Part shown: in pieces, positions 1-64,000 of the stretch
Position numbering within the stretch: the stretch's first letter is position 1
How the letters are laid out: every line of letters starts with the position of its first letter
Origin: Aeropyrum camini SY1 = JCM 12091
GTDB lineage: Archaea; Thermoproteota; Thermoprotei_A; Sulfolobales; Acidilobaceae
Assembly: GCF_000591035.1 (NCBI RefSeq)
Contig: NC_022521.1
Coordinates: 868,001 to 932,000, forward strand
Length of the DNA stretch: 64,000 nt
Reading direction: 5' to 3'
Translations under genes and position numbers: made by a program
Notes under the pieces: generated by a model
Told to the model about the DNA's origin: nothing
The model's database searches: none
The model's input: the letters and a program-made list of their open reading frames with translations, nothing else

Positions 1-28
1 TGTCCTGCCCATACCTTACCGACCCCCA

Positions 29-859
29 CTAGGGCTTGATTGCCTCTTCGAGGGCTTTAAAGTAAACTTTCGAGGCCTCTAGGCTGTAGTTCACCATAGT
101 CTCTATGTCTGCCTCCGTTAGGCTTCCCATGCCCGTCTTCTGCATTCCAACTATCCTGCCCTCCCCGTCTATAGCGGTTGCAAGCCTCACGTCGCTTACA
201 GTCTCCTCCTCGAGGCTCGGGTCCACCACAATGTAGCGGTCTATTTTTGCGGTGGTGACAGTGACTACCCTGGTTTTAACCTTTACCTTCTCTCCCTTCT
301 CCCCCTTCTTAATCACTATGTCTCCCGTCTCGCTCTCCTCATACTTGGGTAGCCTAGCCGTCATGAGTGCGGCCATGGTTGCAAGCATGCTGGCGTCGAA
401 CAGGTTGCCGTCGTGGTCAATGATGTATAGGTCGACCCATAGGACCCAGACTTTCTCGCCCGGTCTTATGACAAGGCTCTCTAGGTCGATTGCACCGACC
501 TCCCTGAGGCTCCTGTCGACAACACGGGCCAGCTCTATAGCGTTCTCGTCAGGGGGCCCTGGCTCGAACACAGGGCTGGCGAGGGGAACGAATTCTGCGT
601 GTACAGTTAGAACGCCCTGGTTCGGAGTATCCCTGAAGGGAGCACCCACGCTAGCCTTAACACCAGCTATCACCTGGGTCTTCCCAAGCTTCACCAGAGC
701 GGAGCCTTCAGCCTTCTCCACTATACCTGTCTCTATCTTAACGTTCCTCGGCGTCTTCAAATCCCTATCCTCAAGCCTCCACCCCTTCCGCAGGAGGGAG
801 AGGTACGCCTCCCTCACGATAACTGGGGCCACGGGTAGCCTGTGGGGCGTTATACTCAC
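29..859 (-). CDS. rrp42: Exosome core subunit Rrp42 (non-catalytic RNase PH-like)
   Basis: This is the structural RNase PH-type subunit that alternates with Rrp41 in the hexameric ring of the archaeal RNA exosome, a cytoplasmic 3'-5' RNA degradation and tailing machine. The 276-residue length matches archaeal Rrp42. The N-terminal RPG-like region ([22 protein letters not shown]) and the later [10 protein letters not shown] segment are typical. It starts with GTG and overlaps the stop of rrp41 by 4 bases, so translation is coupled. It is the last exosome gene in the rrp4-rrp41-rrp42 run. The 28 bases after it hold no gene. Confidence 0.95.
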
Positions 860-1599
860 TCCTGACCACCTCCAACCTCGAGATAGGTCCTCCTAATAGC
901 CTCCTTTTCAAACTCTACAACCCTATCTATCGCCCTCAACGCCATAGAGAGCGCCGTCCTAAACTCCTCTCTCGTAAGAACGCCGTTAAGCTGTAGCAGT
1001 GTAATCTCCCCTATATCAGGCGCGGCGGCTACAGGCATATCCGCCTCCCCATACATATCCTCGAGCTCGTCAACATCAACCACAAGGACACCCTGTATCT
1101 TCCCAACTGCAACGCCACCCACGAGAGCCCTCATAGGTATGCCAGCGTCCGCCAAGGCCAGGCTGGCGGCTGTGACCGCTGCAGTCCTTGTTCCGCCATC
1201 AGCCTGGAGCACCTCGAGAAAAACGTCTATAACAGTCCTCGGGAACTCCTCTGCCAGGACAACGGGCTCTAGCGCCTCCCTAACGACCTTCGAAAGCTCT
1301 ATTTCCCTCCTGCTGGGGGCTGGGCTTTTCCTCTCGTCGGTGGAGAATGGGGCCATGTGGTATCTAACCCTGAGGGCGGCCCGGTCCGGCAGTATGTAGA
1401 ATCTTTGGTGAGGCTCCCTCGGCCCGTATACGGCCGCCAGAACCCTCGTCCTCCCGAACTCTACGAGAGCGCTTCCATCGGCGTTGTTGAGGATGCCGAC
1501 CTGCATTCTAATGGGCCTGAGGTCCTCAGGCAGCCTCCCGTCATGCCTCCTACCATCTCGAAGCAGCTCAACACCCTCGGGTACTGGGCCCGCCACCAC
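856..1599 (-). CDS. rrp41: Exosome catalytic subunit Rrp41 (RNase PH-like)
   Basis: This is the phosphorolytic subunit of the archaeal exosome. It uses inorganic phosphate to shorten RNA from the 3' end, and makes A-rich tails in reverse. The 247-residue protein has the [22 protein letters not shown] start, the FST(D)ERKSP loop that binds RNA and phosphate, and the acidic [10 protein letters not shown] segment that carries the family's catalytic aspartate. A GTG start one base after the rrp4 stop fits a tightly coupled operon. The catalytic acidic segment distinguishes it from Rrp42. Confidence 0.95.
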
Positions 1600-1600
1600 A

Positions 1601-2308
1601 CTACACCTCCCTTATCCTCCTCTCCTCCTCTATAAACTTGATAATCCTCTTAGTAAGCCCCGAGGTGTACGCCTCCTCCTCTATGATCTTTATCGCCATG
1701 ACAGCTATTGCCTCCAAGTCCTCGTTTGGGCACTCGAGATGTATTCTTCCGTTCCTCGCCACGAATATCTTACACTCTGTCTTCTCCTCGAGGGTCTTCA
1801 GCATGCTCATCTTCCTCCCAATAACACGTGGCACCTTCGCAGGTGATATCTCCACGACTTTCCCCCTTATGATCCTCCCTAGACCCTCTCCCTGAACCGT
1901 GAGCAAGGGGCTTCTAGTCTTGTCGAAAGCGACCACCTTAGCCTTAATATAGTCCCCGACCTTCAGCAGGGAGTGCATATCATCGACAGACGGGTTAAAA
2001 GGTCTGCCCAAGAAGTCCTGCGCTGAGAGCACTGCCACGTAGGGGCTGTTGATGTCGACAAACCAGTTCATAATTCCAATACCCTGTATAAGCCCTATAA
2101 CCACGTCTCCAGGCTGGGGGATGTATATCTCCTTGAGCTTTACGAAAGCCTTGCCTCCGCCATCACTCTTCTCTCTCAGCAGGCCAACAACAGTAGCCCT
2201 CTTAACCCCCTCATCGTCGATAACGTAGGGGGGCGACGCCTCAACCTCGTCCGGCAACTGCTCGCCCGGGACCACTATATGGCCGGCTAGCTGCTTCTCG
2301 CCGCTCAT
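1601..2308 (-). CDS. rrp4: Exosome RNA-binding cap subunit Rrp4
   Basis: Rrp4 sits on top of the Rrp41/Rrp42 ring and feeds RNA into the channel. The 235 residues show an N-terminal beta domain (VVPGEQLPD), an S1 RNA-binding domain at roughly 60-140 ([14 protein letters not shown]... through [10 protein letters not shown]) and a KH domain at roughly 150-220 ([19 protein letters not shown]). ATG start. It is the first gene of the exosome part of the superoperon, and its own TATA box appears about 40 bases upstream inside an inverted repeat. In many archaea an SBDS gene lies directly upstream; here there is none. Confidence 0.95.
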
Positions 2309-2337
2309 TCCAGCACCCGATAGTGAAGCCGTTGGGT

Positions 2338-2370
2338 AGAGGCTTTTATTGGCTTACATGGAAAGCCTCT
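2338..2370 (-). promoter_or_regulatory. Putative promoter of rrp4-rrp41-rrp42 inside a 9-bp inverted repeat
   Basis: On the minus strand an AATAAAAG-type TATA element (about 2344-2351) lies 36-42 bases upstream of the rrp4 ATG. It overlaps one arm of a perfect 9-bp inverted repeat, AGAGGCTTT (2338-2346) and AAAGCCTCT (2362-2370). Position relative to the gene supports a core promoter. The inverted repeat could be an operator or a structure in an upstream transcript; that part is inference. Confidence 0.5.
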
Positions 2371-2449
2371 GGGTTAGAGACTGTTCTGCAGAATGTGGGT
2401 TAGGATCTGTGGTGGGGTGTGGGTTAGGTCATGGTTGTGGGGGCTGACT

Positions 2450-3226
2450 CTAGAGCTGCATAAGCTCGTCTCTAATGCTGTCCACAACCTCCTTAACCTG
2501 TTCTTTCGTCATCTTGATGAACATTCTGTCCTTAACAGTTATGTAGGCGAGTTCGACCTGTTCCGGCAAGGATGCTATGGCTTTCTCAGTATCCTCAACA
2601 GTCTTCCTTATTATGGCGTACAGTATCTTGAGAGTTAGCTTGATGGCCTCCTCGAGGCTCATATCACTGCGGTAGTGCTTCTCGAACATCTCGTTTGCAA
2701 CCTGTTCCCCGCTCCCAATGGCTATAGCCTTGAAGCTGAAGTACTGGCCTCCCGGGTCTGTCCTGTAGACCTTGGTAGTACCATCGGGATTTACACCGGC
2801 GAATATCAGGGCTACTCCGAAGGGCCTCACCCCGCCGTGCTGTGTGTAGGCCTGTTTCACATCTGCAACCACTTTGGCAACGAGCTCGACCGGCGGCGGC
2901 TCGCCGTATAGGAGGCGGTGCCTTACTGTGAACATTCTTGCATAGTCTATTAGTATCCTCCCGTCGCCTCCCATTCCTGCGAAAGCGACTCCTATGTGAT
3001 CGTCTATCTTATATATCTTGTCTATATCATCGATATCGACGAGAGGGCCTATGAACCTCTTTTCAGCCGCTATGACCACCCCGTCTTTAGTCTTGATGCC
3101 AAGGCTTGTCCACCCCTTCTTCACCGCCTCGAAAGCATACCTCACCTGGTACAGGTCTCCCTCGGGGGAGAAGATTGTGGCAGCCCTATCATACGCGGTC
3201 TGGTGAGGCGGCATGGGGAAAGCCAT
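2450..3226 (-). CDS. psmA: 20S proteasome alpha subunit
   Basis: This is the structural outer-ring subunit of the archaeal 20S proteasome, which gates substrate entry and docks the PAN or Cdc48 ATPases. The 258-residue protein has the N-terminal gate and signature RAATIFSPEGDLYQVRYAFE, then the GIKTKDGVVIAAEKR strand. There is no N-terminal catalytic threonine, so it is alpha, not beta. A basic C-terminal helix follows. ATG start, with a TATTAAATAG box (3283-3292 region) about 60 bases upstream. It lies in the classic exosome/proteasome superoperon. Confidence 0.96.
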   Translation of the reverse strand: MAFPMPPHQTAYDRAATIFSPEGDLYQVRYAFEAVKKGWTSLGIKTKDGVVIAAEKRFIGPLVDIDDIDKIYKIDDHIGVAFAGMGGDGRILIDYARMFTVRHRLLYGEPPPVELVAKVVADVKQAYTQHGGVRPFGVALIFAGVNPDGTTKVYRTDPGGQYFSFKAIAIGSGEQVANEMFEKHYRSDMSLEEAIKLTLKILYAIIRKTVEDTEKAIASLPEQVELAYITVKDRMFIKMTKEQVKEVVDSIRDELMQL

Positions 3227-3269
3227 TCGCAGTCCACCCTCCTAACAGTTCAAACTCCTCTCCCTAAAA

Positions 3270-3292
3270 GGCTCTTTGAGCCCTATTTAATA
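3270..3292 (-). promoter_or_regulatory. psmA promoter: TATA box with adjacent palindrome
   Basis: Reading the minus strand, a TATTAAATAG box (3283-3292) is followed directly by a palindrome with arms GGCTC and GAGCC around a 3-base centre (3270-3282). The palindrome would lie between TATA and the expected transcription start, the usual place for an archaeal repressor to block RNA polymerase. The TATA call is reasonable; operator function is inference. Confidence 0.45.
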
Positions 3293-3389
3293 CTCGACCA
3301 TAATGGGGCCGATGAGGGAGAGACCGACCACCGAAGCCTGCTGTAGCGGGCTCGTGGCGACTCTATCTCTCCACCGAGGCCCTCCAATC

Positions 3390-4025
3390 CTAACTCCTGG
3401 AGGCTTCCTGAAGTATTCTGAGCCTCTCCTCGCTAAAGTACAGCATCGCCTGGTCCCAGGGCACGCCGAGTAAGGCGGCCACTGAGGCCCCAGAGTAAGG
3501 GCTCCATAGCTCGTGAGCCCTAGCCGCATCGCTCACAAGGAACACGTGGACCCCATATGCGAAGCTCCTCCTCAAAGCCACAGCTAGAACCCTCCATGCC
3601 GATGGTGAGCCTGGATCCAGGGTTAGCGGTTTTAGCGACACCTCCAGAGCCCCCCATCCTCTCTGCGACATTATCTCCGCAGTGCCCCGGTCGGCGGCCC
3701 AGAGGTTGGATCCATCCACCCTAATCATGTGAACTCTCTTGCTGGCGGCCGCGTACCTAGCTGCTTCAAGTGTGAGAGGCTTGACAACTATGAAGTCAAC
3801 ACTTCTAAACAAACTGTCCACAGCCCTCCTTACCTCACGCCTAGTAGAGGCTTCAACGTAGCCCCGCCTGTAAACCCGTGGTGCATCCCCCGTCTCCTGG
3901 CCTGTGCACTCTCCAGCAGACTCTACGGGAACTGCAACGGCTGTAAAGCCGAGCCTCCTAGCGGCTCTGAGGACCTCCCCGCATGATCCCGTTGGGGGGT
4001 TGATCGAGGCGTCTACAAGCCCCAA
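3390..4025 (-). CDS. rnp3: RNase P protein component 3 (Rpp30)
   Basis: This is a protein subunit of archaeal ribonuclease P, which matures tRNA 5' ends; Rpp30 works as a pair with Pop5. The 211-residue TIM-barrel-like protein begins GLVDASINPP and has barrel strands such as VDFIVVKPLTLEAARYAA, HMIRVDGSN and ALEVSLKPL, with a late FLVSDAARAHELWSPY segment typical of the family. The start is TTG, and the gene is 11 bases after the COG1325 gene. Position between L15e/COG1325 and psmA is the conserved archaeal order. Confidence 0.85.
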   Translation of the reverse strand: MGLVDASINPPTGSCGEVLRAARRLGFTAVAVPVESAGECTGQETGDAPRVYRRGYVEASTRREVRRAVDSLFRSVDFIVVKPLTLEAARYAAASKRVHMIRVDGSNLWAADRGTAEIMSQRGWGALEVSLKPLTLDPGSPSAWRVLAVALRRSFAYGVHVFLVSDAARAHELWSPYSGASVAALLGVPWDQAMLYFSEERLRILQEASRS

Positions 4026-4036
4026 GACTCGAGCCC

Positions 4037-4513
4037 CTACCCCGGGTTCCCCTCACTATCGATAAGCCTTTCAAGAAGGCTTTTGTAGAAGCGGATCGCT
4101 CTTTTTCTTCCTCCCTGAAAGCCGACTGCAATCCTTATCACATCGTCACCCTCATACACCCTCACATCGCCTAGATACGCGTCCTGCTTGGAAACCCTGA
4201 GGTAGAGAACCCCGTTCTTGTCAACCCTCTCTTCAAGTGTATCCAGGAGGTATCGCCTATCGTGGACCGGCAGCCTCGACAATATACCCTCCAACACCTT
4301 CAACGCCGTCCGACCATCCCTTAGCCTTACTGTTATCACCCTAATCTGGTTGCCATAGTGCCCCTCGAAAACATCCTCAACAACCTCGAAGCCGCCGCCG
4401 GTTAGGGGGAGGATGCTGGAGAGAGCCTTCACTACCTTATCTCTATCCTCAGTGGCGTGTACAGAGACCCTGGCCTCGAGCCATGAAACACCCATCATGC
4501 CAGACACCGACAA
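4037..4513 (-). CDS. COG1325/DUF54 predicted exosome-associated RNA-binding protein
   Basis: The protein has 158 residues from the TTG start; ATG codons 5 and 6 residues in (4498 and 4495) are equally possible starts. The sequence WLEARVSVHATEDRDKVVKAL followed by RTALKVLEGILSRLP and the YLRVSKQDAYLGDVRV segment matches the archaeal COG1325 family, which has an L5-like RNA-binding fold and is linked to the exosome by genome context. No catalytic residues are visible. Its place between L15e and Rpp30 is the conserved superoperon position. Biochemical role is not established. Confidence 0.75.
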   Translation of the reverse strand: MSVSGMMGVSWLEARVSVHATEDRDKVVKALSSILPLTGGGFEVVEDVFEGHYGNQIRVITVRLRDGRTALKVLEGILSRLPVHDRRYLLDTLEERVDKNGVLYLRVSKQDAYLGDVRVYEGDDVIRIAVGFQGGRKRAIRFYKSLLERLIDSEGNPG

Positions 4514-4610
4514 TCATAGGAATCCACAGCCCCCTCCAACGCTTCCCTGTGGAGGGGGAGGAAGGGGAGCGGGGCTTGAAGAATTCTAGCCAGCGGGGGT
4601 TGGCATTTTA

Positions 4611-5288
4611 TTATTGTAGGTCGCCTTTGTGGAACCTTTCTCGAATCTCGTCAGGCTCTATTAGCCTGGCGCCCCTGCTGGCTTCATGCCTCTTCTTGAG
4701 CATCCTCTCCTTCTCCTTCTTCTTCCACTTGTAGTTGTGGGTGCCTTTGAGGCCCCTGCTCTTTCTCAGGCCCCTCATCTTCTTGCCAGCGCTAGTGAGG
4801 CCTCTGAAGGGTCTACCCTTGTGCTTGCCCGTTGCCACCCAGCTCAGCTCAGGGTCGCTCTTTATGGCTGGATGGTGGGGGTCGACGAGTATGACCTCGT
4901 ACCACTTGTATCTACCATCCTCACCCACGTAGTAACTGTTGAGTACTATGAGGTTCGGGAATTTCCTCTGGGCCCTCTCCTCAGCTATTAGCCGGAGGCT
5001 CTTGGCAGGGGCGAAGCCGTAGACTCCCATCCTCTTGGGCCTCCTGCCCTTATTTGGCCTAGGCTTCCTCCTACCCCCCTTCCTCACCCTGACCCTGACT
5101 ACAACCACCCCCTGCTTAGCCTTGTAGCCCAGAGCCCTGGCCCTATCTAGTCTAGTGGGCCTCTCCACCCTGAGTACAGCGGGCTGCCTGCGCCATTCAA
5201 GAAGCCTAGCTTTCATCAGCTCGCCGTGAAGACCATCGTAAGGCCTCTTCCACTCCTTGGCGATGTAATGGTACATGGATAGGGCCAT
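4611..5288 (-). CDS. rpl15e: 50S ribosomal protein L15e
   Basis: This is an archaeal/eukaryotic-specific large-subunit ribosomal protein. The 225 residues are very basic and show the family signatures [77 protein letters not shown] and [25 protein letters not shown]. The C-terminal extension (about 190-225) is somewhat longer than usual. ATG start; a TTTTTAAGG TATA-like element lies about 50 bases upstream on the minus strand. It heads the exosome/proteasome superoperon. Confidence 0.96.
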
Positions 5289-5428
5289 ATACTACACCCC
5301 GCAAACCCAAACCTAGAGACTCCGGCCTCTAAGCCTTAAAAACTAGTCACAGCTGCAGTAGGGTTCCAACAATACCGTTTTCAAAGCTTGGGCTTGGGGC
5401 TAGTAGTTGAGTGAGAACGGTAGCTCGG

Positions 5429-5542
5429 GCGTTGAGGACCCCGATTTTACATCATCAACGCATTTTGACAACAGACCGTACTACTAAAAATTTTTTAATA
5501 CTACAGAGCTAATAGAAGTAGCGGAAAATATGTAGTGGGGTG
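5429..5542 (+). promoter_or_regulatory. copA promoter region: inverted repeat, TATA box and ribosome binding site
   Basis: A 7-bp inverted repeat, GCGTTGA (5429-5435) and TCAACGC (5455-5461), lies upstream of a T-rich TATA box (TTTTTAATA, 5492-5500). TACTAC motifs flank the box on both sides. A purine-rich GTGGGGTG (5535-5542) sits 8 bases before the copA ATG and is a plausible ribosome binding site. The repeat may be where a copper regulator binds; no regulator gene is adjacent. Confidence 0.5.
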
Positions 5543-5550
5543 CTGTTGAA

Positions 5551-8049
5551 ATGTCGGGAGTGACGCTGGTTAAGGAGAAGCTTTCGATAAAGGGGATGCA
5601 CTGTGCCACCTGCGGTCTAACGGTGGAGAAGGCTCTGAGGAGCCTTCCAGGCGTCGTGGAGGCGTCGGCAGACCCTGTGACTGGTGAAGCGGTGATTGCA
5701 TACGAACCCGGGTCTGTAAAGCTCTCGGATGTTGTGAAGGCTGTCAGGGCTGTGGGCTATGATGTGGTCCTGGCGGAGGCTATAATAAGGGTTCCCTCGA
5801 TGAGCAGTGTCGACGATGAGAGGGTTGTCGAGGAGACGCTTCTCCGTATGAGGGGTGTGGCGGAGGCCTATGCCTCCCACACGAACAGGACTGTGGTTGT
5901 CAGGTACAACCCCCACACCACTTCTCCAGATGACGTGCTGGAGGGGCTGCGGAAGGCCGGTTACAAGGCTGAGATCGCCGAGGGTAGGAGCCTCGCCGCG
6001 CTCGAGGTGGAGGATGAGCGGCGCCTCCTGAGGGACGGTATAATTAGCATCGCCGCAAGCGTTGCATACTACATACTGCTCGCCCTGGAGAGGCTTGCCG
6101 GGGTGGAGGTTGCGGGAGCCGTTTTACCATACTACGGCGCCGTGGCCTTTGCCGCCGTCCTGCTGGGCCCCGGCAGGAGGTTCCTGGTTGGGGCGTATAG
6201 GAGCCTCAGGAACGGCACCCCCGGGATGGACGCTCTAGTCAGCCTCGGCACCCTCTCCATATACCTCTACAGCTTAGCAGCGACCCTCAACATAATAAAG
6301 GGCGAGCTCTACTATGAGGGCATCGGCCTCATAATAGGCTTTGTGCTAATCGGGAGATACATAGAGTCCAGGGTGAAGAAGGGAACTGGCAAGGCGGTCG
6401 AGAGCCTCGCAAGACTCAAGCCCCAGAAGGCCAGGGTTATGAGGGGCAGGAGAGAGGTTGAAGTTGATGTTGGAGAGGTCAAGCCTGGCGACCTCGTGGT
6501 TGTTAGGCAGGGCGAGAGAATACCGGTGGACGGCTATGTTGTGCAGGGGAGGGCGTATGTAGACGAGAGCGTATTCACTGGAGAGCCTGTTCCTGTTGAG
6601 AAGAAGCCTGGAGATCTAGTGCTGGCTGGGTCGATGGTGGCCTCAGGCTGGCTACACATATCGGCGACTAGAACCTCTGGGGACACTGCTATAGACAGGA
6701 TAGCCAGTCTGATAGCCTATAGCCAGGCGGGTAAGATGGATATACAGAGGCTGGCTGACAGAGTGTCCGGCATGTTCTTCTGGGCGGTGCTCGGCATCGC
6801 CACGTTAACATTCACAGCATGGCTAATCCTCGGGGGGCTTGAGACCGCTATAATAAGGGCTGCAAGCGTATTCCTCATATCCTGCCCATGCGCCCTAGGA
6901 CTTGCGACGCCCACCGCAAGCTCCGCTGGCGTGGGCGTCGCGGCTAGGGCTGGCATTCTGGTTAGAAACGTGGTTGCATTCGAAAGGCTTGCAAAGGCCT
7001 CTATAGTGGTGTTCGACAAGACTGGCACCCTAACGCAGGGTAGGCCGAGGGTCTCGGCTGTAGAGACTGTGGAGGGCTTTAGCGAGCGTGAGGTCCTGGA
7101 GCTGGCGGCGTCGGCTGAGAAGTGGAGTGAGCACCCGCTGGCAAGGGCTATTATAGACTCCTACGTGGAGATTGCGGGGAGGGGCCCGAGGGATCCTGAG
7201 AACGCGGAGATCTTCCCGGGGATGGGCGTCTACGCTGAGGTGGAGGGCCGCACAGTCATAGTGGGTAACAAGAGGATTATGGAGGGGTTTGAAGTAGACG
7301 TAGGGCCACTAGAGCCTATAGCTGAGAAATGGCAGTCTAGGGGCGCGACAACAGTGTTCATAGCAGTCGACGGTAAACCCGCTGGTGTGATAGCGATAAG
7401 GGATGAGCCCAGGCCTGAGGCACGAGATACTATAGCCTGGCTCAAGAAGCTCGGCTTGAAGGTTATGATGCTCACTGGCGACTCAGAGGGGACAGCCAGG
7501 GCTGTAGCGAGGGAGCTGGGGATAGATGAGTATAGGGCTGGAGTGAGCCCGGAGGGTAAGGCCGATGTTATAAGGGAGCTACAGAAGAATGGGCATGTTG
7601 TAGTTATGGTTGGCGATGGCGTCAACGACGCGCCGAGTCTCGCCAGAGCTGACGTGGGCATAGCAGTGGCGAACGCGACAGACGTTAGCGTCGAAGCAGG
7701 CGATATAGTCTTGATAAAGGGGGATCTGCGCCGTGTACCCCTGGCCATAGTGATATCGAGAAAAACCTATAACACTATAAAGTTCAACCTATTCTGGGCT
7801 TTCATATACAACGTAACACTAATACCGGTAGCCGCGGGAGCCTTCGCCTGGGCTGGAGTGGCCCTCAGGCCAGAGCTCGCGGCAGCAGCCATGGCCCTAA
7901 GCAGCATAACGGTCACAAGCATAAGCTATAGGCTGAGCAGGTGGAAACCAAGCCTTCCCGGCGACCGGGCCCCAACTGGGCAGGGGGGGCAGGTGGAGCA
8001 GCCGAAGGCGGTTCAGGAGGAGGAAGCCGTTGCCGAAACTCTAGTGTAA
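5551..8049 (+). CDS. copA: Copper-exporting P1B-type ATPase CopA
   Basis: This membrane pump drives Cu(I) out of the cytoplasm with ATP. The 832 residues contain an N-terminal heavy-metal domain with GMHCATC (Cys18, Cys21) and a second domain of the same fold at about 78-148 that has lost both cysteines. Membrane helices follow, with the CPC metal site at 445-447, the phosphorylated Asp489 in DKTGTLT, the SEHPLA histidine motif, and the GDGVNDAP hinge. Late helices carry NLFWAFIYN and MALSS, the Cu(I) transport residues of this class. A hydrophilic C-terminal tail rich in Gln and Glu follows. No copper regulator or chaperone gene is next to it. Confidence 0.96.
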   Translation: MSGVTLVKEKLSIKGMHCATCGLTVEKALRSLPGVVEASADPVTGEAVIAYEPGSVKLSDVVKAVRAVGYDVVLAEAIIRVPSMSSVDDERVVEETLLRMRGVAEAYASHTNRTVVVRYNPHTTSPDDVLEGLRKAGYKAEIAEGRSLAALEVEDERRLLRDGIISIAASVAYYILLALERLAGVEVAGAVLPYYGAVAFAAVLLGPGRRFLVGAYRSLRNGTPGMDALVSLGTLSIYLYSLAATLNIIKGELYYEGIGLIIGFVLIGRYIESRVKKGTGKAVESLARLKPQKARVMRGRREVEVDVGEVKPGDLVVVRQGERIPVDGYVVQGRAYVDESVFTGEPVPVEKKPGDLVLAGSMVASGWLHISATRTSGDTAIDRIASLIAYSQAGKMDIQRLADRVSGMFFWAVLGIATLTFTAWLILGGLETAIIRAASVFLISCPCALGLATPTASSAGVGVAARAGILVRNVVAFERLAKASIVVFDKTGTLTQGRPRVSAVETVEGFSEREVLELAASAEKWSEHPLARAIIDSYVEIAGRGPRDPENAEIFPGMGVYAEVEGRTVIVGNKRIMEGFEVDVGPLEPIAEKWQSRGATTVFIAVDGKPAGVIAIRDEPRPEARDTIAWLKKLGLKVMMLTGDSEGTARAVARELGIDEYRAGVSPEGKADVIRELQKNGHVVVMVGDGVNDAPSLARADVGIAVANATDVSVEAGDIVLIKGDLRRVPLAIVISRKTYNTIKFNLFWAFIYNVTLIPVAAGAFAWAGVALRPELAAAAMALSSITVTSISYRLSRWKPSLPGDRAPTGQGGQVEQPKAVQEEEAVAETLV

Positions 8050-8185
8050 GGCGCCAGGACCTTTAATCCTCACAAAAGAATGGCATGTTGGTAATGCTGC
8101 TTGGTAGCCTAATGTCCCAGCGGCCAGAGTCCCGATAGTGCACCGGCACCCTGTGACATGTGAAAACGTGCCTCGAGATCGAGCT

Positions 8186-8326
8186 TCAACCCTGGGTTAA
8201 CAAGGATATGACAATGGCAACGACAAGAGCGGCTATAAGAGGTAGGATTAGCGAGATAAGCCTCCCTCTAAAGCCCTCAGCAATGGTCCCTGCGTAGCGT
8301 GCATCGTGGGGTGAGGCTGCGGCCAA
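8186..8326 (-). CDS. Uncalled small single-pass membrane protein (46 aa)
   Basis: A 47-codon frame on the minus strand starts at TTG, 5 bases after the stop of the ferritin-like gene, and ends TGA. Its product begins MAAASPHDARYAGTIAEGFR, then has one strongly hydrophobic stretch of about 22 residues (from LISLILPL to VIVISLL) and a short TQG tail. The charge pattern (Arg20 and Arg22 just before the helix, none after) suggests the N-terminus faces the cytoplasm. I do not recognise a family. It would be co-transcribed with the ferritin-like gene. TTG starts are common in this genome, which supports the call. It could be a membrane anchor or regulator; function unknown. Confidence 0.55.
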   Translation of the reverse strand: MAAASPHDARYAGTIAEGFRGRLISLILPLIAALVVAIVISLLTQG

Positions 8327-8331
8327 GTAGG

Positions 8332-8862
8332 CTACCCCAGCTCCCTCCTCAGCCTCTCTATACCATCCTTCGTTAATAGGTTAACCATCTCAGTCCTATG
8401 TCTAACCTCGTCTCTCAACAGGTCCTCGGCGAGTTCTTCGGTGGCGGGGTCTACTCCGTGTGTGAGGTCGAAGAGATCCTTATACGCTTTTATAGCGCAT
8501 ATCTCGGCCTTAACCGCGGCTATTATGAACCCGTCGACGTCGTACGGATCCTCCGGAAGCTGAGGATACTTACAGCCAGATATCTCGTATAGCCTGGCGA
8601 AATCTCTGGGCGGGTCAACGTCAAAGTCCTGCAGCCTCTCCGCTATCATTCTTGCATGCTTGCCTATCTCCTCCTGCGCCTCCTTCATGAATATCTCAGC
8701 AATGGTCTCCGCATGGGGTCCTTTCACTGCCATTGCCGTATACATGTAGTAGTATCCAGCCACCCATTCGTCGGCGAAGGCCGAGAGAAGCTTCCTAACG
8801 ATCTCTTCCCTATTCGCACCGGGCGAGAGCTCGACGCCGAACCAGCTGTCCATAGATGCCAC
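8332..8862 (-). CDS. DPS-like ferritin superfamily protein (thioferritin/DPSL type)
   Basis: This is a four-helix-bundle iron protein that probably detoxifies peroxide and iron as a dodecamer. The 176 residues carry ferritin-like metal ligands in four helices: ADEW (31-33), EAQEEIGKHA (61-70), KAEICAIKAY (118-127) and DEVRHRTE (151-158). Cys97 and Cys122 are 25 residues apart, the spacing I remember for the paired cysteines of the Sulfolobus DPSL thioferritin. GTG start; ATG at 8853 is an alternative. A CATTAATACT TATA-like box lies near 8908-8916. It is the only gene between copA and the MerA-like reductase, which suggests a metal or oxidative stress block. Confidence 0.8.
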   Translation of the reverse strand: MASMDSWFGVELSPGANREEIVRKLLSAFADEWVAGYYYMYTAMAVKGPHAETIAEIFMKEAQEEIGKHARMIAERLQDFDVDPPRDFARLYEISGCKYPQLPEDPYDVDGFIIAAVKAEICAIKAYKDLFDLTHGVDPATEELAEDLLRDEVRHRTEMVNLLTKDGIERLRRELG

Positions 8863-8965
8863 CGAAATACTGTGGCGTAGTGGCGGCTGTTATGGACGCC
8901 AAATGCCAAAGTATTAATGCGTCTATCCAGCCGCATGGGGGCTGGTTGCAGTGGGTTGGTGGTGT

Positions 8966-10360
8966 TTAAAGGAGGCAGCAGGGCATTTTAGAGACGTCCC
9001 TATAGAAGGCTAGAGCGGCATATTTTATTCCTTCAGCTATGGATGGGAAGACGTGTATAGTGTCTATGACGTCGTCCACCGTCATCTCAGCTTTCAGTAT
9101 GTATGCCGCCCCGTGTATAGCTTCGGAAGCGTTGGGCGCCATCATATGGAGTCCCGCAACCTTCTTGGTCCTCGGGTCCACCACCATTTTCACAAACCCC
9201 GTGTCATAGCCCATTATCCTGGCTCTGGGTATCTGCGTCAGGTCAACGGTTCTGCAGGCACATACTCCGAGCTTCCTAGCTAGCTCACTCTCAGTTAGCC
9301 CCACGCTAGCGAACTCTGGGTCTGTAAACACCGCTCTAGGTATAACCGTGTAGTCCATCTCAATGTCCTCCCCAAGCGCGTTGAGAGCAGCGATGTAGCC
9401 CTCTCTAGCCGCTACCGGCTCTAGCTGGACCCCCCCTATACAGTCTCCCGCTGCGTAGACCCCGGGCGCCGCCCTCAGCCTCTCGTCGACAACAATAAAA
9501 CCGTCGCCACCGACCTGAACCCCAACCTTCTCGAGGCCGAGCCCTTGGAGAACAGGCTTTCTACCCGTGGCGAGATAAATGTGGTCCGCCTCCACGGATG
9601 CAGGGCCAGCTGGAGTCTCGTAGTCTATCCTCACCGCACTCTCCAGGGGCTCGATTCTAAGGGGCTTAGCCGAGGTCCTCACCTCAACACCATCCCTCTC
9701 GAGCACCTTCTTCATGTAGAATCCAGCCTCCGGCTCGTCCTTAGGCAGGAGCCTCCCACTGCGCTGGAGCAGAACCGTTTTGACGCCGCTCCTGGCGAAT
9801 ATCTGCGCTGCTTCAACACCCTGGGCCCTACCCCCTATCACGGCCACACTCTCCATGTCAGGCGGAGGTCCCTCGCTGAACAGCTTCTCGTTGTCGAGTA
9901 TTCTACCCGCCTTCTCGGCATCGGCGATCCCAGGTATAGGCGGCCTCCACGTCTTAGCTCCTACTGCAATTATAGCAGCCTTTCTGTAGCTGAACTCCCG
10001 GCCGCTGGCCTCAACAACCCCCGGCCCTTTAAACCTAGCTTTAGCGCGGAGGTAGTCAACACCAAGGCTCTCCAACAGGGACTCATACTTATCTCTCCGG
10101 AGGTCAGCCGATATCTTGCGGGCCGCCTCTAAAGCTTCCGAGAGGCTAATTTTGAGGCCGGCCTTGCGGGCTGTCGCGAGGCTGTAGAGGACGTGCTTCG
10201 ATGGTACGCACCCGAAGTTCACGCAAGTCCCGCCCAGGGGTCCTTCGCTCACCAACAGGACGCTAGCGCCGCGCTCTGCAGCGGCTACGACTGCTGAAAA
10301 GCCGGCCGCTCCTCCACCTATAACTATGATGTCGTACTCGCTTCGCAGCAAAACAGCCAC
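8966..10360 (-). CDS. merA: MerA-type mercuric reductase-like flavoprotein
   Basis: This is an FAD/NAD(P)-dependent disulfide oxidoreductase of the MerA/dihydrolipoamide dehydrogenase family. The 464 residues contain the FAD motif GGGAAG (15-20), the redox pair Cys46 and Cys51 (GGTCVNFGCVPSK), the NAD(P) motif VIGGRAQGVEAA, YAAGDCIGG, and a C-terminal Cys461-Cys462 just before the last two leucines. That terminal vicinal pair is the hallmark that delivers Hg(II) to the active site in MerA and is absent from dihydrolipoamide dehydrogenases. The N-terminal heavy-metal domain found in many MerA proteins is missing. GTG start with a TATATGCA box about 30 bases upstream (near 10388-10396). Confidence 0.85.
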   Translation of the reverse strand: MAVLLRSEYDIIVIGGGAAGFSAVVAAAERGASVLLVSEGPLGGTCVNFGCVPSKHVLYSLATARKAGLKISLSEALEAARKISADLRRDKYESLLESLGVDYLRAKARFKGPGVVEASGREFSYRKAAIIAVGAKTWRPPIPGIADAEKAGRILDNEKLFSEGPPPDMESVAVIGGRAQGVEAAQIFARSGVKTVLLQRSGRLLPKDEPEAGFYMKKVLERDGVEVRTSAKPLRIEPLESAVRIDYETPAGPASVEADHIYLATGRKPVLQGLGLEKVGVQVGGDGFIVVDERLRAAPGVYAAGDCIGGVQLEPVAAREGYIAALNALGEDIEMDYTVIPRAVFTDPEFASVGLTESELARKLGVCACRTVDLTQIPRARIMGYDTGFVKMVVDPRTKKVAGLHMMAPNASEAIHGAAYILKAEMTVDDVIDTIHVFPSIAEGIKYAALAFYRDVSKMPCCLL

Positions 10361-10403
10361 CAGACACTATGTTTACCGGGTTACATGCATATACTGGACG
10401 GCC

Positions 10404-10454
10404 CTATAGATTACACCGTCTTGATCTCACAGGGAAAATAAGCCTTAAACTCAT
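10404..10454 (-). CDS. Possible 16-residue leader peptide upstream of merA
   Basis: A 17-codon frame starts ATG just after a full GGAGGT ribosome binding site (about 10459-10464) and encodes MSLRLIFPVRSRRCNL. It lies between the lysM stop and the merA start, on the same strand. The only support is the strong Shine-Dalgarno at good spacing; the peptide is too short to judge by composition. It may be a chance match. Confidence 0.25.
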   Translation of the reverse strand: MSLRLIFPVRSRRCNL

Positions 10455-10498
10455 GTTTACCTCCTGATATGAGACGAAGCTTGTCTTGACCCACCTGA

Positions 10499-10927
10499 TC
10501 AATGCTCCCTCAGGACTATCATTGTGTAGGTGCTGTGCACTCCTTCGATGCCCCGAATATAGTCTATTAGCCTGTTTATATCCTCGATATCCTGTGCCGC
10601 CGCGATAGCTATGATGTCATAGTCCCCAGTAACCTCCATAACCTTCTCAACATGGGTGTAGGCGGCTATCCTCTCGGCCACCTGGGGCACGGGTCTAGTG
10701 TTGTTCGTTCTCACCAGTATCACCGCTGTGAAGCTGCCTGGGAGGCTATACTCGATTGTAAACCTCTTCACAACTCCGGACCGCACCAGCTTTTTGATTC
10801 TCTTCCTAACCGCCGACTCCGTAATCCCCAGCTCCCTCGCGATGTAGCTGTAGCTAGTTCTAGAGTTCCTTTTGAGTATGGATAGCAGTCTGAGGTCCTT
10901 CTCATCTAGCCCTGCCAGCTTCATCAT
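10499..10927 (-). CDS. lysM: Lrp/AsnC family regulator, probably LysM
   Basis: This DNA-binding regulator has an N-terminal winged helix-turn-helix (about 8-55, LGITESAVRKRIKKLVRSG) and a C-terminal RAM ligand-binding domain (about 70-142, VEKVMEVTGDYDIIAIAAAQDIEDINRLIDYI). The 142-residue length fits Lrp. It overlaps the end of lysZ by 4 bases, so it is co-translated with the lysine genes. In Sulfolobus the regulator in exactly this position, LysM, activates the lysWXJK operon when lysine is scarce. The same role here is inferred from context. Confidence 0.85.
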   Translation of the reverse strand: MMKLAGLDEKDLRLLSILKRNSRTSYSYIARELGITESAVRKRIKKLVRSGVVKRFTIEYSLPGSFTAVILVRTNNTRPVPQVAERIAAYTHVEKVMEVTGDYDIIAIAAAQDIEDINRLIDYIRGIEGVHSTYTMIVLREH

Positions 10928-11733
10928 ATCGTCACCAGCGTTCCCCTGTCCCCGTTTATGAGGCTGTGGAGTGGGGGGTCCCCTATAACCGCGTACGGGG
11001 AGCCCTCGGCTACCGCCTTGGCTGCCATAAGTATCTTCCGGTTCATGCCGATGCCAACCTTGGCGGCAATTCCCTTCGCATCGGCGACACGGATTCTCCC
11101 GACAACCTCACCCCCCAAAAGCACTCCCGGCACGCCTGCGACAAGGGCAAGGGGGATTCTGAGTGACGCGGCAAGGGCAGCGGCCATCTGGTCGCCGTCG
11201 ACGTTCAGCACTGTAACCCTGCCATCTACGACGCCGTAGGCTATGGGTGAGTATAGGATAGCGTCCACCCCCTGGAGAATGGACTCGAGGAAACCGCGGT
11301 CCACCTTCTCAATCCTCCCTGTATAACCCCCGGGGACCGCCTGCGGCCTCCCCCTCTCGTTAACAACCACGATCCGCTCCCTCCTTCTAGCATAGACGGA
11401 GAGCCCGTCAAGGCCGGTGAGGCTTACCACTCTAACCCCCCGGGACGCCAGCTCGGCGGAGATTGCGGTGGACAGTAGACCCGCCATGACCATAACATAT
11501 ACCTGAAGCTCCTCCCGGCTGGTGTAGCGGCTTCTGACTCCAGAGGGGTGGACTACATATCTAGGCTCCACCCCCATCCTCCTAGAATACTCGTCGACAA
11601 CACGCCCCCCGCCATGCACAATAACCAGCTTCCAGCCTCCACGGATTATGGAGGCTATTTCGTCGGCAATCCCGCCAAGCCTGGAGACTATAGAGCCTCC
11701 AATCTTGACAACGGCCACACTAGCCCTGGCCAA
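10924..11733 (-). CDS. lysZ: [LysW]-aminoadipate kinase
   Basis: This enzyme phosphorylates the side-chain carboxylate of alpha-aminoadipate while it is attached to the carrier LysW, the second step of the LysW lysine route. The 269-residue amino acid kinase fold protein has VVKIGGSIVSR at 8-18, the VHGGGRVVDEYSRRMG substrate loop, VLNVDGDQMAAALAASL and an ending typical of ArgB/LysZ. It sits 17 bases after lysY and overlaps lysM by 4 bases. It may also act on glutamate for arginine synthesis, as in some crenarchaea; the sequence alone does not decide this. Confidence 0.92.
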   Translation of the reverse strand: MARASVAVVKIGGSIVSRLGGIADEIASIIRGGWKLVIVHGGGRVVDEYSRRMGVEPRYVVHPSGVRSRYTSREELQVYVMVMAGLLSTAISAELASRGVRVVSLTGLDGLSVYARRRERIVVVNERGRPQAVPGGYTGRIEKVDRGFLESILQGVDAILYSPIAYGVVDGRVTVLNVDGDQMAAALAASLRIPLALVAGVPGVLLGGEVVGRIRVADAKGIAAKVGIGMNRKILMAAKAVAEGSPYAVIGDPPLHSLINGDRGTLVTI

Positions 11734-11750
11734 GCCCTACAACCCCCGTT

Positions 11751-12818
11751 TTAAGGCCTGATGGGTGGAGTATGGAGGCCCATCCACTCGTCGAAGCCTA
11801 GCATGGCGTTCATAGCGTAGACCGCCTGGCCCGCCGCCCCCCTGACTAGGTTGTCTATAGCTGCAAACCCTGTGATCCTTCCGGAATCCTCTTCTACGGC
11901 GAACCCCACTTCGGCGTACATGCTTCCCAGCACGTTCTTAACGTCCGGCGGGTCGCCTGGCAGGCCTGGGGCCATAGGTTTTATCCTAACCATTGGCGAG
12001 CCGCTGTAGAAGGATGCGTAAGCCGTGGCGGCCTCTCTGAACCCATAGCCTTCCCGTAACCAGGCATGGGCACTCGCTAGAACGCCTCTGGTCATCGATA
12101 CGGCGTGGGGCACCAGGCTCACCCTGATGCCCTCGCCAGCGAGCTCCCTCAGTACCTGGGCGGCCTCGGCGGCGTGCCTATGGCCCCAGGGGCTGTAGGG
12201 CCTGGCGGAGCCTTCTCGGAGGGGGTGGATGTTGTGCCTGCCGGGCCTGGAGCCCGCCTCGCTGCTCGCAGCCTTCACATCAACTATCAGTCCGTAACCC
12301 TTCTCTATCATGTTCGACGCCGCCAGGGGCGCAGCGGCCAATATCGCTGCGGTAGCGTTGCACCCGGGCACAGCCGACAGCCTGGCGCCCCTAAGCTTCT
12401 CCCCGTAGATCTCGGGCAGCGCGTACACGGCCTCCTCTAGGAGGTCTGGCCTGGGGTGCTTGAACCCGTATAAGGCGGGATAAAGGTCTGGATCCTTGAG
12501 CCTGTAGTCCGCGCTCAAGTCTACAACCCTAATCCCCGTTTCAAAGGCCTCGGCAACTATCACAGTGCCTACACTGTGTGGTAGTGCGTTGAAAACGACG
12601 TTGACAACCCCCATATCGACATCCTCTAACGCTTCGAACCTCAGACCCTGGTAGAACCCCCTTAGATGTGGATGAGCCGCGTGGATAGGCTTGCCTATGT
12701 ACTCTCTGCTGGTAGCCCACGCCACCTCCACACCTGGGTGCGTAGCCAGTATTCTGAGGAGTTCTCCACCAGTCATCCCCGAGCCTCCAAGAATACCCAC
12801 TCGAACCCGACTCGCCAT
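11751..12818 (-). CDS. lysY: [LysW]-aminoadipate semialdehyde dehydrogenase (reductase)
   Basis: This NADPH-dependent enzyme reduces LysW-aminoadipyl phosphate to the semialdehyde. The 355 residues have the Rossmann motif GILGGSGMTGGELLRIL, the catalytic cysteine in VPGCNATAAILAA, and the GRHNIHPLREGSARPYSPWGHRHAAE region of the ArgC/LysY family. It is the first gene of the minus-strand lysYZM operon and diverges from lysW. A TTTTTATT-type box in the intergenic region (12854-12861) could serve it, with only about 15 bases of leader. Confidence 0.92.
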   Translation of the reverse strand: MASRVRVGILGGSGMTGGELLRILATHPGVEVAWATSREYIGKPIHAAHPHLRGFYQGLRFEALEDVDMGVVNVVFNALPHSVGTVIVAEAFETGIRVVDLSADYRLKDPDLYPALYGFKHPRPDLLEEAVYALPEIYGEKLRGARLSAVPGCNATAAILAAAPLAASNMIEKGYGLIVDVKAASSEAGSRPGRHNIHPLREGSARPYSPWGHRHAAEAAQVLRELAGEGIRVSLVPHAVSMTRGVLASAHAWLREGYGFREAATAYASFYSGSPMVRIKPMAPGLPGDPPDVKNVLGSMYAEVGFAVEEDSGRITGFAAIDNLVRGAAGQAVYAMNAMLGFDEWMGLHTPPIRP

Positions 12819-12982
12819 ACACTAGTACCCAAGGCTTCTAGAAGACACACCAGTTTTTATTGTGTTCGCACTAAATTCTAGATGAAGGTTCGAAACGGGA
12901 ACCATATCTCTCCATGCTCCATGATTGAAGGCTTAACAGGAGGGTGCGGACAACAAGGGTCTAGCCGATGGAGGCGAGGACC
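12819..12982. promoter_or_regulatory. Divergent lysY/lysW promoter region
   Basis: This intergenic stretch separates the two lysine operons. It contains an AT-rich box (GTTTTTATTG, about 12853-12862) that reads as a TATA element on the minus strand for lysY, and CTAAATTC (12871-12878) that could serve lysW. Palindromic motifs TTCTAGAA (around 12837) and GTGTTCGCAC (12862-12871) are candidate LysM sites. For lysW, GGAGG at 12971-12975 precedes the ATG at 12983 by 7 bases and favours it over the ATG at 12968. Confidence 0.5.
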
Positions 12983-13153
12983 ATGACTACTGTAAGATGC
13001 CCCGTCTGCGGCCTCGATGTCAGCCTGCCCGAGGATGCTGTGAGTGGCGAGCTGATCGAGCATGACTGCGGCGTTGTGCTTGAGGTTGTTGAGAGCGGAG
13101 GCCAGTTTGCTCTAAGAGTCTTTGGAGGCGTTGAGGAGGACTGGGGGGAATGA
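12983..13153 (+). CDS. lysW: Amino-group carrier protein LysW
   Basis: LysW is a small acidic carrier. Its C-terminal glutamate is coupled to the amino group of alpha-aminoadipate and protects it through lysine synthesis. The 56 residues contain a zinc site (CPVCGLDV near the start, then HDCG) and end in EDWGE, the invariant tail that takes the substrate. I chose the ATG at 12983 because it gives the normal family length and has a good ribosome binding site; the upstream ATG at 12968 would add five residues. The stop overlaps the lysX start (ATGA). Confidence 0.93.
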   Translation: MTTVRCPVCGLDVSLPEDAVSGELIEHDCGVVLEVVESGGQFALRVFGGVEEDWGE

Positions 13154-13998
13154 GCGGTACTGCCACCATCCTGTTCATGTATGATATCGCAAGGCTGGAC
13201 GAGAAGATGCTGCTGGAGGAGCTGGGGAAGAGGGCTAGGGTTGAGGCTATACACACTTCCACAGCATACCTACCCCTAGGCGAGCCTCCTTTACAGGCTG
13301 ATCTAGCGGTTGTACGGGGTGTTAGCGGGAGAAGGCTGCTATACGGCGCTCTGGCGGTGGAGAGCTGGGGGTTGGAAGCTATAAATAGCAGCCAGGCGAT
13401 AGCGGCGTCCCAGGATAAAGCGTGGACTCACATGCTCCTGACCCGCCGTGGAGTACCGACCCCCCGCTCCATCTCTGTTCTAGACCCGGCCGCCCTACCC
13501 AAAGCTGCCAGCACACTAGGGTTTCCCGCGGTGTACAAGCCAGCTAGAGGCAGCTGGGGCAAGCTTGTCTCCCTCCTTAGGGACGAGGGCGAGGCTTCCC
13601 TCCTAGCCGGGGCCCTCGACTATGTTCAGGGCGACCTAAAGCTGGGGCTGGTGCAGGAGTATGTTGAGAAGCCCGGCAGGGATATAAGGTCGTTCTGTAT
13701 AGATGATACAGTCCCAGCAGCTATCTACAGGTACGCCAGCAGTCTCACCACAAACATGGCCGCCGGAGGCAAAGCAGCTCCGGCCCCTGTCACAGGAGAG
13801 CTTGAGGACCTCACCCTTAAGGCCTGCGAAGCGGTTGGCGTAGAAGTCGGGGGTGTGGATGTAGTTGAGTCACCCGACAGGGGACTCCTGGTTCTAGAGG
13901 TAAACCCCTCCACAGAGTTTAAGAACACCGTGAAGGTTACAGGGGTTAACGTGGCGGCCCTCATCGCCGAGCACGCTGTCTCCAGGGCAAGGCGCTAG
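13150..13998 (+). CDS. lysX: Alpha-aminoadipate-LysW ligase
   Basis: This ATP-grasp ligase joins alpha-aminoadipate to the C-terminal glutamate of LysW. The 282 residues show the RimK-like ATP-grasp pattern: GFPAVYKPARGSWGKLVSLL (about 122-142), EYVEKPGRDIRSF, and the metal-binding end GGVDVVE...LEVNPSTEFKNT. The STEFKN-type motif near the C-terminus is characteristic of LysX. In glutamate-preferring ArgX relatives this region differs, so lysine is the more likely product. Overlaps lysW by 4 bases. Confidence 0.93.
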   Translation: MSGTATILFMYDIARLDEKMLLEELGKRARVEAIHTSTAYLPLGEPPLQADLAVVRGVSGRRLLYGALAVESWGLEAINSSQAIAASQDKAWTHMLLTRRGVPTPRSISVLDPAALPKAASTLGFPAVYKPARGSWGKLVSLLRDEGEASLLAGALDYVQGDLKLGLVQEYVEKPGRDIRSFCIDDTVPAAIYRYASSLTTNMAAGGKAAPAPVTGELEDLTLKACEAVGVEVGGVDVVESPDRGLLVLEVNPSTEFKNTVKVTGVNVAALIAEHAVSRARR

Positions 13999-14014
13999 CA
14001 ACCCCTCCCATGGG

Positions 14015-15184
14015 GTGTCCTGGAGGATGCTGAAGCTTGTGAGGTTCTACGGCTATAGGGGTCTAAGGATCGTTAAAGGTAGCATGCAGTACGTGTGGGA
14101 CGACACGGGCAGGAGGTTTATCGACTGTCACGCCGGCCACGGGGCTGCGTTCCTAGGCCACTCGAACCCCACCATAGTGGAGGCGGTGGCTAGCCAGGCC
14201 CGAGAACTGATAGCAGCTTCATCAAGCTTCTCAACGCCGAGCCTAGAGGAGGCTCTAGCCGAGTTCTCCCGCGTTGCCCCTCCCTGGGCGGAGGAAATAG
14301 TGTTCCTGAACACCGGGTCCGAGGCTGTCGAGGCCGCTTTGAAAGCGGCGTGGCTGGCCACAGGCAGAAGGGGGGTTGTCGCTCTGAAAAACTCCTTCCA
14401 CGGGAGAACTCTTGCCAGCCTCAGCGTCACGTGGAACCCGAGATATAGGAGCGGAGCGCCCGTTCTCGACGCGACTTTCATAAGCCCCACGATCGACCCA
14501 GGGGATGTTGATAAGAGGGTTCCGAGGGATACCGCAGCCATCATCATAGAGCCGATACAGGGTGAAGGGGGGTTAACAAGGGTTAGCCCGGAGCTCGCCA
14601 AAGCTCTAAAGGAGGCAGCTGACAGGGTTGGAGCGCTTCTGATTTTCGACGAGATCCAAACCGGGTTCGGGCGTACCGGGAGGACCTGGGCCCACCTAGA
14701 GCTGGGGGTGGAGCCCGATATAATGACTGCTGGAAAGAGCATAGCCGGCGGGCTACCAGCCAGCGCGGTTGTCTCGAGGGATGGAGTCCTCAAGAGCCTC
14801 GCCGGAGGGCGCCATGGCTCAACCCACGCGGCCAACCCCCTCTCCATGGCTGCAGTAGCAGCGGCCTCAAGACTCCTGAGGGGGGAGGGCGTCCCTGATA
14901 AGGCGCGAAGGGCCGGGGCTCTGCTTGCCCAGCTCCTCCAGGAGAGGCTCGGGGGTTTAAGGCCCGTAAGGGATATCCGGGGCGAGGGCTTGATGCTGGG
15001 TGTGGAGCTTAGGTTTGATCCGGGTCCGGTGCTGAGGTGTCTACAGGAGTCTCAAAGCGTCCTGGCCCTGAAGGCTGGAGCCACGGTAGTGAGGCTCCTG
15101 CCACCCTATGCTATATCACGTCGGGACGTGGAGATGGTGGCGTATGGCCTCGAGCAGTGTATATGCCGGGAGGCTGGCTGCTAG
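14015..15184 (+). CDS. lysJ: [LysW]-aminoadipate semialdehyde aminotransferase
   Basis: This PLP enzyme of the ArgD class (class III) transfers an amino group from glutamate to LysW-aminoadipate semialdehyde, giving LysW-lysine. The 389 residues include NTGSEAVEAALKAAWLATGR, the FHGRTLASLS loop, IFDEIQTGFGRTG and the PLP lysine in TAGKSIAGGLPASA. The GTG start lies 16 bases after lysX; ATG at 14027 is an alternative. The end overlaps the lysK start by about 40 bases. Confidence 0.92.
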   Translation: MSWRMLKLVRFYGYRGLRIVKGSMQYVWDDTGRRFIDCHAGHGAAFLGHSNPTIVEAVASQARELIAASSSFSTPSLEEALAEFSRVAPPWAEEIVFLNTGSEAVEAALKAAWLATGRRGVVALKNSFHGRTLASLSVTWNPRYRSGAPVLDATFISPTIDPGDVDKRVPRDTAAIIIEPIQGEGGLTRVSPELAKALKEAADRVGALLIFDEIQTGFGRTGRTWAHLELGVEPDIMTAGKSIAGGLPASAVVSRDGVLKSLAGGRHGSTHAANPLSMAAVAAASRLLRGEGVPDKARRAGALLAQLLQERLGGLRPVRDIRGEGLMLGVELRFDPGPVLRCLQESQSVLALKAGATVVRLLPPYAISRRDVEMVAYGLEQCICREAGC

Positions 15185-16229
15185 GCTAGCCTTAGACCTT
15201 CTTAGAGTCTACACCCCTACAGGCGGTGAGGAGAGGTTGCACCCCGTCCTCGAGAAGTGGGCGTCTAAGCTGGGGCTTGGGTTCTCGGTGGATGCGTGTG
15301 GCAACGCCACGTTATCGGCAGGCCCCGACGGCCTCCCCGTGTTAGGGCTAGTGGGCCACCTGGACACGGTCCCCGGGATGCTAGAGCCCCGGCTTCAGGG
15401 CGACACTGTATGGGGGCGGGGGGCGGTGGATGCTAAAGGGCCTCTCGCCGCTATGATATTGGGGCTTCACATAGCCTCTAGAGAGGGTCTAGCGTGTAGC
15501 TCAGCCGTGCTCGGGCTTGTGGGTGAAGAGGGAGATAGCACAGGGGCCTGGGGTCTTGTGTCACGTGGTGCTACTCCTCTCCACGTAGTGGTGGGAGAGC
15601 CTACGGGGGGTGATGGCATAGCCATAGGCTACAGGGGGAGTTTAACAGTCGAGATAGAGTGCCGGGGTGAAGAGGGCCACTCCTCAAACCCCGGGGCGGG
15701 GGCGGCGGACTCGCTTGTAATGATCCTCTCCAACGTTCTCCATAATGACGCCAGAGCCACAGTCACCAGGCTCGAGGCCGGTACTGCAGCCAATGTCACA
15801 CCCGGAAGGGCGGCTGCAACAGTAAACCTTAGGTTCGAAGAGCCCGCTATAGAAGCCTTACGAGCGGCGGCTGAGCTGTGCGACTCCACCTATACTCGTG
15901 GCTGCTTCTGCTCTAGGATAAGCCTGCTCCACCCTGTAAAGACTAGCCTGTCAAACCCTACTGCAAAAGCCCTCGTCACGAGCCTGAGGAGCGAGGGCTT
16001 GAATCCGAGAATAGTGGTTAAGAGGGGTACAAGCGACATGAACGTTCTAGCATTAGCGACAAGGAGCATAGCAGCCTACGGCCCCGGCGACCCCCGGCTT
16101 AGCCACACCAGGCGCGAGCACATAAGAGTTGGCGACATTGTTAAAGCAGCGAGAGTCTACTCCAGAACCCTGATCAGCCTGTGTAGCCTAACGAAAGACC
16201 GCCGAAGCAAACTAGGTCCTAACAGCTAA
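15144..16229 (+). CDS. lysK: [LysW]-lysine hydrolase
   Basis: This M20-family metallopeptidase releases lysine from the LysW carrier in the last step. Metal ligands appear as GHLDTVPG, RGAVDAKGPL and GEEGDSTGAWG, followed by GYRGSLTVEIECRGEEGHSSNPG in the lid domain. The C-terminal SHTRREHIRVGD has the final histidine. The open frame continues upstream to an ATG at 15108, but the ATG at 15144 gives the usual length and has GGAGATGGTGG in front. It is the end of lysWXJK. Confidence 0.9.
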   Translation: MASSSVYAGRLAARLALDLLRVYTPTGGEERLHPVLEKWASKLGLGFSVDACGNATLSAGPDGLPVLGLVGHLDTVPGMLEPRLQGDTVWGRGAVDAKGPLAAMILGLHIASREGLACSSAVLGLVGEEGDSTGAWGLVSRGATPLHVVVGEPTGGDGIAIGYRGSLTVEIECRGEEGHSSNPGAGAADSLVMILSNVLHNDARATVTRLEAGTAANVTPGRAAATVNLRFEEPAIEALRAAAELCDSTYTRGCFCSRISLLHPVKTSLSNPTAKALVTSLRSEGLNPRIVVKRGTSDMNVLALATRSIAAYGPGDPRLSHTRREHIRVGDIVKAARVYSRTLISLCSLTKDRRSKLGPNS

Positions 16230-16347
16230 ACCCACAGCTCACCAGGAAACGTAGAATGGGGGGATGGAGAGTCTCTGCTTCCGAAGCCCCCGCAACTCGG
16301 GCTATGGGGAGGGTCTCAAGCACTGACGCCCCCCTACAACCCCCACT

Positions 16348-16420
16348 GTATTAATGTAATTGATCATCTATTCAGGATCAGAGAGAATTCTCTCACTGCT
16401 TTGCGAAGTTTAGATTTTAG
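16348..16420 (+). promoter_or_regulatory. queC promoter region with a 14-bp perfect palindrome
   Basis: The palindrome GAGAGAATTCTCTC (16381-16394) lies about 20 bases upstream of a TATA-like TTTAGATTTTAG (16409-16420), which is placed correctly for a start near 16443, a short way before queC. A second AT-rich element, GTATTAATG (16348-16356), lies upstream of the palindrome. A perfect 14-bp palindrome here suggests a dimeric regulator site. No regulator gene is adjacent. Confidence 0.45.
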
Positions 16421-16455
16421 AGTCCTCGCTAACGCACCGAGTTAGAGGGTCGGTC

Positions 16456-17268
16456 TTGTTGACGGGTTGCAGGGCGGTCTCGATAGTTAGTGGGGGACCA
16501 GACAGCTTTACCTACACCCTATTGTGGCTCTCCCGCGGCTGTAGCGTGCACGCTCTCAGTTTCAACTACGGTCAGAAGGCTACACGCGAGGTTCACACAG
16601 CTAAGAAGCTTCTTGAGGAGGCTGATGAGCTGGCGAGAAAGCGTGGTTGGGGCAGGGTTCTGGAGCATAGGCTTGTTGATATAAGCTTCATGAAGAGCCT
16701 GTGGAGGGGAACGCAGCTTACTGATGAGGAGGTTGAGGTAGAGGCCGACTATACGCCCAGCGTTGTAGTGCCTATTAGGAATGTGGTCATGCTCTCGATA
16801 GCAGCAGCATATGCCTACAGCATCCTCGAGGAGGAGGATGTGGAGAGGGTTGTAGTTACGTACGGGGCCCACAGGGGTGATATAAGGCCGAGGCCCGACA
16901 CGGGCGAGCCCCTTTACCCGGACTGCAGCCCAGAGTGTATAGAGTCCCTCCAGACAGCCTTCAGGCTCTGCCACTTCCGGGGTATGAGGAGGCTCGAGGT
17001 TTGGAGCCCCTCGAGAGAGGGCCTCGGCAAGCCAGACCTCCTCAGGTGGGCCTACAACAATGTTGGGAGCCTCATCTACGAGACCTGGAGCTGCTACCTC
17101 AACGGTAGATATCACTGTGGCAGGTGTGAATCCTGCATAAACAGGCACCGCGCTTTCAAGGAAGCCGGGATACCGGACTGCACCAGATACGAAAACCCGC
17201 CGGGCCCTGAGGAAGAGTTTGAGGCTAGGGGCGACTACTATGTCCACAGGAGCTGCAGGGAAGCCTGA
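16456..17268 (+). CDS. queC: 7-cyano-7-deazaguanine (preQ0) synthase QueC
   Basis: QueC makes preQ0, the precursor that archaea insert at G15 of tRNA and turn into archaeosine. The 270-residue PP-loop ATPase has [20 protein letters not shown] (the PP-loop SGGxDS is here SGGPDS), [23 protein letters not shown], and a C-terminal zinc site with four cysteines ([17 protein letters not shown]). It is somewhat longer than bacterial QueC (about 230). The start is TTG (16456 or 16459). It overlaps the QueF-like gene, which catalyses a later step on tRNA. Confidence 0.92.
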
Positions 17269-17605
17269 CACATTCCCCTGTCCACGCGGCCTCCACATAA
17301 TGCTGGAGGCCTCTGTAGACGCTGTATGCCCCTTCACAGGAGCACCCGACAGCTACGACATTGAAGTAGAGTATGTGAGCAGGGAGGCCTGCCTAGAGGC
17401 TTTGAGCCTAGCCAGCTGGCTCGAGAAGTTTAGGGGTGTCAGGATAAGCCAGGAGCAGCTGGCGCAGGAGATAGTGTCGACTCTAAAGGAGCTGCTGAAC
17501 CCCGAGTACGTCTGCGTGAAGCTGACGGGCAGCCATGGGAGGGTGGGTATGGTGGTTGAAAAGTGTGAGGACACGAGCCCGGCTGAGGAGATGAGCCCCA
17601 TCTAG
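17240..17605 (+). CDS. QueF-like archaeosine synthase (amidinotransferase)
   Basis: This is a QueF-fold protein without an NADPH-reductase role. In crenarchaea such as Pyrobaculum, QueF-L adds ammonia to preQ0 already in tRNA, making archaeosine. With the ATG at 17240 the product is 121 residues; the open frame continues to a TTG at 17219. Cys30 and Asp37 in CPFTGAPD match the nucleophile and acid of QueF with the same 7-residue spacing. [20 protein letters not shown] follows the fold. It overlaps queC by 29 bases, which supports a shared archaeosine pathway. Its end overlaps the facing oxidoreductase gene by 4 bases. Confidence 0.85.
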
Positions 17606-18531
17606 GGGACTATTAGCCTGTCCTTGAAGACGTCGAAGGGGTGTAGGAAGGGCTTGCCATCCAACTCTATCCTCCTAGTGGCGGGAGGCGCGCTCATATA
17701 GCCCGGCATTATCTTCTCCAACCTCTCCTCGAAAGACTCCCGGGTCTGGTTCCAGTACAGTATACCGAGAGGTATCCTGTCCCCGAACTCCATCAGCTTC
17801 GCAGCTATCGTGGGGGCCTTCTTCTGGAACTCCTCCGGGGTCCTTATCACAGGGTCGTAACCATCCTCCTGGTCGACATAGTATATCCTCTCCTCATACC
17901 ACTTGTTAGTCATTACGTTGTTATACGTCGGGCAGGGTTGCAGTATGTCGACGAGGGCCGCACCCCTGTGTCTAACAGCGGTTTTTATAAGCTCCTTCAA
18001 CTGCTGCGTGTGGTATGCGTAACCCCTGGCTATGAAGGTATAGCCGGCGGCGAAGGCCAGAAGCACAGGGTTTATGTTGTCATGGATATTCGGCATAGAC
18101 AACGCTTTAGTCTTGATCCAAGCCGGCAGTGTCGGCGCTGCCTGGCCCTTTGTGAGGCCGTAGACGGCGTTGTCAAACAGCAACACCGTTATGTTGAGGT
18201 TCCTCCTGCCCAGGGCTACGAAGTGGCCGCCGCCTATCCCCATGAGGTCTCCGTCCCCGCCTGCCACAATCACGTTTAGACTGGGGTTAGCCAGCTTTAC
18301 CCCGGTTGCCACAGGTATTGCACGGCCGTGGAGGGCGTGGAAGTTGCTCCCCTTCACATAGTAGGTAGTCCTCCCGCTGCAGCCTATCCCCCCAACCACC
18401 GCGAGATTCTCAGGGTCTATGCCCAGCTCCGAGACAGCCCTGTAGATGCTGTTGAGTATGCCGAAGTCGCCGCAGCCTGGGCACCACTGTACCCAGGCCT
18501 GGGTCTTATACTCGAGCCAGCTACGAGCCAT
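17602..18531 (-). CDS. 2-oxoacid:ferredoxin oxidoreductase, beta subunit
   Basis: This is the thiamine-diphosphate subunit of a CoA-dependent 2-oxoacid:ferredoxin oxidoreductase, which oxidises pyruvate, 2-oxoglutarate or branched 2-oxoacids and reduces ferredoxin. The 309 residues show WCPGCGDFGILNSIYRA, GGIGCSGRTTYYVKG and the ThDP motif GGDGDLMGIGGGHFVALGRRN. The ATG at 18531 (ARSWLEYKTQAWVQ) fits the family; the open frame runs on upstream to 18564. It overlaps the alpha gene by 11 bases. It is the two-subunit archaeal type, and no separate delta ferredoxin subunit is nearby. Confidence 0.92.
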   Translation of the reverse strand: MARSWLEYKTQAWVQWCPGCGDFGILNSIYRAVSELGIDPENLAVVGGIGCSGRTTYYVKGSNFHALHGRAIPVATGVKLANPSLNVIVAGGDGDLMGIGGGHFVALGRRNLNITVLLFDNAVYGLTKGQAAPTLPAWIKTKALSMPNIHDNINPVLLAFAAGYTFIARGYAYHTQQLKELIKTAVRHRGAALVDILQPCPTYNNVMTNKWYEERIYYVDQEDGYDPVIRTPEEFQKKAPTIAAKLMEFGDRIPLGILYWNQTRESFEERLEKIMPGYMSAPPATRRIELDGKPFLHPFDVFKDRLIVP

Positions 18532-20449
18532 GGCTAACCACCACCCGCTCCTCCCCGGTCTCAAGTATCCTCTTCACAGCGCTAGCCACCTCAAACGAGT
18601 ACAGAGGCCTACCGTTTATCTTAACTATGCTCGAATCGGGTTTAATTGAAGTATGTGCCCTGAGAAGCATTGCCAGCTGCCCCAGGATATTTTGCTCCAC
18701 AATTATCACCTTCTCAGCACCCTCTACCATCTCCTCCACCAGGCGGCCTGGGAACGGGTAGAGGAGCCGTATCTGGGCGAACCTGGCCCTCACGCCCTCG
18801 GCCCTAAGCATCTCGAGGGCCTCAAGCACTGGCTGCTTGGTGGAGCCGAATGATACGAGGGCTATACTCGCGTCCGCGTCTCCGTGGAGCACGGCCTTCT
18901 CCTCGTCCGGAATCCTCTCCTCGATAACTTTGAACTTTCTCTCCCTCTTAAACATCATGATCTCCCTCATAACCGGGTCCTCCGTGGCGTAGCCATACTC
19001 GTCGTGCTCTAACCCCGTTATCACCATAGTGGCGGAGCCTAGCCTAGCCCTAGGGCTGATACCGTCCTCCTCAACCTCATACCTCCTATAGTCTCCGGGC
19101 GGGTTCTCCAGGAGCTTCCCGCGGGTTATGGATACTTTCGACGGGTCGAGGTCCTCCCTAGCCAGGCTGACCATGCTTGAGGCGAGGTACTTGTCTAGTA
19201 AGTGAATAACAGGGGTCTGGAACTCCTCAGCCCAGTTGAACGCTTTGATTGCATCGTAGAACGCCTCCACATGGTCACCGGAGGCAACAACTATCTTGGG
19301 AGCGTCACCGTGGCCTGAGAATATGCTGTGCAGAAGGTCCTGCTGGCCGGTCCTAGTGGGCATCCCAGTACTGGGTCCAGCCCTCATCCAGAGTGTAACC
19401 ACTACCGGGATCTCAGCCTCCACGGCGAGGCTGATAGCCTCGTTCATAAGGCTGAAGCCGGGGCCGCTTGTTGTTGTCGAGGCTCTGGCGCCCGCAGCCG
19501 CGGCGCCCAGGACCGCGTTTATGCTCGCAAGCTCATCCTCCATCTGGACTATCGCCACCGCTATCTTATCGTATCCGAGCTTCTCGGCTAGGGGGCCGTC
19601 GATGCTTATGTAGCTGTGCTTCTCGATGTACAGGGCCTCGTCTGAGGAGGGTGTTATCGGGTAGTATGTTATCACCCCTAGGCCTCCAACAATCTTCCCC
19701 ATAGCCACGACATCGTTACCCGTAGCCACTATCATAGTCTGCCCGCGCCTCGGGCCTGGAGGAAGCCTCTCCACAGGCTCGCCGAAAGCCTCCCTCACGT
19801 AGTCCACAGCTATCCTAACAGCCTCAATGTTCATGGCCACGACCTTCTCCTTACCGGCGAACTGGAGGGCTATAGCCTTCTCAACATACTCGACGGGGAC
19901 CCCCAGCATGTAGAGCATTGACGCCAGGCCCAGCGTGTTCAGCGCCCTCGATACCCTTGCTACTGGGGCGCCCGTCCTCTCGGATAGGGTTTTGAGCATC
20001 TCCTTCAGAGGTAGACCGACAATCCTAGCCCCCGCCTCCTCAGCCAGCTTGACGGCGGACTCGACAATGGGCTGCATTCCCTTAGACTCGAAGAGGCTTT
20101 TCAACCTCTTCTTCAAAGGGGCTGCCATAGGCTGTATAGCGTCCACCCTCGTAGACCTAGTACCGGGGTCGTAGACTAGGATGCCCCCCGGCCTGACGTC
20201 GCGGAAGTGGGTGAAAACGCTCTCCGCATCGAGAGCTAGAACACCGTCGACAGGTAGCTTGAGGCTTCGGGGCCGGTGTTCTTGGACGCGCAGGTGGTAG
20301 TAGCTGTGGGCTCCCATTATGTTGCTATGGTACTCCCTCGAGCCGAGGACCTCGTAGCCCAGGAGCACCATGGATTTAACCGCAATCTGGCCGGCGCTCT
20401 CTATACCGCCGCCCTGGGGACCCCCTATTATGAGGCTAATGTCGACCAA
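18521..20449 (-). CDS. 2-oxoacid:ferredoxin oxidoreductase, fused gamma-alpha subunit
   Basis: This is the partner of the beta subunit. The 642 residues are a natural fusion of the gamma domain (about 1-200, GGPQGGGIESAGQIAVKSM) and the alpha domain, the two-subunit crenarchaeal arrangement. The YPITPSSDEALYIE motif (substrate carboxylate and CoA region) is intact, as are TTSGPGFSLMNEAISLAVEAEIPVV and the C-terminal transketolase-like part (SFGSTKQPVLEALEML). Substrate range cannot be read from sequence; relatives are broad 2-oxoacid enzymes. Confidence 0.93.
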   Translation of the reverse strand: MVDISLIIGGPQGGGIESAGQIAVKSMVLLGYEVLGSREYHSNIMGAHSYYHLRVQEHRPRSLKLPVDGVLALDAESVFTHFRDVRPGGILVYDPGTRSTRVDAIQPMAAPLKKRLKSLFESKGMQPIVESAVKLAEEAGARIVGLPLKEMLKTLSERTGAPVARVSRALNTLGLASMLYMLGVPVEYVEKAIALQFAGKEKVVAMNIEAVRIAVDYVREAFGEPVERLPPGPRRGQTMIVATGNDVVAMGKIVGGLGVITYYPITPSSDEALYIEKHSYISIDGPLAEKLGYDKIAVAIVQMEDELASINAVLGAAAAGARASTTTSGPGFSLMNEAISLAVEAEIPVVVTLWMRAGPSTGMPTRTGQQDLLHSIFSGHGDAPKIVVASGDHVEAFYDAIKAFNWAEEFQTPVIHLLDKYLASSMVSLAREDLDPSKVSITRGKLLENPPGDYRRYEVEEDGISPRARLGSATMVITGLEHDEYGYATEDPVMREIMMFKRERKFKVIEERIPDEEKAVLHGDADASIALVSFGSTKQPVLEALEMLRAEGVRARFAQIRLLYPFPGRLVEEMVEGAEKVIIVEQNILGQLAMLLRAHTSIKPDSSIVKINGRPLYSFEVASAVKRILETGEERVVVSHGS

Positions 20450-20499
20450 TACATACCACCCTATTAGGCGTGCGACACGATACCTACTTTTTAATTCTA

Positions 20500-20808
20500 C
20501 TAGAACGCGTCATATATTTCCTCCCTAATATCGGGCTCTAGATATGCAGATCTATACACTTTATGCCCGCGTTTGAGATGTGTTTCAGCCTCCTCCCACG
20601 AGAGACGTGTTCTACACGTTAGACACCAGTAAAAACGCCCTTCCTCAACCCTCATCTCCCTAAAACGTTCGCACCAGTAGTCCTCGAAGGTCACAGTCCG
20701 GTGTAGACTGCAGTAGCCGACGATTGGGTATAGTGCATGGGGCCACCAGTAGAAGCACTGGCTGCAGGATTCCTTGCCACCGGCTTTCCCGCCATAGCTC
20801 GACGGCAA
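20500..20808 (-). CDS. Small cysteine-rich protein, two probable zinc sites
   Basis: I do not recognise a named family. The 102 residues contain Cys15, Cys18, Cys33 and Cys46 (SCSQC, GYCSLH, YWCERF), which look like one four-cysteine metal site, and Cys62-x2-Cys65 followed by ETHLKRGH, which looks like a C2H2-type zinc finger. The tail is acidic (EPDIREEIYDAF). There is no membrane segment. It lies between the oxidoreductase operon and the LysO-like gene, all on the same strand. A nucleic-acid or protein-binding role is possible but unproven. Confidence 0.65.
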   Translation of the reverse strand: MPSSYGGKAGGKESCSQCFYWWPHALYPIVGYCSLHRTVTFEDYWCERFREMRVEEGRFYWCLTCRTRLSWEEAETHLKRGHKVYRSAYLEPDIREEIYDAF

Positions 20809-20912
20809 GCCCTAGAGTCCCTAGTCAACCTTGTGTAGCGTGGAGGGCGTATATCATGGTGAATATACGTTGGGCGAGCAGGGCTCACGCCCCTCTCTAT
20901 CGCCGGGCCGGC

Positions 20913-21803
20913 TTATATTATCGAGACATAGAGGGGGAGGATGACGCTTAGGATTAGAGTGAGCATCGCCCCCTGAACGAAGGCGGGGAGGGCGGCTCTC
21001 TCACCAGCAGATGCCAGGACTACCGGGAGGCCCGTGTCCATGGTTGTTGCTCCACCTAGCGCTACCGCGGCTATCGGCATCCTCCTAGCTAAGATAGGGT
21101 AGGCTATAATGTGCAGAGTCTCCCTCAGCATGTTGCCTAGTAGGGCAACAACACCGAGATAGGGGTCTTCCGTGTAGAGGATCGGGCCCACGAGAGAGTA
21201 CCAGCCGGAGGCCATACCCATAGCGGCGCCGCTCCCCACACTCCAACCGGCAATATGGGCGGCCGCCGCCCCGCCCAGTAGGCCGCCGATAATGCATGAG
21301 AGGGCTAGTAGGCCTCCCACTCTACCCCCGCTTATTATCCCTCTCAGCCCAACAGAACCCCCGACAAGGTAGCCAGCCTGGAGGAGGAGAACGTAGAGGA
21401 GCATAGTGGATATATCCTGCGACAGCGGGTGTCCCGCCAGCCGCCCCACAGCAGTGCCTGCAATGAGGAAAACTAGAATAATAACGGGGCTCCTTATCCC
21501 CCCATAGCTGCTGGCGACTAGTCTACCCTCCTCAGCATCCCCCTGGGAGGCCAGTCTAGTCAGGACAAAGGCAACTGCTACACTTGCAGCGCCGGGGAGA
21601 AGTGCCACAAGGAGGGAGCCGTATAAGATCTCTGCAGCGACATCAGGCTCTATCCTCGAGCCTACGCCCGTGCCTATGGTGAAAACTAGAGCCCAGACAA
21701 CAGGGTATATAAGCCGCTCGACTAGGTGAGAGTAGGCGCCTCTCATGTAAAACCCGGCCAGCAGACCTGCAACCGCTGGTAGCGCAAGCTCCATAGCCGG
21801 CAT
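20913..21803 (-). CDS. lysO: LysO-like (DUF340) integral membrane exporter
   Basis: This polytopic membrane protein of 296 residues has about eight hydrophobic helices and the family signatures GGIRSPVIILVFLIAG, GMASGWYSLVGPIL, LLGNMLRETLHIIAYPIL and GGATTMDTGLPVV. In E. coli the family member LysO exports lysine and its analogues. The lysine pathway lies about 5 kb away in this window, which agrees with that role, but the archaeal substrate is not shown by the sequence. Length is close to the E. coli protein. Confidence 0.75.
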   Translation of the reverse strand: MPAMELALPAVAGLLAGFYMRGAYSHLVERLIYPVVWALVFTIGTGVGSRIEPDVAAEILYGSLLVALLPGAASVAVAFVLTRLASQGDAEEGRLVASSYGGIRSPVIILVFLIAGTAVGRLAGHPLSQDISTMLLYVLLLQAGYLVGGSVGLRGIISGGRVGGLLALSCIIGGLLGGAAAAHIAGWSVGSGAAMGMASGWYSLVGPILYTEDPYLGVVALLGNMLRETLHIIAYPILARRMPIAAVALGGATTMDTGLPVVLASAGERAALPAFVQGAMLTLILSVILPLYVSII

Positions 21804-21888
21804 CCGGAGAGGGAGTCCCTTTGAATTCCGCGAATATAAACATGAGTAGTCCCTAAGTGGTCCCTAGGCCTCGTGGGGTGTTAAATCG

Positions 21889-22806
21889 ATGCCGCTTTAC
21901 AGGGTTACGGTCTACGCCTCGGAGGCTGAGGCTGAGAGGGTGAGAGAGGTCCTCAGGGAGGCTAGACTCTACTGGTATGAGTCCGCCGCAACATTCAACG
22001 GTGAAGGGTCTGCCATCGCTTTCGAGATATATGCGCCCGAGGAGGCTCTCCAGGACGTTCTACCCGGCCTCTACAGGGCTGTCGACTTGAGGAGGAGGGA
22101 GAACGCCGTCTACATGGAGAAGGTTGAAGCGGGTATAGGAGCTTCTAGGAGGATACTATCCAGGAGGTTCCTTAGACGGGTGAGGATCCTGAGGGGTAGA
22201 CCTCTTGAGGAGGTGCTGGATGAGGCTGAGGATAGATCCTCCATAGACCTCTTGCAGGCGCTTCTAGCCGCTATAGCGGGCGTCGTGGCACTAGCCGGCC
22301 TAACTATGGGGAGTACCCCCCTCCTCGTCGGGGCTATGCTCCTCTCGCCCATCCTCTCCCCAATATACTCTGTCGCCGTTGGCCTCTCATTCGGTAGGCT
22401 TAGGGTAGCAGGAGGAGGCGCCGCCTCCCTGGCTATACTAGCCCTCATAGCTCTAGCTTCATCCACGGCGGCGGCCTTTATAGTCTCCACGCTATGGCCT
22501 GGGTCGGCCGCAACACAGCCTCTAGAACACCTACGCCAGACCTACAGCCCAGGCGCCGCAGACCTGGTTATAGGCCTCGCACTGGGGGCGGCTGTATCTC
22601 TTGCAGCAGTGGCGAGGCTCAACGAGCCTCTTATAGGGGTGGCTGTGGCCGCAGCGCTAATACCGCCCCTCGCCGCCCTCGGACTAGGGATAGCACTACT
22701 AGACTACAAGCTGGGCCTGGCTGCACTGGCGAAAGCCCTAGCCAACGCGGCGGGCCTTCTAGCTGGCTCCACACTAACGTTCAACATTCTCAGGAGGCTG
22801 TTCTAA
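21889..22806 (+). CDS. DUF389 family membrane protein
   Basis: The 305-residue protein has a soluble N-terminal domain (about 1-75) of mixed alpha/beta type, a charged linker (SRRILSRRFLRRVRILRGRPLEEV), then about six membrane helices. The first helices carry the DUF389 hallmark ALAGLTMGSTPLLVGAMLLSPI followed by LSPIYSVAVGLSFGR. Later helices include LIGVAVAAALIPPLAALGLG. Function is not known for the family; the conserved glycine/proline-rich helices suggest transport. It diverges from the LysO-like gene. Confidence 0.8.
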   Translation: MPLYRVTVYASEAEAERVREVLREARLYWYESAATFNGEGSAIAFEIYAPEEALQDVLPGLYRAVDLRRRENAVYMEKVEAGIGASRRILSRRFLRRVRILRGRPLEEVLDEAEDRSSIDLLQALLAAIAGVVALAGLTMGSTPLLVGAMLLSPILSPIYSVAVGLSFGRLRVAGGGAASLAILALIALASSTAAAFIVSTLWPGSAATQPLEHLRQTYSPGAADLVIGLALGAAVSLAAVARLNEPLIGVAVAAALIPPLAALGLGIALLDYKLGLAALAKALANAAGLLAGSTLTFNILRRLF

Positions 22807-22943
22807 ACCCTACACCCAGCTCCATGGGGGAGTATAGGGAAAGATAAAAGCTGTCATTCAATCATTAAACCGGGAGAGAGGGCCGCTGTGTAGATTCACC
22901 TAGGGCTCTACCCCCCTTTGGTCACGCCTCAGCGGCTCGGGAG

Positions 22944-23507
22944 GTGTATAGAGGGTTGAATGTGGAGTGTAGGGGTAGGAGGGTTAGGTTTGAGGCTAGG
23001 ATAGAAACTCTACCGAACGGAAGGCAGATACTCGTGGACAGGGTTATGTTCCCCGATAGCGTCGCCGTCCTACCCCTCGTGGAGAAAGACGGGGAGTGGC
23101 GGGTAATCCTTGTGCGCCAGTTTAGACCCTCCATAGGGAAATGGACCCTGGAGGCCCCCGCCGGGACGCTTAAAGAGGGTGAGACGCCGGAGGCTGCTGC
23201 GGCGAGGGAGCTGGAGGAGGAGGCCGGTCTTAAGGCTAAGGCTCTGGTTAGGGTCGGAGGAGGCCACGTCTCGCCGGGATACTCCACCGAGTATATCCAC
23301 CTATTCCTAGCCTACTCCCTGGATAAGGGTGAGATGAGCCCCGAGGAGCACGAGGTTATTGAGGGAGTCGTTGACATGACCCTCTCGGAAGCACTCAAGG
23401 CTATCGAAACAGGTGTTATAGAGGATCTTAAAACCATAGCCCTCGTCACGATAGCGGCGTTGAGGGTGCAAGGGCTTGAGGCTGGCGGTGGCGTACAGCA
23501 CGGGTGA
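22944..23507 (+). CDS. Nudix hydrolase, ADP-ribose pyrophosphatase-like
   Basis: The Nudix box is complete: GTLKEGETPEAAAARELEEEAGL (about residues 74-96, with the RELEEE core), preceded by VILVRQFRPSIGKWTLEAPAG, the arrangement of ADP-ribose pyrophosphatases. The GGGHVSPGYSTEYIHLFLA segment after the box also fits that subgroup. The 187 residues begin with GTG; TTG or GTG a few codons later are possible. The end overlaps dtdA by 32 bases. Confidence 0.85.
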   Translation: MYRGLNVECRGRRVRFEARIETLPNGRQILVDRVMFPDSVAVLPLVEKDGEWRVILVRQFRPSIGKWTLEAPAGTLKEGETPEAAAARELEEEAGLKAKALVRVGGGHVSPGYSTEYIHLFLAYSLDKGEMSPEEHEVIEGVVDMTLSEALKAIETGVIEDLKTIALVTIAALRVQGLEAGGGVQHG

Positions 23508-24315
23508 CCCGGCTGGCCGCGGAGCCGCCCAGGCGCTGGCCCGCCTCCTATCCGCAAAACCCGCCCACTGCCCGATGGCCGTGGAGTGCTTTAGACACGA
23601 GGACCTGGCGATCGCCGGCTTCAAGGCCGAGGCCGTCAAGCTGGAGATCCTCGATGCCACACCGGACCCGCAAGCCGAGGCTGTTATAGTGCTCTCCAAG
23701 CATAGGGCCGAGAGCGGTAGGAAGAGCCTAACAGTCCACCACCCGGGCAACCCAACCAGTGACAACAGCCTCGGTGGGAGGCCTAGAGAGCTGGCGGTAG
23801 CCTATCCAGCCCTCGCCAAGGCACTCCTGATATCCCTAGCCAGGGTCTCCAGGGAGACGGGTCTCGCGGAGACTCATGAGGTGACTCTAGAGGCGACCCA
23901 CCACGGCCCGACCAGCCAGAGTAAGCCGGTGGTGTTCGCGGAGCTCGGTAGCACGGAGGAGGACTGGCGCAACCCCCGGGGGTGGGAGACACTGGCCCTG
24001 GCTGTCGAAACAGCGCTGGATATGCTACCCAGGATCAAAAGGGGGTGTACCCCTGCAGCCGGCTTTGGGGGAACCCACTACGTGCCCAAGCACACTAAGC
24101 TCCAGCTCGAGAGCAGCTACTGCATAGGACACGCTATACCCAGGTACGCTTTCGACCGGGGCACGACGGCCGAGGTCCTCAGGGACGCCGTGCTTAAGAG
24201 CTACCCAGGGAGGGCGGAGGTGGCGCTAGTGGAGAAGAAGAGCTTGAAGTCGCCGCAGAGGAGGATGGTGGAGAAGGCCGTCGAGGCGGCGGGCGCCAGG
24301 GTTGAGTACATCTAG
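23476..24315 (+). CDS. dtdA: D-aminoacyl-tRNA deacylase DtdA (archaeal type)
   Basis: DtdA removes D-amino acids wrongly attached to tRNA and replaces bacterial DTD in archaea and plants. The 279 residues have the zinc-site motifs LEATHHGPTS (about 137-146) and GFGGTHYVPKHT (about 197-208), plus VHHPGNPTSDN early on. The TTG start is inside the end of the Nudix gene. A tRNA gene follows on the other strand 27 bases away. Confidence 0.92.
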   Translation: MRLAVAYSTGDPAGRGAAQALARLLSAKPAHCPMAVECFRHEDLAIAGFKAEAVKLEILDATPDPQAEAVIVLSKHRAESGRKSLTVHHPGNPTSDNSLGGRPRELAVAYPALAKALLISLARVSRETGLAETHEVTLEATHHGPTSQSKPVVFAELGSTEEDWRNPRGWETLALAVETALDMLPRIKRGCTPAAGFGGTHYVPKHTKLQLESSYCIGHAIPRYAFDRGTTAEVLRDAVLKSYPGRAEVALVEKKSLKSPQRRMVEKAVEAAGARVEYI

Positions 24316-24342
24316 CGCCGGGCCGGCTTGAGTGTAAACGTG

Positions 24343-24418
24343 TGGTAGCCGGGCCGGGATTCGAACCCGGGTCACGGGGGCCAAAACCCCGCATCCTGGG
24401 CCGCTAGACGACCCGGCT
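24343..24418 (-). tRNA. trnQ: tRNA-Gln (anticodon TTG), 3' CCA encoded
   Basis: Read on the minus strand the gene folds into a full cloverleaf. The acceptor stem is AGCCGGG with CCCGGCT, followed by A73 and an encoded CCA (24343-24345). The anticodon stem is CGGGG/CCCCG around the loop TTTTGGC, which gives anticodon TTG (glutamine CAA). The T arm is CCGGG-TTCGAAT-CCCGG. There is no intron. Total length with CCA is 76 bases. Confidence 0.95.
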
Positions 24419-24540
24419 ACAGCCCCTCTGGGGCCATGTCTACCATAGATGCTGCCGGGCCTAAAGGGTCTTTGGTATTAGAATAGGGGGCTGGTGAAGA
24501 CCCTAAAAAGAAAGGAAGGTGGGTCCTGTCTTCACCCGCT

Positions 24541-26559
24541 TTACCTTCCTTTGAACCTTGGCTTCCTCTTCTCCAGGAACGCTGTGACGCCCTCTATAAC
24601 GTCCTCAGTGCTGAAGAGGACGCTGAAGAGGGAGGCCTCTAGCTGCAGGCCAGCCCATATGTTGCTCTCCAGGCCGAAGTCTATGGCGTACTTCGCTGCT
24701 GCAAGCGCTATCGGAGGCTTCTCAGCCAGCTTCAGGGCAAGGCTCCTCGCCTCCTGCTCCAGAAGCTCGGGAGGCACCACCCTGTTGACTATACCCATCT
24801 TCTCCGCATCCCTGGCGGGTATCATGTCGCCAGTCATTATCAGCTCCTTCGCCCTAGCAGGGCCTGCGAGCCTCGCGAGCCTCTGCGTCCCGCCGGCGCC
24901 GGGTATGAAGCCCAGGTTTATCTCGGGCTGGCCTAGCATGGCGTCCTCGCTCGCTATCCTGATGTCGCCCGACATAGCCAGCTCGAGGCCTCCTCCTAGG
25001 GCGTAGCCCTTTATCGCGACTATCACGGGCTTAGTGTAGAACTGGATTTTGAGCGTGACCTCCTGGAACTTCCTGGAGAACCTGAGTATATCTATGGGTG
25101 TCACCTGGGCGAAGGCCGTCACGTCAGCCCCCGCGCTGAAGGCCCTCCCGGCGCCCGTCAATATTACAACCCTAACATCGTCATTTTCCTCCAGCTCGTC
25201 TAGAGCCTGGGAAAGCTCTGTTATCATCTTGGGTGATATGGCGTTGAGCTTGTCCGGCCTGTTCAGGACTATCCAGGCTATGGGCTTTTCCACCCTTACC
25301 AGGAGCGTCTCCATCTTCTTCTCCTCAACCTCTCCATACTCGTAGAAGCCCTTGCCAGTCTTCCTCCCAAGCCTGCCCTCCTCAACCATCTGCCGGAGGA
25401 GCGGGTCGGGCTCGGCATGCTCGACGCCGAAGTCCCTCTTAATCCTCTGTAGGGCTTCGACCACCTTGTCTAGGCCGAACTCGTCAGCATACTCGAAGAC
25501 GCCTTTTGGCCATCCCAGCCCGAGCTTCACCGCCTTGTCAATATCCTCCTTGGTCGCAACGTCATCCCTAAGCAGCCATGCGGCCTCGTTTATCGGCAGG
25601 GCCATCAGGAGCAGCGGGTCAACCTTAGCCTCGTCCCTCGGTATACTAGGCTTCACGTACTTGTTGGGGGCTGGGTAGCTGTAGATGCCCTTGCCCGACT
25701 TGACGCCGTACTCTCCGGCCTTGAACTTCTCCTCGAATATGCTGCACTTCGCACTCTTGAAGCCTCTCCTGCTCATAGCCTCGAAGACGTAGTAGAACAC
25801 GTCTATACCGCTGTAGTCGGCGAGCTCGAAAACGCCCATAGGCAGGCCGAGTAGGTACTTGGCCGTGGCGTCCACCTGAACAACCGTGTAGCCGCCCTTC
25901 TCAACCAGGAGGCAGGCAGACTCCATGAGCCTGCCGAGTATCCTGTTTACTATGAACCCTGGAACATCCTTCTTCACAACCACCGTCTGCTTTCCCATCT
26001 TCTTAGCAAGGTCTACCGTCGCCGCGACAGTCTCCTCGCTCGTCTTCTCCCCCTTCACCACCTCCACGAGGGGCATGAGGACCGGGGGGTTGAAGAAGTG
26101 CATTCCAACCACCTTATCCGGCCTGGTCGTGGCTGCGGCTATCTCGGTTATAGGCAGGCTGCTGGTGTTTGAGGCCAGTATGGCGGATTCTTTGGCGTGC
26201 TTATCGGCGAAGGCGAAGAGCTGCTGCTTGAGCTCTAGCTTTTCGGGTATGGCCTCAATCATGAAGTCGGATTCCGAGAGTGCCTTCGCCAGTTCCTCGC
26301 TGTAGCCGCCATCCTTAACGCTGACTATCGGAGTGATCCTCGACATGACTGTGTTGACAGACTCCCTTATCCTCCCTTTCTCAGCCAGCTTCTCGAGGCT
26401 CCACCTTATCCTCTGGAGGGCGTTGTTCAGGATGTCCATGTTAATGTCGGCCAGATACACTTTAAACCCTGCTATAGCCGCGAGCTCAGCAATACCGTGC
26501 CCCATAGTCCCGGCGCCAACGACAGTTATGGTCTTAACTTCCCCAGCCAAGGCTACCAA
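24541..26559 (-). CDS. Bifunctional 3-hydroxyacyl-CoA dehydrogenase / enoyl-CoA hydratase
   Basis: A two-enzyme fusion of 672 residues. The N-terminal part has the NAD motif VVGAGTMGHGIAELA, SNTSSLPITEIA with the catalytic serine, HFFNPP and a helical dehydrogenase C-terminal domain. The C-terminal part (about 405-672) is a crotonase with GYALGGGLELAMSGDIRIA and GQPEINLGFIPGAGGTQRL, so both catalytic glutamates are present. The dehydrogenase-first order is the archaeal one, seen in the crotonyl-CoA enzyme of Metallosphaera. Here it probably serves acyl-CoA oxidation; no carbon fixation genes are nearby. Confidence 0.93.
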   Translation of the reverse strand: MVALAGEVKTITVVGAGTMGHGIAELAAIAGFKVYLADINMDILNNALQRIRWSLEKLAEKGRIRESVNTVMSRITPIVSVKDGGYSEELAKALSESDFMIEAIPEKLELKQQLFAFADKHAKESAILASNTSSLPITEIAAATTRPDKVVGMHFFNPPVLMPLVEVVKGEKTSEETVAATVDLAKKMGKQTVVVKKDVPGFIVNRILGRLMESACLLVEKGGYTVVQVDATAKYLLGLPMGVFELADYSGIDVFYYVFEAMSRRGFKSAKCSIFEEKFKAGEYGVKSGKGIYSYPAPNKYVKPSIPRDEAKVDPLLLMALPINEAAWLLRDDVATKEDIDKAVKLGLGWPKGVFEYADEFGLDKVVEALQRIKRDFGVEHAEPDPLLRQMVEEGRLGRKTGKGFYEYGEVEEKKMETLLVRVEKPIAWIVLNRPDKLNAISPKMITELSQALDELEENDDVRVVILTGAGRAFSAGADVTAFAQVTPIDILRFSRKFQEVTLKIQFYTKPVIVAIKGYALGGGLELAMSGDIRIASEDAMLGQPEINLGFIPGAGGTQRLARLAGPARAKELIMTGDMIPARDAEKMGIVNRVVPPELLEQEARSLALKLAEKPPIALAAAKYAIDFGLESNIWAGLQLEASLFSVLFSTEDVIEGVTAFLEKRKPRFKGR

Positions 26560-26678
26560 GCCAGCTAGAAAAGTTGTTTACGAGGGTCTAAATCCCAACG
26601 TATTCCCTTCGACATAACAGGCCACGGTAAACGTTTTAATAACCCTTAATAGCCCCCAGGATCTCCCTTTAGAATCCG

Positions 26679-26957
26679 GTGTATCTAGATATGAGCAAGT
26701 ATCTAGACGAGCTGAAGGACATACTCAGGCCGCACCTCGCCAAGTACGGGCTCAAGATACTCCCCAGGGGCCAGAGCCAGTTCAGCCTAGTCAGGGGCAG
26801 CGAGATCGTCATGACCATCAGAGACGCCCAGGAGGTCGTCGAGCTCTCCTACAAGCAGAAGAAATACTCCTACGACAAGTGGTATACTAAGCCTGAGCAC
26901 CTAGCCCACACTATCATAAACGTTCTGGAGGCGCAGGAGAAGCAGGTGTCCTCCTAG
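26679..26957 (+). CDS. Small conserved-type hypothetical protein
   Basis: No named family is recognised. The 92 residues are charged and soluble, begin (M)SKYLDELKDILRPHLAKYGLKILPRGQSQF, and include a beta-hairpin-like FSLVRGSEIVMTIRDAQEVVELSY. GTG starts at 26679; ATG at 26691 (MSKYL) may be preferred. A TTTTAATA box lies about 40 bases upstream of the GTG, which would give a very short or absent leader. It diverges from the hydroxyacyl-CoA dehydrogenase gene. Confidence 0.75.
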   Translation: MYLDMSKYLDELKDILRPHLAKYGLKILPRGQSQFSLVRGSEIVMTIRDAQEVVELSYKQKKYSYDKWYTKPEHLAHTIINVLEAQEKQVSS

Positions 26958-27009
26958 GACGGAACGAGACATCCGGCCCGCGGCCAGAAGGCGGCTCAGA
27001 GGGCAACAC

Positions 27010-27118
27010 TTTTATAATTAACACTACTGTAAGCTTGAACCCCTCCGGGGCTCCTCAGCCAGTAAACCACTCCTCCCCGCTGAACAAGGCCAGCCTGTCA
27101 GCCTATTTCTCCCTGTGA
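27010..27118 (+). promoter_or_regulatory. Promoter and possible leader peptide of the threonine synthase gene
   Basis: A TTTATAATT box (27011-27019) predicts a start near 27036-27042. A TTG at 27035 opens a 27-codon frame ending TGA at 27116-27118, which overlaps the ATG of the next gene as TGATG. The peptide would be hydroxy-amino-acid rich (six Ser in 27). A leaderless upstream ORF coupled to a threonine synthase is attractive, but the codon choice is unremarkable and the case is weak. A CCCCTCCGGGG hairpin lies inside it. Confidence 0.3.
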
Positions 27119-28173
27119 TGCAGACTCCTTGTGATGTGGTGCAATGGGGTTTGGCGGACTCTTTGGGATTTGTCCTGTGGTGCCCTAGGTGTGGAGTGAG
27201 GCTTAGGGAGGGGGAGTATAGGCCTTGGTGCCCCCGCTGTAAGGGGCCCCTGGAGGCTGAGGGGCTCCCCCGGCTTGGCCCGGTGCTTGGAGAAGGCTCA
27301 ACACCCTTAGTGGAGGTTGGCGGCGGCGTCCGTGCCAAGATGGAGTACCTGAACCCCTCGGGCAGCTTCAAGGACAGGGGTGCTGGCTACAGCCTTAGAC
27401 TGGCCAGTATGCTAGGGTACGACTGTGTGGTAGTTGACTCAAGCGGTAACACGGGGTTGAGCACGGCTGTCTACAGTGCTAGGCTCGGCTTGAGGGCTAG
27501 GGTTTTCGTCCCGCGTAGAGCCTCTCCCGGTAAGAAGGTTCTGATTAGGGCAGCTGGGGCCGAGCTTGTGGAGGCGGCTAGCAGGGAGGAGGCTGCAAGG
27601 CTGGCGGAGGCCGAGGCTGAGAGGTGCTTCCACGTTGCCCACCCGACTAGCCCTCTATTCCTAGAGGGGGTCAAGAGCCTGGGGAGGGAGATGGCGGGTG
27701 AGGCTAGAAGCGGTTCTACCGTGCTTGTTCCGGCTAGCAGCGGCACCCTCCTGCTCGGTATATACAGGGGGGTCAAGGAGGCCGGGAGGGATTTTAGACT
27801 CATCGCTGTCCAGTCGCCAGCAGCCTACTCCCTCAAGGGGCTCGTGCCCGAGCTCGGCTTGACCGGGGGAGGCGAGGGTAAACTCCTCGACGCGCTACTC
27901 CTTGCAAGGCCGCCGAGGCTCGGTGAGATGGCGCGTGCGGTGGTGGATAGCGGGGGAGGTGTTGTAGTGGTTGGGGATGAGGCCGTGCCGGGAGCGGTGA
28001 GGACGGCGCTTCGTAAAGGCTTCCTGATAGAGCCAAGCAGTGCCGCCGTCTTCGCAGCCCTAGAGGTCCTCAGGGAGAAGGGTATTCTCCCCGGGGATAC
28101 TATACTGGTTTTGACGGGCAGCGGTTTGAAGTACGCCAGCCTTCTTGAGAAGCTTTCTGCAGGCGCCATATAG
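27115..28173 (+). CDS. thrC: Threonine synthase-like PLP enzyme
   Basis: This fold-type II PLP enzyme probably converts O-phosphohomoserine to threonine. The 352 residues begin with a zinc ribbon (CPRCGVRLREGEYRPWCPRCKG) found in archaeal threonine synthases, then the PLP lysine in NPSGSFKDRG, the SSGNTGLSTA phosphate loop, and GSGLKYASLL at the end. Starts are GTG 27115 or ATG 27118. The next gene begins 5 bases after the stop. Phosphate-binding loops do not distinguish all substrates, so cysteate or another beta-replacement role cannot be excluded. Confidence 0.82.
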   Translation: MMQTPCDVVQWGLADSLGFVLWCPRCGVRLREGEYRPWCPRCKGPLEAEGLPRLGPVLGEGSTPLVEVGGGVRAKMEYLNPSGSFKDRGAGYSLRLASMLGYDCVVVDSSGNTGLSTAVYSARLGLRARVFVPRRASPGKKVLIRAAGAELVEAASREEAARLAEAEAERCFHVAHPTSPLFLEGVKSLGREMAGEARSGSTVLVPASSGTLLLGIYRGVKEAGRDFRLIAVQSPAAYSLKGLVPELGLTGGGEGKLLDALLLARPPRLGEMARAVVDSGGGVVVVGDEAVPGAVRTALRKGFLIEPSSAAVFAALEVLREKGILPGDTILVLTGSGLKYASLLEKLSAGAI

Positions 28174-28178
28174 GCTGG

Positions 28179-28850
28179 GTGTGGGAGATGGGGTATCACC
28201 CCTTCGTGGTGAGGGTTAGAGGGGCTAGGGTCCTAGTGGTGGGGGGCGGCGGCGTCGGGGGTAGGAGGGCCCTGCTCCTAGCCTCCAAGGGCGCGAAGGT
28301 CAGGGTTGTCTCCCTCGAGTTCTCGAGGGAGTTACAGCAGGCTGCTGGCAGGCTTGGAGTCGAGCTGGTAGAGGGCGGGTTCGACGAGGCGAGGAGACAC
28401 ATCCCCTGGGCTTCTATAGTCGTCGTCGCTACTCCCCTCACGAGGGAGGCTGAGGAGTTTGTGGGGCATGCTCTGGAGGCGGGGAAGCTTGTGAACATGG
28501 CAGCCGACCACAGGCTCGGGAACCTCGTGTTCCCCTTCGCCGGTGAGGCTGGCGGGCTTATCGTGGGCGTCACGAGCCTGGGCGTATCGGGCCTTGCAGC
28601 TAGGAGGGCGCTAGAAAAGATAGTCGAGATGCTTGAGAGCGACAGGGAGGTCGAGTGCCTTCTAAAAACCCATGGGAGGGTTAAGAGGATGCTTCTCGAG
28701 AGCGTAGGGGATCCTAAGGTTAGGATGGCTATACACGCGTCTCTCTGGAAGGACAGAGAGTATAGGAGGCTCTGTAGCGAGGGCAGGGTTGAAGAGGCTT
28801 ATAGGAGGGCTGTGGAGGTGGCTAGATGTGTCGCGGGAGCCGGTGTGTAG
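28179..28850 (+). CDS. Precorrin-2 dehydrogenase / sirohydrochlorin synthesis (CysG-B/Met8 type)
   Basis: This NAD-dependent enzyme oxidises precorrin-2 to sirohydrochlorin. The 223 residues match the N-terminal half of CysG: VVGGGGVGGRRALLLASKGAKVRVVS (Rossmann), IVVVATPLTREAEEFV, NMAADHRLGNLVFPF (the conserved catalytic and substrate region), and a helical end. It has no SUMT methyltransferase domain. The uroporphyrinogen-III synthase gene overlaps its 3' end, and a CbiX-like gene follows, so this is a tetrapyrrole cluster. Confidence 0.9.
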   Translation: MWEMGYHPFVVRVRGARVLVVGGGGVGGRRALLLASKGAKVRVVSLEFSRELQQAAGRLGVELVEGGFDEARRHIPWASIVVVATPLTREAEEFVGHALEAGKLVNMAADHRLGNLVFPFAGEAGGLIVGVTSLGVSGLAARRALEKIVEMLESDREVECLLKTHGRVKRMLLESVGDPKVRMAIHASLWKDREYRRLCSEGRVEEAYRRAVEVARCVAGAGV

Positions 28851-29550
28851 CTACCTCGTCCTCACCCCGAGCGAGGACCTCGCTATAGAGCTCCATAAGC
28901 TCCTGGGTGGCAGCACCTTCTGGATACCGGTCATGGGGTTTAGGGAGGCGGAGGGGTGGAGGGAGTCCCTGCTGAGTGCCCTCCGCAGATGCCCTGTGCT
29001 AGGGATAACAAGCCCCAGGGGTGCCGAGCTCCTGGCCAGGTCTCCGGAGGTCCTCGAGGCTGCGGAGAGGGTGTATGCCGTCGGCCCCCAGACGGCCAGG
29101 GTTCTACTGGAGATGGCGGGTGTGAAGCCCATACTCCCCCGGGGAGGCTATAGCGTGTCCTCCATGCTTAGAGAGGCGGAGGGGGCTGGCGAGAAGTGCA
29201 TAGTGCTGGCGAGGAGCAGGGCCGGGCTAGGTAGGGGCGTGGAGGGGGCTGGGCTCAGGGTTGTCGAGGTTGCTATATACGAGCCCGTCATACGGGGGGA
29301 GATGTTGGAGGAGGCGGCGAGGCTCAAGGTCGACGTTGCGGTGCTTACGAGCAGTGAGATAGCGAGGATGTACTGCAGGGCTCTGGAGAAGGGGGGCGGG
29401 GGTGCAGGGGGGTATGTCGCGATAGGCGTTTCAACGGCGCTGGCGGTCTCAGCATGCCCGCCAAGGCCCCTCTGCATACCCCCCTCTGTGAAGAGGGAGG
29501 ATCTTGCTAGAGCGGCTCTAGCCCTCTGCAGGCTTCTCAAGGGTGGCTAG
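28828..29550 (+). CDS. hemD: Uroporphyrinogen-III synthase
   Basis: HemD closes and flips ring D of hydroxymethylbilane. The protein is 240 residues from the GTG at 28828, chosen because GGAGGTGG lies just upstream; the frame is open to 28789. It shows the weakly conserved two-domain fold: YLVLTPSEDLAIELHKLLGG, YAVGPQTARVLLEMAGVKPI (ribose-like hinge), VAIYEPV and VAVLTSSEIARMYCRAL. Similarity of HemD proteins is low, but length, hinge motifs and neighbours agree. Its 3' end overlaps the facing CbiX-like gene by 33 bases. Confidence 0.88.
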   Translation: MSREPVCSYLVLTPSEDLAIELHKLLGGSTFWIPVMGFREAEGWRESLLSALRRCPVLGITSPRGAELLARSPEVLEAAERVYAVGPQTARVLLEMAGVKPILPRGGYSVSSMLREAEGAGEKCIVLARSRAGLGRGVEGAGLRVVEVAIYEPVIRGEMLEEAARLKVDVAVLTSSEIARMYCRALEKGGGGAGGYVAIGVSTALAVSACPPRPLCIPPSVKREDLARAALALCRLLKGG

Positions 29551-30126
29551 GCCTTCTATCCACTCCTCTATTAGGTGCCTAGCTGCTGCCAGGAGGTATG
29601 GCACCTTCCTCGCTGGGTTGCATGACTCCACAGCTCTTGACGCCCTTCCGGGTAGGAGGCTCGAGGACGCCATACACTCTAGACACCTTATATCCCCGAT
29701 GCTGACGAGCTCTACCCTGGCGCCCGTTCCTTCTTCTAGCCTCGACGCCACCTCCTCCAGGTCCTCCCTCTGCTCCGCTTTAAACCTCTTGGCGGGCCAG
29801 TATACGATCCCCACCTCCCTGCAGCCCTTTAACACCGGTATCAGAGCCCTCGCCGTCAGGCTCGGGGGTATGGGGCCTACATGCTTCGCGCCCGCCCTCT
29901 TCGCCGCCTCGGCCACCGTGTGGAGGTGGCCCCCCCTTGCCGGGAGCAGGCTGACCACGGTGTCTCCGCTGTTGAAGGCTTTCGCGCCCCTGCTCTCCAC
30001 ATCCTTCATCTGGACAGTAACGACTCTTACTCCAAGCCTGTCCTCCAGCCTAGAGGCCAGGTCTTCAACGAGTTTTACCGACGCCGGATCCCCCGGCTCG
30101 TGATATACAATAACTATCCTCCCCAC
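29518..30126 (-). CDS. CbiX-like chelatase-family protein (divergent)
   Basis: A 202-residue protein whose first half resembles the small cobalt/iron chelatase CbiX: IVIVYHEPGDPASVKLVEDLASRL corresponds to the GHGSRDP start with His9, and SLLPARGGHLHTVAEAA (His67, His69) to the second metal histidine region. The second half is unusual, with a Cys148-x2-Cys151 pair, Cys102 and Cys169. Placed beside sirohydrochlorin and HemD genes, it may insert Fe into sirohydrochlorin for siroheme. Identity is tentative because the canonical glycine-rich start is changed to YHEPGDP. Confidence 0.6.
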   Translation of the reverse strand: MGRIVIVYHEPGDPASVKLVEDLASRLEDRLGVRVVTVQMKDVESRGAKAFNSGDTVVSLLPARGGHLHTVAEAAKRAGAKHVGPIPPSLTARALIPVLKGCREVGIVYWPAKRFKAEQREDLEEVASRLEEGTGARVELVSIGDIRCLECMASSSLLPGRASRAVESCNPARKVPYLLAAARHLIEEWIEGLATLEKPAEG

Positions 30127-30127
30127 T

Positions 30128-31108
30128 CTACAACACCCCCGCTAGCTTCAAGCTCTTGAGGGGGGCTTCCGGGCTCTCCCTCACCTCCTCCATGTATATC
30201 CTCCTGATCTCTTCGACAACACTACTGGGCAGCCGTATGGTGCTCTCAGGGGAGGTGTATTCCCTCAGCTTCTCCCTAGTCTTCGCTATTAGGACTACAG
30301 AGTCTATCGGCGCGCTCGATAGGATAAAGGCTATTGCCTTCTGGCCCGGCGTCCCCGGTAGGTCTTCGAGTAGGGGCTTGATCCTGCTGTATACTCTGAA
30401 GGCCCACCTGTACCAGCCCCCCCTCCTCAGGCTTCTATGGTCCCTGAGCCTCTCAGCCTCCCGGGGTGTTATGCTCTCGTCTAGAACCCCCCCTGCGTGG
30501 GGAACCCTTGCAACAGCAGCCACGCCCCTCTCCCTGGCCCATAATGCTATCGTGTAGCCGGGCTCCTGCTCCAGCATGTTGTAGACAAACTGTACCGCCT
30601 CAACCTCGCTGTGGGACATGGCCTCGAGAGCCTCCTCAGCGACGTCGGTCTCAGGGCCTAGAGCGACCCCGCCGAGGCCTATGAGCCCCTCACCCTTGGC
30701 CCAGGAGAGGAAGCGGTAGATCTCCCCCTTTTCCAGGACCTCAAGGGGAGGGTTGTGTATGTAGAGGAGGTCAACCCTATCGACTCCCAGCCTCTCGAGG
30801 CTCCTCCTCAGCGCCTTCTCTAGATACTCCCTGTCGTGGCGTCTCCTAGGCCTGCCTCCACCATAGAAATCGTAGCCTATCTTGGTCGCCACGAAAACAC
30901 CCTCCCCCCGGGGGAAGGCTTGGCCCACTAGGCTTTCGCCCAAGCCATTGCCGTAGACGTCCGCAGTGTCGAAGTGCTCCACACCCAGTCTTCTCGCGAA
31001 CCTGAGGACCTCGACAGCCTCACCCGGCTCCACACTACCATACATCCCCGTCAGGCTGTAAACCCCATAGGCCAGCTTAGACTCTGGCAGCCCTGTGAAG
31101 CCGGCCAA
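30128..31108 (-). CDS. Aldo/keto reductase
   Basis: This NAD(P)H-dependent (alpha/beta)8 oxidoreductase carries the full catalytic tetrad Asp47, Tyr52, Lys76 and His118 (FDTADVYGNG, FVATKIG, LLYIHNP). The 326 residues end with an extended loop and helix (PSSVVEEIRRIYMEEV). The start is TTG. A CTTATCT box about 20-25 bases upstream suggests a nearly leaderless transcript. It ends one base before the CbiX-like gene on the same strand. The substrate is unknown. Confidence 0.88.
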   Translation of the reverse strand: MAGFTGLPESKLAYGVYSLTGMYGSVEPGEAVEVLRFARRLGVEHFDTADVYGNGLGESLVGQAFPRGEGVFVATKIGYDFYGGGRPRRRHDREYLEKALRRSLERLGVDRVDLLYIHNPPLEVLEKGEIYRFLSWAKGEGLIGLGGVALGPETDVAEEALEAMSHSEVEAVQFVYNMLEQEPGYTIALWARERGVAAVARVPHAGGVLDESITPREAERLRDHRSLRRGGWYRWAFRVYSRIKPLLEDLPGTPGQKAIAFILSSAPIDSVVLIAKTREKLREYTSPESTIRLPSSVVEEIRRIYMEEVRESPEAPLKSLKLAGVL

Positions 31109-31145
31109 CAGACCCTACCCACCCTGGAGATAAGAGGGGGCGGGC

Positions 31146-31186
31146 TGTTTAGCACCCGTAAGTATGTGCATTAACACCGCTAAACA
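31146..31186. promoter_or_regulatory. 8-bp inverted repeat between aldo/keto reductase and RHH regulator
   Basis: TGTTTAGC (31146-31153) and GCTAAACA (31179-31186) form a perfect 8-bp inverted repeat with a 25-base spacer. It lies about 20 bases upstream (minus direction) of the CTTATCT TATA-like box (near 31128) of the aldo/keto reductase gene. The divergent gene 200 bases away encodes a ribbon-helix-helix protein that could bind here. The 290-base gap otherwise holds three CACCCG motifs and no gene. Confidence 0.4.
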
Positions 31187-31398
31187 CTCGCAAGCACCCG
31201 GGAGGGTATGCGGGTATATAGGGTGTTAGGGGGTGTAGACATCATGTGGTTTCCACTAGAAGTTAACTCCTACAACCACTAACGATAGCCTAGTCATACT
31301 CTTGTACATAGCAAAACACCCGGTATTACCTTCGTATAGCAGCCCGGGATTCCCCTAAAACTCTAAGAACCCTTACAACACCACGGTGAAGCGCCGGG

Positions 31399-31635
31399 AT
31401 GAGGCTCGTAACGGTGAAAATGCCCGAGATGTACGTTAAGGGAATAGACGAGCTTGTCCGAGCCGGTAGGTACAGCAGCCGGAGTGAGGTAATCCGGATA
31501 GCTGTTAGAGAGCTGCTCAAAAGAGAGCTATGGGGGACTGCAGCGCCGGCGGTGGGCCTTCCCCTGGCTAGGATAGGCCTGGAGCCCCTCGGTGCTGGGG
31601 TTGAGGGCGAGCATATCCAGCAGCCCGAGTTTTAG
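31399..31635 (+). CDS. Ribbon-helix-helix (CopG-like) DNA-binding protein
   Basis: A 78-residue regulator with the RHH fold: a basic beta strand LVTVKMPEMYV (3-13) and two helices with GRYSSRSEVIRIAVRELLKRE, the typical SRSEVIR turn. The last 35 residues are non-conserved and hydrophobic, with no ligand domain, so it is not NikR. ATG start with a CCTAAAACTC TATA-like box about 40 bases upstream. It is likely to repress its own promoter or the divergent aldo/keto reductase gene. Confidence 0.82.
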   Translation: MRLVTVKMPEMYVKGIDELVRAGRYSSRSEVIRIAVRELLKRELWGTAAPAVGLPLARIGLEPLGAGVEGEHIQQPEF

Positions 31636-31763
31636 GATCCCCATATCCTCTCCAGCCTAGGGCCCGGGTCTCGAGCGGGCCTCTAGGACGCCTACCCCCT
31701 GCGGTAAGCTCTCCTAACCCTGTGCAAAGCTTATACTGGGTCCCAGGCCCCTGTCACGGAGGG

Positions 31764-32750
31764 CTATCTCACGTAGCCTGGCTTGAGGTCCTCGAGGCTG
31801 AATATGGCCATGGCGTCCCTCGGTCTACACTTCTCCCTAGCCTCTTCCAGCACCATGTTTATCCTGTCCTTGCTGGTGGCGTGGACCATGAAATAGCATA
31901 TGTGCCTCCACGCCCCAGGGGGGTAGCTCTCCCTGAGGACGACGTGAGTGCTGTAAGGAAGCTCAGCCGCCCTCTCGCATGTCTCCTCGCCGCTCCCCTC
32001 GGGCTCCATTACAACCATCGCGTTCTCTGTGAACCCTGCCTTGTGGCCGTCTAGGGCTAGGCCTGGGTCCATCAGCACCCCTTTATCTAGGAGGAGCTTA
32101 ACCTGGCTGAGGACCTCGTCCACGGTGATGCCGAGCCTGTCAGCAGCGTGGCGGTAGGGGTTTAAGTTGAGGTGGAGGACTCTCACGAGCCTGGGTAGCA
32201 TAGGGTCTACCCCGAGGTCCTCGGGCCTCGGGGGCTTCTCCTCAACCCTCCAGTAGCGGCCGCTCCTCGATATACCCTCCCTGAGATCGTACTTGACGCT
32301 GAGCTTGTAGGTCCTCCTGCTGAACAGGGCTATCCACCCGTCAACCCCCACCTTCCTAGCCGCCTCGTCAACAGCCCTTAGGAGCTCCTCCCTAGTGGGC
32401 CTCTTGATGACGATCCAAACATTATAGACTGGATGGTCTCTGAGGTAGTTGTGCGTCACATCCGGGTCGCCCCGGAAGAGGTTGGCCAGCTCCCGGTACT
32501 TTTCTCCCGCGGCGAACGCTACGAGAGCCGCCGTCTTCCCCTGGGCGCGGTAGTTGTAGTAGAAGCCTATTCTCTTGACTATACCGGCCTTGGCAAGCTC
32601 CTTCAGCCTCTCCACCGCCCTCTCCGGGCTGAGGCCCACGCTTCTAGCAGCATCGCCTATCGGGTCTGGGGAGATCTGGAAGTTGTACTGGAGCTCCATA
32701 AGGAGGTCTATATCCCTCTCGCCCAACAGCTGCGTGGCACCGGCCGACAT
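31764..32750 (-). CDS. Siroheme decarboxylase, fused AhbA/AhbB-like protein
   Basis: The 328 residues hold two Lrp-like halves. The first (about 1-160) has a helix-turn-helix then FYYNYRAQGKTAALVAF and VTHNYLRDHPVYNVWIVI; the second (about 175-328) repeats the layout and ends STHVVLRESYPP...WRHICYFMVHAT. These are the signatures of the siroheme decarboxylases AhbA and AhbB (NirDL), which turn siroheme into 12,18-didecarboxysiroheme. Normally they are two proteins; here they are one. It is probably not a true transcription factor. The siroheme genes are about 2 kb away. Confidence 0.85.
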   Translation of the reverse strand: MSAGATQLLGERDIDLLMELQYNFQISPDPIGDAARSVGLSPERAVERLKELAKAGIVKRIGFYYNYRAQGKTAALVAFAAGEKYRELANLFRGDPDVTHNYLRDHPVYNVWIVIKRPTREELLRAVDEAARKVGVDGWIALFSRRTYKLSVKYDLREGISRSGRYWRVEEKPPRPEDLGVDPMLPRLVRVLHLNLNPYRHAADRLGITVDEVLSQVKLLLDKGVLMDPGLALDGHKAGFTENAMVVMEPEGSGEETCERAAELPYSTHVVLRESYPPGAWRHICYFMVHATSKDRINMVLEEAREKCRPRDAMAIFSLEDLKPGYVR

Positions 32751-32840
32751 ACCCTAACAGCCCTAATCCTAGTCGGATGTAGAGTCGGGCTGTTAAGCCT
32801 GAGTAAGTATCGGTTGTGCACTAGTATAGCTAGGACTGGA

Positions 32841-34076
32841 TCAGTCTATGACGAACCTGTAGCCCATGTCCCTCAGGTCCTCCAGCAGCTCGAAGAGGAG
32901 CATCCGCTCGGGAACCTCCAGAACTATCGTCACCCTCGCCATCCCAGGGCTTATCCTCGGGTGGAGCCTATCATGTACAATGTCAACTACGTTACACCTC
33001 TTCTCAGCTATCACCTCGAGCACCCTATACAGCTGGCCAGGCATGTCTGGTATAACTCCCGTAATCCTCGCTATCCTACCCTCCCTGGCAAGACCAACCA
33101 GTATGACCTTCTCTATGCTCGTGAGATCCGCGTTCCCCCCGCTAACAATAACCAGGGTCCTTCCCTTAGGCTTCACAACCCTAGCCAGCAAGGCCGCCAC
33201 GCCCGCAGCTCCAGCCCCCTCAGCCAGTATCTTAGACCTCTCTAGGAGGAGGTACATGGCGCTGGCTATCTCGTGCTCGTCCACAGTTACAACCTTATCC
33301 ACGAGATACTTCACTATAGGGTACGTCAGCTTGCCGGGCTTCTTGGTCACCAGACCGTCAGCCAGGCTGTGGGTAACCTCAACCTCAACACGCCTATCCT
33401 CCTTGAGGCTCTCCACGAACTTGGGCGCAGCCTCAGCCTCAACACCTATAACCCTCGCGCCGGGCATTAGCTTCCGCACTACCGAGACAATCCCTGATAT
33501 GAGCCCTCCCCCGCCGACTGGTACTATGACGGTGTCGAACCTGCCTCCCTGCTCGTATGATTCCCAGGCTATAGTGCCGTTGCCCGCCATGATCTCGGGA
33601 TCGTCGAACGGGTGGACAAGCATATAGCCCCTCTCCTCAGCAATCTTCTCGGCGAGCTTGAAAGCCTCGTCAACAACACGGCCGTGCAGCACAACCTCCG
33701 CCCCATACGACCTAGTAGCCTTTACCTTGGCCGGGGGGGCTAGCTCAGGCATGACTATGACGCTCTTCAGCCCGTAGAAGCTGGCGGCATACGCCACACC
33801 CTGGGCGTGGTTCCCTGCGGAGGCAGCCACAACCCCCTCTACATTGCCCCTCTCGAGGGCCCTTCCAAGCTTGAACAGGGGCCCTCTGACCTTGAAGCTC
33901 CCCGTCTTCTGGAGGTTCTCGAGCTTGAGGTAAACCTCCACTCCTGCTATCGCCGAGAGGGTGGAGCTCTTGTCGAGGGGTGTCACATGGGCACCTCTGG
34001 CTACGTACCTCCTGGCCTCGGAGCTAAGCCTATAAATCTCGTCAGCCAGCCTAAGGGCTTCTACTTCTTCCGACAA
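32841..34076 (-). CDS. ilvA: Threonine ammonia-lyase (dehydratase) with ACT domain
   Basis: This PLP enzyme converts threonine to 2-oxobutanoate for isoleucine synthesis or degradation. The 411 residues have the PLP lysine in TGSFKVRGPLFKLG, SAGNHAQGVAYAA, the glycine loop PVGGGGLISGI, and a C-terminal ACT regulatory domain (about 335-411, ITGVIPDMPGQLYRVLEVIAEKRCNVVDIVHDR). The TTG start overlaps ridA by 16 bases. RidA destroys the reactive enamine product of this reaction, so the overlap is functionally sensible. Confidence 0.92.
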   Translation of the reverse strand: MSEEVEALRLADEIYRLSSEARRYVARGAHVTPLDKSSTLSAIAGVEVYLKLENLQKTGSFKVRGPLFKLGRALERGNVEGVVAASAGNHAQGVAYAASFYGLKSVIVMPELAPPAKVKATRSYGAEVVLHGRVVDEAFKLAEKIAEERGYMLVHPFDDPEIMAGNGTIAWESYEQGGRFDTVIVPVGGGGLISGIVSVVRKLMPGARVIGVEAEAAPKFVESLKEDRRVEVEVTHSLADGLVTKKPGKLTYPIVKYLVDKVVTVDEHEIASAMYLLLERSKILAEGAGAAGVAALLARVVKPKGRTLVIVSGGNADLTSIEKVILVGLAREGRIARITGVIPDMPGQLYRVLEVIAEKRCNVVDIVHDRLHPRISPGMARVTIVLEVPERMLLFELLEDLRDMGYRFVID

Positions 34077-34462
34077 GTGTAAAGCACCGCTTCGACCTCG
34101 AGGGGCGCCCCGAGGGGTAGCGCGGCGACGCCCACCACAGCTCTAGCTGGATACGGCCTGTTAAAATATTCTTTATAAATCTCGTTGAACTCCGAGAACC
34201 TTTCAATGTCCGTGATATAGACTGTAACTTTTACAATATCATCCATACTGTAGCCGGCGCCCTCAACTATAGCCTTTAGATTCTCCAGGGCCCTCCTAGC
34301 AGCCTCCCTAAACCCATCCCTCTCCAGGGCACCTGTCTCGGGGTCTATGGGTATCTGGCCCGAGACAAACATGAAACAACCAGACTCGACAGCCTGGCTG
34401 TAGGGGCCTACAGGCTTAGGAGCCGACTCCACTAGAATTCCCTTTTTACCCCCGTTGTCCAA
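34061..34462 (-). CDS. ridA: RidA, reactive enamine/imine deaminase
   Basis: This small trimeric protein hydrolyses 2-aminoacrylate and 2-aminocrotonate released by PLP dehydratases. The 133 residues show PKPVGPYSQAVESGCFMFVSGQIPIDPETG and a C-terminal YPARAVVGVAALPLGAPLEVEAV, with the catalytic arginine in PARA. TTG start. It is translationally coupled to ilvA. Confidence 0.92.
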   Translation of the reverse strand: MDNGGKKGILVESAPKPVGPYSQAVESGCFMFVSGQIPIDPETGALERDGFREAARRALENLKAIVEGAGYSMDDIVKVTVYITDIERFSEFNEIYKEYFNRPYPARAVVGVAALPLGAPLEVEAVLYTCRKK

Positions 34463-34494
34463 CAGGGGAACACCTTATCCTACAGTTGGGTATA

Positions 34495-34543
34495 AGCCCT
34501 TATAATGTTGAAGCCAGATACATATACAATAACGATGTATATG
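34495..34543 (-). promoter_or_regulatory. ridA-ilvA promoter region with an inverted repeat
   Basis: A TTATA-type box near 34495-34507 reads toward ridA on the minus strand. About 30 bases further upstream lies a 7-bp inverted repeat, CATATAC (34521-34527) and GTATATG (34537-34543). The position suits an activator or Lrp-type regulator. The remaining AT-rich sequence up to the next gene holds the promoter of the methyltransferase (TTTTAAT, about 34662) and no other gene. Confidence 0.4.
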
Positions 34544-34696
34544 CAGATTTTGATGTTTAACTTTCTTAATGATATTGTTGTTAATTAGTACGGATTCGAA
34601 CAAATTGCACAGGCCGTCGGGAACCGCCGCTCTGCACCTTCCCATGTAAAGCTTATTCTACCTTTTAATCCACCAATAGTACTTTTAGGATAGAGA

Positions 34697-35239
34697 TTGG
34701 AACGGGGTTTCGACGAGGATCTCGCGTTTCTAGGGTGGATAGCTTTGACTCTCGGCTCCAACCCCCTAGTCCCCTACGTCCCGACGAGGCCCGAGCTTAT
34801 ACCCCGCATCCTCGAGCTTCTAGAGCTTAGAGAGGACGATGTCTTCTACGATCTAGGCTGCGGCGACGGTAGGGTTGTGATCGAGGCCGTGAAGAAGACT
34901 AGGGTGAAGAAGGCGGTGTGTGTGGAGACTAGGGAGGACCTGTTGAAGGAGGCTAGGATGAAGGCTGAGGAGGAGGGTGTTGCCGACAGGATAGAGTTCG
35001 TCAACAACGACTTCTTCAAGACTCCCCTTAAGGACGCTACAGCGGTCTACATGTACCTCCTCACCAGCGTCAACGAGAGTTTAAAGCCTAAGCTCGCCCG
35101 CGAGCTCCGTGAAGGTGCCAGGATCGTGACCCTAGACTTCCCCATACCCGGTTGGAAGCCGGTTAAGGTTGAAACGGCTACAACCGGTTGGCAGAGAAGC
35201 TTGTACCTCTACGTCAAAGGGGTCTCAGACAGGGGATAG
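34697..35239 (+). CDS. Crenarchaeal protein-lysine methyltransferase (aKMT-like)
   Basis: This SAM-dependent methyltransferase has 180 residues and motif I in FYDLGCGDGRVVIEAV, with VPYVPTRPELIPRILELLEL before it, NNDFF as motif IV region and VYMYLLTSVNESLKPKLARELREGARIVT. This pattern matches the broad-specificity crenarchaeal lysine methyltransferase aKMT, which methylates Cren7 and many other proteins. The start is TTG. A TTTTAAT box about 30 bases upstream suggests a leaderless transcript. Confidence 0.85.
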   Translation: MERGFDEDLAFLGWIALTLGSNPLVPYVPTRPELIPRILELLELREDDVFYDLGCGDGRVVIEAVKKTRVKKAVCVETREDLLKEARMKAEEEGVADRIEFVNNDFFKTPLKDATAVYMYLLTSVNESLKPKLARELREGARIVTLDFPIPGWKPVKVETATTGWQRSLYLYVKGVSDRG

Positions 35240-35295
35240 AGCCCTTTTATTCCTACCGCTTTTAACCCCGAGGCTATACAGTCTCCCATATTAGG

Positions 35296-36051
35296 ATGAG
35301 TATATTGGTCGATAGAGTTAAGACAGGCATACCAGGCATGGACGAGATCCTCTATGGAGGCATCCCCCGGAGGAATGTAGTCCTCCTAAGCGGAGGCCCA
35401 GGGACGGGCAAGTCGATATTCTCATATCAATACCTCTGGAACGGCCTTAGAGAGGGAGAGCCTGGAGTTTTCGTCGCCCTGGAGGAGCATCCGGTGCAGG
35501 TTAGGATTAACATGGCGCAGTTCGGGTGGGACGTTAGAGAGTATGAGAGGCAGGGCTTGTTCGCCGTCGTCGACGCTTTTACCAGCGGCATCGGCGAGGC
35601 GGCGAAGAAGGAGAGGTATGTCGTTACAGACCCTGAGGATGTCGGGCTTCTGATCGACGTTTTGAAGGAGGCCATAAGGGATGTTGACGCTAAGAGAGTC
35701 GCTATAGACAGCGTCTCCACCCTCTACCTGGCTAAACCCGTTCTGGCTAGGAGGACGGTGATGCTGTTGAAGAGGGTTTTGTCCGGCCTCGGAACCACCA
35801 GCATACTGGTGAGCCAGGTCTCCGTCACGGAGAGGGGGTTCGGAGGCCCTGGTGTCGAGCACGCGGCCGACGGTATTATCAGGCTTGACCTGGACGAGGT
35901 TGACGGAGAACTCATCAGGAGCCTTATAATCTGGAAGATGAGGGGTACGAAGCATAGCATGAGGCGCCATCCCTTCGAGATAACTGACAAGGGTATAATA
36001 GTCTATCATGACAAGGTCGTTAGAATCGGCCGCCGCGTATCCATAGAGTAG
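35296..36051 (+). CDS. KaiC-like RecA-superfamily ATPase
   Basis: A single-domain KaiC/RadA-paralogue ATPase of 251 residues with the Walker A motif [10 protein letters not shown] (33-42), the [12 protein letters not shown] start and the Walker B region [12 protein letters not shown]. It lacks the N-terminal helix-hairpin-helix of RadA. Related crenarchaeal aRadC-type proteins modulate recombination or signalling. The partner is unknown. It ends 28 bases before the IMP dehydrogenase gene, on the same strand. Confidence 0.85.
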
Positions 36052-36079
36052 CGGGCAGGCTGTTGGCGGGCTGTCAAGG

Positions 36080-37390
36080 GTGGTCGTGGTATTGGAAGAG
36101 AATAGCTACCACGGGATCGACACGCTACTCCTCACCTTCGACGACGTAGCCATCCTACCTGGGCTAAGCACTGTCGAGCCCCACGATGTAGACCTAGCCA
36201 CCAAGGTTAGCAAGAGGATTTTCGTCAGCACACCCTTCGTATCAAGCCCCATGGACACGGTTACGGAGTGGAGGATGGCGGCGGCCCTTGCAAGGCTGGG
36301 TGCGGTGGGGGTTATACATAGAAATATGCCGCGTGAGGAGCAGGCGCGGCAGGTGCGTATTGTCAAGGGCCTGTCCCCATCGCCGTGGAGCGAGGTACCC
36401 AGGATCAAGCTTCCCGACGGCCTCGACAACTACTCCCTCATCATGGAGGAGGTTGAGGCTGGAGCAGCGGTTGTCTTCGGGGCTGGGGGCATAAAGGGGT
36501 ATCTAGTCCTCGAGAGGCCTGACGCCCAGTTCTGGCTGGATAAGGCTAGATACCTCAGCCTATATCTACTCAGGATCAGGCCCTTGCCCACGATAGATGG
36601 TGATGGCAGGCTTATAGTGGGAGCCGCGGTCAGCCCCTTTGACATCGAAAGGGCGAGGCTACTTGAGAAGAGCGGCGCCGACTTCCTCGTCGTAGACGTG
36701 GCTCACCTCCACAACACAAACGCCCTCTCCAGCCTAGCGAGGCTAGTGAAAGAGGTTTCCATAGACGTGGTCGCCGGGAACCTTGGCACGAAGGAGGGCG
36801 TGTTAGACACGCTCTCCAGGGCTGAGGAGGTGGCGGGGCTTAGGATGGGTATATCGAGCGGCAGCATCTGCAGCACCGGTGAGGTGGCGGGAGCCGCCGT
36901 CCCCACGCTAACGGCCGTCATGAACGCGGCCCAGGCCCTGGAAGAGCTGGGCCTAGCTGGTAGAATACCCATAATAGCCGACGGCGGGGTCAGGAACGCT
37001 GGCGACGCTGCAAAGGCAATTATAGCAGGGGCTTCAGCAGTTATGGGCGGGAGGATCTTCGCTGGCGCTGAGGAGAGCCCCGGGCCCAGGATAAGGGTTG
37101 GCGATAGGCTTTACAAGCCGTATCGCGGCATGGCCAGCAGGGGGGCCATGGAGAGGAGGTTCGCAGTAGACAGGTACTCCAGGCAGGCTAAGGCTGTCGA
37201 GGAGGGTGTGGAGGGGCTAGTCCCCTACACAGGGCCTGTCGTCAAGACGCTGTATGAGCTCGCCGAGGGGCTCAAGGCGGCGCTCGGCTACGCCGGAGCC
37301 CAGGACATAATCTCGGCATGGAGGGCCAGGCTGGCAAGGGTCACTCCAAGCGGCTCCAGGGAGATAAAGCCCCACGACATACTGCTTTGA
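36080..37390 (+). CDS. guaB: IMP dehydrogenase-like protein lacking normal CBS domains
   Basis: This TIM-barrel enzyme oxidises IMP to XMP for guanine nucleotides. The 436 residues include LTFDDVAILPG, SSPMDTVTEWRMA, the catalytic loop GISSGSICSTGE (Cys264) and the flap GMASRGAMERR. Usual IMPDH carries about 120 residues of paired CBS domains inside the barrel; here the insertion between about residue 100 and 175 is only some 75 residues and has no CBS pattern. GMP reductase is a possible alternative. It starts with GTG and ends 17 bases before the PPC gene. Confidence 0.82.
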   Translation: MVVVLEENSYHGIDTLLLTFDDVAILPGLSTVEPHDVDLATKVSKRIFVSTPFVSSPMDTVTEWRMAAALARLGAVGVIHRNMPREEQARQVRIVKGLSPSPWSEVPRIKLPDGLDNYSLIMEEVEAGAAVVFGAGGIKGYLVLERPDAQFWLDKARYLSLYLLRIRPLPTIDGDGRLIVGAAVSPFDIERARLLEKSGADFLVVDVAHLHNTNALSSLARLVKEVSIDVVAGNLGTKEGVLDTLSRAEEVAGLRMGISSGSICSTGEVAGAAVPTLTAVMNAAQALEELGLAGRIPIIADGGVRNAGDAAKAIIAGASAVMGGRIFAGAEESPGPRIRVGDRLYKPYRGMASRGAMERRFAVDRYSRQAKAVEEGVEGLVPYTGPVVKTLYELAEGLKAALGYAGAQDIISAWRARLARVTPSGSREIKPHDILL

Positions 37391-37407
37391 TAAAGTGGGG
37401 AGTTTGG

Positions 37408-37872
37408 ATGGTCCGCAGGCTCCCTGCGTCTACAGGCAGGGTCTTCGCGGTTAAGATAGAGGAGGGTGAGGATGTTCATAAAACCCTCTCCGGGCTGGCG
37501 GAGGCCGAGGACCTGGGCTTCGCCATGGTTGTGGGTATAGGTGGCATGGCTGAGGCGACGGTTGCCTACTATAGTCCCGAGGAGGCGACCTACTATACAG
37601 TAGATGTTAGGCCCCCGGACGGGAGGGTGATCGAGGTTGCGAGCCTTGCTGGCAACATATTGAAGACGTCGGAGGGCTATAACGTCCACCTACACGTGAC
37701 TCTCGGCACATCCCCGAGAGAGAGTGTAGCCGGCCATTTGGTTAGGGGTGTTGCAAAGCCTTTCATGGAGGTGTTCATAGTCGAGATCGTGTCCGGGCAG
37801 GGGGCGCCAGGAACGAGCGTTTTCGACCATAGAGAAGGGTTTAAAGCCTCCTACAAAAGCCTCAGCCAATAA
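37408..37872 (+). CDS. PPC/DUF296 domain protein
   Basis: A 154-residue single-domain protein of the PPC (plants and prokaryotes conserved, AT-hook-associated) family: GRVFAVKIEEGEDVHKTLSGLAEAEDL, then FAMVVGIGGMAEATVAYY and VHLHVTLGTSPRESVAGHLVRG with the histidine cluster HLHV...GHL that binds metal. A short AT-hook is not visible. ATG at 37408 fits the alignment better than the upstream frame that begins at 37318. Its partner is not known, though it shares a transcript with the IMP dehydrogenase gene. Confidence 0.8.
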   Translation: MVRRLPASTGRVFAVKIEEGEDVHKTLSGLAEAEDLGFAMVVGIGGMAEATVAYYSPEEATYYTVDVRPPDGRVIEVASLAGNILKTSEGYNVHLHVTLGTSPRESVAGHLVRGVAKPFMEVFIVEIVSGQGAPGTSVFDHREGFKASYKSLSQ

Positions 37873-37873
37873 C

Positions 37874-38653
37874 CTAGGCTCCCCCTCCACTTCGGAGCCT
37901 TTGGCCAACCCAGAAGCCAGCAGCAGCCCTCACTACGTCAAACTCGTCCAGCGAAGCTAGGGGTTTCCAGCCGGAGTGGACAACCGCGAGCCTCGAAGCC
38001 GCGTCCACCATAGCTGCTACCACCTCCGACAAGGCTCCCTCACAGTGTGTGAAAACGTCGATAGGCTCCGCCGCATCCCCTGCGGTCAACCCCTCGACAG
38101 CGGCTTTCAGGGCTGAGAGGGGCTCTAGGAACCCCCAGGGGCTCTCAACACCAACCAGAACCACGCTCCTCCCAGAGGAGGCCATAGACTCTAGAGCAGT
38201 CTCCACCGGCTCGTTTGGCGAAACTCGAGGGTGAAGAGATCCTACAACCTCAGATACAGGAGCAAGCAGTTCCTCCGGCTCTACCGCCTGCAGAACGTCC
38301 CAGCTCGTGAACACGCCCAGGGCCCCGCGCATATCGACCAGAAGGGTGGAGAGGCCTGTCCTGACCATAAGCTCGGCCGCCTCACCCACAGTAGTGTCCT
38401 CACCTATGACGGGTGGCCTGCTCTTAGCGAGGGCTGCAATTGGGGTGTTCCACGCGCCGATCCCGAGCCTCTCGAACACAACGGGTATGTCACCCGGCTC
38501 TATGATACCCGTGACGGCGACGCCCCTCCCTACCAGTATCCTGTGTTTGTGCAGCACGAGCAATGCTGACACGGCCTCGCCAAGGCTTGTCGACGGCTCG
38601 AACGTTATAGCAGGGGCTGAAGCATATAGTGAAACCTTATCGTTAAGGCCCAA
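37874..38653 (-). CDS. Stand-alone CBS domain protein
   Basis: 259 residues with three or four CBS-like motifs: VSALLVLHKHRILVGRGVAVTGIIEPGDI (about 28-57), GEAAELMVRTGLSTLLVDMRGALGVFTSWDVL (about 89-120) and ESMASSGRSVVLVGVESPWGFLEPLSAL (about 150-180), the rest weaker. No enzymatic domain is attached. CBS pairs bind adenine or guanine nucleotides. It faces the PPC gene with one base between the stops, and lies 0.5 kb from a CBS-less IMP dehydrogenase, so it could be a free regulator. That idea is inference. Confidence 0.75.
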   Translation of the reverse strand: MGLNDKVSLYASAPAITFEPSTSLGEAVSALLVLHKHRILVGRGVAVTGIIEPGDIPVVFERLGIGAWNTPIAALAKSRPPVIGEDTTVGEAAELMVRTGLSTLLVDMRGALGVFTSWDVLQAVEPEELLAPVSEVVGSLHPRVSPNEPVETALESMASSGRSVVLVGVESPWGFLEPLSALKAAVEGLTAGDAAEPIDVFTHCEGALSEVVAAMVDAASRLAVVHSGWKPLASLDEFDVVRAAAGFWVGQRLRSGGGA

Positions 38654-38750
38654 AGCCTAGGATACACCTCAATGTAATACTGTTACCCACCAGGCTAATT
38701 TACCTAAGCCCCCTAGAGCTACACGGGATTAGAGATAGGGGCGCTTCCCG

Positions 38751-39662
38751 GTGGTGAGCAGAATTTCGGTGGAGGGGGGCTCTAGGCTGCACGCAGGGTT
38801 CCACATTGTAGACCCGCAGCGCAGGGTGTGGGGTGGGGCTGGCTTCTACATCGACGAGCCGAGGGTCAGGGTTGAGGCTTGGGACTGTGGAGAGCCTCGG
38901 TGGGAGGTTGACGAGGATGTCTCCAGGCTCCTTGAGAGGGCCGGGTTTATGTGGGGCTGCCTTAGGGTATTGAGCGGGCCTCCCAGGCATGTAGGCCTCG
39001 GCTCTACAACCCAGCTCTCCCTGGCCGCCGCCCTGGCTCTCTCAGCCCTGAAAGGGTTAAACCCCGATATAGCTAGCCTAGCACTCAAGCTGGGTAGGGG
39101 GCGTTTCTCAGCGGTTGGCACGCTCCTGGCCGCTCACGGCGGCTTCGTCCTCGACTCCGGAGAAGTGTCGGCGCGTCCAGTAGCCCACCTGAGTATTCCT
39201 GGTGATTGGAGGTTCGTGGTGGTGTTGCCGCGGGTGGAGCCCGGTTTGGAGGAGGGGGGGATGGAGGATTCGATACTGGAGGCCGCCGCCCTGAGAGCGG
39301 CTAAAGGCGGTGATCTGAGGGTGCGGGGGGCTCTCCTCTTGGCAATCGGCATCGCGAGGAGAGACCTTGACACTGCGTTGGAGGGTCTCTCATCCATACA
39401 GGCTGGAACAGGCCTCATGTTCCAGAGGTTCCAGGGGGGTGTTTACAGGCGTGACCTGCTGGAGATTATAGACGAGGCGTCGAGAAACGGCGTCAAGCTT
39501 GCCCAATCCAGCTGGGGGCCTACCCTATACACCATATCCCACGAGTCTACAGCCCCCTCCGATGCCCGCATGCTCAAGGCCATACTCCGCTCACGTGGAA
39601 TTGAAGGTGAGGTCCTAGTGGCCAAGCCTAGAAACGTGGGGCTGAAGCTGGAGGCGGGGTGA
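38751..39662 (+). CDS. Beta-RFAP synthase-like GHMP superfamily protein
   Basis: 303 residues of GHMP-kinase fold, best fit to beta-ribofuranosylaminobenzene 5'-phosphate synthase, which starts the aryl part of methanopterin-type folates. Signatures are SRLHAGFHIVDPQRRVWGGAGFYIDEPR, the HVGLGSTTQLSLAAALALSAL phosphate loop and RGRFSAVGTLLAAHGGFVLDSG. The protein starts GTG. It lies 4 bases before the IPCT gene on the same strand, but no other modified-folate gene is nearby. Another GHMP enzyme is possible. Confidence 0.78.
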   Translation: MVSRISVEGGSRLHAGFHIVDPQRRVWGGAGFYIDEPRVRVEAWDCGEPRWEVDEDVSRLLERAGFMWGCLRVLSGPPRHVGLGSTTQLSLAAALALSALKGLNPDIASLALKLGRGRFSAVGTLLAAHGGFVLDSGEVSARPVAHLSIPGDWRFVVVLPRVEPGLEEGGMEDSILEAAALRAAKGGDLRVRGALLLAIGIARRDLDTALEGLSSIQAGTGLMFQRFQGGVYRRDLLEIIDEASRNGVKLAQSSWGPTLYTISHESTAPSDARMLKAILRSRGIEGEVLVAKPRNVGLKLEAG

Positions 39663-39666
39663 GAAG

Positions 39667-40407
39667 GTGGCTGGCGCGGGCTTAGTGCTGGCGGCCGGCT
39701 TCTCGAAAAGGTTCCGCAGGGAGGTTGGTTTACACAAGGTTGCGGTTAGCGTGAAGGGGTACCCGCTGCTGTGCTATCCCCTAGCAAGCCTCATCCTAGC
39801 GGGGGTGGAGAGGGTTTTCGTCGTTGCTTCCCAGTTCAACCTAAACATTGTGGAGTCCGCCCTTGAGCAGTGTCCATACGAGGCCTCAGACACTATACTC
39901 TCCCCCCTCTCCATCCTCGGAAACGGCTTTAGCCTCGTCGAGGGCCTGATGGAGGCTGGTGCCAGAGGCTACGGTTGCCTAGCTGTCTCCATGGGGGACC
40001 ACATCTACCCTCCCAGCATAGCTAGGAGGGTTCTCGAAGCGGGCTGCAACGCTCTCGGAGTAGACTCCAGGCCCGCCTATATAGACTTGCGGGAGGCTAC
40101 ACACGTCTCAATGGAACCCGGCGGCTTGAGGCTAGGGAAGGGTCTCGATGGGTGCTGCGTTGACATTGGACTCCACACACTGGATACTGGCTTGGCCGCC
40201 CTAGGATGTATAGACCCTTCTCCCGAAGGTGAGGCCGGAGTGTCCCAAGTCATAACCTGCGCCTCACAGCGGGGATACAGGTTTAGCCTAGTGGACGTCG
40301 GTGGAGGGCCCTGGACGGAGGTCGACTCTACCGAGGATCTAGAGAGGCTGCTGAGTGGGGTTGGATCCAGGGTGTTGGAGGCTGTCAGAGGTGAGTGGGG
40401 ATTCTAA
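39667..40407 (+). CDS. CTP:inositol-1-phosphate cytidylyltransferase (IPCT)
   Basis: A nucleotidyltransferase of 246 residues with the start GLVLAAGFSKRFRREVGLHKVAVSVKGYPLL and the metal-binding SMGDH (about 114-118). With the next two genes it fits the di-myo-inositol phosphate pathway, in which it would make CDP-inositol from CTP and inositol-1-phosphate. In many hyperthermophiles this domain is fused to the CDP-alcohol transferase; here it is separate. Its stop lies beyond the DIPPS start by 17 bases. Sequence alone allows other sugar-1-phosphate cytidylyltransferases. Confidence 0.8.
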   Translation: MAGAGLVLAAGFSKRFRREVGLHKVAVSVKGYPLLCYPLASLILAGVERVFVVASQFNLNIVESALEQCPYEASDTILSPLSILGNGFSLVEGLMEAGARGYGCLAVSMGDHIYPPSIARRVLEAGCNALGVDSRPAYIDLREATHVSMEPGGLRLGKGLDGCCVDIGLHTLDTGLAALGCIDPSPEGEAGVSQVITCASQRGYRFSLVDVGGGPWTEVDSTEDLERLLSGVGSRVLEAVRGEWGF

Positions 40408-41029
40408 GCCCACGGACGGCCCGGTCTCCAGACTCCTGAACAGGAGGATAGCCTCTGCAATAGCCTCGGCAATAATAGCTCTTCAACTACCCCTAACACC
40501 TAACATGCTCTCCCTAATATCCTTCCTAACAGCCACAGCCGCAGCCGTGCTTATAGCGTTAGGACATTTTCTCGCCGGCGGGATTCTCGTCCAGGCCTCC
40601 TCTATTCTTGACGGTGTAGACGGTATTGTAGCGAGGAAGAGGGGCGTTGCATCAAGGGCTGGAGGCTTCCTGGACACCATGCTCGACAGGTATGCGGATA
40701 CTGTTATCTACCTTGCAATAGCTTACGCCGCATCAGGCATCCCCGGTCTTGAGAAGTGGGCTGTCCTGGCGGCTGTAGCAGCTGTGTCGGGAGACATCTT
40801 GGTGAGCTATCTCCACACAAGGGGCGAGAGAGACGCGGGCGTCCACCCGTCGCTTGTGGGACCTCTAGACTCTCTGGCCTCGAGAGATGTCAGGCTCCTC
40901 GTTATTGCAGTACTTACAGCCGTTGCCAGGCCGTTCGAGGCTCTAGCCGCTGTGGCGTTTCTCTCTCACGTATACGTGGCGGTGAAGTCGGCCAGCATAT
41001 TCTCCCTGCTCAAGTCCCGAGGTGCATAG
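40391..41029 (+). CDS. Di-myo-inositol-1,3'-phosphate-1'-phosphate synthase (DIPPS)
   Basis: A CDP-alcohol phosphatidyltransferase-family membrane enzyme of 212 residues from the GTG at 40391; the open frame runs to 40355. The active-site motif is complete: DGVDGIVARKRGVASRAGGFLDTMLDRYAD (DGx2ARx8Gx3Dx3D). About six membrane helices are visible. It would join CDP-inositol and inositol-1-phosphate. GGAGG about 10 bases before GTG 40391 supports this start. Overlap with IPCT supports a coupled pathway. Confidence 0.83.
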   Translation: MSGDSKPTDGPVSRLLNRRIASAIASAIIALQLPLTPNMLSLISFLTATAAAVLIALGHFLAGGILVQASSILDGVDGIVARKRGVASRAGGFLDTMLDRYADTVIYLAIAYAASGIPGLEKWAVLAAVAAVSGDILVSYLHTRGERDAGVHPSLVGPLDSLASRDVRLLVIAVLTAVARPFEALAAVAFLSHVYVAVKSASIFSLLKSRGA

Positions 41030-41057
41030 CTGGTCGCCCACCTGCTCACTGGTAAAC

Positions 41058-41180
41058 ATTTAAATCCTTGAAGAGAAAACTTTTATTATAAGGCTTTCAA
41101 AAAATCCTGGAAAACCCGGGTTTAGCCTCATGGGATCTTGATTAGCCTAAAATAACTTTGGTACCCAGTCAGCGGGGTGG
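41058..41180 (+). promoter_or_regulatory. Inositol-phosphate synthase promoter region with 12-bp palindrome
   Basis: Two TATA-like elements are present: TTTTATTATA (41081-41090) and CCTAAAATAA (41146-41155). Between them lies a perfect 12-bp palindrome AAACCCGGGTTT (41112-41123), with ATTTAAAT at 41058-41065 further upstream. GGGGTGG (41174-41180) before the GTG is a plausible ribosome binding site. The two promoters suggest that the synthase is regulated separately from the two genes before it. Confidence 0.5.
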
Positions 41181-41186
41181 TGCTGT

Positions 41187-42365
41187 GTGGTGCGTATAGC
41201 AATCTTGGGGCAAGGCCTCGTCGCCACGCACCTGGCCGTTGGCCTTGAGAGGATAAAGTCCGGGGAGCTTGAGCCCATCGGGGTTCCTCTGGATAGGTTC
41301 GAGTACGAGATTCCCGTGGGTAGGCTAGAGATCGTGGGATCCTTCGACGTCGATCCCAGGAAGGTGGGTAAGACCCTCTACCAGGTTGCCCAGGACATGC
41401 TCGGCGGCCAACTGCCAGTCCCTAGAAGCCTCGAGGCGGTTAGGGTTGAGAGGGGTATACACGCTGGCAGCGTGAAGGGCCTTATACCGGGTGCCCGTGG
41501 TCTTGATGAGGAGCTGGGTATGGAGGAGGCTGTAGAGAAGGTTGCCGATAGGCTTCAGCATCTAAAGCCCGACGTGGTTATAAACGTGATAACAACCGAG
41601 AAGGCGGAGCCTTTCGAGACCGTCGGGAGTGTTAGGGAGAGGGTGAGTAAGGGTCTTGTAAGCGCTAGCCAGGCCTACGCCCTGGCCGTGCTCAGATATG
41701 CTGAGAGGGAGGCTAGGAGGGTCGCGCTCGTCAACGCCATACCAGCGCCTTTGGCCAACGACCCGGCTATCGTCTCCATGTACGAGAGTGCCGAGAGCCT
41801 TGTCCTAGGGGATGATGGAGCCACGGGAGCCACGCCCCTAACTGCAGACCTCTTGGAGCATCTTGCTGAGAGGAACAGGAGGGTCCTCTCGATAGCACAG
41901 TTCAACATAGGAGGAAACCTCGACTTCCTCGCGCTTACACTCCCGGAAAAGAACCTCATGAAGGAGAAGACTAAGAGCAGCGTTGTTAGGGACATACTAG
42001 GCTATGATGTCCCCCACTTCATAAAGCCCACAGGCTATCTGGAGCCCCTGGGGGACAAGAAGTTCGTCGCAATGCACATAGCCTGGAAGACCTTCAACGG
42101 CTTGGAGGACGAGCTAGTCGTTAACATGAGGATCAATGACAGCCCCGCCCTAGCCGGCCTCCTGGTCGACCTTGCAAGGATCAGCTATAGCCTGCTAGAG
42201 AGGGGGTACAAGGGTACCGTGTACGAGGTTAACGCGTTCTTCATGAAAAACCCTGGACCCAAGGAGGCTTCCAACATGGCACGGATAACAGCCTTCCACA
42301 ACCTGGTGAAGCTCTTGCAGGGGCTAGGGGCTCTCAACACGGGAATCAACGGTGGCCAGCCTTAG
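41187..42365 (+). CDS. myo-Inositol-1-phosphate synthase (MIPS)
   Basis: This NAD-dependent isomerase makes inositol-1-phosphate from glucose-6-phosphate, for both di-myo-inositol phosphate and archaetidylinositol lipids. The 392 residues show the Rossmann start RIAILGQGLVATHLAVGLE, VINVITTEKAEPFE and the family core FNIGGNLDFLALTLPEKN and KSSVVRDILGYDVPHFIKP. GTG at 41187 (or 41190) follows GGGGTGG. Its 3' end overlaps the facing cysteine-rich gene by 4 bases. Confidence 0.92.
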   Translation: MVRIAILGQGLVATHLAVGLERIKSGELEPIGVPLDRFEYEIPVGRLEIVGSFDVDPRKVGKTLYQVAQDMLGGQLPVPRSLEAVRVERGIHAGSVKGLIPGARGLDEELGMEEAVEKVADRLQHLKPDVVINVITTEKAEPFETVGSVRERVSKGLVSASQAYALAVLRYAEREARRVALVNAIPAPLANDPAIVSMYESAESLVLGDDGATGATPLTADLLEHLAERNRRVLSIAQFNIGGNLDFLALTLPEKNLMKEKTKSSVVRDILGYDVPHFIKPTGYLEPLGDKKFVAMHIAWKTFNGLEDELVVNMRINDSPALAGLLVDLARISYSLLERGYKGTVYEVNAFFMKNPGPKEASNMARITAFHNLVKLLQGLGALNTGINGGQP

Positions 42366-42712
42366 ACGCCGCCCTCCCCACCCTCCTCTTTATACGTGCT
42401 CTCGATGCAAGCATCCATGCAGTCCTGGGTCTCTTCCCTGCCAATACCATGTTTCTCAAGGCACTCCCTGAGGCACCTACACTCCCCCTCCTCAAGGGTT
42501 GATACCCTAAGCTCCGGTATACCGGGTGAAGGGCTAACTGCTACAATCCGGCAGTCTTCAAATACGAGTTCAAGGGCGTATGTGCTAAGGGCTACGCCGA
42601 CGAGCCTTTTGCCTATAAGCAGGCTCAGCTCCTCCAACGTCCTCTCGAGAGCCTCCTCTAGAGACTCCCTCCCATTATCACTGCCTCTAGACAACAGGAG
42701 TTGGCACCCCAC
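42362..42712 (-). CDS. Small hypothetical protein with a cysteine-rich C-terminus
   Basis: No family recognised. The 116 residues are an alpha/beta N-terminal part (ESLEEALERTLEELSLLIGKRLVGVALSTYALELVFEDCRIVAV) and a C-terminal helical part with the pattern CRCLREC then CMDAC, spaced like a zinc or iron-sulfur clamp. Composition is acidic. The stop overlaps the facing inositol-phosphate synthase stop region. Function cannot be inferred. Confidence 0.6.
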   Translation of the reverse strand: MGCQLLLSRGSDNGRESLEEALERTLEELSLLIGKRLVGVALSTYALELVFEDCRIVAVSPSPGIPELRVSTLEEGECRCLRECLEKHGIGREETQDCMDACIESTYKEEGGEGGV

Positions 42713-42784
42713 CCACCGCTGCAGGAGTCAACACTACCGTATGCTCGGCAACCTTATATAGCTCTTCCCCTACACCCCAGAAGC

Positions 42785-43195
42785 CTACTCTCCTACGTAG
42801 AGTAGGTTGACCGTCCTCTCCCGAGGGCCATCCATCTCTATGAAGAGTATTCTCTGCCACGTCCCTAGGGACAGCCTTCCCGACACAACAGGGATGACAC
42901 GGCTGTCCCCTATTATAGTGTTGCCCAGGTGTGCGTGGGCGTTGACGTCGATAGTGTTGTGCTTCCACGGGCCTCCGGGCTTAGTGAGCTCCCTTATGAA
43001 CTCTACTATATCCTCCATAAGCCTCGGCTCCGCCTCGTTAACCGCGACCGCGGCCGTGGTGTGGGGGACGTAGACAACTAGGAGGCCGTTCACACCGCCA
43101 ACAGTAGAGAGCCACTCCTCAACCCTGCCTGTCACATCGAGAACCTGGAGTCTCCTCTCAGTCTTAACAGTGAAGTGCCCTGTCTCCACCTTCAA
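42785..43195 (-). CDS. YjbQ/UPF0047 family protein
   Basis: A 136-residue beta-barrel protein of the YjbQ family, some of which have thiamine-phosphate synthase activity as a secondary function. Signatures are VVYVPHTTAAVAVNEAEP and WKHNTIDVNAHAHLGNTIIGDSRVIPVVSG, with the conserved histidines HTT, H and NAHAH near a metal site, and GTWQRILFIEMDGPRERTV near the end. Length is typical. The biological role remains uncertain. Confidence 0.88.
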   Translation of the reverse strand: MKVETGHFTVKTERRLQVLDVTGRVEEWLSTVGGVNGLLVVYVPHTTAAVAVNEAEPRLMEDIVEFIRELTKPGGPWKHNTIDVNAHAHLGNTIIGDSRVIPVVSGRLSLGTWQRILFIEMDGPRERTVNLLYVGE

Positions 43196-43263
43196 ACACG
43201 GCCACCCTAGACTCTCTACTGTTATACTGCACAGTATTTAGGCGGCTTTAGCAGGTGTAGGTC

Positions 43264-43290
43264 CCGCCGCTGGCCCGGCGGCATAGTTTT
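43264..43290. terminator. GC-rich hairpin followed by a T-run
   Basis: CCGCCG (43264-43269) and CGGCGG (43276-43281) form a perfect 6-bp stem, followed on the plus strand by CATAGTTTTT. The shape is that of an intrinsic terminator, yet no plus-strand gene ends nearby; it lies between the divergent yjbQ-like and rfcS genes. It may end a short non-coding transcript, or be a structure without termination role. Confidence 0.3.
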
Positions 43291-43382
43291 TCGATTCTTC
43301 TCCCGACTGCGGCGGTTGCTCACCCGCTTACCTAATATAACACCCTACACGCTCAAAATACTCTCTAGAGGGTGCGATACTG

Positions 43383-44360
43383 TTGTCAAGCGTTCTGGAG
43401 ATGCTCTGGGTGGAGAAATACAGGCCCAGGAGGCTGGACGATATTGTGGATCAGAAGCATGTTGTTGAGAGGCTAAAACAGTTTGTGAAGCAGAGGAACA
43501 TGCCTCACCTGCTATTCGCCGGCCCGCCGGGGACGGGCAAGACGACTGCAGCACACGCCCTCGCCCACGACCTCTACGGCGAGAACTACAGGCAGTATAT
43601 GCTCGAGTTGAACGCCAGCGACGAAAGGGGTATCAACGTTATAAGGGAGAAGGTTAAGGAGTTCGCCCGCAGCAGGACTCCTCCGGAGATACCGTTCAAG
43701 ATTGTGCTCCTGGACGAGGCCGACAACATGACCAGCGACGCCCAGCAGGCGCTTAGAAGGCTTATGGAGCTGTATAGCAACGTGACCAGGTTCATATTGA
43801 TAGCTAACTATCCCAGCAAGATTATAGACCCTATTCAGAGCAGGTGTGCCTTCTTCAGGTTCCAGCCCCTCTCGAAGCAGGATGTGATAGAGAGGCTGAG
43901 ATATATCGCCGAGAACGAGGGGGTAGAGTATGAGGAAGAGGCGCTAGACGCTATATACGAGATAAGCGAGGGCGACATGAGGAGGGCGATAAACGTACTG
44001 CAGGCGGCAAGCTATCTCGGCAAGGTGACTGTAGACGCCGTCTACAGGGTGGTGGGCATGGCCAAGCCTAGAGAGGTTAGGGAGATGCTCGCCACTGCTC
44101 TGAAAGGAGATTTCACAGCAGCTAGAAGCCTCCTCAGGAAGATCATGATAGAGTATGGGATGAGCGGGGAGGATGTTGCGCGGCAGATACACCGGGAGCT
44201 GTTCTCCACCGAGCTTAAGATGCCCGAGGAGCTCAGGGTCCTAGCCGCCGACTACCTGGGAGAGGTTCACTACAGGCTGGTTGAGGGTAGCGACGATGAC
44301 ATACAGCTCTCGGCATTCCTCGCGTGGCTCGCGATGATGGCGAGGAAGCTGGAGGTATAG
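43383..44360 (+). CDS. rfcS: Replication factor C small subunit
   Basis: A clamp loader AAA+ subunit that with RfcL opens the PCNA ring at primer ends. The 325 residues include MLWVEKYRPRRLDDIV, Walker A GPPGTGKTTAAH (about 45-56), Walker B LLDEADNM, and the SRC motif QSRCAFF that supplies the arginine finger. No intein is present. A TTG start follows a CCTAATATAAC TATA box (43331-43341) about 25 bases before the predicted transcript start. rfcL follows 4 bases later. Confidence 0.96.
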   Translation: MSSVLEMLWVEKYRPRRLDDIVDQKHVVERLKQFVKQRNMPHLLFAGPPGTGKTTAAHALAHDLYGENYRQYMLELNASDERGINVIREKVKEFARSRTPPEIPFKIVLLDEADNMTSDAQQALRRLMELYSNVTRFILIANYPSKIIDPIQSRCAFFRFQPLSKQDVIERLRYIAENEGVEYEEEALDAIYEISEGDMRRAINVLQAASYLGKVTVDAVYRVVGMAKPREVREMLATALKGDFTAARSLLRKIMIEYGMSGEDVARQIHRELFSTELKMPEELRVLAADYLGEVHYRLVEGSDDDIQLSAFLAWLAMMARKLEV

Positions 44361-44364
44361 TGGG

Positions 44365-45792
44365 TTGCCGATACAGGCACGCTCAACCCGGGTACCCTGG
44401 GTTATAAAGTATAGGCCGAGGCGTGTGGAAGACGTTGTCAACCAGGATCAGGCTAAGAAGGTCCTTGCCCCCTGGTTTAAAGCGTGGCTCGGGGGGAGGA
44501 AACCCGATAAGAGGGCCGCCCTCCTATACGGCCCCCCAGGCGTGGGCAAGACGAGCCTCGTCGAAGCTATAGCTAACGAGTTTAACCTGGAGATGATAGA
44601 GCTTAACGCGAGCGACTATAGGAGGAGGAGCGATATCGAGCGTATAGTCGGTGCTGCCTCCCGCAAGAAGAGCATGTTCCGGAGGGGTGTTGTGATCCTG
44701 TTAGACGAGGTGGACGGCATAAACCCCAGGGAGGACGCGGGGGGTATAGAGGCTCTCCTCTCCATCATAAAGACTACAGAGAACCCCATAGTGATGACGG
44801 CCAACGACCCGTGGAAAGACTTTCTGAGGCCCCTGAGGGAGGCCAGCCTCCTGGTCGAGTTCAAACCGCTAACTCTTACCCAGATAATCTCCGTCCTCCA
44901 GAGGATATGCGAGGCTGAAAGGATAGAGTGCGAGAGGGACGCCCTACGCTACATAGCTGAGAGGAGTGAGGGCGACCTCAGGTCGGCTATAAACGACCTC
45001 CAGGCAGTTGCCGAGGGCTACGGGAGGGTGACGCTAACACTAGCCAGGGAGATAGTCAGGGGGAGGGAGAAGAGCATAGACATTTGGAGAACGCTAAACC
45101 AGGTGTTCTACAAGCCCAGGCAGGCGTGGATTGCGAGGAAGGCGGTAAGCCAGAGCGAGAAGGACTATGAGGAGCTGATAGGCTGGATAAACGACAACAT
45201 ACCCAGGAAGTATGGAGAGCCTTCAGACCTGTTCAGGGCCTTCGACGCCCTGGCTAGAGCGACTGTATTCCTCGGAAGGGCCAAGTTCGGGGGTAACTGG
45301 GAGCTGCTTTCGTACGTTTTCGACCTAATGGGACCGGGTGTAGCCTATGCTAGGATGGAGGGGGAGGTCCTCAAGACTAGATACTCCTACCCTGAGAAGA
45401 TCAGGATGATGGCCCAGCTCCGCGGGGTTAGGGAGACTAGGGAGAAGCTGGCTGAGGTCCTCGCCAAGAGGCTTTTAACAAGCAAGAGAACCGTGAAGAC
45501 CGAGGTCCTCCCTATCCTACATTACATGTTCAGGAGCTCCAGAGACCCCACAAAGCCTGCCTTGATAGCTCTGGAATACGGGTTCACAGAGAGCATGATA
45601 GAGCTTCTCGCGGGCAGCCGTAAGAGCGAGATACTGAAGGCGGTGGCCACACTCAAGAAGGCGAGGCTCTCTGAGAAACCCGCTAAACCCTCGGCCGCAG
45701 AGGCAGGAGGGGAGAAAGGCGGGGAGAGGCGGAAAGCCAGGAGGAGGGAGAGGAAGGGGGTGGGCCTCGACTTCTTCCTCGGAGAACAGTAG
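44365..45792 (+). CDS. rfcL: Replication factor C large subunit
   Basis: The 475-residue large subunit of the archaeal clamp loader. It has PWVIKYRPRRVEDVVNQ, Walker A GPPGVGKTSLVEA and Walker B VVILLDEVDGI, and no SRC motif, as in other large subunits. The highly charged C-terminal part (about 435-465) ends GVGLDFFLGEQ, a PIP-box-like sequence for PCNA contact. ATG or TTG start, 4 bases after rfcS. No intein. A structured element follows about 50 bases after the stop. Confidence 0.96.
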   Translation: MPIQARSTRVPWVIKYRPRRVEDVVNQDQAKKVLAPWFKAWLGGRKPDKRAALLYGPPGVGKTSLVEAIANEFNLEMIELNASDYRRRSDIERIVGAASRKKSMFRRGVVILLDEVDGINPREDAGGIEALLSIIKTTENPIVMTANDPWKDFLRPLREASLLVEFKPLTLTQIISVLQRICEAERIECERDALRYIAERSEGDLRSAINDLQAVAEGYGRVTLTLAREIVRGREKSIDIWRTLNQVFYKPRQAWIARKAVSQSEKDYEELIGWINDNIPRKYGEPSDLFRAFDALARATVFLGRAKFGGNWELLSYVFDLMGPGVAYARMEGEVLKTRYSYPEKIRMMAQLRGVRETREKLAEVLAKRLLTSKRTVKTEVLPILHYMFRSSRDPTKPALIALEYGFTESMIELLAGSRKSEILKAVATLKKARLSEKPAKPSAAEAGGEKGGERRKARRRERKGVGLDFFLGEQ

Positions 45793-45844
45793 CCCGCCCC
45801 CAGCAACGGTTGAAAGGACAGAGGGAAACACAGTTATACCCCGG

Positions 45845-45927
45845 GGCCAGCCCCACCTCCCCGCCCCGCCGATGCCAGCGGGACACCCGCTAGGATGAGG
45901 CGGGGAGCGCACGGGGCTGGCCACACA
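45845..45927 (+). ncRNA. Candidate H/ACA-like small RNA
   Basis: The sequence folds as two nested stems. The outer stem is GGCCAGCCCC (45845-45854) with GGGGCTGGCC (45913-45922), 10 perfect pairs. The inner stem is CTCCCCGCC (45857-45865) with GGCGGGGAG (45899-45907), 9 perfect pairs. An apical stem AGCGGG/CCCGCT closes it. The internal loop (2 and 5 bases) resembles a pseudouridylation pocket. ACACA follows the outer stem directly, and 15 bases separate the pocket top from ACA, the spacing required in archaeal H/ACA guides. A clean kink-turn is not evident, though GATG and GATGA flank the apical stem. Confidence 0.45.
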
Positions 45928-45944
45928 GTGTGCTTTTCCAGCGC

Positions 45945-46265
45945 CTACTCTCCGGTCTCCAGTTCTCGCCTCAGCTTTAAGAGCAGGCTGGTTGGAGCCT
46001 CCACATAGACTTCACCCTTATCCTCCACAATACTTATGCCCAGCCTCTCCAGTCGTTCCGAGTACGTGGGGGCCGATAGCTCGTGTAGCAGGTCCTCGAC
46101 GACATAGCTTGTGGGCTCCTCCCTCTTCGCCCTGATTAGGCTTGAGATGTGTATCTTAAACCTCTCCTGGCCGGAGGCCTCTAGAATATCGATGACACCC
46201 GCCCTAAGCCTCGCAAACCCCCTCAAAAGCCTGAGTAGAGTTTCAACCGGGTCCTCCCTAGTCAA
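45945..46265 (-). CDS. Small helical hypothetical protein beside AIP synthase
   Basis: 106 residues with no recognised family. The N-terminal half (VETLLRLLRGFARLRAGVIDILEAS) and middle (HISSLIRAKREEPTSYVVEDLLHEL) are helical, and the C-terminus has a beta hairpin, GISIVEDKGEVYVEAPTSLLLKL, so a winged helix-like DNA-binding fold is possible. It overlaps the archaetidylinositol phosphate synthase gene by 4 bases and is probably co-translated with it. Confidence 0.6.
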   Translation of the reverse strand: MTREDPVETLLRLLRGFARLRAGVIDILEASGQERFKIHISSLIRAKREEPTSYVVEDLLHELSAPTYSERLERLGISIVEDKGEVYVEAPTSLLLKLRRELETGE

Positions 46266-46846
46266 CCCCTAAGCTCACCCACGATATATATCGTCCTCTG
46301 GGCCACTGTTATCCAGACCAGCGCCGCCACCGCTATAGCCAGCGCTTCTGCTGCCTGGATGTTGTAGACCGAGACGGCAAGTATTGCCAGGATAGCGAGG
46401 GATCTCTCCCCCCTCTCCATAACCCCCCTCCCCCTAACTTCTAGCCCGAGGCTCTCGCCCTTCGCCCTCAGGTACGGCACTATCAGCCCCCCGGAGAGCA
46501 TCGCCATGACCACTAGCGGGTGCACCCCGGCTATGTAGAGTGCGACGTGGTATAGCGTGTCCGATACCCTGTCGAGGCTGGAGTCGAGGAAGGAGCCGAG
46601 TAAGCTGGCCCTACCTGTAAACCTGGCCACCGCCCCGTCCACAGCGTCGAGCGCGAGGGAGAGGGCTATTAGTAGGAGGCCAGCGGCGGGGGATGCGTAT
46701 AGCCACGCTGGTATTGCTGCAGCTGCGGCCACAGGGCTCGCTAGGGTATAGACATTGGGGTTTGGCGTGGCCTTCGAGAGTAGTGCGGCAAGCCTTGGAG
46801 CCACCCTGGCCTCATAGAATCCCCTCAGCCTGTTGATAACCCCCAA
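46262..46846 (-). CDS. Archaetidylinositol phosphate synthase (CDP-alcohol transferase)
   Basis: This integral membrane enzyme of the CDP-alcohol phosphatidyltransferase family has 194 residues and the complete active site DAVDGAVARFTGRASLLGSFLDSSLDRVSD. It probably joins CDP-archaeol and inositol-1-phosphate to form the precursor of archaetidylinositol. It uses the same inositol-1-phosphate made by the MIPS gene near 41-42 kb. About six membrane helices. The exact head group cannot be read from sequence. DIPPS at 40391-41029 is a second family member. Confidence 0.82.
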   Translation of the reverse strand: MGVINRLRGFYEARVAPRLAALLSKATPNPNVYTLASPVAAAAAIPAWLYASPAAGLLLIALSLALDAVDGAVARFTGRASLLGSFLDSSLDRVSDTLYHVALYIAGVHPLVVMAMLSGGLIVPYLRAKGESLGLEVRGRGVMERGERSLAILAILAVSVYNIQAAEALAIAVAALVWITVAQRTIYIVGELRG

Positions 46847-46975
46847 GACCGGCCTGCACCTCTACTCCTCATGGGGCCCTCGATACCGTTGAGCGCATCC
46901 ACACTCTTTAAACTGGGCGGCATACCCCCTTTACCTTTGGATGCGGCGGATGCTCTGGGGGTGCCTAGGTCTGAA

Positions 46976-48145
46976 TTGGCGTTGAAGATAGCGTTTGTAT
47001 CTCGATATCCTCCGGTGCACTGCGGCGTCGGCGAGTACACCAGGATGCTGGCCTCAGGGCTAAGGACAGTCCTCCCCTCGGCATCTATAAGGGTGTATTC
47101 CACGGGGGAGGCCGGGTGGGAGAGGTATTACGACGAGCCTCTCGGGGTCGAGATAATCCCGTCTTACATGAGGCGTGACCCCTCCTATGAGGGGCTTATA
47201 AAGAACCTGGAGGATGATGGCGGGGCTGACGTTGTCCACCTTCAGCACGAGTACGGTATCTACGGTGACGGGCCACGTATCGTAGACGCCCTGCTGGAGA
47301 CTCTTAAGAGGGGGTTGGCATCCGCTGTCGTGGCAACATTCCACACTGTGGTTCATAAGCAGAGTACGGCGAGCCAGGAGAGGCTGGAGACGCAGAGGAG
47401 GGCCAGCAGGCTCCACGCTATAATAACCCACAGCATACTCATGGAGTTCGAGCTCCAGGCACAGGGGGTCGATCCCAGCGTCATAGTCAAGATACCCCAT
47501 GGCACCCTGGTGAACCCTTACCTCGGCTACCCGAGGCATAGGCTGGCGGAGAAGCTCGGTGTTGAGGTGGAGGACTCCGAGCTCCTCCTAGTTACCCCCG
47601 GGTTCCTGAGGCCTGACAAGGGGTTGGACATCCTGGCCAGCGCCGCGGCCCTTGTGGGCGACAGCAGGCTTAGGATAGTGGTGGCGGGCGAGCCCATGGG
47701 GGTGGCCCCCGAGGAGATACCCTCTATGGGGGGCAGGATAAAGGTTATAGAGAAGTATCTCTCGACGGACGAGATACTCATGCTGGCCGCCATGAGCGAC
47801 GCTATAGTCCTACCCTACAAGGATAGGCCGGGGAAGTATAGTGTAAGCGGCGTCCTACACCTCAGCATGGGGAGTCTGAAGCCGGTTCTCGGGACGAGGG
47901 TGCCGAGGCTTGTGGAGCTCTACGAGTATTCGCCCATGCTGACAGTGCCCCCAAGGAGCCCGGAGCTGCTGGCCCGGAGGATGGAGTGGCTCTCTAGAAA
48001 CTATGAGATCGCCGCCTCGGCGAGCGCCCAGCTCTACAGCTATGCCGCGGCTACACAGTGGCCGATGGTGGCTAGCCAGCACATAGCGCTTTACAGGGGT
48101 GTGATGGAGGGGAAGCCCCCCGCCTATTACAACTACTGGCGCTAG
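46976..48145 (+). CDS. Glycosyltransferase family 4-like protein
   Basis: A GT-B fold glycosyltransferase of about 390 residues. It shows FVSRYPPVHCGVGEYTRMLASGLR, VHLQHEYGIYG, HAIITHSILMEFELQAQ, TPGFLRPDKGLDILASAA with the nucleotide loop, and the acceptor end VLPYKDRPGKYSVSGVLHLSM. The open frame extends to 46871, adding 35 residues with no similarity; TTG at 46976 or 46982 gives the natural start before KIAFVSRYPP. The sugar and acceptor are unknown. It may act on cell-surface glycans. Confidence 0.82.
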   Translation: MALKIAFVSRYPPVHCGVGEYTRMLASGLRTVLPSASIRVYSTGEAGWERYYDEPLGVEIIPSYMRRDPSYEGLIKNLEDDGGADVVHLQHEYGIYGDGPRIVDALLETLKRGLASAVVATFHTVVHKQSTASQERLETQRRASRLHAIITHSILMEFELQAQGVDPSVIVKIPHGTLVNPYLGYPRHRLAEKLGVEVEDSELLLVTPGFLRPDKGLDILASAAALVGDSRLRIVVAGEPMGVAPEEIPSMGGRIKVIEKYLSTDEILMLAAMSDAIVLPYKDRPGKYSVSGVLHLSMGSLKPVLGTRVPRLVELYEYSPMLTVPPRSPELLARRMEWLSRNYEIAASASAQLYSYAAATQWPMVASQHIALYRGVMEGKPPAYYNYWR

Positions 48146-48468
48146 CCGTATTTGAAGCCCAGGGAGAAACCTACTAGGAAGCTGGCGGCGAAGGGTGTGG
48201 CGGCTATTATGTAGGACTTTAGGCTGGCGGCGGCCGCCTCACCCCCCGAGATAGCCCTCTCAACAAGGAGGGCGAGCTTGTCCCAGTTTACGCTTACCAC
48301 GCCGTAGTATGCTAGGCCTAGGAGGCCCAGGGTGAACACACCAACTGCGAGGAGGAGGATCTTTATAGCCTTTTTGAGGGCATAGCCGGCGGCGAACCCC
48401 AGGATGCCGCCGCCCCCCAGCTGTAGCAGCACGCCTGTGAAGATGTCGCCAGCAGTGATTTCAGCCAT
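48142..48468 (-). CDS. FUN14 family membrane protein
   Basis: About 108 residues with two to three membrane helices. LGGGGILGFAAGYALKKAIKILLLAVG is the FUN14 glycine-rich signature, and SFLVGFSLGFKYG closes the family pattern. The ATG at 48468 (MAEITAGD) is preferred over the upstream frame at 48483. The family is found in archaea and as the mitophagy protein FUNDC1 in eukaryotes, but its archaeal role is unknown. It overlaps the facing glycosyltransferase by 4 bases. Confidence 0.82.
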   Translation of the reverse strand: MAEITAGDIFTGVLLQLGGGGILGFAAGYALKKAIKILLLAVGVFTLGLLGLAYYGVVSVNWDKLALLVERAISGGEAAAASLKSYIIAATPFAASFLVGFSLGFKYG

Positions 48469-48519
48469 ATCAGCCCACCACAAATATAATGCTCTGCACC
48501 GCCGGGTGATAAGGATTAG

Positions 48520-49830
48520 CTAGGGTTCAAGCTCGAATCTGGAGGACCTCAGGTCGAAGAACGTCGCCTCCTCCACCTCCGCGTATACCCACCTTCCCAT
48601 CGCCTCCTCGCTGTAGGGGAGGACTATAGGCGTGTAGTTGTCCAGCCTCCCGGTCATGCTGCCCTCCCTCCATGAGCGCTCGGCGACGAGGGCCCTGACC
48701 CTACGGCCCACATACCTCTTGTTAAGCTCCAGGCCTATCTCAGCCACTATTCCCCCCAGTATCCTGCTCCTCTCCTTCTTCACACTGTCTGGAACCTGCT
48801 CCATGGAGGCGGCCTCGGTGTGGGGTCTGAGGCTGTACTGGGCTAGGTGTACCTTCTCGAACCTCAGCTCCTTCACAAGCCTTACAGTATTCCAGAAGGC
48901 CTCCCAGGTTTCGCCGGGGTGGCCAACTATTATGTCGGTAGCCACCATGGCGTCGGGGAACCTGGACTTTATCTTCCTATGTATAGCCTTGTATTCCTCG
49001 ACTGTGTAGTTCCTCTTCATAATCTTGAGGACCTCGTCGTCACCGCTCTGGACTGGGAGGTGGAAGTACTTGTAGACCCTCTCATCCCTATAGACGTCAA
49101 GGAGGCTGTCTAGATAGGGCTCCACCTGGTCGGGAGTCATCATGCCTATCCTGATCCTATAGTCCCCCTCAACCTTCTCCAGAATAGTAGCCACAAGGTC
49201 GGCTAGGTTCGGCCTGCCAGGTAGGTCTACACCGTAGACGGCAACATCTGTCCCTGTCAGCCTTATCTCCCTAGCACCCCTCTCAACAGCCTCCCTAACC
49301 CTCTCCACTATAATCCTGGGGCTGTAGCTCTTCACCTGCCTCCTGGCAACCTTGGTTATGCAGAAGCTGCAGTCGCCTAGACAGCCCTCCTGTATCATCA
49401 CGGTTACAACAGCGTCGGTGACGGGGAGGGGTGGCATGGAGCTCGTGTCCCTTTGGCCCTCCAGAACCACAAGCCTTCTTCCATGATCGAGCGACTCAAC
49501 CGCTTCGAGAACCCTTTCAACAGCCTGGGGCGCGAGGAGGCTAGCCTCGGGCATGAGCCTCGCCACAAGCCCGGGCCTCGCCCTGACAAGGCAGCCAGCC
49601 ACCACGTACTTCTTGTCTGGTAGATCTAGCCTCAGCTTCTCTAGCCTCTCAGCTATCCTCTGCTCCGTGTCTAGCCTTACTGCGCAGGTGTTGACGAGGA
49701 TAACGTCGGCATCTTCAGGCCTCTCCACACGCCTGTAGCCGGCCTCCTCGAGCCTGGACGCCATTATGAGGGCGTCGAACTCTGAGAGCGAGCATCCATA
49801 CACCTCTAGGTAGTACTTTCTGCTACTCAC
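48520..49830 (-). CDS. tRNA t6A37 methylthiotransferase (e-MtaB type)
   Basis: A radical SAM enzyme that turns t6A into ms2t6A at tRNA position 37. About 436 residues. The N-terminal UPF0004 domain has three cluster cysteines (VYGCSLSE, VNTCAVR, VAGCLVR), the radical SAM motif GCLGDCSFCITKVARRQ has CxxxCxxC, and a TRAM domain follows at the end (KRYVGRRVRALVAER). GTG at 49830 (VSSRKYYLEVYG) is the natural start; the open frame extends to 49890. The eukaryotic homologue is CDKAL1. Confidence 0.92.
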   Translation of the reverse strand: MSSRKYYLEVYGCSLSEFDALIMASRLEEAGYRRVERPEDADVILVNTCAVRLDTEQRIAERLEKLRLDLPDKKYVVAGCLVRARPGLVARLMPEASLLAPQAVERVLEAVESLDHGRRLVVLEGQRDTSSMPPLPVTDAVVTVMIQEGCLGDCSFCITKVARRQVKSYSPRIIVERVREAVERGAREIRLTGTDVAVYGVDLPGRPNLADLVATILEKVEGDYRIRIGMMTPDQVEPYLDSLLDVYRDERVYKYFHLPVQSGDDEVLKIMKRNYTVEEYKAIHRKIKSRFPDAMVATDIIVGHPGETWEAFWNTVRLVKELRFEKVHLAQYSLRPHTEAASMEQVPDSVKKERSRILGGIVAEIGLELNKRYVGRRVRALVAERSWREGSMTGRLDNYTPIVLPYSEEAMGRWVYAEVEEATFFDLRSSRFELEP

Positions 49831-49999
49831 GGCGCCGCCTCTACCGTTCTTGCCGTGGAGGGCCGCTCCCGCTTTGCCTGTGCACTCCATTCTTCTTCAC
49901 CACGGGTGTGGTTTATTGGGTGTATGGGCGGTGTGGAGCCGCCATGTGTATAATACTATAATATCCCCGGGGGTTGATATATCGCTGTTGGGTGTTCGG

Positions 50000-50446
50000 A
50001 TGGCTGGCAGGGTTTTGGATGAGGAGGCCGAGAGGCTTATGGACTATGATTATCTTCTCGAGAAGCTCTACAAGAAGGTGCCGCCGAAGAGCGGTACGGC
50101 TGAGTACCGCATACCCGAGCCCCAGATAATCAGGATAGGGAGCCAGACCGTGATTAGGAACTTCAGGGAGATATCACAGGCTCTCAAGAGGGACCCGAAG
50201 CTGGTTGCGAGGTATCTGCAGAAGGAGCTGGCCACAGCGGCGAGCTACGAGGAGGAGAGCGGCCAGCTCATCCTCAACGTCAAGGTCTCTAGGAAGGTTA
50301 TAAACCAGTTCCTCCAGCTGTTCATGAAGATCTACGTCCGCTGTCCAACATGCGGGAGCATAGACACCAAGCTGCTGAGGCAGGAGAGGACCTACATATT
50401 AAAGTGCGAGGCGTGCGGTGCAGAGCAGCCTGTGAAGCCTATTTAG
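50000..50446 (+). CDS. aif2b: Translation initiation factor aIF2 beta
   Basis: The beta subunit of the heterotrimeric aIF2 that brings initiator Met-tRNA to the ribosome. 148 residues from the ATG at 50000 (AGRVLDEEAERLMDYDYLLEKLY); the open frame runs to 49850. It has the core (VIRNFREISQALKRDPKLVARYLQKELATA) and the C-terminal zinc ribbon CPTCGSIDTKLLRQERTYILKCEACGAEQP with four cysteines. An AATACTATAATA-type TATA box lies upstream (49950-49965). Confidence 0.96.
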   Translation: MAGRVLDEEAERLMDYDYLLEKLYKKVPPKSGTAEYRIPEPQIIRIGSQTVIRNFREISQALKRDPKLVARYLQKELATAASYEEESGQLILNVKVSRKVINQFLQLFMKIYVRCPTCGSIDTKLLRQERTYILKCEACGAEQPVKPI

Positions 50447-50471
50447 ACCCTGAGGACCTCCAGATGGCTGT

Positions 50472-51356
50472 CTAGACGGTCCAGGGGAGCCTCGCGTCGA
50501 GAACATCCTGGAGGCTGGCCTTCACGAGGACCACAAAGCTTCTCCCCTGGGAGTCGAAAGTGTGGTCGACAGCGACGTAGCCTGCGGATAGGAGGCTGGT
50601 TATAGCACGCCTAGTGGCCTCCCTCCACCTCCTCGCAGCCTCAACCCCCAGCTCCTCCCTAACCCTGGTAATGCTTCTGGGGAGGGCTACAAGCGCCACC
50701 CTTGCACCCGCAGCCTCCCGAGGTTGGGGTGTGCTGTCGCCGCTGTGGGCGAGAGCCTCGACCGCGCCGTATACCCTCTTAAGCTCCTCAGCGGGTGGCG
50801 GGCGAAGCCTGCCCTCCAGCTTCATCCTCACCAGCCTGGAGTCCAGCCACCACTCTGCGACGACCCTATCGCTCCCCAGACCCCTGTTTATCTCGTCAGT
50901 CATCTCGCCGTAGTAGTTCACCTTGTAAACCCTGTATATAGCCCCCAGCTTGGCCAGGTTGAACCTCGTGTTAAGGCTTTGAAGCGGGTCGAAGGTCCAC
51001 TTGGCCAGTCTTACACCCTCACTGAGGACCTCCTCCCTCTGCCTAGCCTTCAGGGCGAACCCGATGCCACGGTACTTGTAGCCCTCCTCCACACCCGTTG
51101 CGTGGCTGTAGAAGTACCTAGACTCCCCGCAGCCCACATACCATCCATAGCTCGCGCCAACCATCCTCCCATCGGCGAAAGCCCCAAGCACCAGGCCGCC
51201 GTTGTCTACCAGCGCCCTGAGGATGTGCGGCGCCACCACCTCCCTATAATCCCTGCTACCCCAGGCCCTAGCATGCACCTCAACAGCCTCCTCAAGCTCC
51301 ACCGGGTCTACCAGCCTTCTAACCACAACCTCCACCGCTAAATCGCCTCCAAACAA
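50472..51356 (-). CDS. Predicted GNAT-family acetyltransferase (COG3375)
   Basis: 294 residues with an N-terminal GNAT domain: VHARAWGSRDYREVV, GALVLGAFADGRMVGASYGWYVGC-type strands, and the acetyl-CoA loop GYKYRGIGFALKARQREEV. The middle (KWTFDPLQSLNTRFNLAKLGAIYRVYKVNYYGEM) is the distinctive motif of COG3375, a family with no assigned acceptor. A C-terminal domain of 90 residues (ARVALVALPRSITRVREELGVE) completes it. The start may be ATG 51356. Confidence 0.78.
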   Translation of the reverse strand: MFGGDLAVEVVVRRLVDPVELEEAVEVHARAWGSRDYREVVAPHILRALVDNGGLVLGAFADGRMVGASYGWYVGCGESRYFYSHATGVEEGYKYRGIGFALKARQREEVLSEGVRLAKWTFDPLQSLNTRFNLAKLGAIYRVYKVNYYGEMTDEINRGLGSDRVVAEWWLDSRLVRMKLEGRLRPPPAEELKRVYGAVEALAHSGDSTPQPREAAGARVALVALPRSITRVREELGVEAARRWREATRRAITSLLSAGYVAVDHTFDSQGRSFVVLVKASLQDVLDARLPWTV

Positions 51357-51365
51357 GTCTGGCGA

Positions 51366-51442
51366 GCGGCGCCTCGGAGGGCTGGAGAGGCCATCAACCC
51401 CTCTGGGGCCTCCCTAGTCAACGCCTTCCACACGGGCGCCGC
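51366..51442. other. Structured intergenic element with nested inverted repeats
   Basis: GCGGCGCC (51366-51373) pairs with GGCGCCGC (51435-51442). Inside, GGAGG (51376-51380) pairs with CCTCC (51409-51413), and AGAGG (51386-51390) pairs with CCTCT (51400-51404). The result is a long hairpin with bulges and a 21-base unpaired 3' side. It lies between the divergent COG3375 and radical SAM genes. Because the surroundings are about 65% GC, chance pairing is possible. Confidence 0.3.
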
Positions 51443-51527
51443 CCCGGAATTTAGAAAGTATGTTGGCCCCGCTGTTTAGCCTTCCGCCACTGGGGGGTGC
51501 TAAGGTTTAGGCTGGGCCCGTGTTATA

Positions 51528-52700
51528 ATGTATAGTTGGGGGTGTGGTATGCCGATATACGCGGCTCCGGAGTGGTATCTGGTTAGGCCTGACGCCCTGT
51601 ACGTCTGGAGGAGATACCCCCAGGTCGAGGAGAAGCTTGGGTGGTATGTGAGGGTTATGAGGGGGGAGGAGCCGCCGAAGTTTAGGATAGTGCGTTCTTT
51701 CGAGGTCGGGTTCGACAGTTTGGAGGATGTTAAGGAGGCTTCGACTGAGGAGCTGTGGAGGGAGCATGAGAGGGTTGCGGGGGAGTTTAGGAGGCTTTAT
51801 AGGAGTCTGCGGGAGGGCGGGAGCTACGAGGAGGGTCTCGAGGATGCTAGTCCCAGCTTGATGGACGTCAAGGTGGAGCTAGTCAGGAGGCTTGCGAGCC
51901 CGTGCGAGCTGTGCGAGAGGAGGTGTAGGGTGGAGAGGGCTAGGGGGCGTAGGGGGGCCTGTAGGCTGGCTTGGGATGTCTATGTTCACAGCGCATTCCT
52001 CCACCTAGGGGAGGAGGCGCCCCTGGTCCCCAGCGGGACCATATTCTATGGCGGCTGCAACTTCACCTGCGTCTTCTGCCAGAACTGGGATGTAAGCCAG
52101 TGGAAGGCTAGGGAAGCGGTGCCTGTAACGCCAGTGAGGCTGGCGGAGATTCAGGACAGGCTGGCTGAGGCTGGCGCCAGGAATATTAACCATGTCGGCG
52201 GCGACCCTGTGCCCAGCCTCCACGTTATCGTCGAGAGCATGAGGTACGCCAGCCACTCCAAACCCCAGCTGTGGAACAGCAACATGTACATGACGCTGGA
52301 GGCTCTCGACATTCTCGTGGACCTGATAGACATTTGGCTCCCCGACCTCAAGTTCGGCAACAATAGGTGTGCCATGAGGCTTTCAGCGGTCCCCCGGTAC
52401 TGGGAGGTGACGACGAGGAACATAAGGATAGCCGCGGAGCATGGAGACATGATAGTGAGGCATCTGGTCATGCCGGGCCATGTAGAGTGCTGTACCAAGC
52501 CCGTGCTCAGGTGGATAGCCGAGAACCTGGACGGCGGGGTCCTAGTCAACATTATGGACCAGTACCACCCCGACAACCTCGTCCTAAGAATGCCCCACAA
52601 ATGGCCGGAGATAGCGAGGAGGCCCAGCCGGAGGGAGATTGAGGAGGCGTGGAGATACGCCGAGCAGCTGGGGCTCGACTGGGAGCCCGTGACAAAGTAG
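51528..52700 (+). CDS. Radical SAM protein, COG1313 (PflA-like)
   Basis: 390 residues. An N-terminal extension of about 115 residues precedes a cysteine motif CELCERRCRVERARGRRGAC, then the radical SAM site GTIFYGGCNFTCVFCQNWDVS with CxxxCxxC. The later WLPDLKFGNNRCAMRLSAVPRYWEVTTRN and VRHLVMPGHVECCTKPVLRW are typical of the PflA-like COG1313 family, whose substrates are unknown. The start may be ATG 51528 or 51549. Confidence 0.83.
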   Translation: MYSWGCGMPIYAAPEWYLVRPDALYVWRRYPQVEEKLGWYVRVMRGEEPPKFRIVRSFEVGFDSLEDVKEASTEELWREHERVAGEFRRLYRSLREGGSYEEGLEDASPSLMDVKVELVRRLASPCELCERRCRVERARGRRGACRLAWDVYVHSAFLHLGEEAPLVPSGTIFYGGCNFTCVFCQNWDVSQWKAREAVPVTPVRLAEIQDRLAEAGARNINHVGGDPVPSLHVIVESMRYASHSKPQLWNSNMYMTLEALDILVDLIDIWLPDLKFGNNRCAMRLSAVPRYWEVTTRNIRIAAEHGDMIVRHLVMPGHVECCTKPVLRWIAENLDGGVLVNIMDQYHPDNLVLRMPHKWPEIARRPSRREIEEAWRYAEQLGLDWEPVTK

Positions 52701-52735
52701 GGGGCTAAGCCTTAACAGAGGCGGCCTGGAACCAT

Positions 52736-53425
52736 GTGTGTGGTGACCCAGTATTGAAGCCCGTTCTCGCGGTTAACATGAAAACCTATAGATCCGCCTT
52801 TGGACCCGAAGGGAGGAGCCTGGCCAGAGACGCTGGCCGTGTAGCCCAGGAGGCTGACGTTAGGGTTATACTAGTGGCTCCCCTGGTTAACGCCTCCTCC
52901 ATAGCCGGTGTCTACGGCGACGTGTACATCCAGCACGCAGACCCCCTCGACCTTGGCGCCCACACGGGCTACACGCCGGTGGAGGCCGCAGCCCTGGAGG
53001 GCTTCAAGGGTGTCATGGTGAACCATAGCGAGCACAAAGTAACCTATAGGCACCTCCAAGCGGTGGTTGAGAGGGCGAGGGAGCTGGGGCTCGAGGTCCT
53101 CGCCTGCGCCGACACGCCCGAGGAGGCGGCGGCTGCCGCCCTCCTGAAGCCAGCTATGGTTGCCCTCGAGCCTCCGGAGCTTATTGGGACAGGCATACCC
53201 GTGTCCCGGGCTAAACCAGAGGTTATAACACGGGGGGTTGAGGCGGTGGCCAGCGTAGACAGGGGGGTGGCTGTGCTGGCTGGCGCGGGCATAACCAGCG
53301 GAGAGGACGCCAAGCGTGCTGTCGAGCTGGGAGCCAGGGGGGTGCTGGTAGCGAGCGCTGTTATGAAGGCTAAAGACCCCTACAGGAAGATGCTGGAGCT
53401 GGCCGAGGCTATGGCTAGAGTATAG
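52736..53425 (+). CDS. tpiA: Triosephosphate isomerase
   Basis: Glycolytic/gluconeogenic enzyme that interconverts dihydroxyacetone phosphate and glyceraldehyde-3-phosphate. 229 residues, the short archaeal form. The motifs are VNMKTYRS (substrate Lys), VMVNHSEHK (catalytic His), [11 protein letters not shown] (catalytic Glu and flexible loop 6) and [27 protein letters not shown]. The start is GTG at 52736 or TTG at 52754. It faces the 444-residue gene across 5 bases. Confidence 0.95.
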
Positions 53426-53430
53426 TGGCG

Positions 53431-54765
53431 TCACGCCTGCTGACCAGCCTCTCCGCCACCAGCCCCTGCCTCCAGCCCCTCCTCAAGCATTGAGGCGAGC
53501 CGTGGGAGGTCCTCCAGCGCCATCCTCGCCAGAGCCTCCTCAAGCCTCCTCCTATCCACCTGAACCCCCATGAGCCAGAGCCTATGCTCCACCTCGTCTA
53601 GAGGAGTGTCTACAACCTTCTCGAAATAGGGCTCCAGAGCCTCCGCCAGCTCCTCCACAGGCCCCCTACTACCTATCTCTACCCCGTCCACAACCGCCAC
53701 GCCCTCGGCCTCCAGCTCACGCCTTATCGCACCCGGTACTGGGGCCCTGGAGACCAGGACTAGTAGGTCGGGCTTGTACACCTCCCTGTATAGGAGGACT
53801 AGCCTGTGCTCCCTAACCCTAACCCCCTCCCTCCTCTCCTCCCTCCGGCCCGGCTCCACCCCCAGTATGTCAGCCAGCCCCGTCTTAAGCCCCTCGAACC
53901 ACCTTTCGTACCATTCCTCCGCCGAGAACCTCTTCACCAGGGGGCCCTTGAGGTATCTAACCCTATCGTACCAGTCCTCAAGCTCCTTAAACTCAACCAC
54001 GACACTCGGCCTCTTAACCCTAGGCCTCCCCTCAACCCACTCCACCATATCCAGCACCCTACCCCCGTAGATTATCATGTCGGGCCGCAGGCTCGTGTAG
54101 AGGCTCCACGTCCTCTCCAGCCCCCTGGAGTCGCCCCAGCCCACCGGGCGGGGTGCTTCGAGGTAGAAGCTAGCCTCCCTGGCGCCTGGGAGCCTGACTA
54201 CAGCGTTAGCCGGTATGCTCCCGCCCCTCTGCCTCCCCTGCCTCTCTATGTGGAGGAACCCGTGGTCGGGGTAGACTATGGAGGCCCCCCTGCGGCCATA
54301 CTCAGCCACGAGGGCGAGGAAGACCCAGTGCTGGTAGATGCTCCTCAGGTTTGTCGCCATGCTGGTGTTCAGCGCGTTCCTAGCCTTCGACATGAACTCC
54401 TCGGGGGAAAGCCTCCCACGGGCAAGGTCTATTGAGTATTGGAAGAGCTTCTTAGCCAGGTGGCCCCGGGGGTCTTCTATGAAGCTCCTCAGCTCCTTGG
54501 GGAGCAGCACCCCCCTGAGGCTGGCAGCCCTGCGGGCCCTCTCGAGCTCTCCCCTGAAAATCTCAACCCACTCTGCAGCCCTCTCCAGGCCGCTGGCCAG
54601 CACCGCCTCTACAATGGTGAGCCTCAGCCTCTCGAGAAGCTCTCCCGCACCCTCTCTGAAGACTGGCCTTCCGTCTACAAGCCTTACGCTCCCTCTAACC
54701 GCCTCAAACATCTCAGCCGCCACACCGGCCCCTAGGGCTTCCGAAGCCAAGGCCCCCCGGTACAC
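53431..54765 (-). CDS. Unrecognised protein with PD-(D/E)XK nuclease-like motif
   Basis: 444 residues, no family recognised by name. The middle holds LRPDMIIYGG (Pro228-Asp229) followed 29 residues later by VVVEFKE (Glu258, Lys260), the order and strand context of PD-(D/E)XK nucleases. A preceding helix, SIYQHWVFLALVAEYGRRG (142-160), recalls the helical lead-in of McrC and DUF2357 type nucleases. The N-terminal 130 residues are helical and basic; the last 80 are helical and acidic. It could be a repair or defence nuclease. No helicase, methylase or toxin gene is adjacent, and the neighbours are tpiA and tmcA. Confidence 0.6.
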   Translation of the reverse strand: MYRGALASEALGAGVAAEMFEAVRGSVRLVDGRPVFREGAGELLERLRLTIVEAVLASGLERAAEWVEIFRGELERARRAASLRGVLLPKELRSFIEDPRGHLAKKLFQYSIDLARGRLSPEEFMSKARNALNTSMATNLRSIYQHWVFLALVAEYGRRGASIVYPDHGFLHIERQGRQRGGSIPANAVVRLPGAREASFYLEAPRPVGWGDSRGLERTWSLYTSLRPDMIIYGGRVLDMVEWVEGRPRVKRPSVVVEFKELEDWYDRVRYLKGPLVKRFSAEEWYERWFEGLKTGLADILGVEPGRREERREGVRVREHRLVLLYREVYKPDLLVLVSRAPVPGAIRRELEAEGVAVVDGVEIGSRGPVEELAEALEPYFEKVVDTPLDEVEHRLWLMGVQVDRRRLEEALARMALEDLPRLASMLEEGLEAGAGGGEAGQQA

Positions 54766-54798
54766 CCCCCGGGGATAGGGTGTCGGGGTTTAGGGGTA

Positions 54799-56946
54799 TT
54801 ACGGTATTACCCTGCTGCTCCATATACCCCTAGCATCCTCCAGAACCTCCCTTAGAAACCCCTCAACCAGCTCTACAGCCTCCTCAACCGTCTCAGCGCC
54901 CATTATGGAGGCGACCTCGCTGTAGGGTTTGCCCTGTACAACCCTTGCAACAGCACCTATAACCCTGGGGTCTTTGGGGTTCCAGCTGCGGGTTGCTAGG
55001 AGTGCGTTTGCAAAGGCTATGTAGACGGCGTCGAAGGCCTGGTCGGCCATAGCTTCTCCCTTGAGGAATCCCTCTAGATGTCTTGCCTGGACTCTGGTGA
55101 GGCCTAGGGGAGGAGTGGAGGGCGGCGTGCTGTGGAGTAGGAGCGCCAGCTTCTCCGCCGCCAGATCCCGGTATATGCTTGAGCCCGCTAGGACTAGCTT
55201 GTGGGAGAGGGCTTTGGATGCGGCCTCAACGATCTCCCCGCCCCTCTCGTCCAAGGGCTTTGCTAGGGCTATGTTCTTCTCGCCTGTAACCCTGTTGTAT
55301 CGCGGGCTTATGTAGAAGGGTGTGAAACCGTTTTTGATCCAGAAGGGTATGACGTCGTGCCTTGAGAACATGGTGGTTAGGAGGCTGGCCCCCGACTCTC
55401 TCGCCCTCTCCTCAATGTACCCAAGGAGCCTGGATCCCAGGCCCCTGCGCTGTATTTTCTCGTGTACCGCTATCCTAGAAACCCTCCACCCCCTAAAAGC
55501 CGCATCGCTGGCGCCAGCCATGTAGAGTAGCCTGTCCAAAGCAATCCTAGCCTCCTCCTCGGCTTCAGGAGCCTCGATCACAACGTCGGCCACCGCCGCT
55601 GGCGTACCTCCCGCTGTTAAGGCGTAGATCCTGTGGTGGGTGCTCTCGAGCATCGCCAGCAGGTCGTCGGGCGTGTTCCGGTAGTGGGCCTGGACCAGTA
55701 TGCCGTACACACTCTCCAGAACCCTCCTCTCCCTCGCGAGGACCTCCCTAGGCACCTCCACAGCATGGAGTTCAGAGAGGTCTTCGGGCTCGGCTGGCTC
55801 GGCCTTGAGCAGGAAGACCCTGTAGAGCCACCTCTCCAGGGGGTCGCCGGGGAGGTAGCGTATGGGCTCGGCCAGCTCCAGCTCCATATATGGCTTGGGG
55901 AGTATGGTTGGGAGTAGCCTTGCGAAAGCCCTGCCACTCCCCTCGTAGCCGTGTATAGTCGTCGCCACAAGCGTCTTACCCGCCCTCCAGGACAGCCTCC
56001 TTACCCTCGCCACACCGACTGCGGCGGCCTCGTCAACGACAACCAGGGGCGCGGGCTCCGCGGTGTCGGGGGGGTCGTATGCAACTCTAAACCACGCTCC
56101 AGAGACCCTGACGACCTCGCCCCCCGAGGCTCTGACAACCCTGTATCCCCCGACGCCGAGGACCTCAAGCCCCCTCAACAGGCCGGACATCATGCTTTGG
56201 ACCGACAAGGGGGTGGGCCCGACGACGATAACCCTCCCTATAAGCCTCCTCCACGCGGCGTAGGCGAGGGCCAGGCCTAGGACGTAGCTCTTCCCCCGCC
56301 CTCTATCACCCTTCACCAGGGCGCTGCGCCACCTGCCCCTGAGGAAGCGGGCTAGGGCTTCTAGAGCTCTAGCCTGGCTCTCAGACCTGCAGGCCGCTGC
56401 GAGCTTCCTTGGGACGCCGGAGGCGGGGGAAGGCTTGTATCCATCTAGACTCCAAGACGTGCCCACGCCCTCTGAGAGATCTGTTGACCGGGAAACAATC
56501 CTCCCGGCATCGGCGTCCACCCAGAGGTGGAGCGGGTTATCCTTTATGGAGGAGATCAGGTACTGCCTGTAGAGGCCTGTCCCCCCGGGAGGACCTGGAT
56601 CCCACTCGCCCGGCGGGTCGGCCACTATCGCCAGGAATCCTCTTGAGCGTATGGTCTCGCCGGCGCCAGCTATTATCGAGGGCCTTATGAGACCCTCAAC
56701 CGCTATTATAGCAGCGGAGAACTCTCCCCCCAGTATCCTCTCTATAGAGCCTGGAGGAGCCCAGGCTTTGCAGAGGCTTGAGAGCCCCTTGGAGGATGGA
56801 GCTACTATGGCGCAGTCACCACTAGCATAGCGTGACAGCTTCTCGGCCCAGCCTATCATATCCCTGGTACCCACGACCACTAGTCCCCTCTGCCTGGACT
56901 CCCGGAGGATCTGGAGGAAACGGTTAATCTCCCCCTCAACACCCAT
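54799..56946 (-). CDS. tmcA: tRNA(Met) cytidine acetyltransferase TmcA
   Basis: An RNA helicase-acetyltransferase that makes N4-acetylcytidine in RNA, abundant in hyperthermophiles. 715 residues from the ATG at 56946; the frame is open to 57057. The Walker A site VKGDRGRGKSYVLGLALAY, the Walker B-like VVDEAAAVG, and the GNAT domain RISRIAVHEKIQRRGLGSRLLGYIEERA-type loop are present in order, followed by the C-terminal tRNA-binding region. A divergent DUF996 gene lies upstream. Confidence 0.95.
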   Translation of the reverse strand: MGVEGEINRFLQILRESRQRGLVVVGTRDMIGWAEKLSRYASGDCAIVAPSSKGLSSLCKAWAPPGSIERILGGEFSAAIIAVEGLIRPSIIAGAGETIRSRGFLAIVADPPGEWDPGPPGGTGLYRQYLISSIKDNPLHLWVDADAGRIVSRSTDLSEGVGTSWSLDGYKPSPASGVPRKLAAACRSESQARALEALARFLRGRWRSALVKGDRGRGKSYVLGLALAYAAWRRLIGRVIVVGPTPLSVQSMMSGLLRGLEVLGVGGYRVVRASGGEVVRVSGAWFRVAYDPPDTAEPAPLVVVDEAAAVGVARVRRLSWRAGKTLVATTIHGYEGSGRAFARLLPTILPKPYMELELAEPIRYLPGDPLERWLYRVFLLKAEPAEPEDLSELHAVEVPREVLARERRVLESVYGILVQAHYRNTPDDLLAMLESTHHRIYALTAGGTPAAVADVVIEAPEAEEEARIALDRLLYMAGASDAAFRGWRVSRIAVHEKIQRRGLGSRLLGYIEERARESGASLLTTMFSRHDVIPFWIKNGFTPFYISPRYNRVTGEKNIALAKPLDERGGEIVEAASKALSHKLVLAGSSIYRDLAAEKLALLLHSTPPSTPPLGLTRVQARHLEGFLKGEAMADQAFDAVYIAFANALLATRSWNPKDPRVIGAVARVVQGKPYSEVASIMGAETVEEAVELVEGFLREVLEDARGIWSSRVIP

Positions 56947-57107
56947 TCTACACACCCACTGGTGAGCGTGGGAGTTCCGAGAGTTTGAAGCCTTGCACCC
57001 CCCTCTAGACCGGTTTTTGCATGTTGAATCTACCGCTTTGTTAGACCTAGTTTTCATCGTGAAAGTTTAATAATATTAGTGGTATCGTATTAAGCGGTGT
57101 AACGGTT

Positions 57108-57713
57108 TTGGCTTCAACACCCCAGGATTTTGGGACCGCTAGGATGCTCGGGATAGCCGGGTCCGCCCTAGTTCTCCTGGGCATCCTCGTACCGCTTGCC
57201 AGTATAGTGGGCTTCATACTCGTGCTGGTTTCCCTTTACATGCTTTCTAAGATGCTTGGGGAGGAGTCTATATTCCGCAACGCAGTTATTAGCGTGGCTC
57301 TCTCGATAGCAGGCTTCCTGGCGTTCATCTTCATAACAGGAGCAAGCCTCTTCACCCTGGCTACAGGAAGGGCCTTCGAGCCCGGGGAGATAGAGGCCCT
57401 CTCGGCCGCCGGGATCGGGGGGTTGATACTAGGGTTCATAGTGTTCTACGTCCTCCTGGTTGCATCCGCCGTGTTCTTCCGGAGGGCTCTCGACACGCTT
57501 GCGGAAAAATCTGGTGTAGACATGTTCAGGTACGCGGGGCTGGCCTACCTAATCGGGTCCATCACCCTCATAATCATAATCGGGGGTCTCGTCCTCCTAG
57601 TGTCGTGGGTGCTGCTGCTGGTAGGCTTTATACAGCTCAAAGCACAGGAGGGGGGCGTGGAGAGCCCGACAGCCCCCATGCAGAGCCCGGGCGTGGCTAC
57701 AGGCCGAATCTAA
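57108..57713 (+). CDS. DUF996 family membrane protein
   Basis: 201 residues with about four membrane helices. DFGTARMLGIAGSALVLLGIL is the typical DUF996 start; LLLVGFIQLKAQ closes the last helix. The family is archaeal and of unknown role. The TATA region upstream (AAAGTTTAATAATATTAG, 57064-57081) is shared with tmcA on the other strand. The hydrophilic tail overlaps the facing CopD-like gene by 17 bases. Confidence 0.8.
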   Translation: MASTPQDFGTARMLGIAGSALVLLGILVPLASIVGFILVLVSLYMLSKMLGEESIFRNAVISVALSIAGFLAFIFITGASLFTLATGRAFEPGEIEALSAAGIGGLILGFIVFYVLLVASAVFFRRALDTLAEKSGVDMFRYAGLAYLIGSITLIIIIGGLVLLVSWVLLLVGFIQLKAQEGGVESPTAPMQSPGVATGRI

Positions 57714-58092
57714 GCATCCAACCTACAACCACCAAACCCGCGGTTACCGCAGCAGCCGCTAGGAGGAGCATCTTCACCGTTGCCTCCATCCCTCCGCCTT
57801 TCCTGGCTGCCAGCCTGTAGTGTGCGTAGCCCCCTACAACGAAAAGCAGTATGTACAATGCTATCTTAGCGTGAGCTAGCGGGGGGTAGCCGCGTAGGTG
57901 GGCCATGGCCAGCCCCGTAACGCCAGCGAGAACTATACCCAGGGTCGCGGGCCATCCTGTGAGCCTCAGCACCTCCCTTAGCTCATCGTCTCTGCCCCGG
58001 GCGAGCATCCATAGTGAGTTGAATATAGCTCCAGCCCAGAGTATGGCCGCTAGTACGTGCAACAGCTGGAGCGCCATGTAATACTGAGGCAA
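57697..58092 (-). CDS. CopD-like small membrane protein
   Basis: 131 residues with four predicted membrane helices. LQLLHVLAAILWAGAIFNSLWML resembles the first helix of CopD and related DUF2269-type proteins (histidine and tryptophan near the helix start), and the third helix AHAKIALYILLFVVGGYAHYRLAARK has the paired histidines. Copper or heme binding is possible; no other copper gene is nearby. The role is uncertain. Confidence 0.65.
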   Translation of the reverse strand: MPQYYMALQLLHVLAAILWAGAIFNSLWMLARGRDDELREVLRLTGWPATLGIVLAGVTGLAMAHLRGYPPLAHAKIALYILLFVVGGYAHYRLAARKGGGMEATVKMLLLAAAAVTAGLVVVGWMLRFGL

Positions 58093-58135
58093 AGGCCCTC
58101 CACCCTAGTATTCAGCGGGTAAATGGGGGACCCCG

Positions 58136-59932
<1,797 letters not shown>

Positions 59933-60115
59933 TTAATTAGTCTAAACAGAATATTGGGCTCCAGGGGTATGAGCTATTGCTGGTGCGATGTTTTAGGCTG
60001 GCTTATACAATATCGTGCTGCATCATCTCTGGAAACCCTCCGGGCTCAGCGCTGGTTAAACGCTAATCAGGACTATGATAAGCTTAATTACAGTGCTCCT
60101 CCTACGTGGTGACTA

Positions 60116-61039
60116 TTGCATGGGGGAGTGCCGGGTTTGGGCTGTGCTGTGGAGGTCCGGGGTTTGTGGAAGAGGTTCGGAGGCCGTGCCGCGGTCGCTG
60201 GCGTCTCTTTCAGCGTCGGCGAGGGCGAGCGGGCCTGTGTGATGGGGCCTAACGGGAGCGGCAAGACAACGCTTCTCAGGATGGTTGCGGGGGTCCTTAG
60301 GCCCTCAGAGGGTAGCGTGTTTGTGTGCGGGTATGATGTGTGGGGTGATGGGTGGAGGGAGGCTAGGGGCTTGATAGGCTATGCCTCCCAGGACCCCCCG
60401 ATGGCTAGGAGGATGACGGGGATGGAGTATATCACCATCGTAGGCGGCCTCCTGGGTCTTAGCCCCGGCGCTGCCAGGAGGGAGGCCAGGAGGGTTCTCG
60501 AGATGCTGGGTTTCGAGGATGTCCTTGGCCGTGTGGTGGCGAGGCTCAGCGGGGGGCAGAGGAGGGCGCTGAGCATTGCCCTCGCGCTTGCTGCCAACCC
60601 AGAGGTCGTTGTCCTCGACGAGCCCGGGAGTGGTCTTGATGTGAGGGCTAGAGAGTCCCTCTGGTCAGCGTTGAGGAGGGTGTTTAGGGGTAGGACTGTG
60701 GTGTTCAGCAGCCACGACCCCCTGGAGGCCGAGTCGGAGTCTGACAGGGTCCTCATAATGCACCGGGGGAGGCTGGCCGCGTGGGGGAGGCCTAGGGAGC
60801 TCATAGAGAGGTACGCGCCGAGGCCTAGGGTTAGGGTCTGGGCCGATAGGGTGCCGGGTGTGCTAGAGCCAGTCCACCAGGGGCCCGGGTTTGCAGACTA
60901 CCTTATAGACGCTCCTGGTGATGTGGCCCGGATAGCCTCGGCCTATAGCGAATCAGGTATACTTGTTGAGAGGATCGAGGTCCTCAAGCCCAGCCTCAGG
61001 GAGGTGTTCTTCGCCGTCACGGGGGAGGAGATGGATTGA
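60116..61039 (+). CDS. ABC transporter ATP-binding protein
   Basis: 307 residues. Walker A is MGPNGSGKTTLLRMVAG (about 42-58), the Q-loop is YASQDPPMARRMTG, the signature is RLSGGQRRAL, and Walker B is VVVLDEPGSGLD with H-loop SSHD. The C-terminal 80 residues (RVRVWADRVPGVLEPVHQGPGF) are a regulatory-type extension seen in exporters of the DrrA/CcmA class. The true start may be a few residues later (GLGCAVEVRGLWKRF). Its stop overlaps the permease start. Confidence 0.9.
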   Translation: MHGGVPGLGCAVEVRGLWKRFGGRAAVAGVSFSVGEGERACVMGPNGSGKTTLLRMVAGVLRPSEGSVFVCGYDVWGDGWREARGLIGYASQDPPMARRMTGMEYITIVGGLLGLSPGAARREARRVLEMLGFEDVLGRVVARLSGGQRRALSIALALAANPEVVVLDEPGSGLDVRARESLWSALRRVFRGRTVVFSSHDPLEAESESDRVLIMHRGRLAAWGRPRELIERYAPRPRVRVWADRVPGVLEPVHQGPGFADYLIDAPGDVARIASAYSESGILVERIEVLKPSLREVFFAVTGEEMD

Positions 61040-62163
61040 GCCGCGGTAGACGGTCGGGGTTTGCCCTGGGCCTGGCTTCGGGGGCCCTCATGACGCTCTA
61101 TAGCCTGCGGAGGACCCCCTCCGTCCTCCTCTGGTACATAGGCTTCCCCCTCCTGCTCCTGGTTATCGCCAAATACATATTCCTGGGGGGAGGAGGTGGC
61201 CCCGCCATAGGGGTTTACCCCAGGGACTCTAGAGTCTACGATATACTCGAGAGCATGGGCCTAAGCCCCGAAGCTGCCGAGTCTCCGGAGGAGCTGGTTG
61301 AAAGGCTGAGGAGCGGCTTCATAGCGGTGGCAATCCTGGAGGAGGAGGGTGGTGTGAGGGTTCTCTACAGTAGCGACGAGTACGCACCGCTGGCTAGGGG
61401 GCTAGCCCAGGCTGTGGCAGCCTCGATACTGGGGGGAGAGGTCGGCCTGGAGGGCGAGGACCTCAGGACCCTGGAGAACCTGCTATTGAGGGCTGCTGGT
61501 GTTGAGGTGGAGAGGATAAGCGGCGATTCCGGACCGGAGAGGGCTCTTGCCGAGTACAGCGTCAACCTCGTTGGTGTGGAGTCCCTCTACATCGCGCTCT
61601 ACGGCGGCATGGTGATGCTGATAGCTATGAGGAGGGAGAGGATGCTCGACCTCGTCGCATCCAGCCCTGGAGGGTCGAGGAGCCTCCTCGGCTTCATGAC
61701 GGGCATGAACCTGACGTCCTCCATCGTAACCACCCTGGCCATCCTCGCTGGCTCCATCCTCCTGGGCGCGGACTACAGTGGTGTGAACCCACTGGGGGTG
61801 GTGGCGGGGGCGGTGCTCATCCTCGCAGGGCTGGAGACTATATTCCTAGCCTCAATACCCATCAGCCTCCTGGTAAAGACTGAGGAGACCGCGGCGGCGC
61901 TGGCGGGTATAGCCGGGTTCCTCCTAATATTCTCCACCGGCCTGGCTATCCCCAGGGAAATGCTGCCAGGGCTTCTGGCCGACGTGTCACTATACTTCCC
62001 CCTGACCCTAGCTGTCGAGCTGGGTAAACAGGCTATATTCGGCTCTGCCACTCCGGCGGAAGCCCTGGCTGGGGCCTGGCCCCTCTACATAACACTAGCC
62101 CTGGCGGGCATCGTGGGTGTATTGTCATACAGGAGGGTTATGGCCCTAGCGGTGGAGGAGTAG
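61036..62163 (+). CDS. ABC-2 type transporter permease
   Basis: 375 residues: one N-terminal helix (PSVLLWYIGFPLLLLVIA), a large extracytoplasmic domain of about 150 residues rich in acidic residues, then five or six helices (MVMLIAM..., LLGFMTGMNLTSSIVTTLAI, AGAVLILAGLETIFLASIP, ETAAALAGIAGFLLIFST, YITLALAGIVGVLSYRRV). The arrangement is that of ABC-2 exporters of drugs, lipids or polysaccharides. Coupled to the ATPase by a 4-base overlap (ATGG/TGAG region). The substrate is unknown. Confidence 0.88.
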   Translation: MSRGRRSGFALGLASGALMTLYSLRRTPSVLLWYIGFPLLLLVIAKYIFLGGGGGPAIGVYPRDSRVYDILESMGLSPEAAESPEELVERLRSGFIAVAILEEEGGVRVLYSSDEYAPLARGLAQAVAASILGGEVGLEGEDLRTLENLLLRAAGVEVERISGDSGPERALAEYSVNLVGVESLYIALYGGMVMLIAMRRERMLDLVASSPGGSRSLLGFMTGMNLTSSIVTTLAILAGSILLGADYSGVNPLGVVAGAVLILAGLETIFLASIPISLLVKTEETAAALAGIAGFLLIFSTGLAIPREMLPGLLADVSLYFPLTLAVELGKQAIFGSATPAEALAGAWPLYITLALAGIVGVLSYRRVMALAVEE

Positions 62164-62184
62164 GAGGCGGGGAGCGAGGAGCCT

Positions 62185-64000
62185 CTACCCTACAGCCTGG
62201 GCTGGGCGGCGCCTTATAGGTGTGGAGGCCGGGCCGGCCTCCTGGATGATGTAGGCTAGCGCCGCTATAACCTCCTCCGCCAGCACAACACCCCGGTACC
62301 TGCCATCTTTGCCAACAACTATGGCGGCCTCGGACTCGTATGTCAGCATTCTCTCTAGGATAACGTCCACACCCTCATCCTCCCTCACTATCGGCACCTC
62401 CATGTACGCCAGCATGGAGGCAGGTGTTGTGGACAGGTCTACCCCCTCCTCTATAGCCTCCTCCACCGCCTCCGGTGTTATCACGCCGACCGGTCTCCCA
62501 TCGCTGTCAACAACCGGCACTATTGGGAGGCCCCTCTCCATCAGCTTGAGCACCTCCCCCGCGGGGGTTTCGGGCCCCACGGGCTTCACACCCCCGTCGG
62601 CGAGCTGCCCAGCGGTTAGCTGCACCTTTATACCCTTCTCCCTTAGTAGAGCCAGCAGGGCCTCGGCATCGATAACCTCCCTAGGCGGCCTGTGGAGGAG
62701 CTGGCTGGAGTATATGGATGTGTTCCCCGAGATCTCCCTGGCCACTATAGAGGCCAGGAGGCTTGGGGGTATTAGGAGGTAGTTGTTCCCCATCTCCGCC
62801 ACCATGATACTCGTCGCCAGGGGTACCTTGGCTGCGGCAGCGAAGAAGGCTGACATGCCCAGGTAGGCGTACGCCATCGCCGGGAGAGGTGTATCCGCCG
62901 TCCCCTCTAGTAGGGCGTAGAATGAGAGGCCCAGGAGGGCTCCTCCCAGCAGGCCGGGCGCGAAAACACCCCCGCTGCCACCCGAGCCTATGGAGAGGCT
63001 GGTGGCCGCTATCTTTAGCAGGCCAGCGGCCGCCAGGGCAAGGGCCGCCCCAAGCCCGGCGGCCCCCACCGGCAGCCAGGAGACGGGCTCCCCCGAGAGT
63101 ACGGCGGCCAGCACCCCTCTCCCGCTCCCCGCGGCGAAGGGGGCTGCGTATATTAGGAGTGAGAGGCCCGCCGCCCCCACCACCGGCCTGAGGCTCCGGG
63201 GCAGGCCTAGGTCCTCGAGCCTCCTGAAGGCCCGCTCAGACTCCCTGAAAACCCTGGCATAGAGGTAGCCGAAGGGTGCGAGGAAGATGCCGAGGAGTAT
63301 GTAGCTAGCTATAGACTCGGGGGTGTAGAGGTTTGAACCGTCTATCTCCAGCCTGGGGAGGGGGGGCTCGTAGCCTGCTATAGTTGCTAGGGTGTAGGCT
63401 GTGATGGAGGATATGAAGGCTGGGACGAGCGCCTGCACCTCTAGATCCCTCTTGTAGAGGACCTCGGCGGCGAAGAAGGTGCTTCCCAGTGGCGCGTGGA
63501 ATAGGGCTGAGAGGGCTCCCGACATGCCGGCTACAAGGGCTATCCTCCTATCCTCGATCCTGAGCCTAAGCATCCTCGCTATGGTCGAGCCTATGGAGGC
63601 TCCTATCTGGACGCTCGGCCCCTCAACCCCCCCGCTACCCCCGGTGCCCACGAGTATGGATGAGGCCACCGCCTTTACAATGCCGGTTTTAAACGGTATC
63701 TGGGCGGCCCTGCGGTGGAACGCCTTCACAGCTGCGTCGGTCCCGTGCCCCTCAGCCTCGGGAGACAGCCTATACACTATAACGGAGCTCACCAGGGCAC
63801 CCCCGAGTATGACCAGGGGGGCGAGGATGGGAGGGCTGCCTATTTCTGAGAGCACAAGACCGAGGTCTCCTGTAGACGCGGCTCCCCCCAAGGCCGCCGT
63901 TGCAATCCCAGCCACAGCATTGAGGAGCTGGTAGAACGCTAGAGCAGCCAATCCCGAGGCCGCCCCTATAGCGACCCCCATGACTATCCACTTCTCCGCA
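62185..64000 (-). CDS. ClC chloride channel/transporter with CBS domains (5' end beyond window)
   Basis: At least 604 residues are in the window, and the gene is open to its right edge. Channel helices contain the selectivity motifs GSGGVEGPSVQIG (with the gating Glu) and GSGGSGGVFAPGLLGG, followed by two CBS domains (VKPVGPETPAGEVLKLMERGLPIVPVVDSDGRPVGVITPEAV and EDEGVDVILERMLTYESEAAIVVGKDGRYRGVVLAEEVI). The first motif has VEGP where GREGP is usual. The frame continues upstream of the ATG at 63981 as AEKWIV, the usual sequence before the first helix, so the annotated ATG is not the true start. Partial. Confidence 0.92.
   Translation of the reverse strand, partial: AEKWIVMGVAIGAASGLAALAFYQLLNAVAGIATAALGGAASTGDLGLVLSEIGSPPILAPLVILGGALVSSVIVYRLSPEAEGHGTDAAVKAFHRRAAQIPFKTGIVKAVASSILVGTGGSGGVEGPSVQIGASIGSTIARMLRLRIEDRRIALVAGMSGALSALFHAPLGSTFFAAEVLYKRDLEVQALVPAFISSITAYTLATIAGYEPPLPRLEIDGSNLYTPESIASYILLGIFLAPFGYLYARVFRESERAFRRLEDLGLPRSLRPVVGAAGLSLLIYAAPFAAGSGRGVLAAVLSGEPVSWLPVGAAGLGAALALAAAGLLKIAATSLSIGSGGSGGVFAPGLLGGALLGLSFYALLEGTADTPLPAMAYAYLGMSAFFAAAAKVPLATSIMVAEMGNNYLLIPPSLLASIVAREISGNTSIYSSQLLHRPPREVIDAEALLALLREKGIKVQLTAGQLADGGVKPVGPETPAGEVLKLMERGLPIVPVVDSDGRPVGVITPEAVEEAIEEGVDLSTTPASMLAYMEVPIVREDEGVDVILERMLTYESEAAIVVGKDGRYRGVVLAEEVIAALAYIIQEAGPASTPIRRRPAQAVG

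Follow-up and report, generated by a model that had tools for sequence, protein, structure and literature searches.

The closest described counterparts of the RNA element reported here are the 10/5/9 and 10/6/9 H/ACA sRNAs of Pyrococcus and Archaeoglobus, in which a lower stem, an internal pocket and an ANA box are combined with L7Ae-type nucleotides and a 10-layer upper stem that ends in tandem GA (PMC4652768). Among 15 productive folds of P. abyssi, 14 have this 10-layer length, the ANA box of productive folds lies 14–15 nt below the pocket top, and a 3-nt spacer on the target is described as unfavourable (PMC4652768). An earlier model of the P. abyssi RNA Pa19, directed at 16S U1017, had 16 nt between the ANA box and the upper stem together with a 3-nt target spacer, and Hvo2a was modelled with a third unpaired residue (PMC4652768). 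The H/ACA-like RNAs sR201–sR210 of Pyrobaculum form a crenarchaeal set with an embedded K-turn, a degenerate or missing ANA box in some members and, in most, a lost lower stem.

The element described below shares its lower stem, pocket, GA-ended 10-layer upper stem, L7Ae-type nucleotides and, in its Aeropyrum copies, ANA box with the Pyrococcus and Archaeoglobus sRNAs, from which it differs in the G.A pocket-closing layer and the 16 nt to the ANA box of its Aeropyrum copies, in a non-textbook K-turn, in a 3-nt spacer on the candidate target and in having no Rfam entry. The 16-nt plus 3-nt geometry is that of the earlier Pa19 model, for which extra stacked G.A layers were invoked as well; unlike the RNA here, Pa19 has since been refolded to 10/6/9, which avoids the 3-nt spacer. 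The likeness to the Pyrobaculum RNAs lies in the crenarchaeal host, the embedded K-turn-type motif and an ANA box that some copies lack, but the lower stem is kept here, and it is lengthened in two distant homologs. In kind the RNA is ordinary, an unlisted member of the known H/ACA class. The element is very probably a gene for a single-hairpin archaeal H/ACA sRNA on the plus strand, guiding pseudouridylation; it would add a well-supported guide RNA gene, not in Rfam, to a lineage in which few H/ACA RNAs have been described, and its pocket register was set by covariation rather than by the longest perfect stem.

Locus, fold and strand

The window, that is, the whole 64-kb stretch of DNA that was analysed, corresponds to positions 868001–932000 of C1 in a single-contig genome of 1,595,994 bp (G000). 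The RNA element spans window positions 45845–45926 (+). It is separated by 52 nt from the upstream stop codon of rfcL, which encodes the clamp-loader large subunit (44365–45792, plus strand) and is used here as context only, and is followed by a convergent minus-strand ORF at 45945–46265. The element is single-copy in its own genome; a blastn match at C1:436824, considered as a paralog, was rejected as a brief run of GC motifs that lacks the fold.

Folding gave −56.3 kcal/mol, which corresponds to z = −5.9 relative to dinucleotide-shuffled sequences. The initial annotation, made from the window sequence, had proposed a perfect 10-bp outer stem, a perfect 9-bp inner stem and an ACA box 15 nt from the inner pairing. 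The outer stem (GGCCAGCCCC at 45845–45854 with GGGGCTGGCC at 45913–45922), the ACA directly after it at 45923–45925 and the 15-nt distance are all present. Its statement that the stems exceed chance even in GC-rich DNA agrees with the z score above and with a scan of the 64 kb, in which a perfect 10-bp stem of this span enclosing a second stem of 7 bp or more was found here alone, against 0.05 expected from shuffled windows. The inner 9-bp stem (CTCCCCGCC at 45857–45865 with GGCGGGGAG at 45899–45907) is likewise a perfect pairing, but it shows no covariation and competes with another register, as discussed below.

The strand was assigned by comparison with G004, which we take to be A. pernix K1. 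Both stem substitutions in this relative (C-G to U-G and G-C to G-U) stay paired on the plus strand, whereas the complementary strand would carry A.C mismatches at both. Since the G-U pairs survive only in plus-strand RNA, the RNA is probably read from that strand, and both strand and structure are well supported by sequence comparison.

Homologs and the register of the upper stem

In G004, the element is syntenic after rfcL and 81% identical over 80 nt, with diverged, poorly alignable intergenic flanks. The alignment with A. pernix downstream of rfcL that the initial annotation had proposed as a check recovered the element with its stems paired through G-U. The 3′ half (GGGGAGCGCACGGGGCUGGCCA) is identical between the window species and G004; the apical 20 nt differ greatly, and an apical hairpin is still formed in each. 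A third Aeropyrum copy was found in G002 (L169/L178) with a two-sequence covariance model, and a three-sequence model detected further homologs in two related genera, L180 (G046) in one and L181 (G035) and L182 (G013) in the other, with modest E-values of 0.001–0.016 per genome. All three keep GCUCCCC/GCGCA and the UGA motif, and their pocket measures 7/5 nt (subfamily 75); between L181 and L182, which occupy syntenic positions, a stem pair has changed by compensation (A-U to G-C). The pocket segments CUCCCC (5′) and GCGCA (3′) are invariant across the six homologs.

The 5′ strand contains CCCCGCC twice, so that GGCGGGG can pair with either 45859–45865 or 45864–45870. In a structure-blind MAFFT alignment of the three Aeropyrum sequences (A4), which provides an unbiased covariation test, the inner register, 45864–45870 with 45899–45905, stacked on the GA motif, was the only one that covaried: it had two doubly compensated pairs and none broken, and the lower stem contributed two more, giving 4 of 17 pairs in the fold, against no doubly compensated pair in every one of the slid structures. 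The register proposed initially had no double compensation and two broken cells, with broken pairs in the third species. Because only the inner register covaries, the upper stem was placed 7 nt inward of the earlier one, and the earlier 9-bp helix is read as an alternative that takes up the 5′ guide. This lengthens the pocket on its 5′ side relative to the initial description, and the proposed AC/CGCAC is replaced by CUCCCC/GCGCA. In the six-sequence alignment (A5), which was fitted to the model, so that its scores lean towards the structure, 97% of cells were paired and 27 doubly changed cells fell in 13 of 17 pairs, a result reached by 0 of 500 shuffles.

Several other matches were set aside. 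The G003 match (L038) has only part of the 5′ strand in common, and those in G018, G039, G158, G137, G098 and G012 differ in their pockets and represent either separate H/ACA-like RNAs or chance folds. Among these, the covariance models yielded H/ACA-like hairpins with GA...UGA motifs: L171 (G039), L174/L179 (G018), L230 and L237 (G158), L231 (G012), L232 (G137) and L235 (G098).

Architecture and H/ACA class

The lower stem is formed by GGCCAGCCCC and GGGGCUGGCC (45913–45922) and covaries in both alignments; its innermost pair is weak, and its effective length is 9 bp. It is followed by the 5′ guide strand ACCUCCCC at 45855–45862, with the invariant CUCCCC at 45857–45862, and by a pocket-closing layer in which G45863 lies opposite A45906; this layer is G.A here, and the more distant homologs have G-C or A-U in its place. 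The upper (GA) stem, in the covarying register, pairs CCCCGCC (45864–45870) with GGCGGGG (45899–45905), the latter being GGUGGGG in G004 with G-U kept. Between these strands lies the putative L7Ae-type K-turn/K-loop region (45871–45898), with a 5′ GA at 45871–45872, a variable apical hairpin and a 3′ AUGA at 45895–45898; GA/AUGA is kept, the apex diverges. The 3′ guide strand GCGCAC (45907–45912) contains the invariant GCGCA at 45907–45911 and leads into the lower stem and the ACA box, which is AUA in G004 and ACA in G002.

The assignment to the H/ACA class made in the initial annotation agrees with two conserved stems that enclose an internal pocket and are kept by compensatory change, with the invariant pocket, and with the 10-layer GA stem, the Aeropyrum ANA box and the L7Ae-type GA/UGA nucleotides. 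Ten layers separate the pocket from the second GA-type pair in six of six sequences, a count that includes the G.A closing layer in three sequences and a U.U pair in one: the layers are G.A + 7 + 2 in the three Aeropyrum copies, 7 + U.U + 2 in L180, and 8 + 2 in L181 and L182. The distance from the pocket top down to the ANA box (ACA, AUA and ACA in the Aeropyrum copies) is 16 nt. No ANA box was seen in L180–L182, and L180 and L182 have an extended lower stem; either function has diverged in these three, or the ANA box is dispensable there. The 5′ GA (or AA) and the 3′ UGA are conserved across homologs. The earlier remark that a standard K-turn cannot be drawn cleanly applies to the window and A. 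pernix copies, where the 3′ bulge is oversized or ambiguous, as it is elsewhere among the homologs, but not to the G002 copy, where by inspection a clean one can be drawn. A covariance search, also suggested initially, matched no Rfam family to the element: none scored above the gathering threshold, and permissive thresholds gave only chance miRNA-like matches.

By analogy with known H/ACA RNPs, the RNA, if transcribed from this locus, would fold into a lower stem of about 9–10 bp, a pocket (ACCUCCCC/GCGCAC), a 10-layer upper stem composed of the G.A closing layer, seven Watson-Crick pairs and tandem G.A, the GA/UGA motif and a variable apical hairpin. L7Ae would bind the GA motif, and Cbf5-Nop10-Gar1 would bind the pocket, the lower stem and the ANA box; both guide strands may then pair with the target RNA, and Cbf5 may convert the U between them to pseudouridine. 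A Cbf5 homolog is reported in A. pernix (PMC2738675).

A positive control was provided by L170 (G038:C1:1066757–1066828), a match of the two-sequence covariance model with the pocket CGGGUCA/GUUAC, a G.A closing layer and an ACA box 14 nt below. It fits 23S helix 69 of its own genome, GUAAC-UC-UGACUC, with UN spacing and as the top rRNA match by 10 kcal/mol; this exact fit supports the architecture as read here, including the G.A layer. Note that helix 69 is GUAAC-CC-UGAC in both Aeropyrum genomes (L073, L166), where the target U is C; by inspection this position is the equivalent of E. coli 1915, the U is otherwise conserved, and G038 retains it (L238:4371) together with the fitting L170.

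Candidate targets and alternative explanations

The initially predicted target, GUGCG-UN-GU, had no match in rRNA: none of the GUGCG occurrences in the rRNA operon also matches on the 5′ side, and the best rRNA score in that register was equalled by 337 of 1000 shuffled guides. The prediction was wrong because the register was. The corrected pocket predicts UGCGC-UN-GGGGAG, for which no exact site, with G-U allowed, exists anywhere in the window's genome. In the two RNA classes scanned individually, rRNA (5S excepted) and tRNA, no canonical UN-spaced site was found; among tRNAs, including intron-containing ones, every candidate had two or more mismatches. The best rRNA site was 16S GACGCGC-U-GA-GGGGAGGUG, in which the 3′ guide forms 4 bp and the 5′ guide 9 bp (CACCUCCCC); its U, in the context GACGCGC-U-GAGGGGAG, is position 1070 of the unspliced 16S and Rfam SSU position 981. 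One of 2000 shuffled guides was as good in the window species, a p-value that is optimistic given the post hoc choice of registers and spacers; when just the conserved core was scored, 93 of 2000 did as well. Pairing at this site leaves three residues unpaired, a 3-nt spacer, and the invariant A of GCGCA unpaired too. This 16S uridine is put forward as a provisional target, the leading guess although a doubtful one; rough numbering suggests that it lies near the Pa19 site, at a different position. In the assemblies of G002, G013, G035 and G046, 16S and 23S were absent or not found, most of these MAGs having no 16S match.

Two further sites were rejected. The 23S site GUGUG-UA-CGGGGGG attains UN spacing only if two 3′-strand residues are skipped, is equalled by 67 of 1000 shuffles and is unsuited to L181. 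The pre-23S spacer sequence AGCGCUGGGGGAG, conserved in both species, sits in an rRNA processing stem and was judged coincidental. That stem, about 115–130 nt past the 23S 3′ end (L073), holds GGYGGGGAGCGC, identical to the 3′ strand of the guide RNA; the C/U change that distinguishes the two species in the guide recurs there, probably by coincidence.

A bolder reading, which we regard as speculative and unlikely, is that of an Aeropyrum/Acidilobaceae H/ACA lineage with an invariant pocket, in which the ANA box was dropped, two of three distant lower stems were lengthened and a 16S target is reached through a 3-nt spacer. If true, an RNP anchored without ANA and with such a spacer would break two accepted rules of guided pseudouridylation, and the one 16S uridine provides a specific test of whether such a complex can work. 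Somewhat less probable still is an H/ACA-derived or L7Ae-binding RNA that no longer guides, or not only, its loop pairing without isomerisation in a stable RNP. The lack of a canonical rRNA or tRNA target, the absence of ANA in three distant homologs, two with extended lower stems, and the pocket A that the 16S candidate does not explain would all suit such an RNA; against it stand the retention of CUCCCC/GCGCA at an unvarying 10-layer geometry, for which a purely structural RNA would have no use, and the presence of ANA in three of three Aeropyrum copies.

The position of the element, 52 nt past the rfcL stop codon and ahead of a convergent gene, would also suit a folded 3′ terminus of the rfcS-rfcL mRNA, a stabiliser or terminator-like hairpin that does not act in trans. 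This is very improbable, since homologs with the same pocket lie elsewhere in G002, G013, G035 and G046 without a link to rfcL, and a terminator would not keep its internal-loop sequence. By inspection of translations rather than family search, the G002 copy lies beside uL11-uL1 ribosomal-protein/OsmC genes, the G013 and G035 copies between DUF488-like and B3/4-like genes, and the G046 copy beside other genes; the B3/4-like protein encoded next to the G013 copy shares 54% identity with one encoded near the G002 copy. Because the six copies occupy at least four gene contexts, the element is read as a free-standing RNA gene rather than one acting in cis on rfcL; it may still be transcribed together with rfcL and then processed.

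That the element is the A. pernix RNA directing pseudouridylation at position 35 in pre-tRNA-Tyr, an H/ACA RNA that PMC4652768 cites as reported and that likewise has a single H/ACA motif, is hardly credible, the site GGCUG-UA-GUGGG requiring a CAGCC/CCCAC pocket in place of GCGCA/CUCCCC. A chance hairpin, conceivable in a GC-rich window where perfect 10-bp stems alone are not rare (6 against 3.45 expected), is refuted by the strong covariation, with the nested stems, fold z score and syntenic conservation also against it.

Three additional features were observed in other RNAs. The 16S of the window species (L073 5669–7318, minus strand) is interrupted twice, by about 60 nt (a probable mini-intron) downstream of GGCCGCAAGG and by another insertion that follows GUCGCCAG. 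An intron-containing pre-tRNA (L146/L161) has CCUGGGGAGCGYAUCCCC, of which GGGGAGCG is common with the guide RNA strand.
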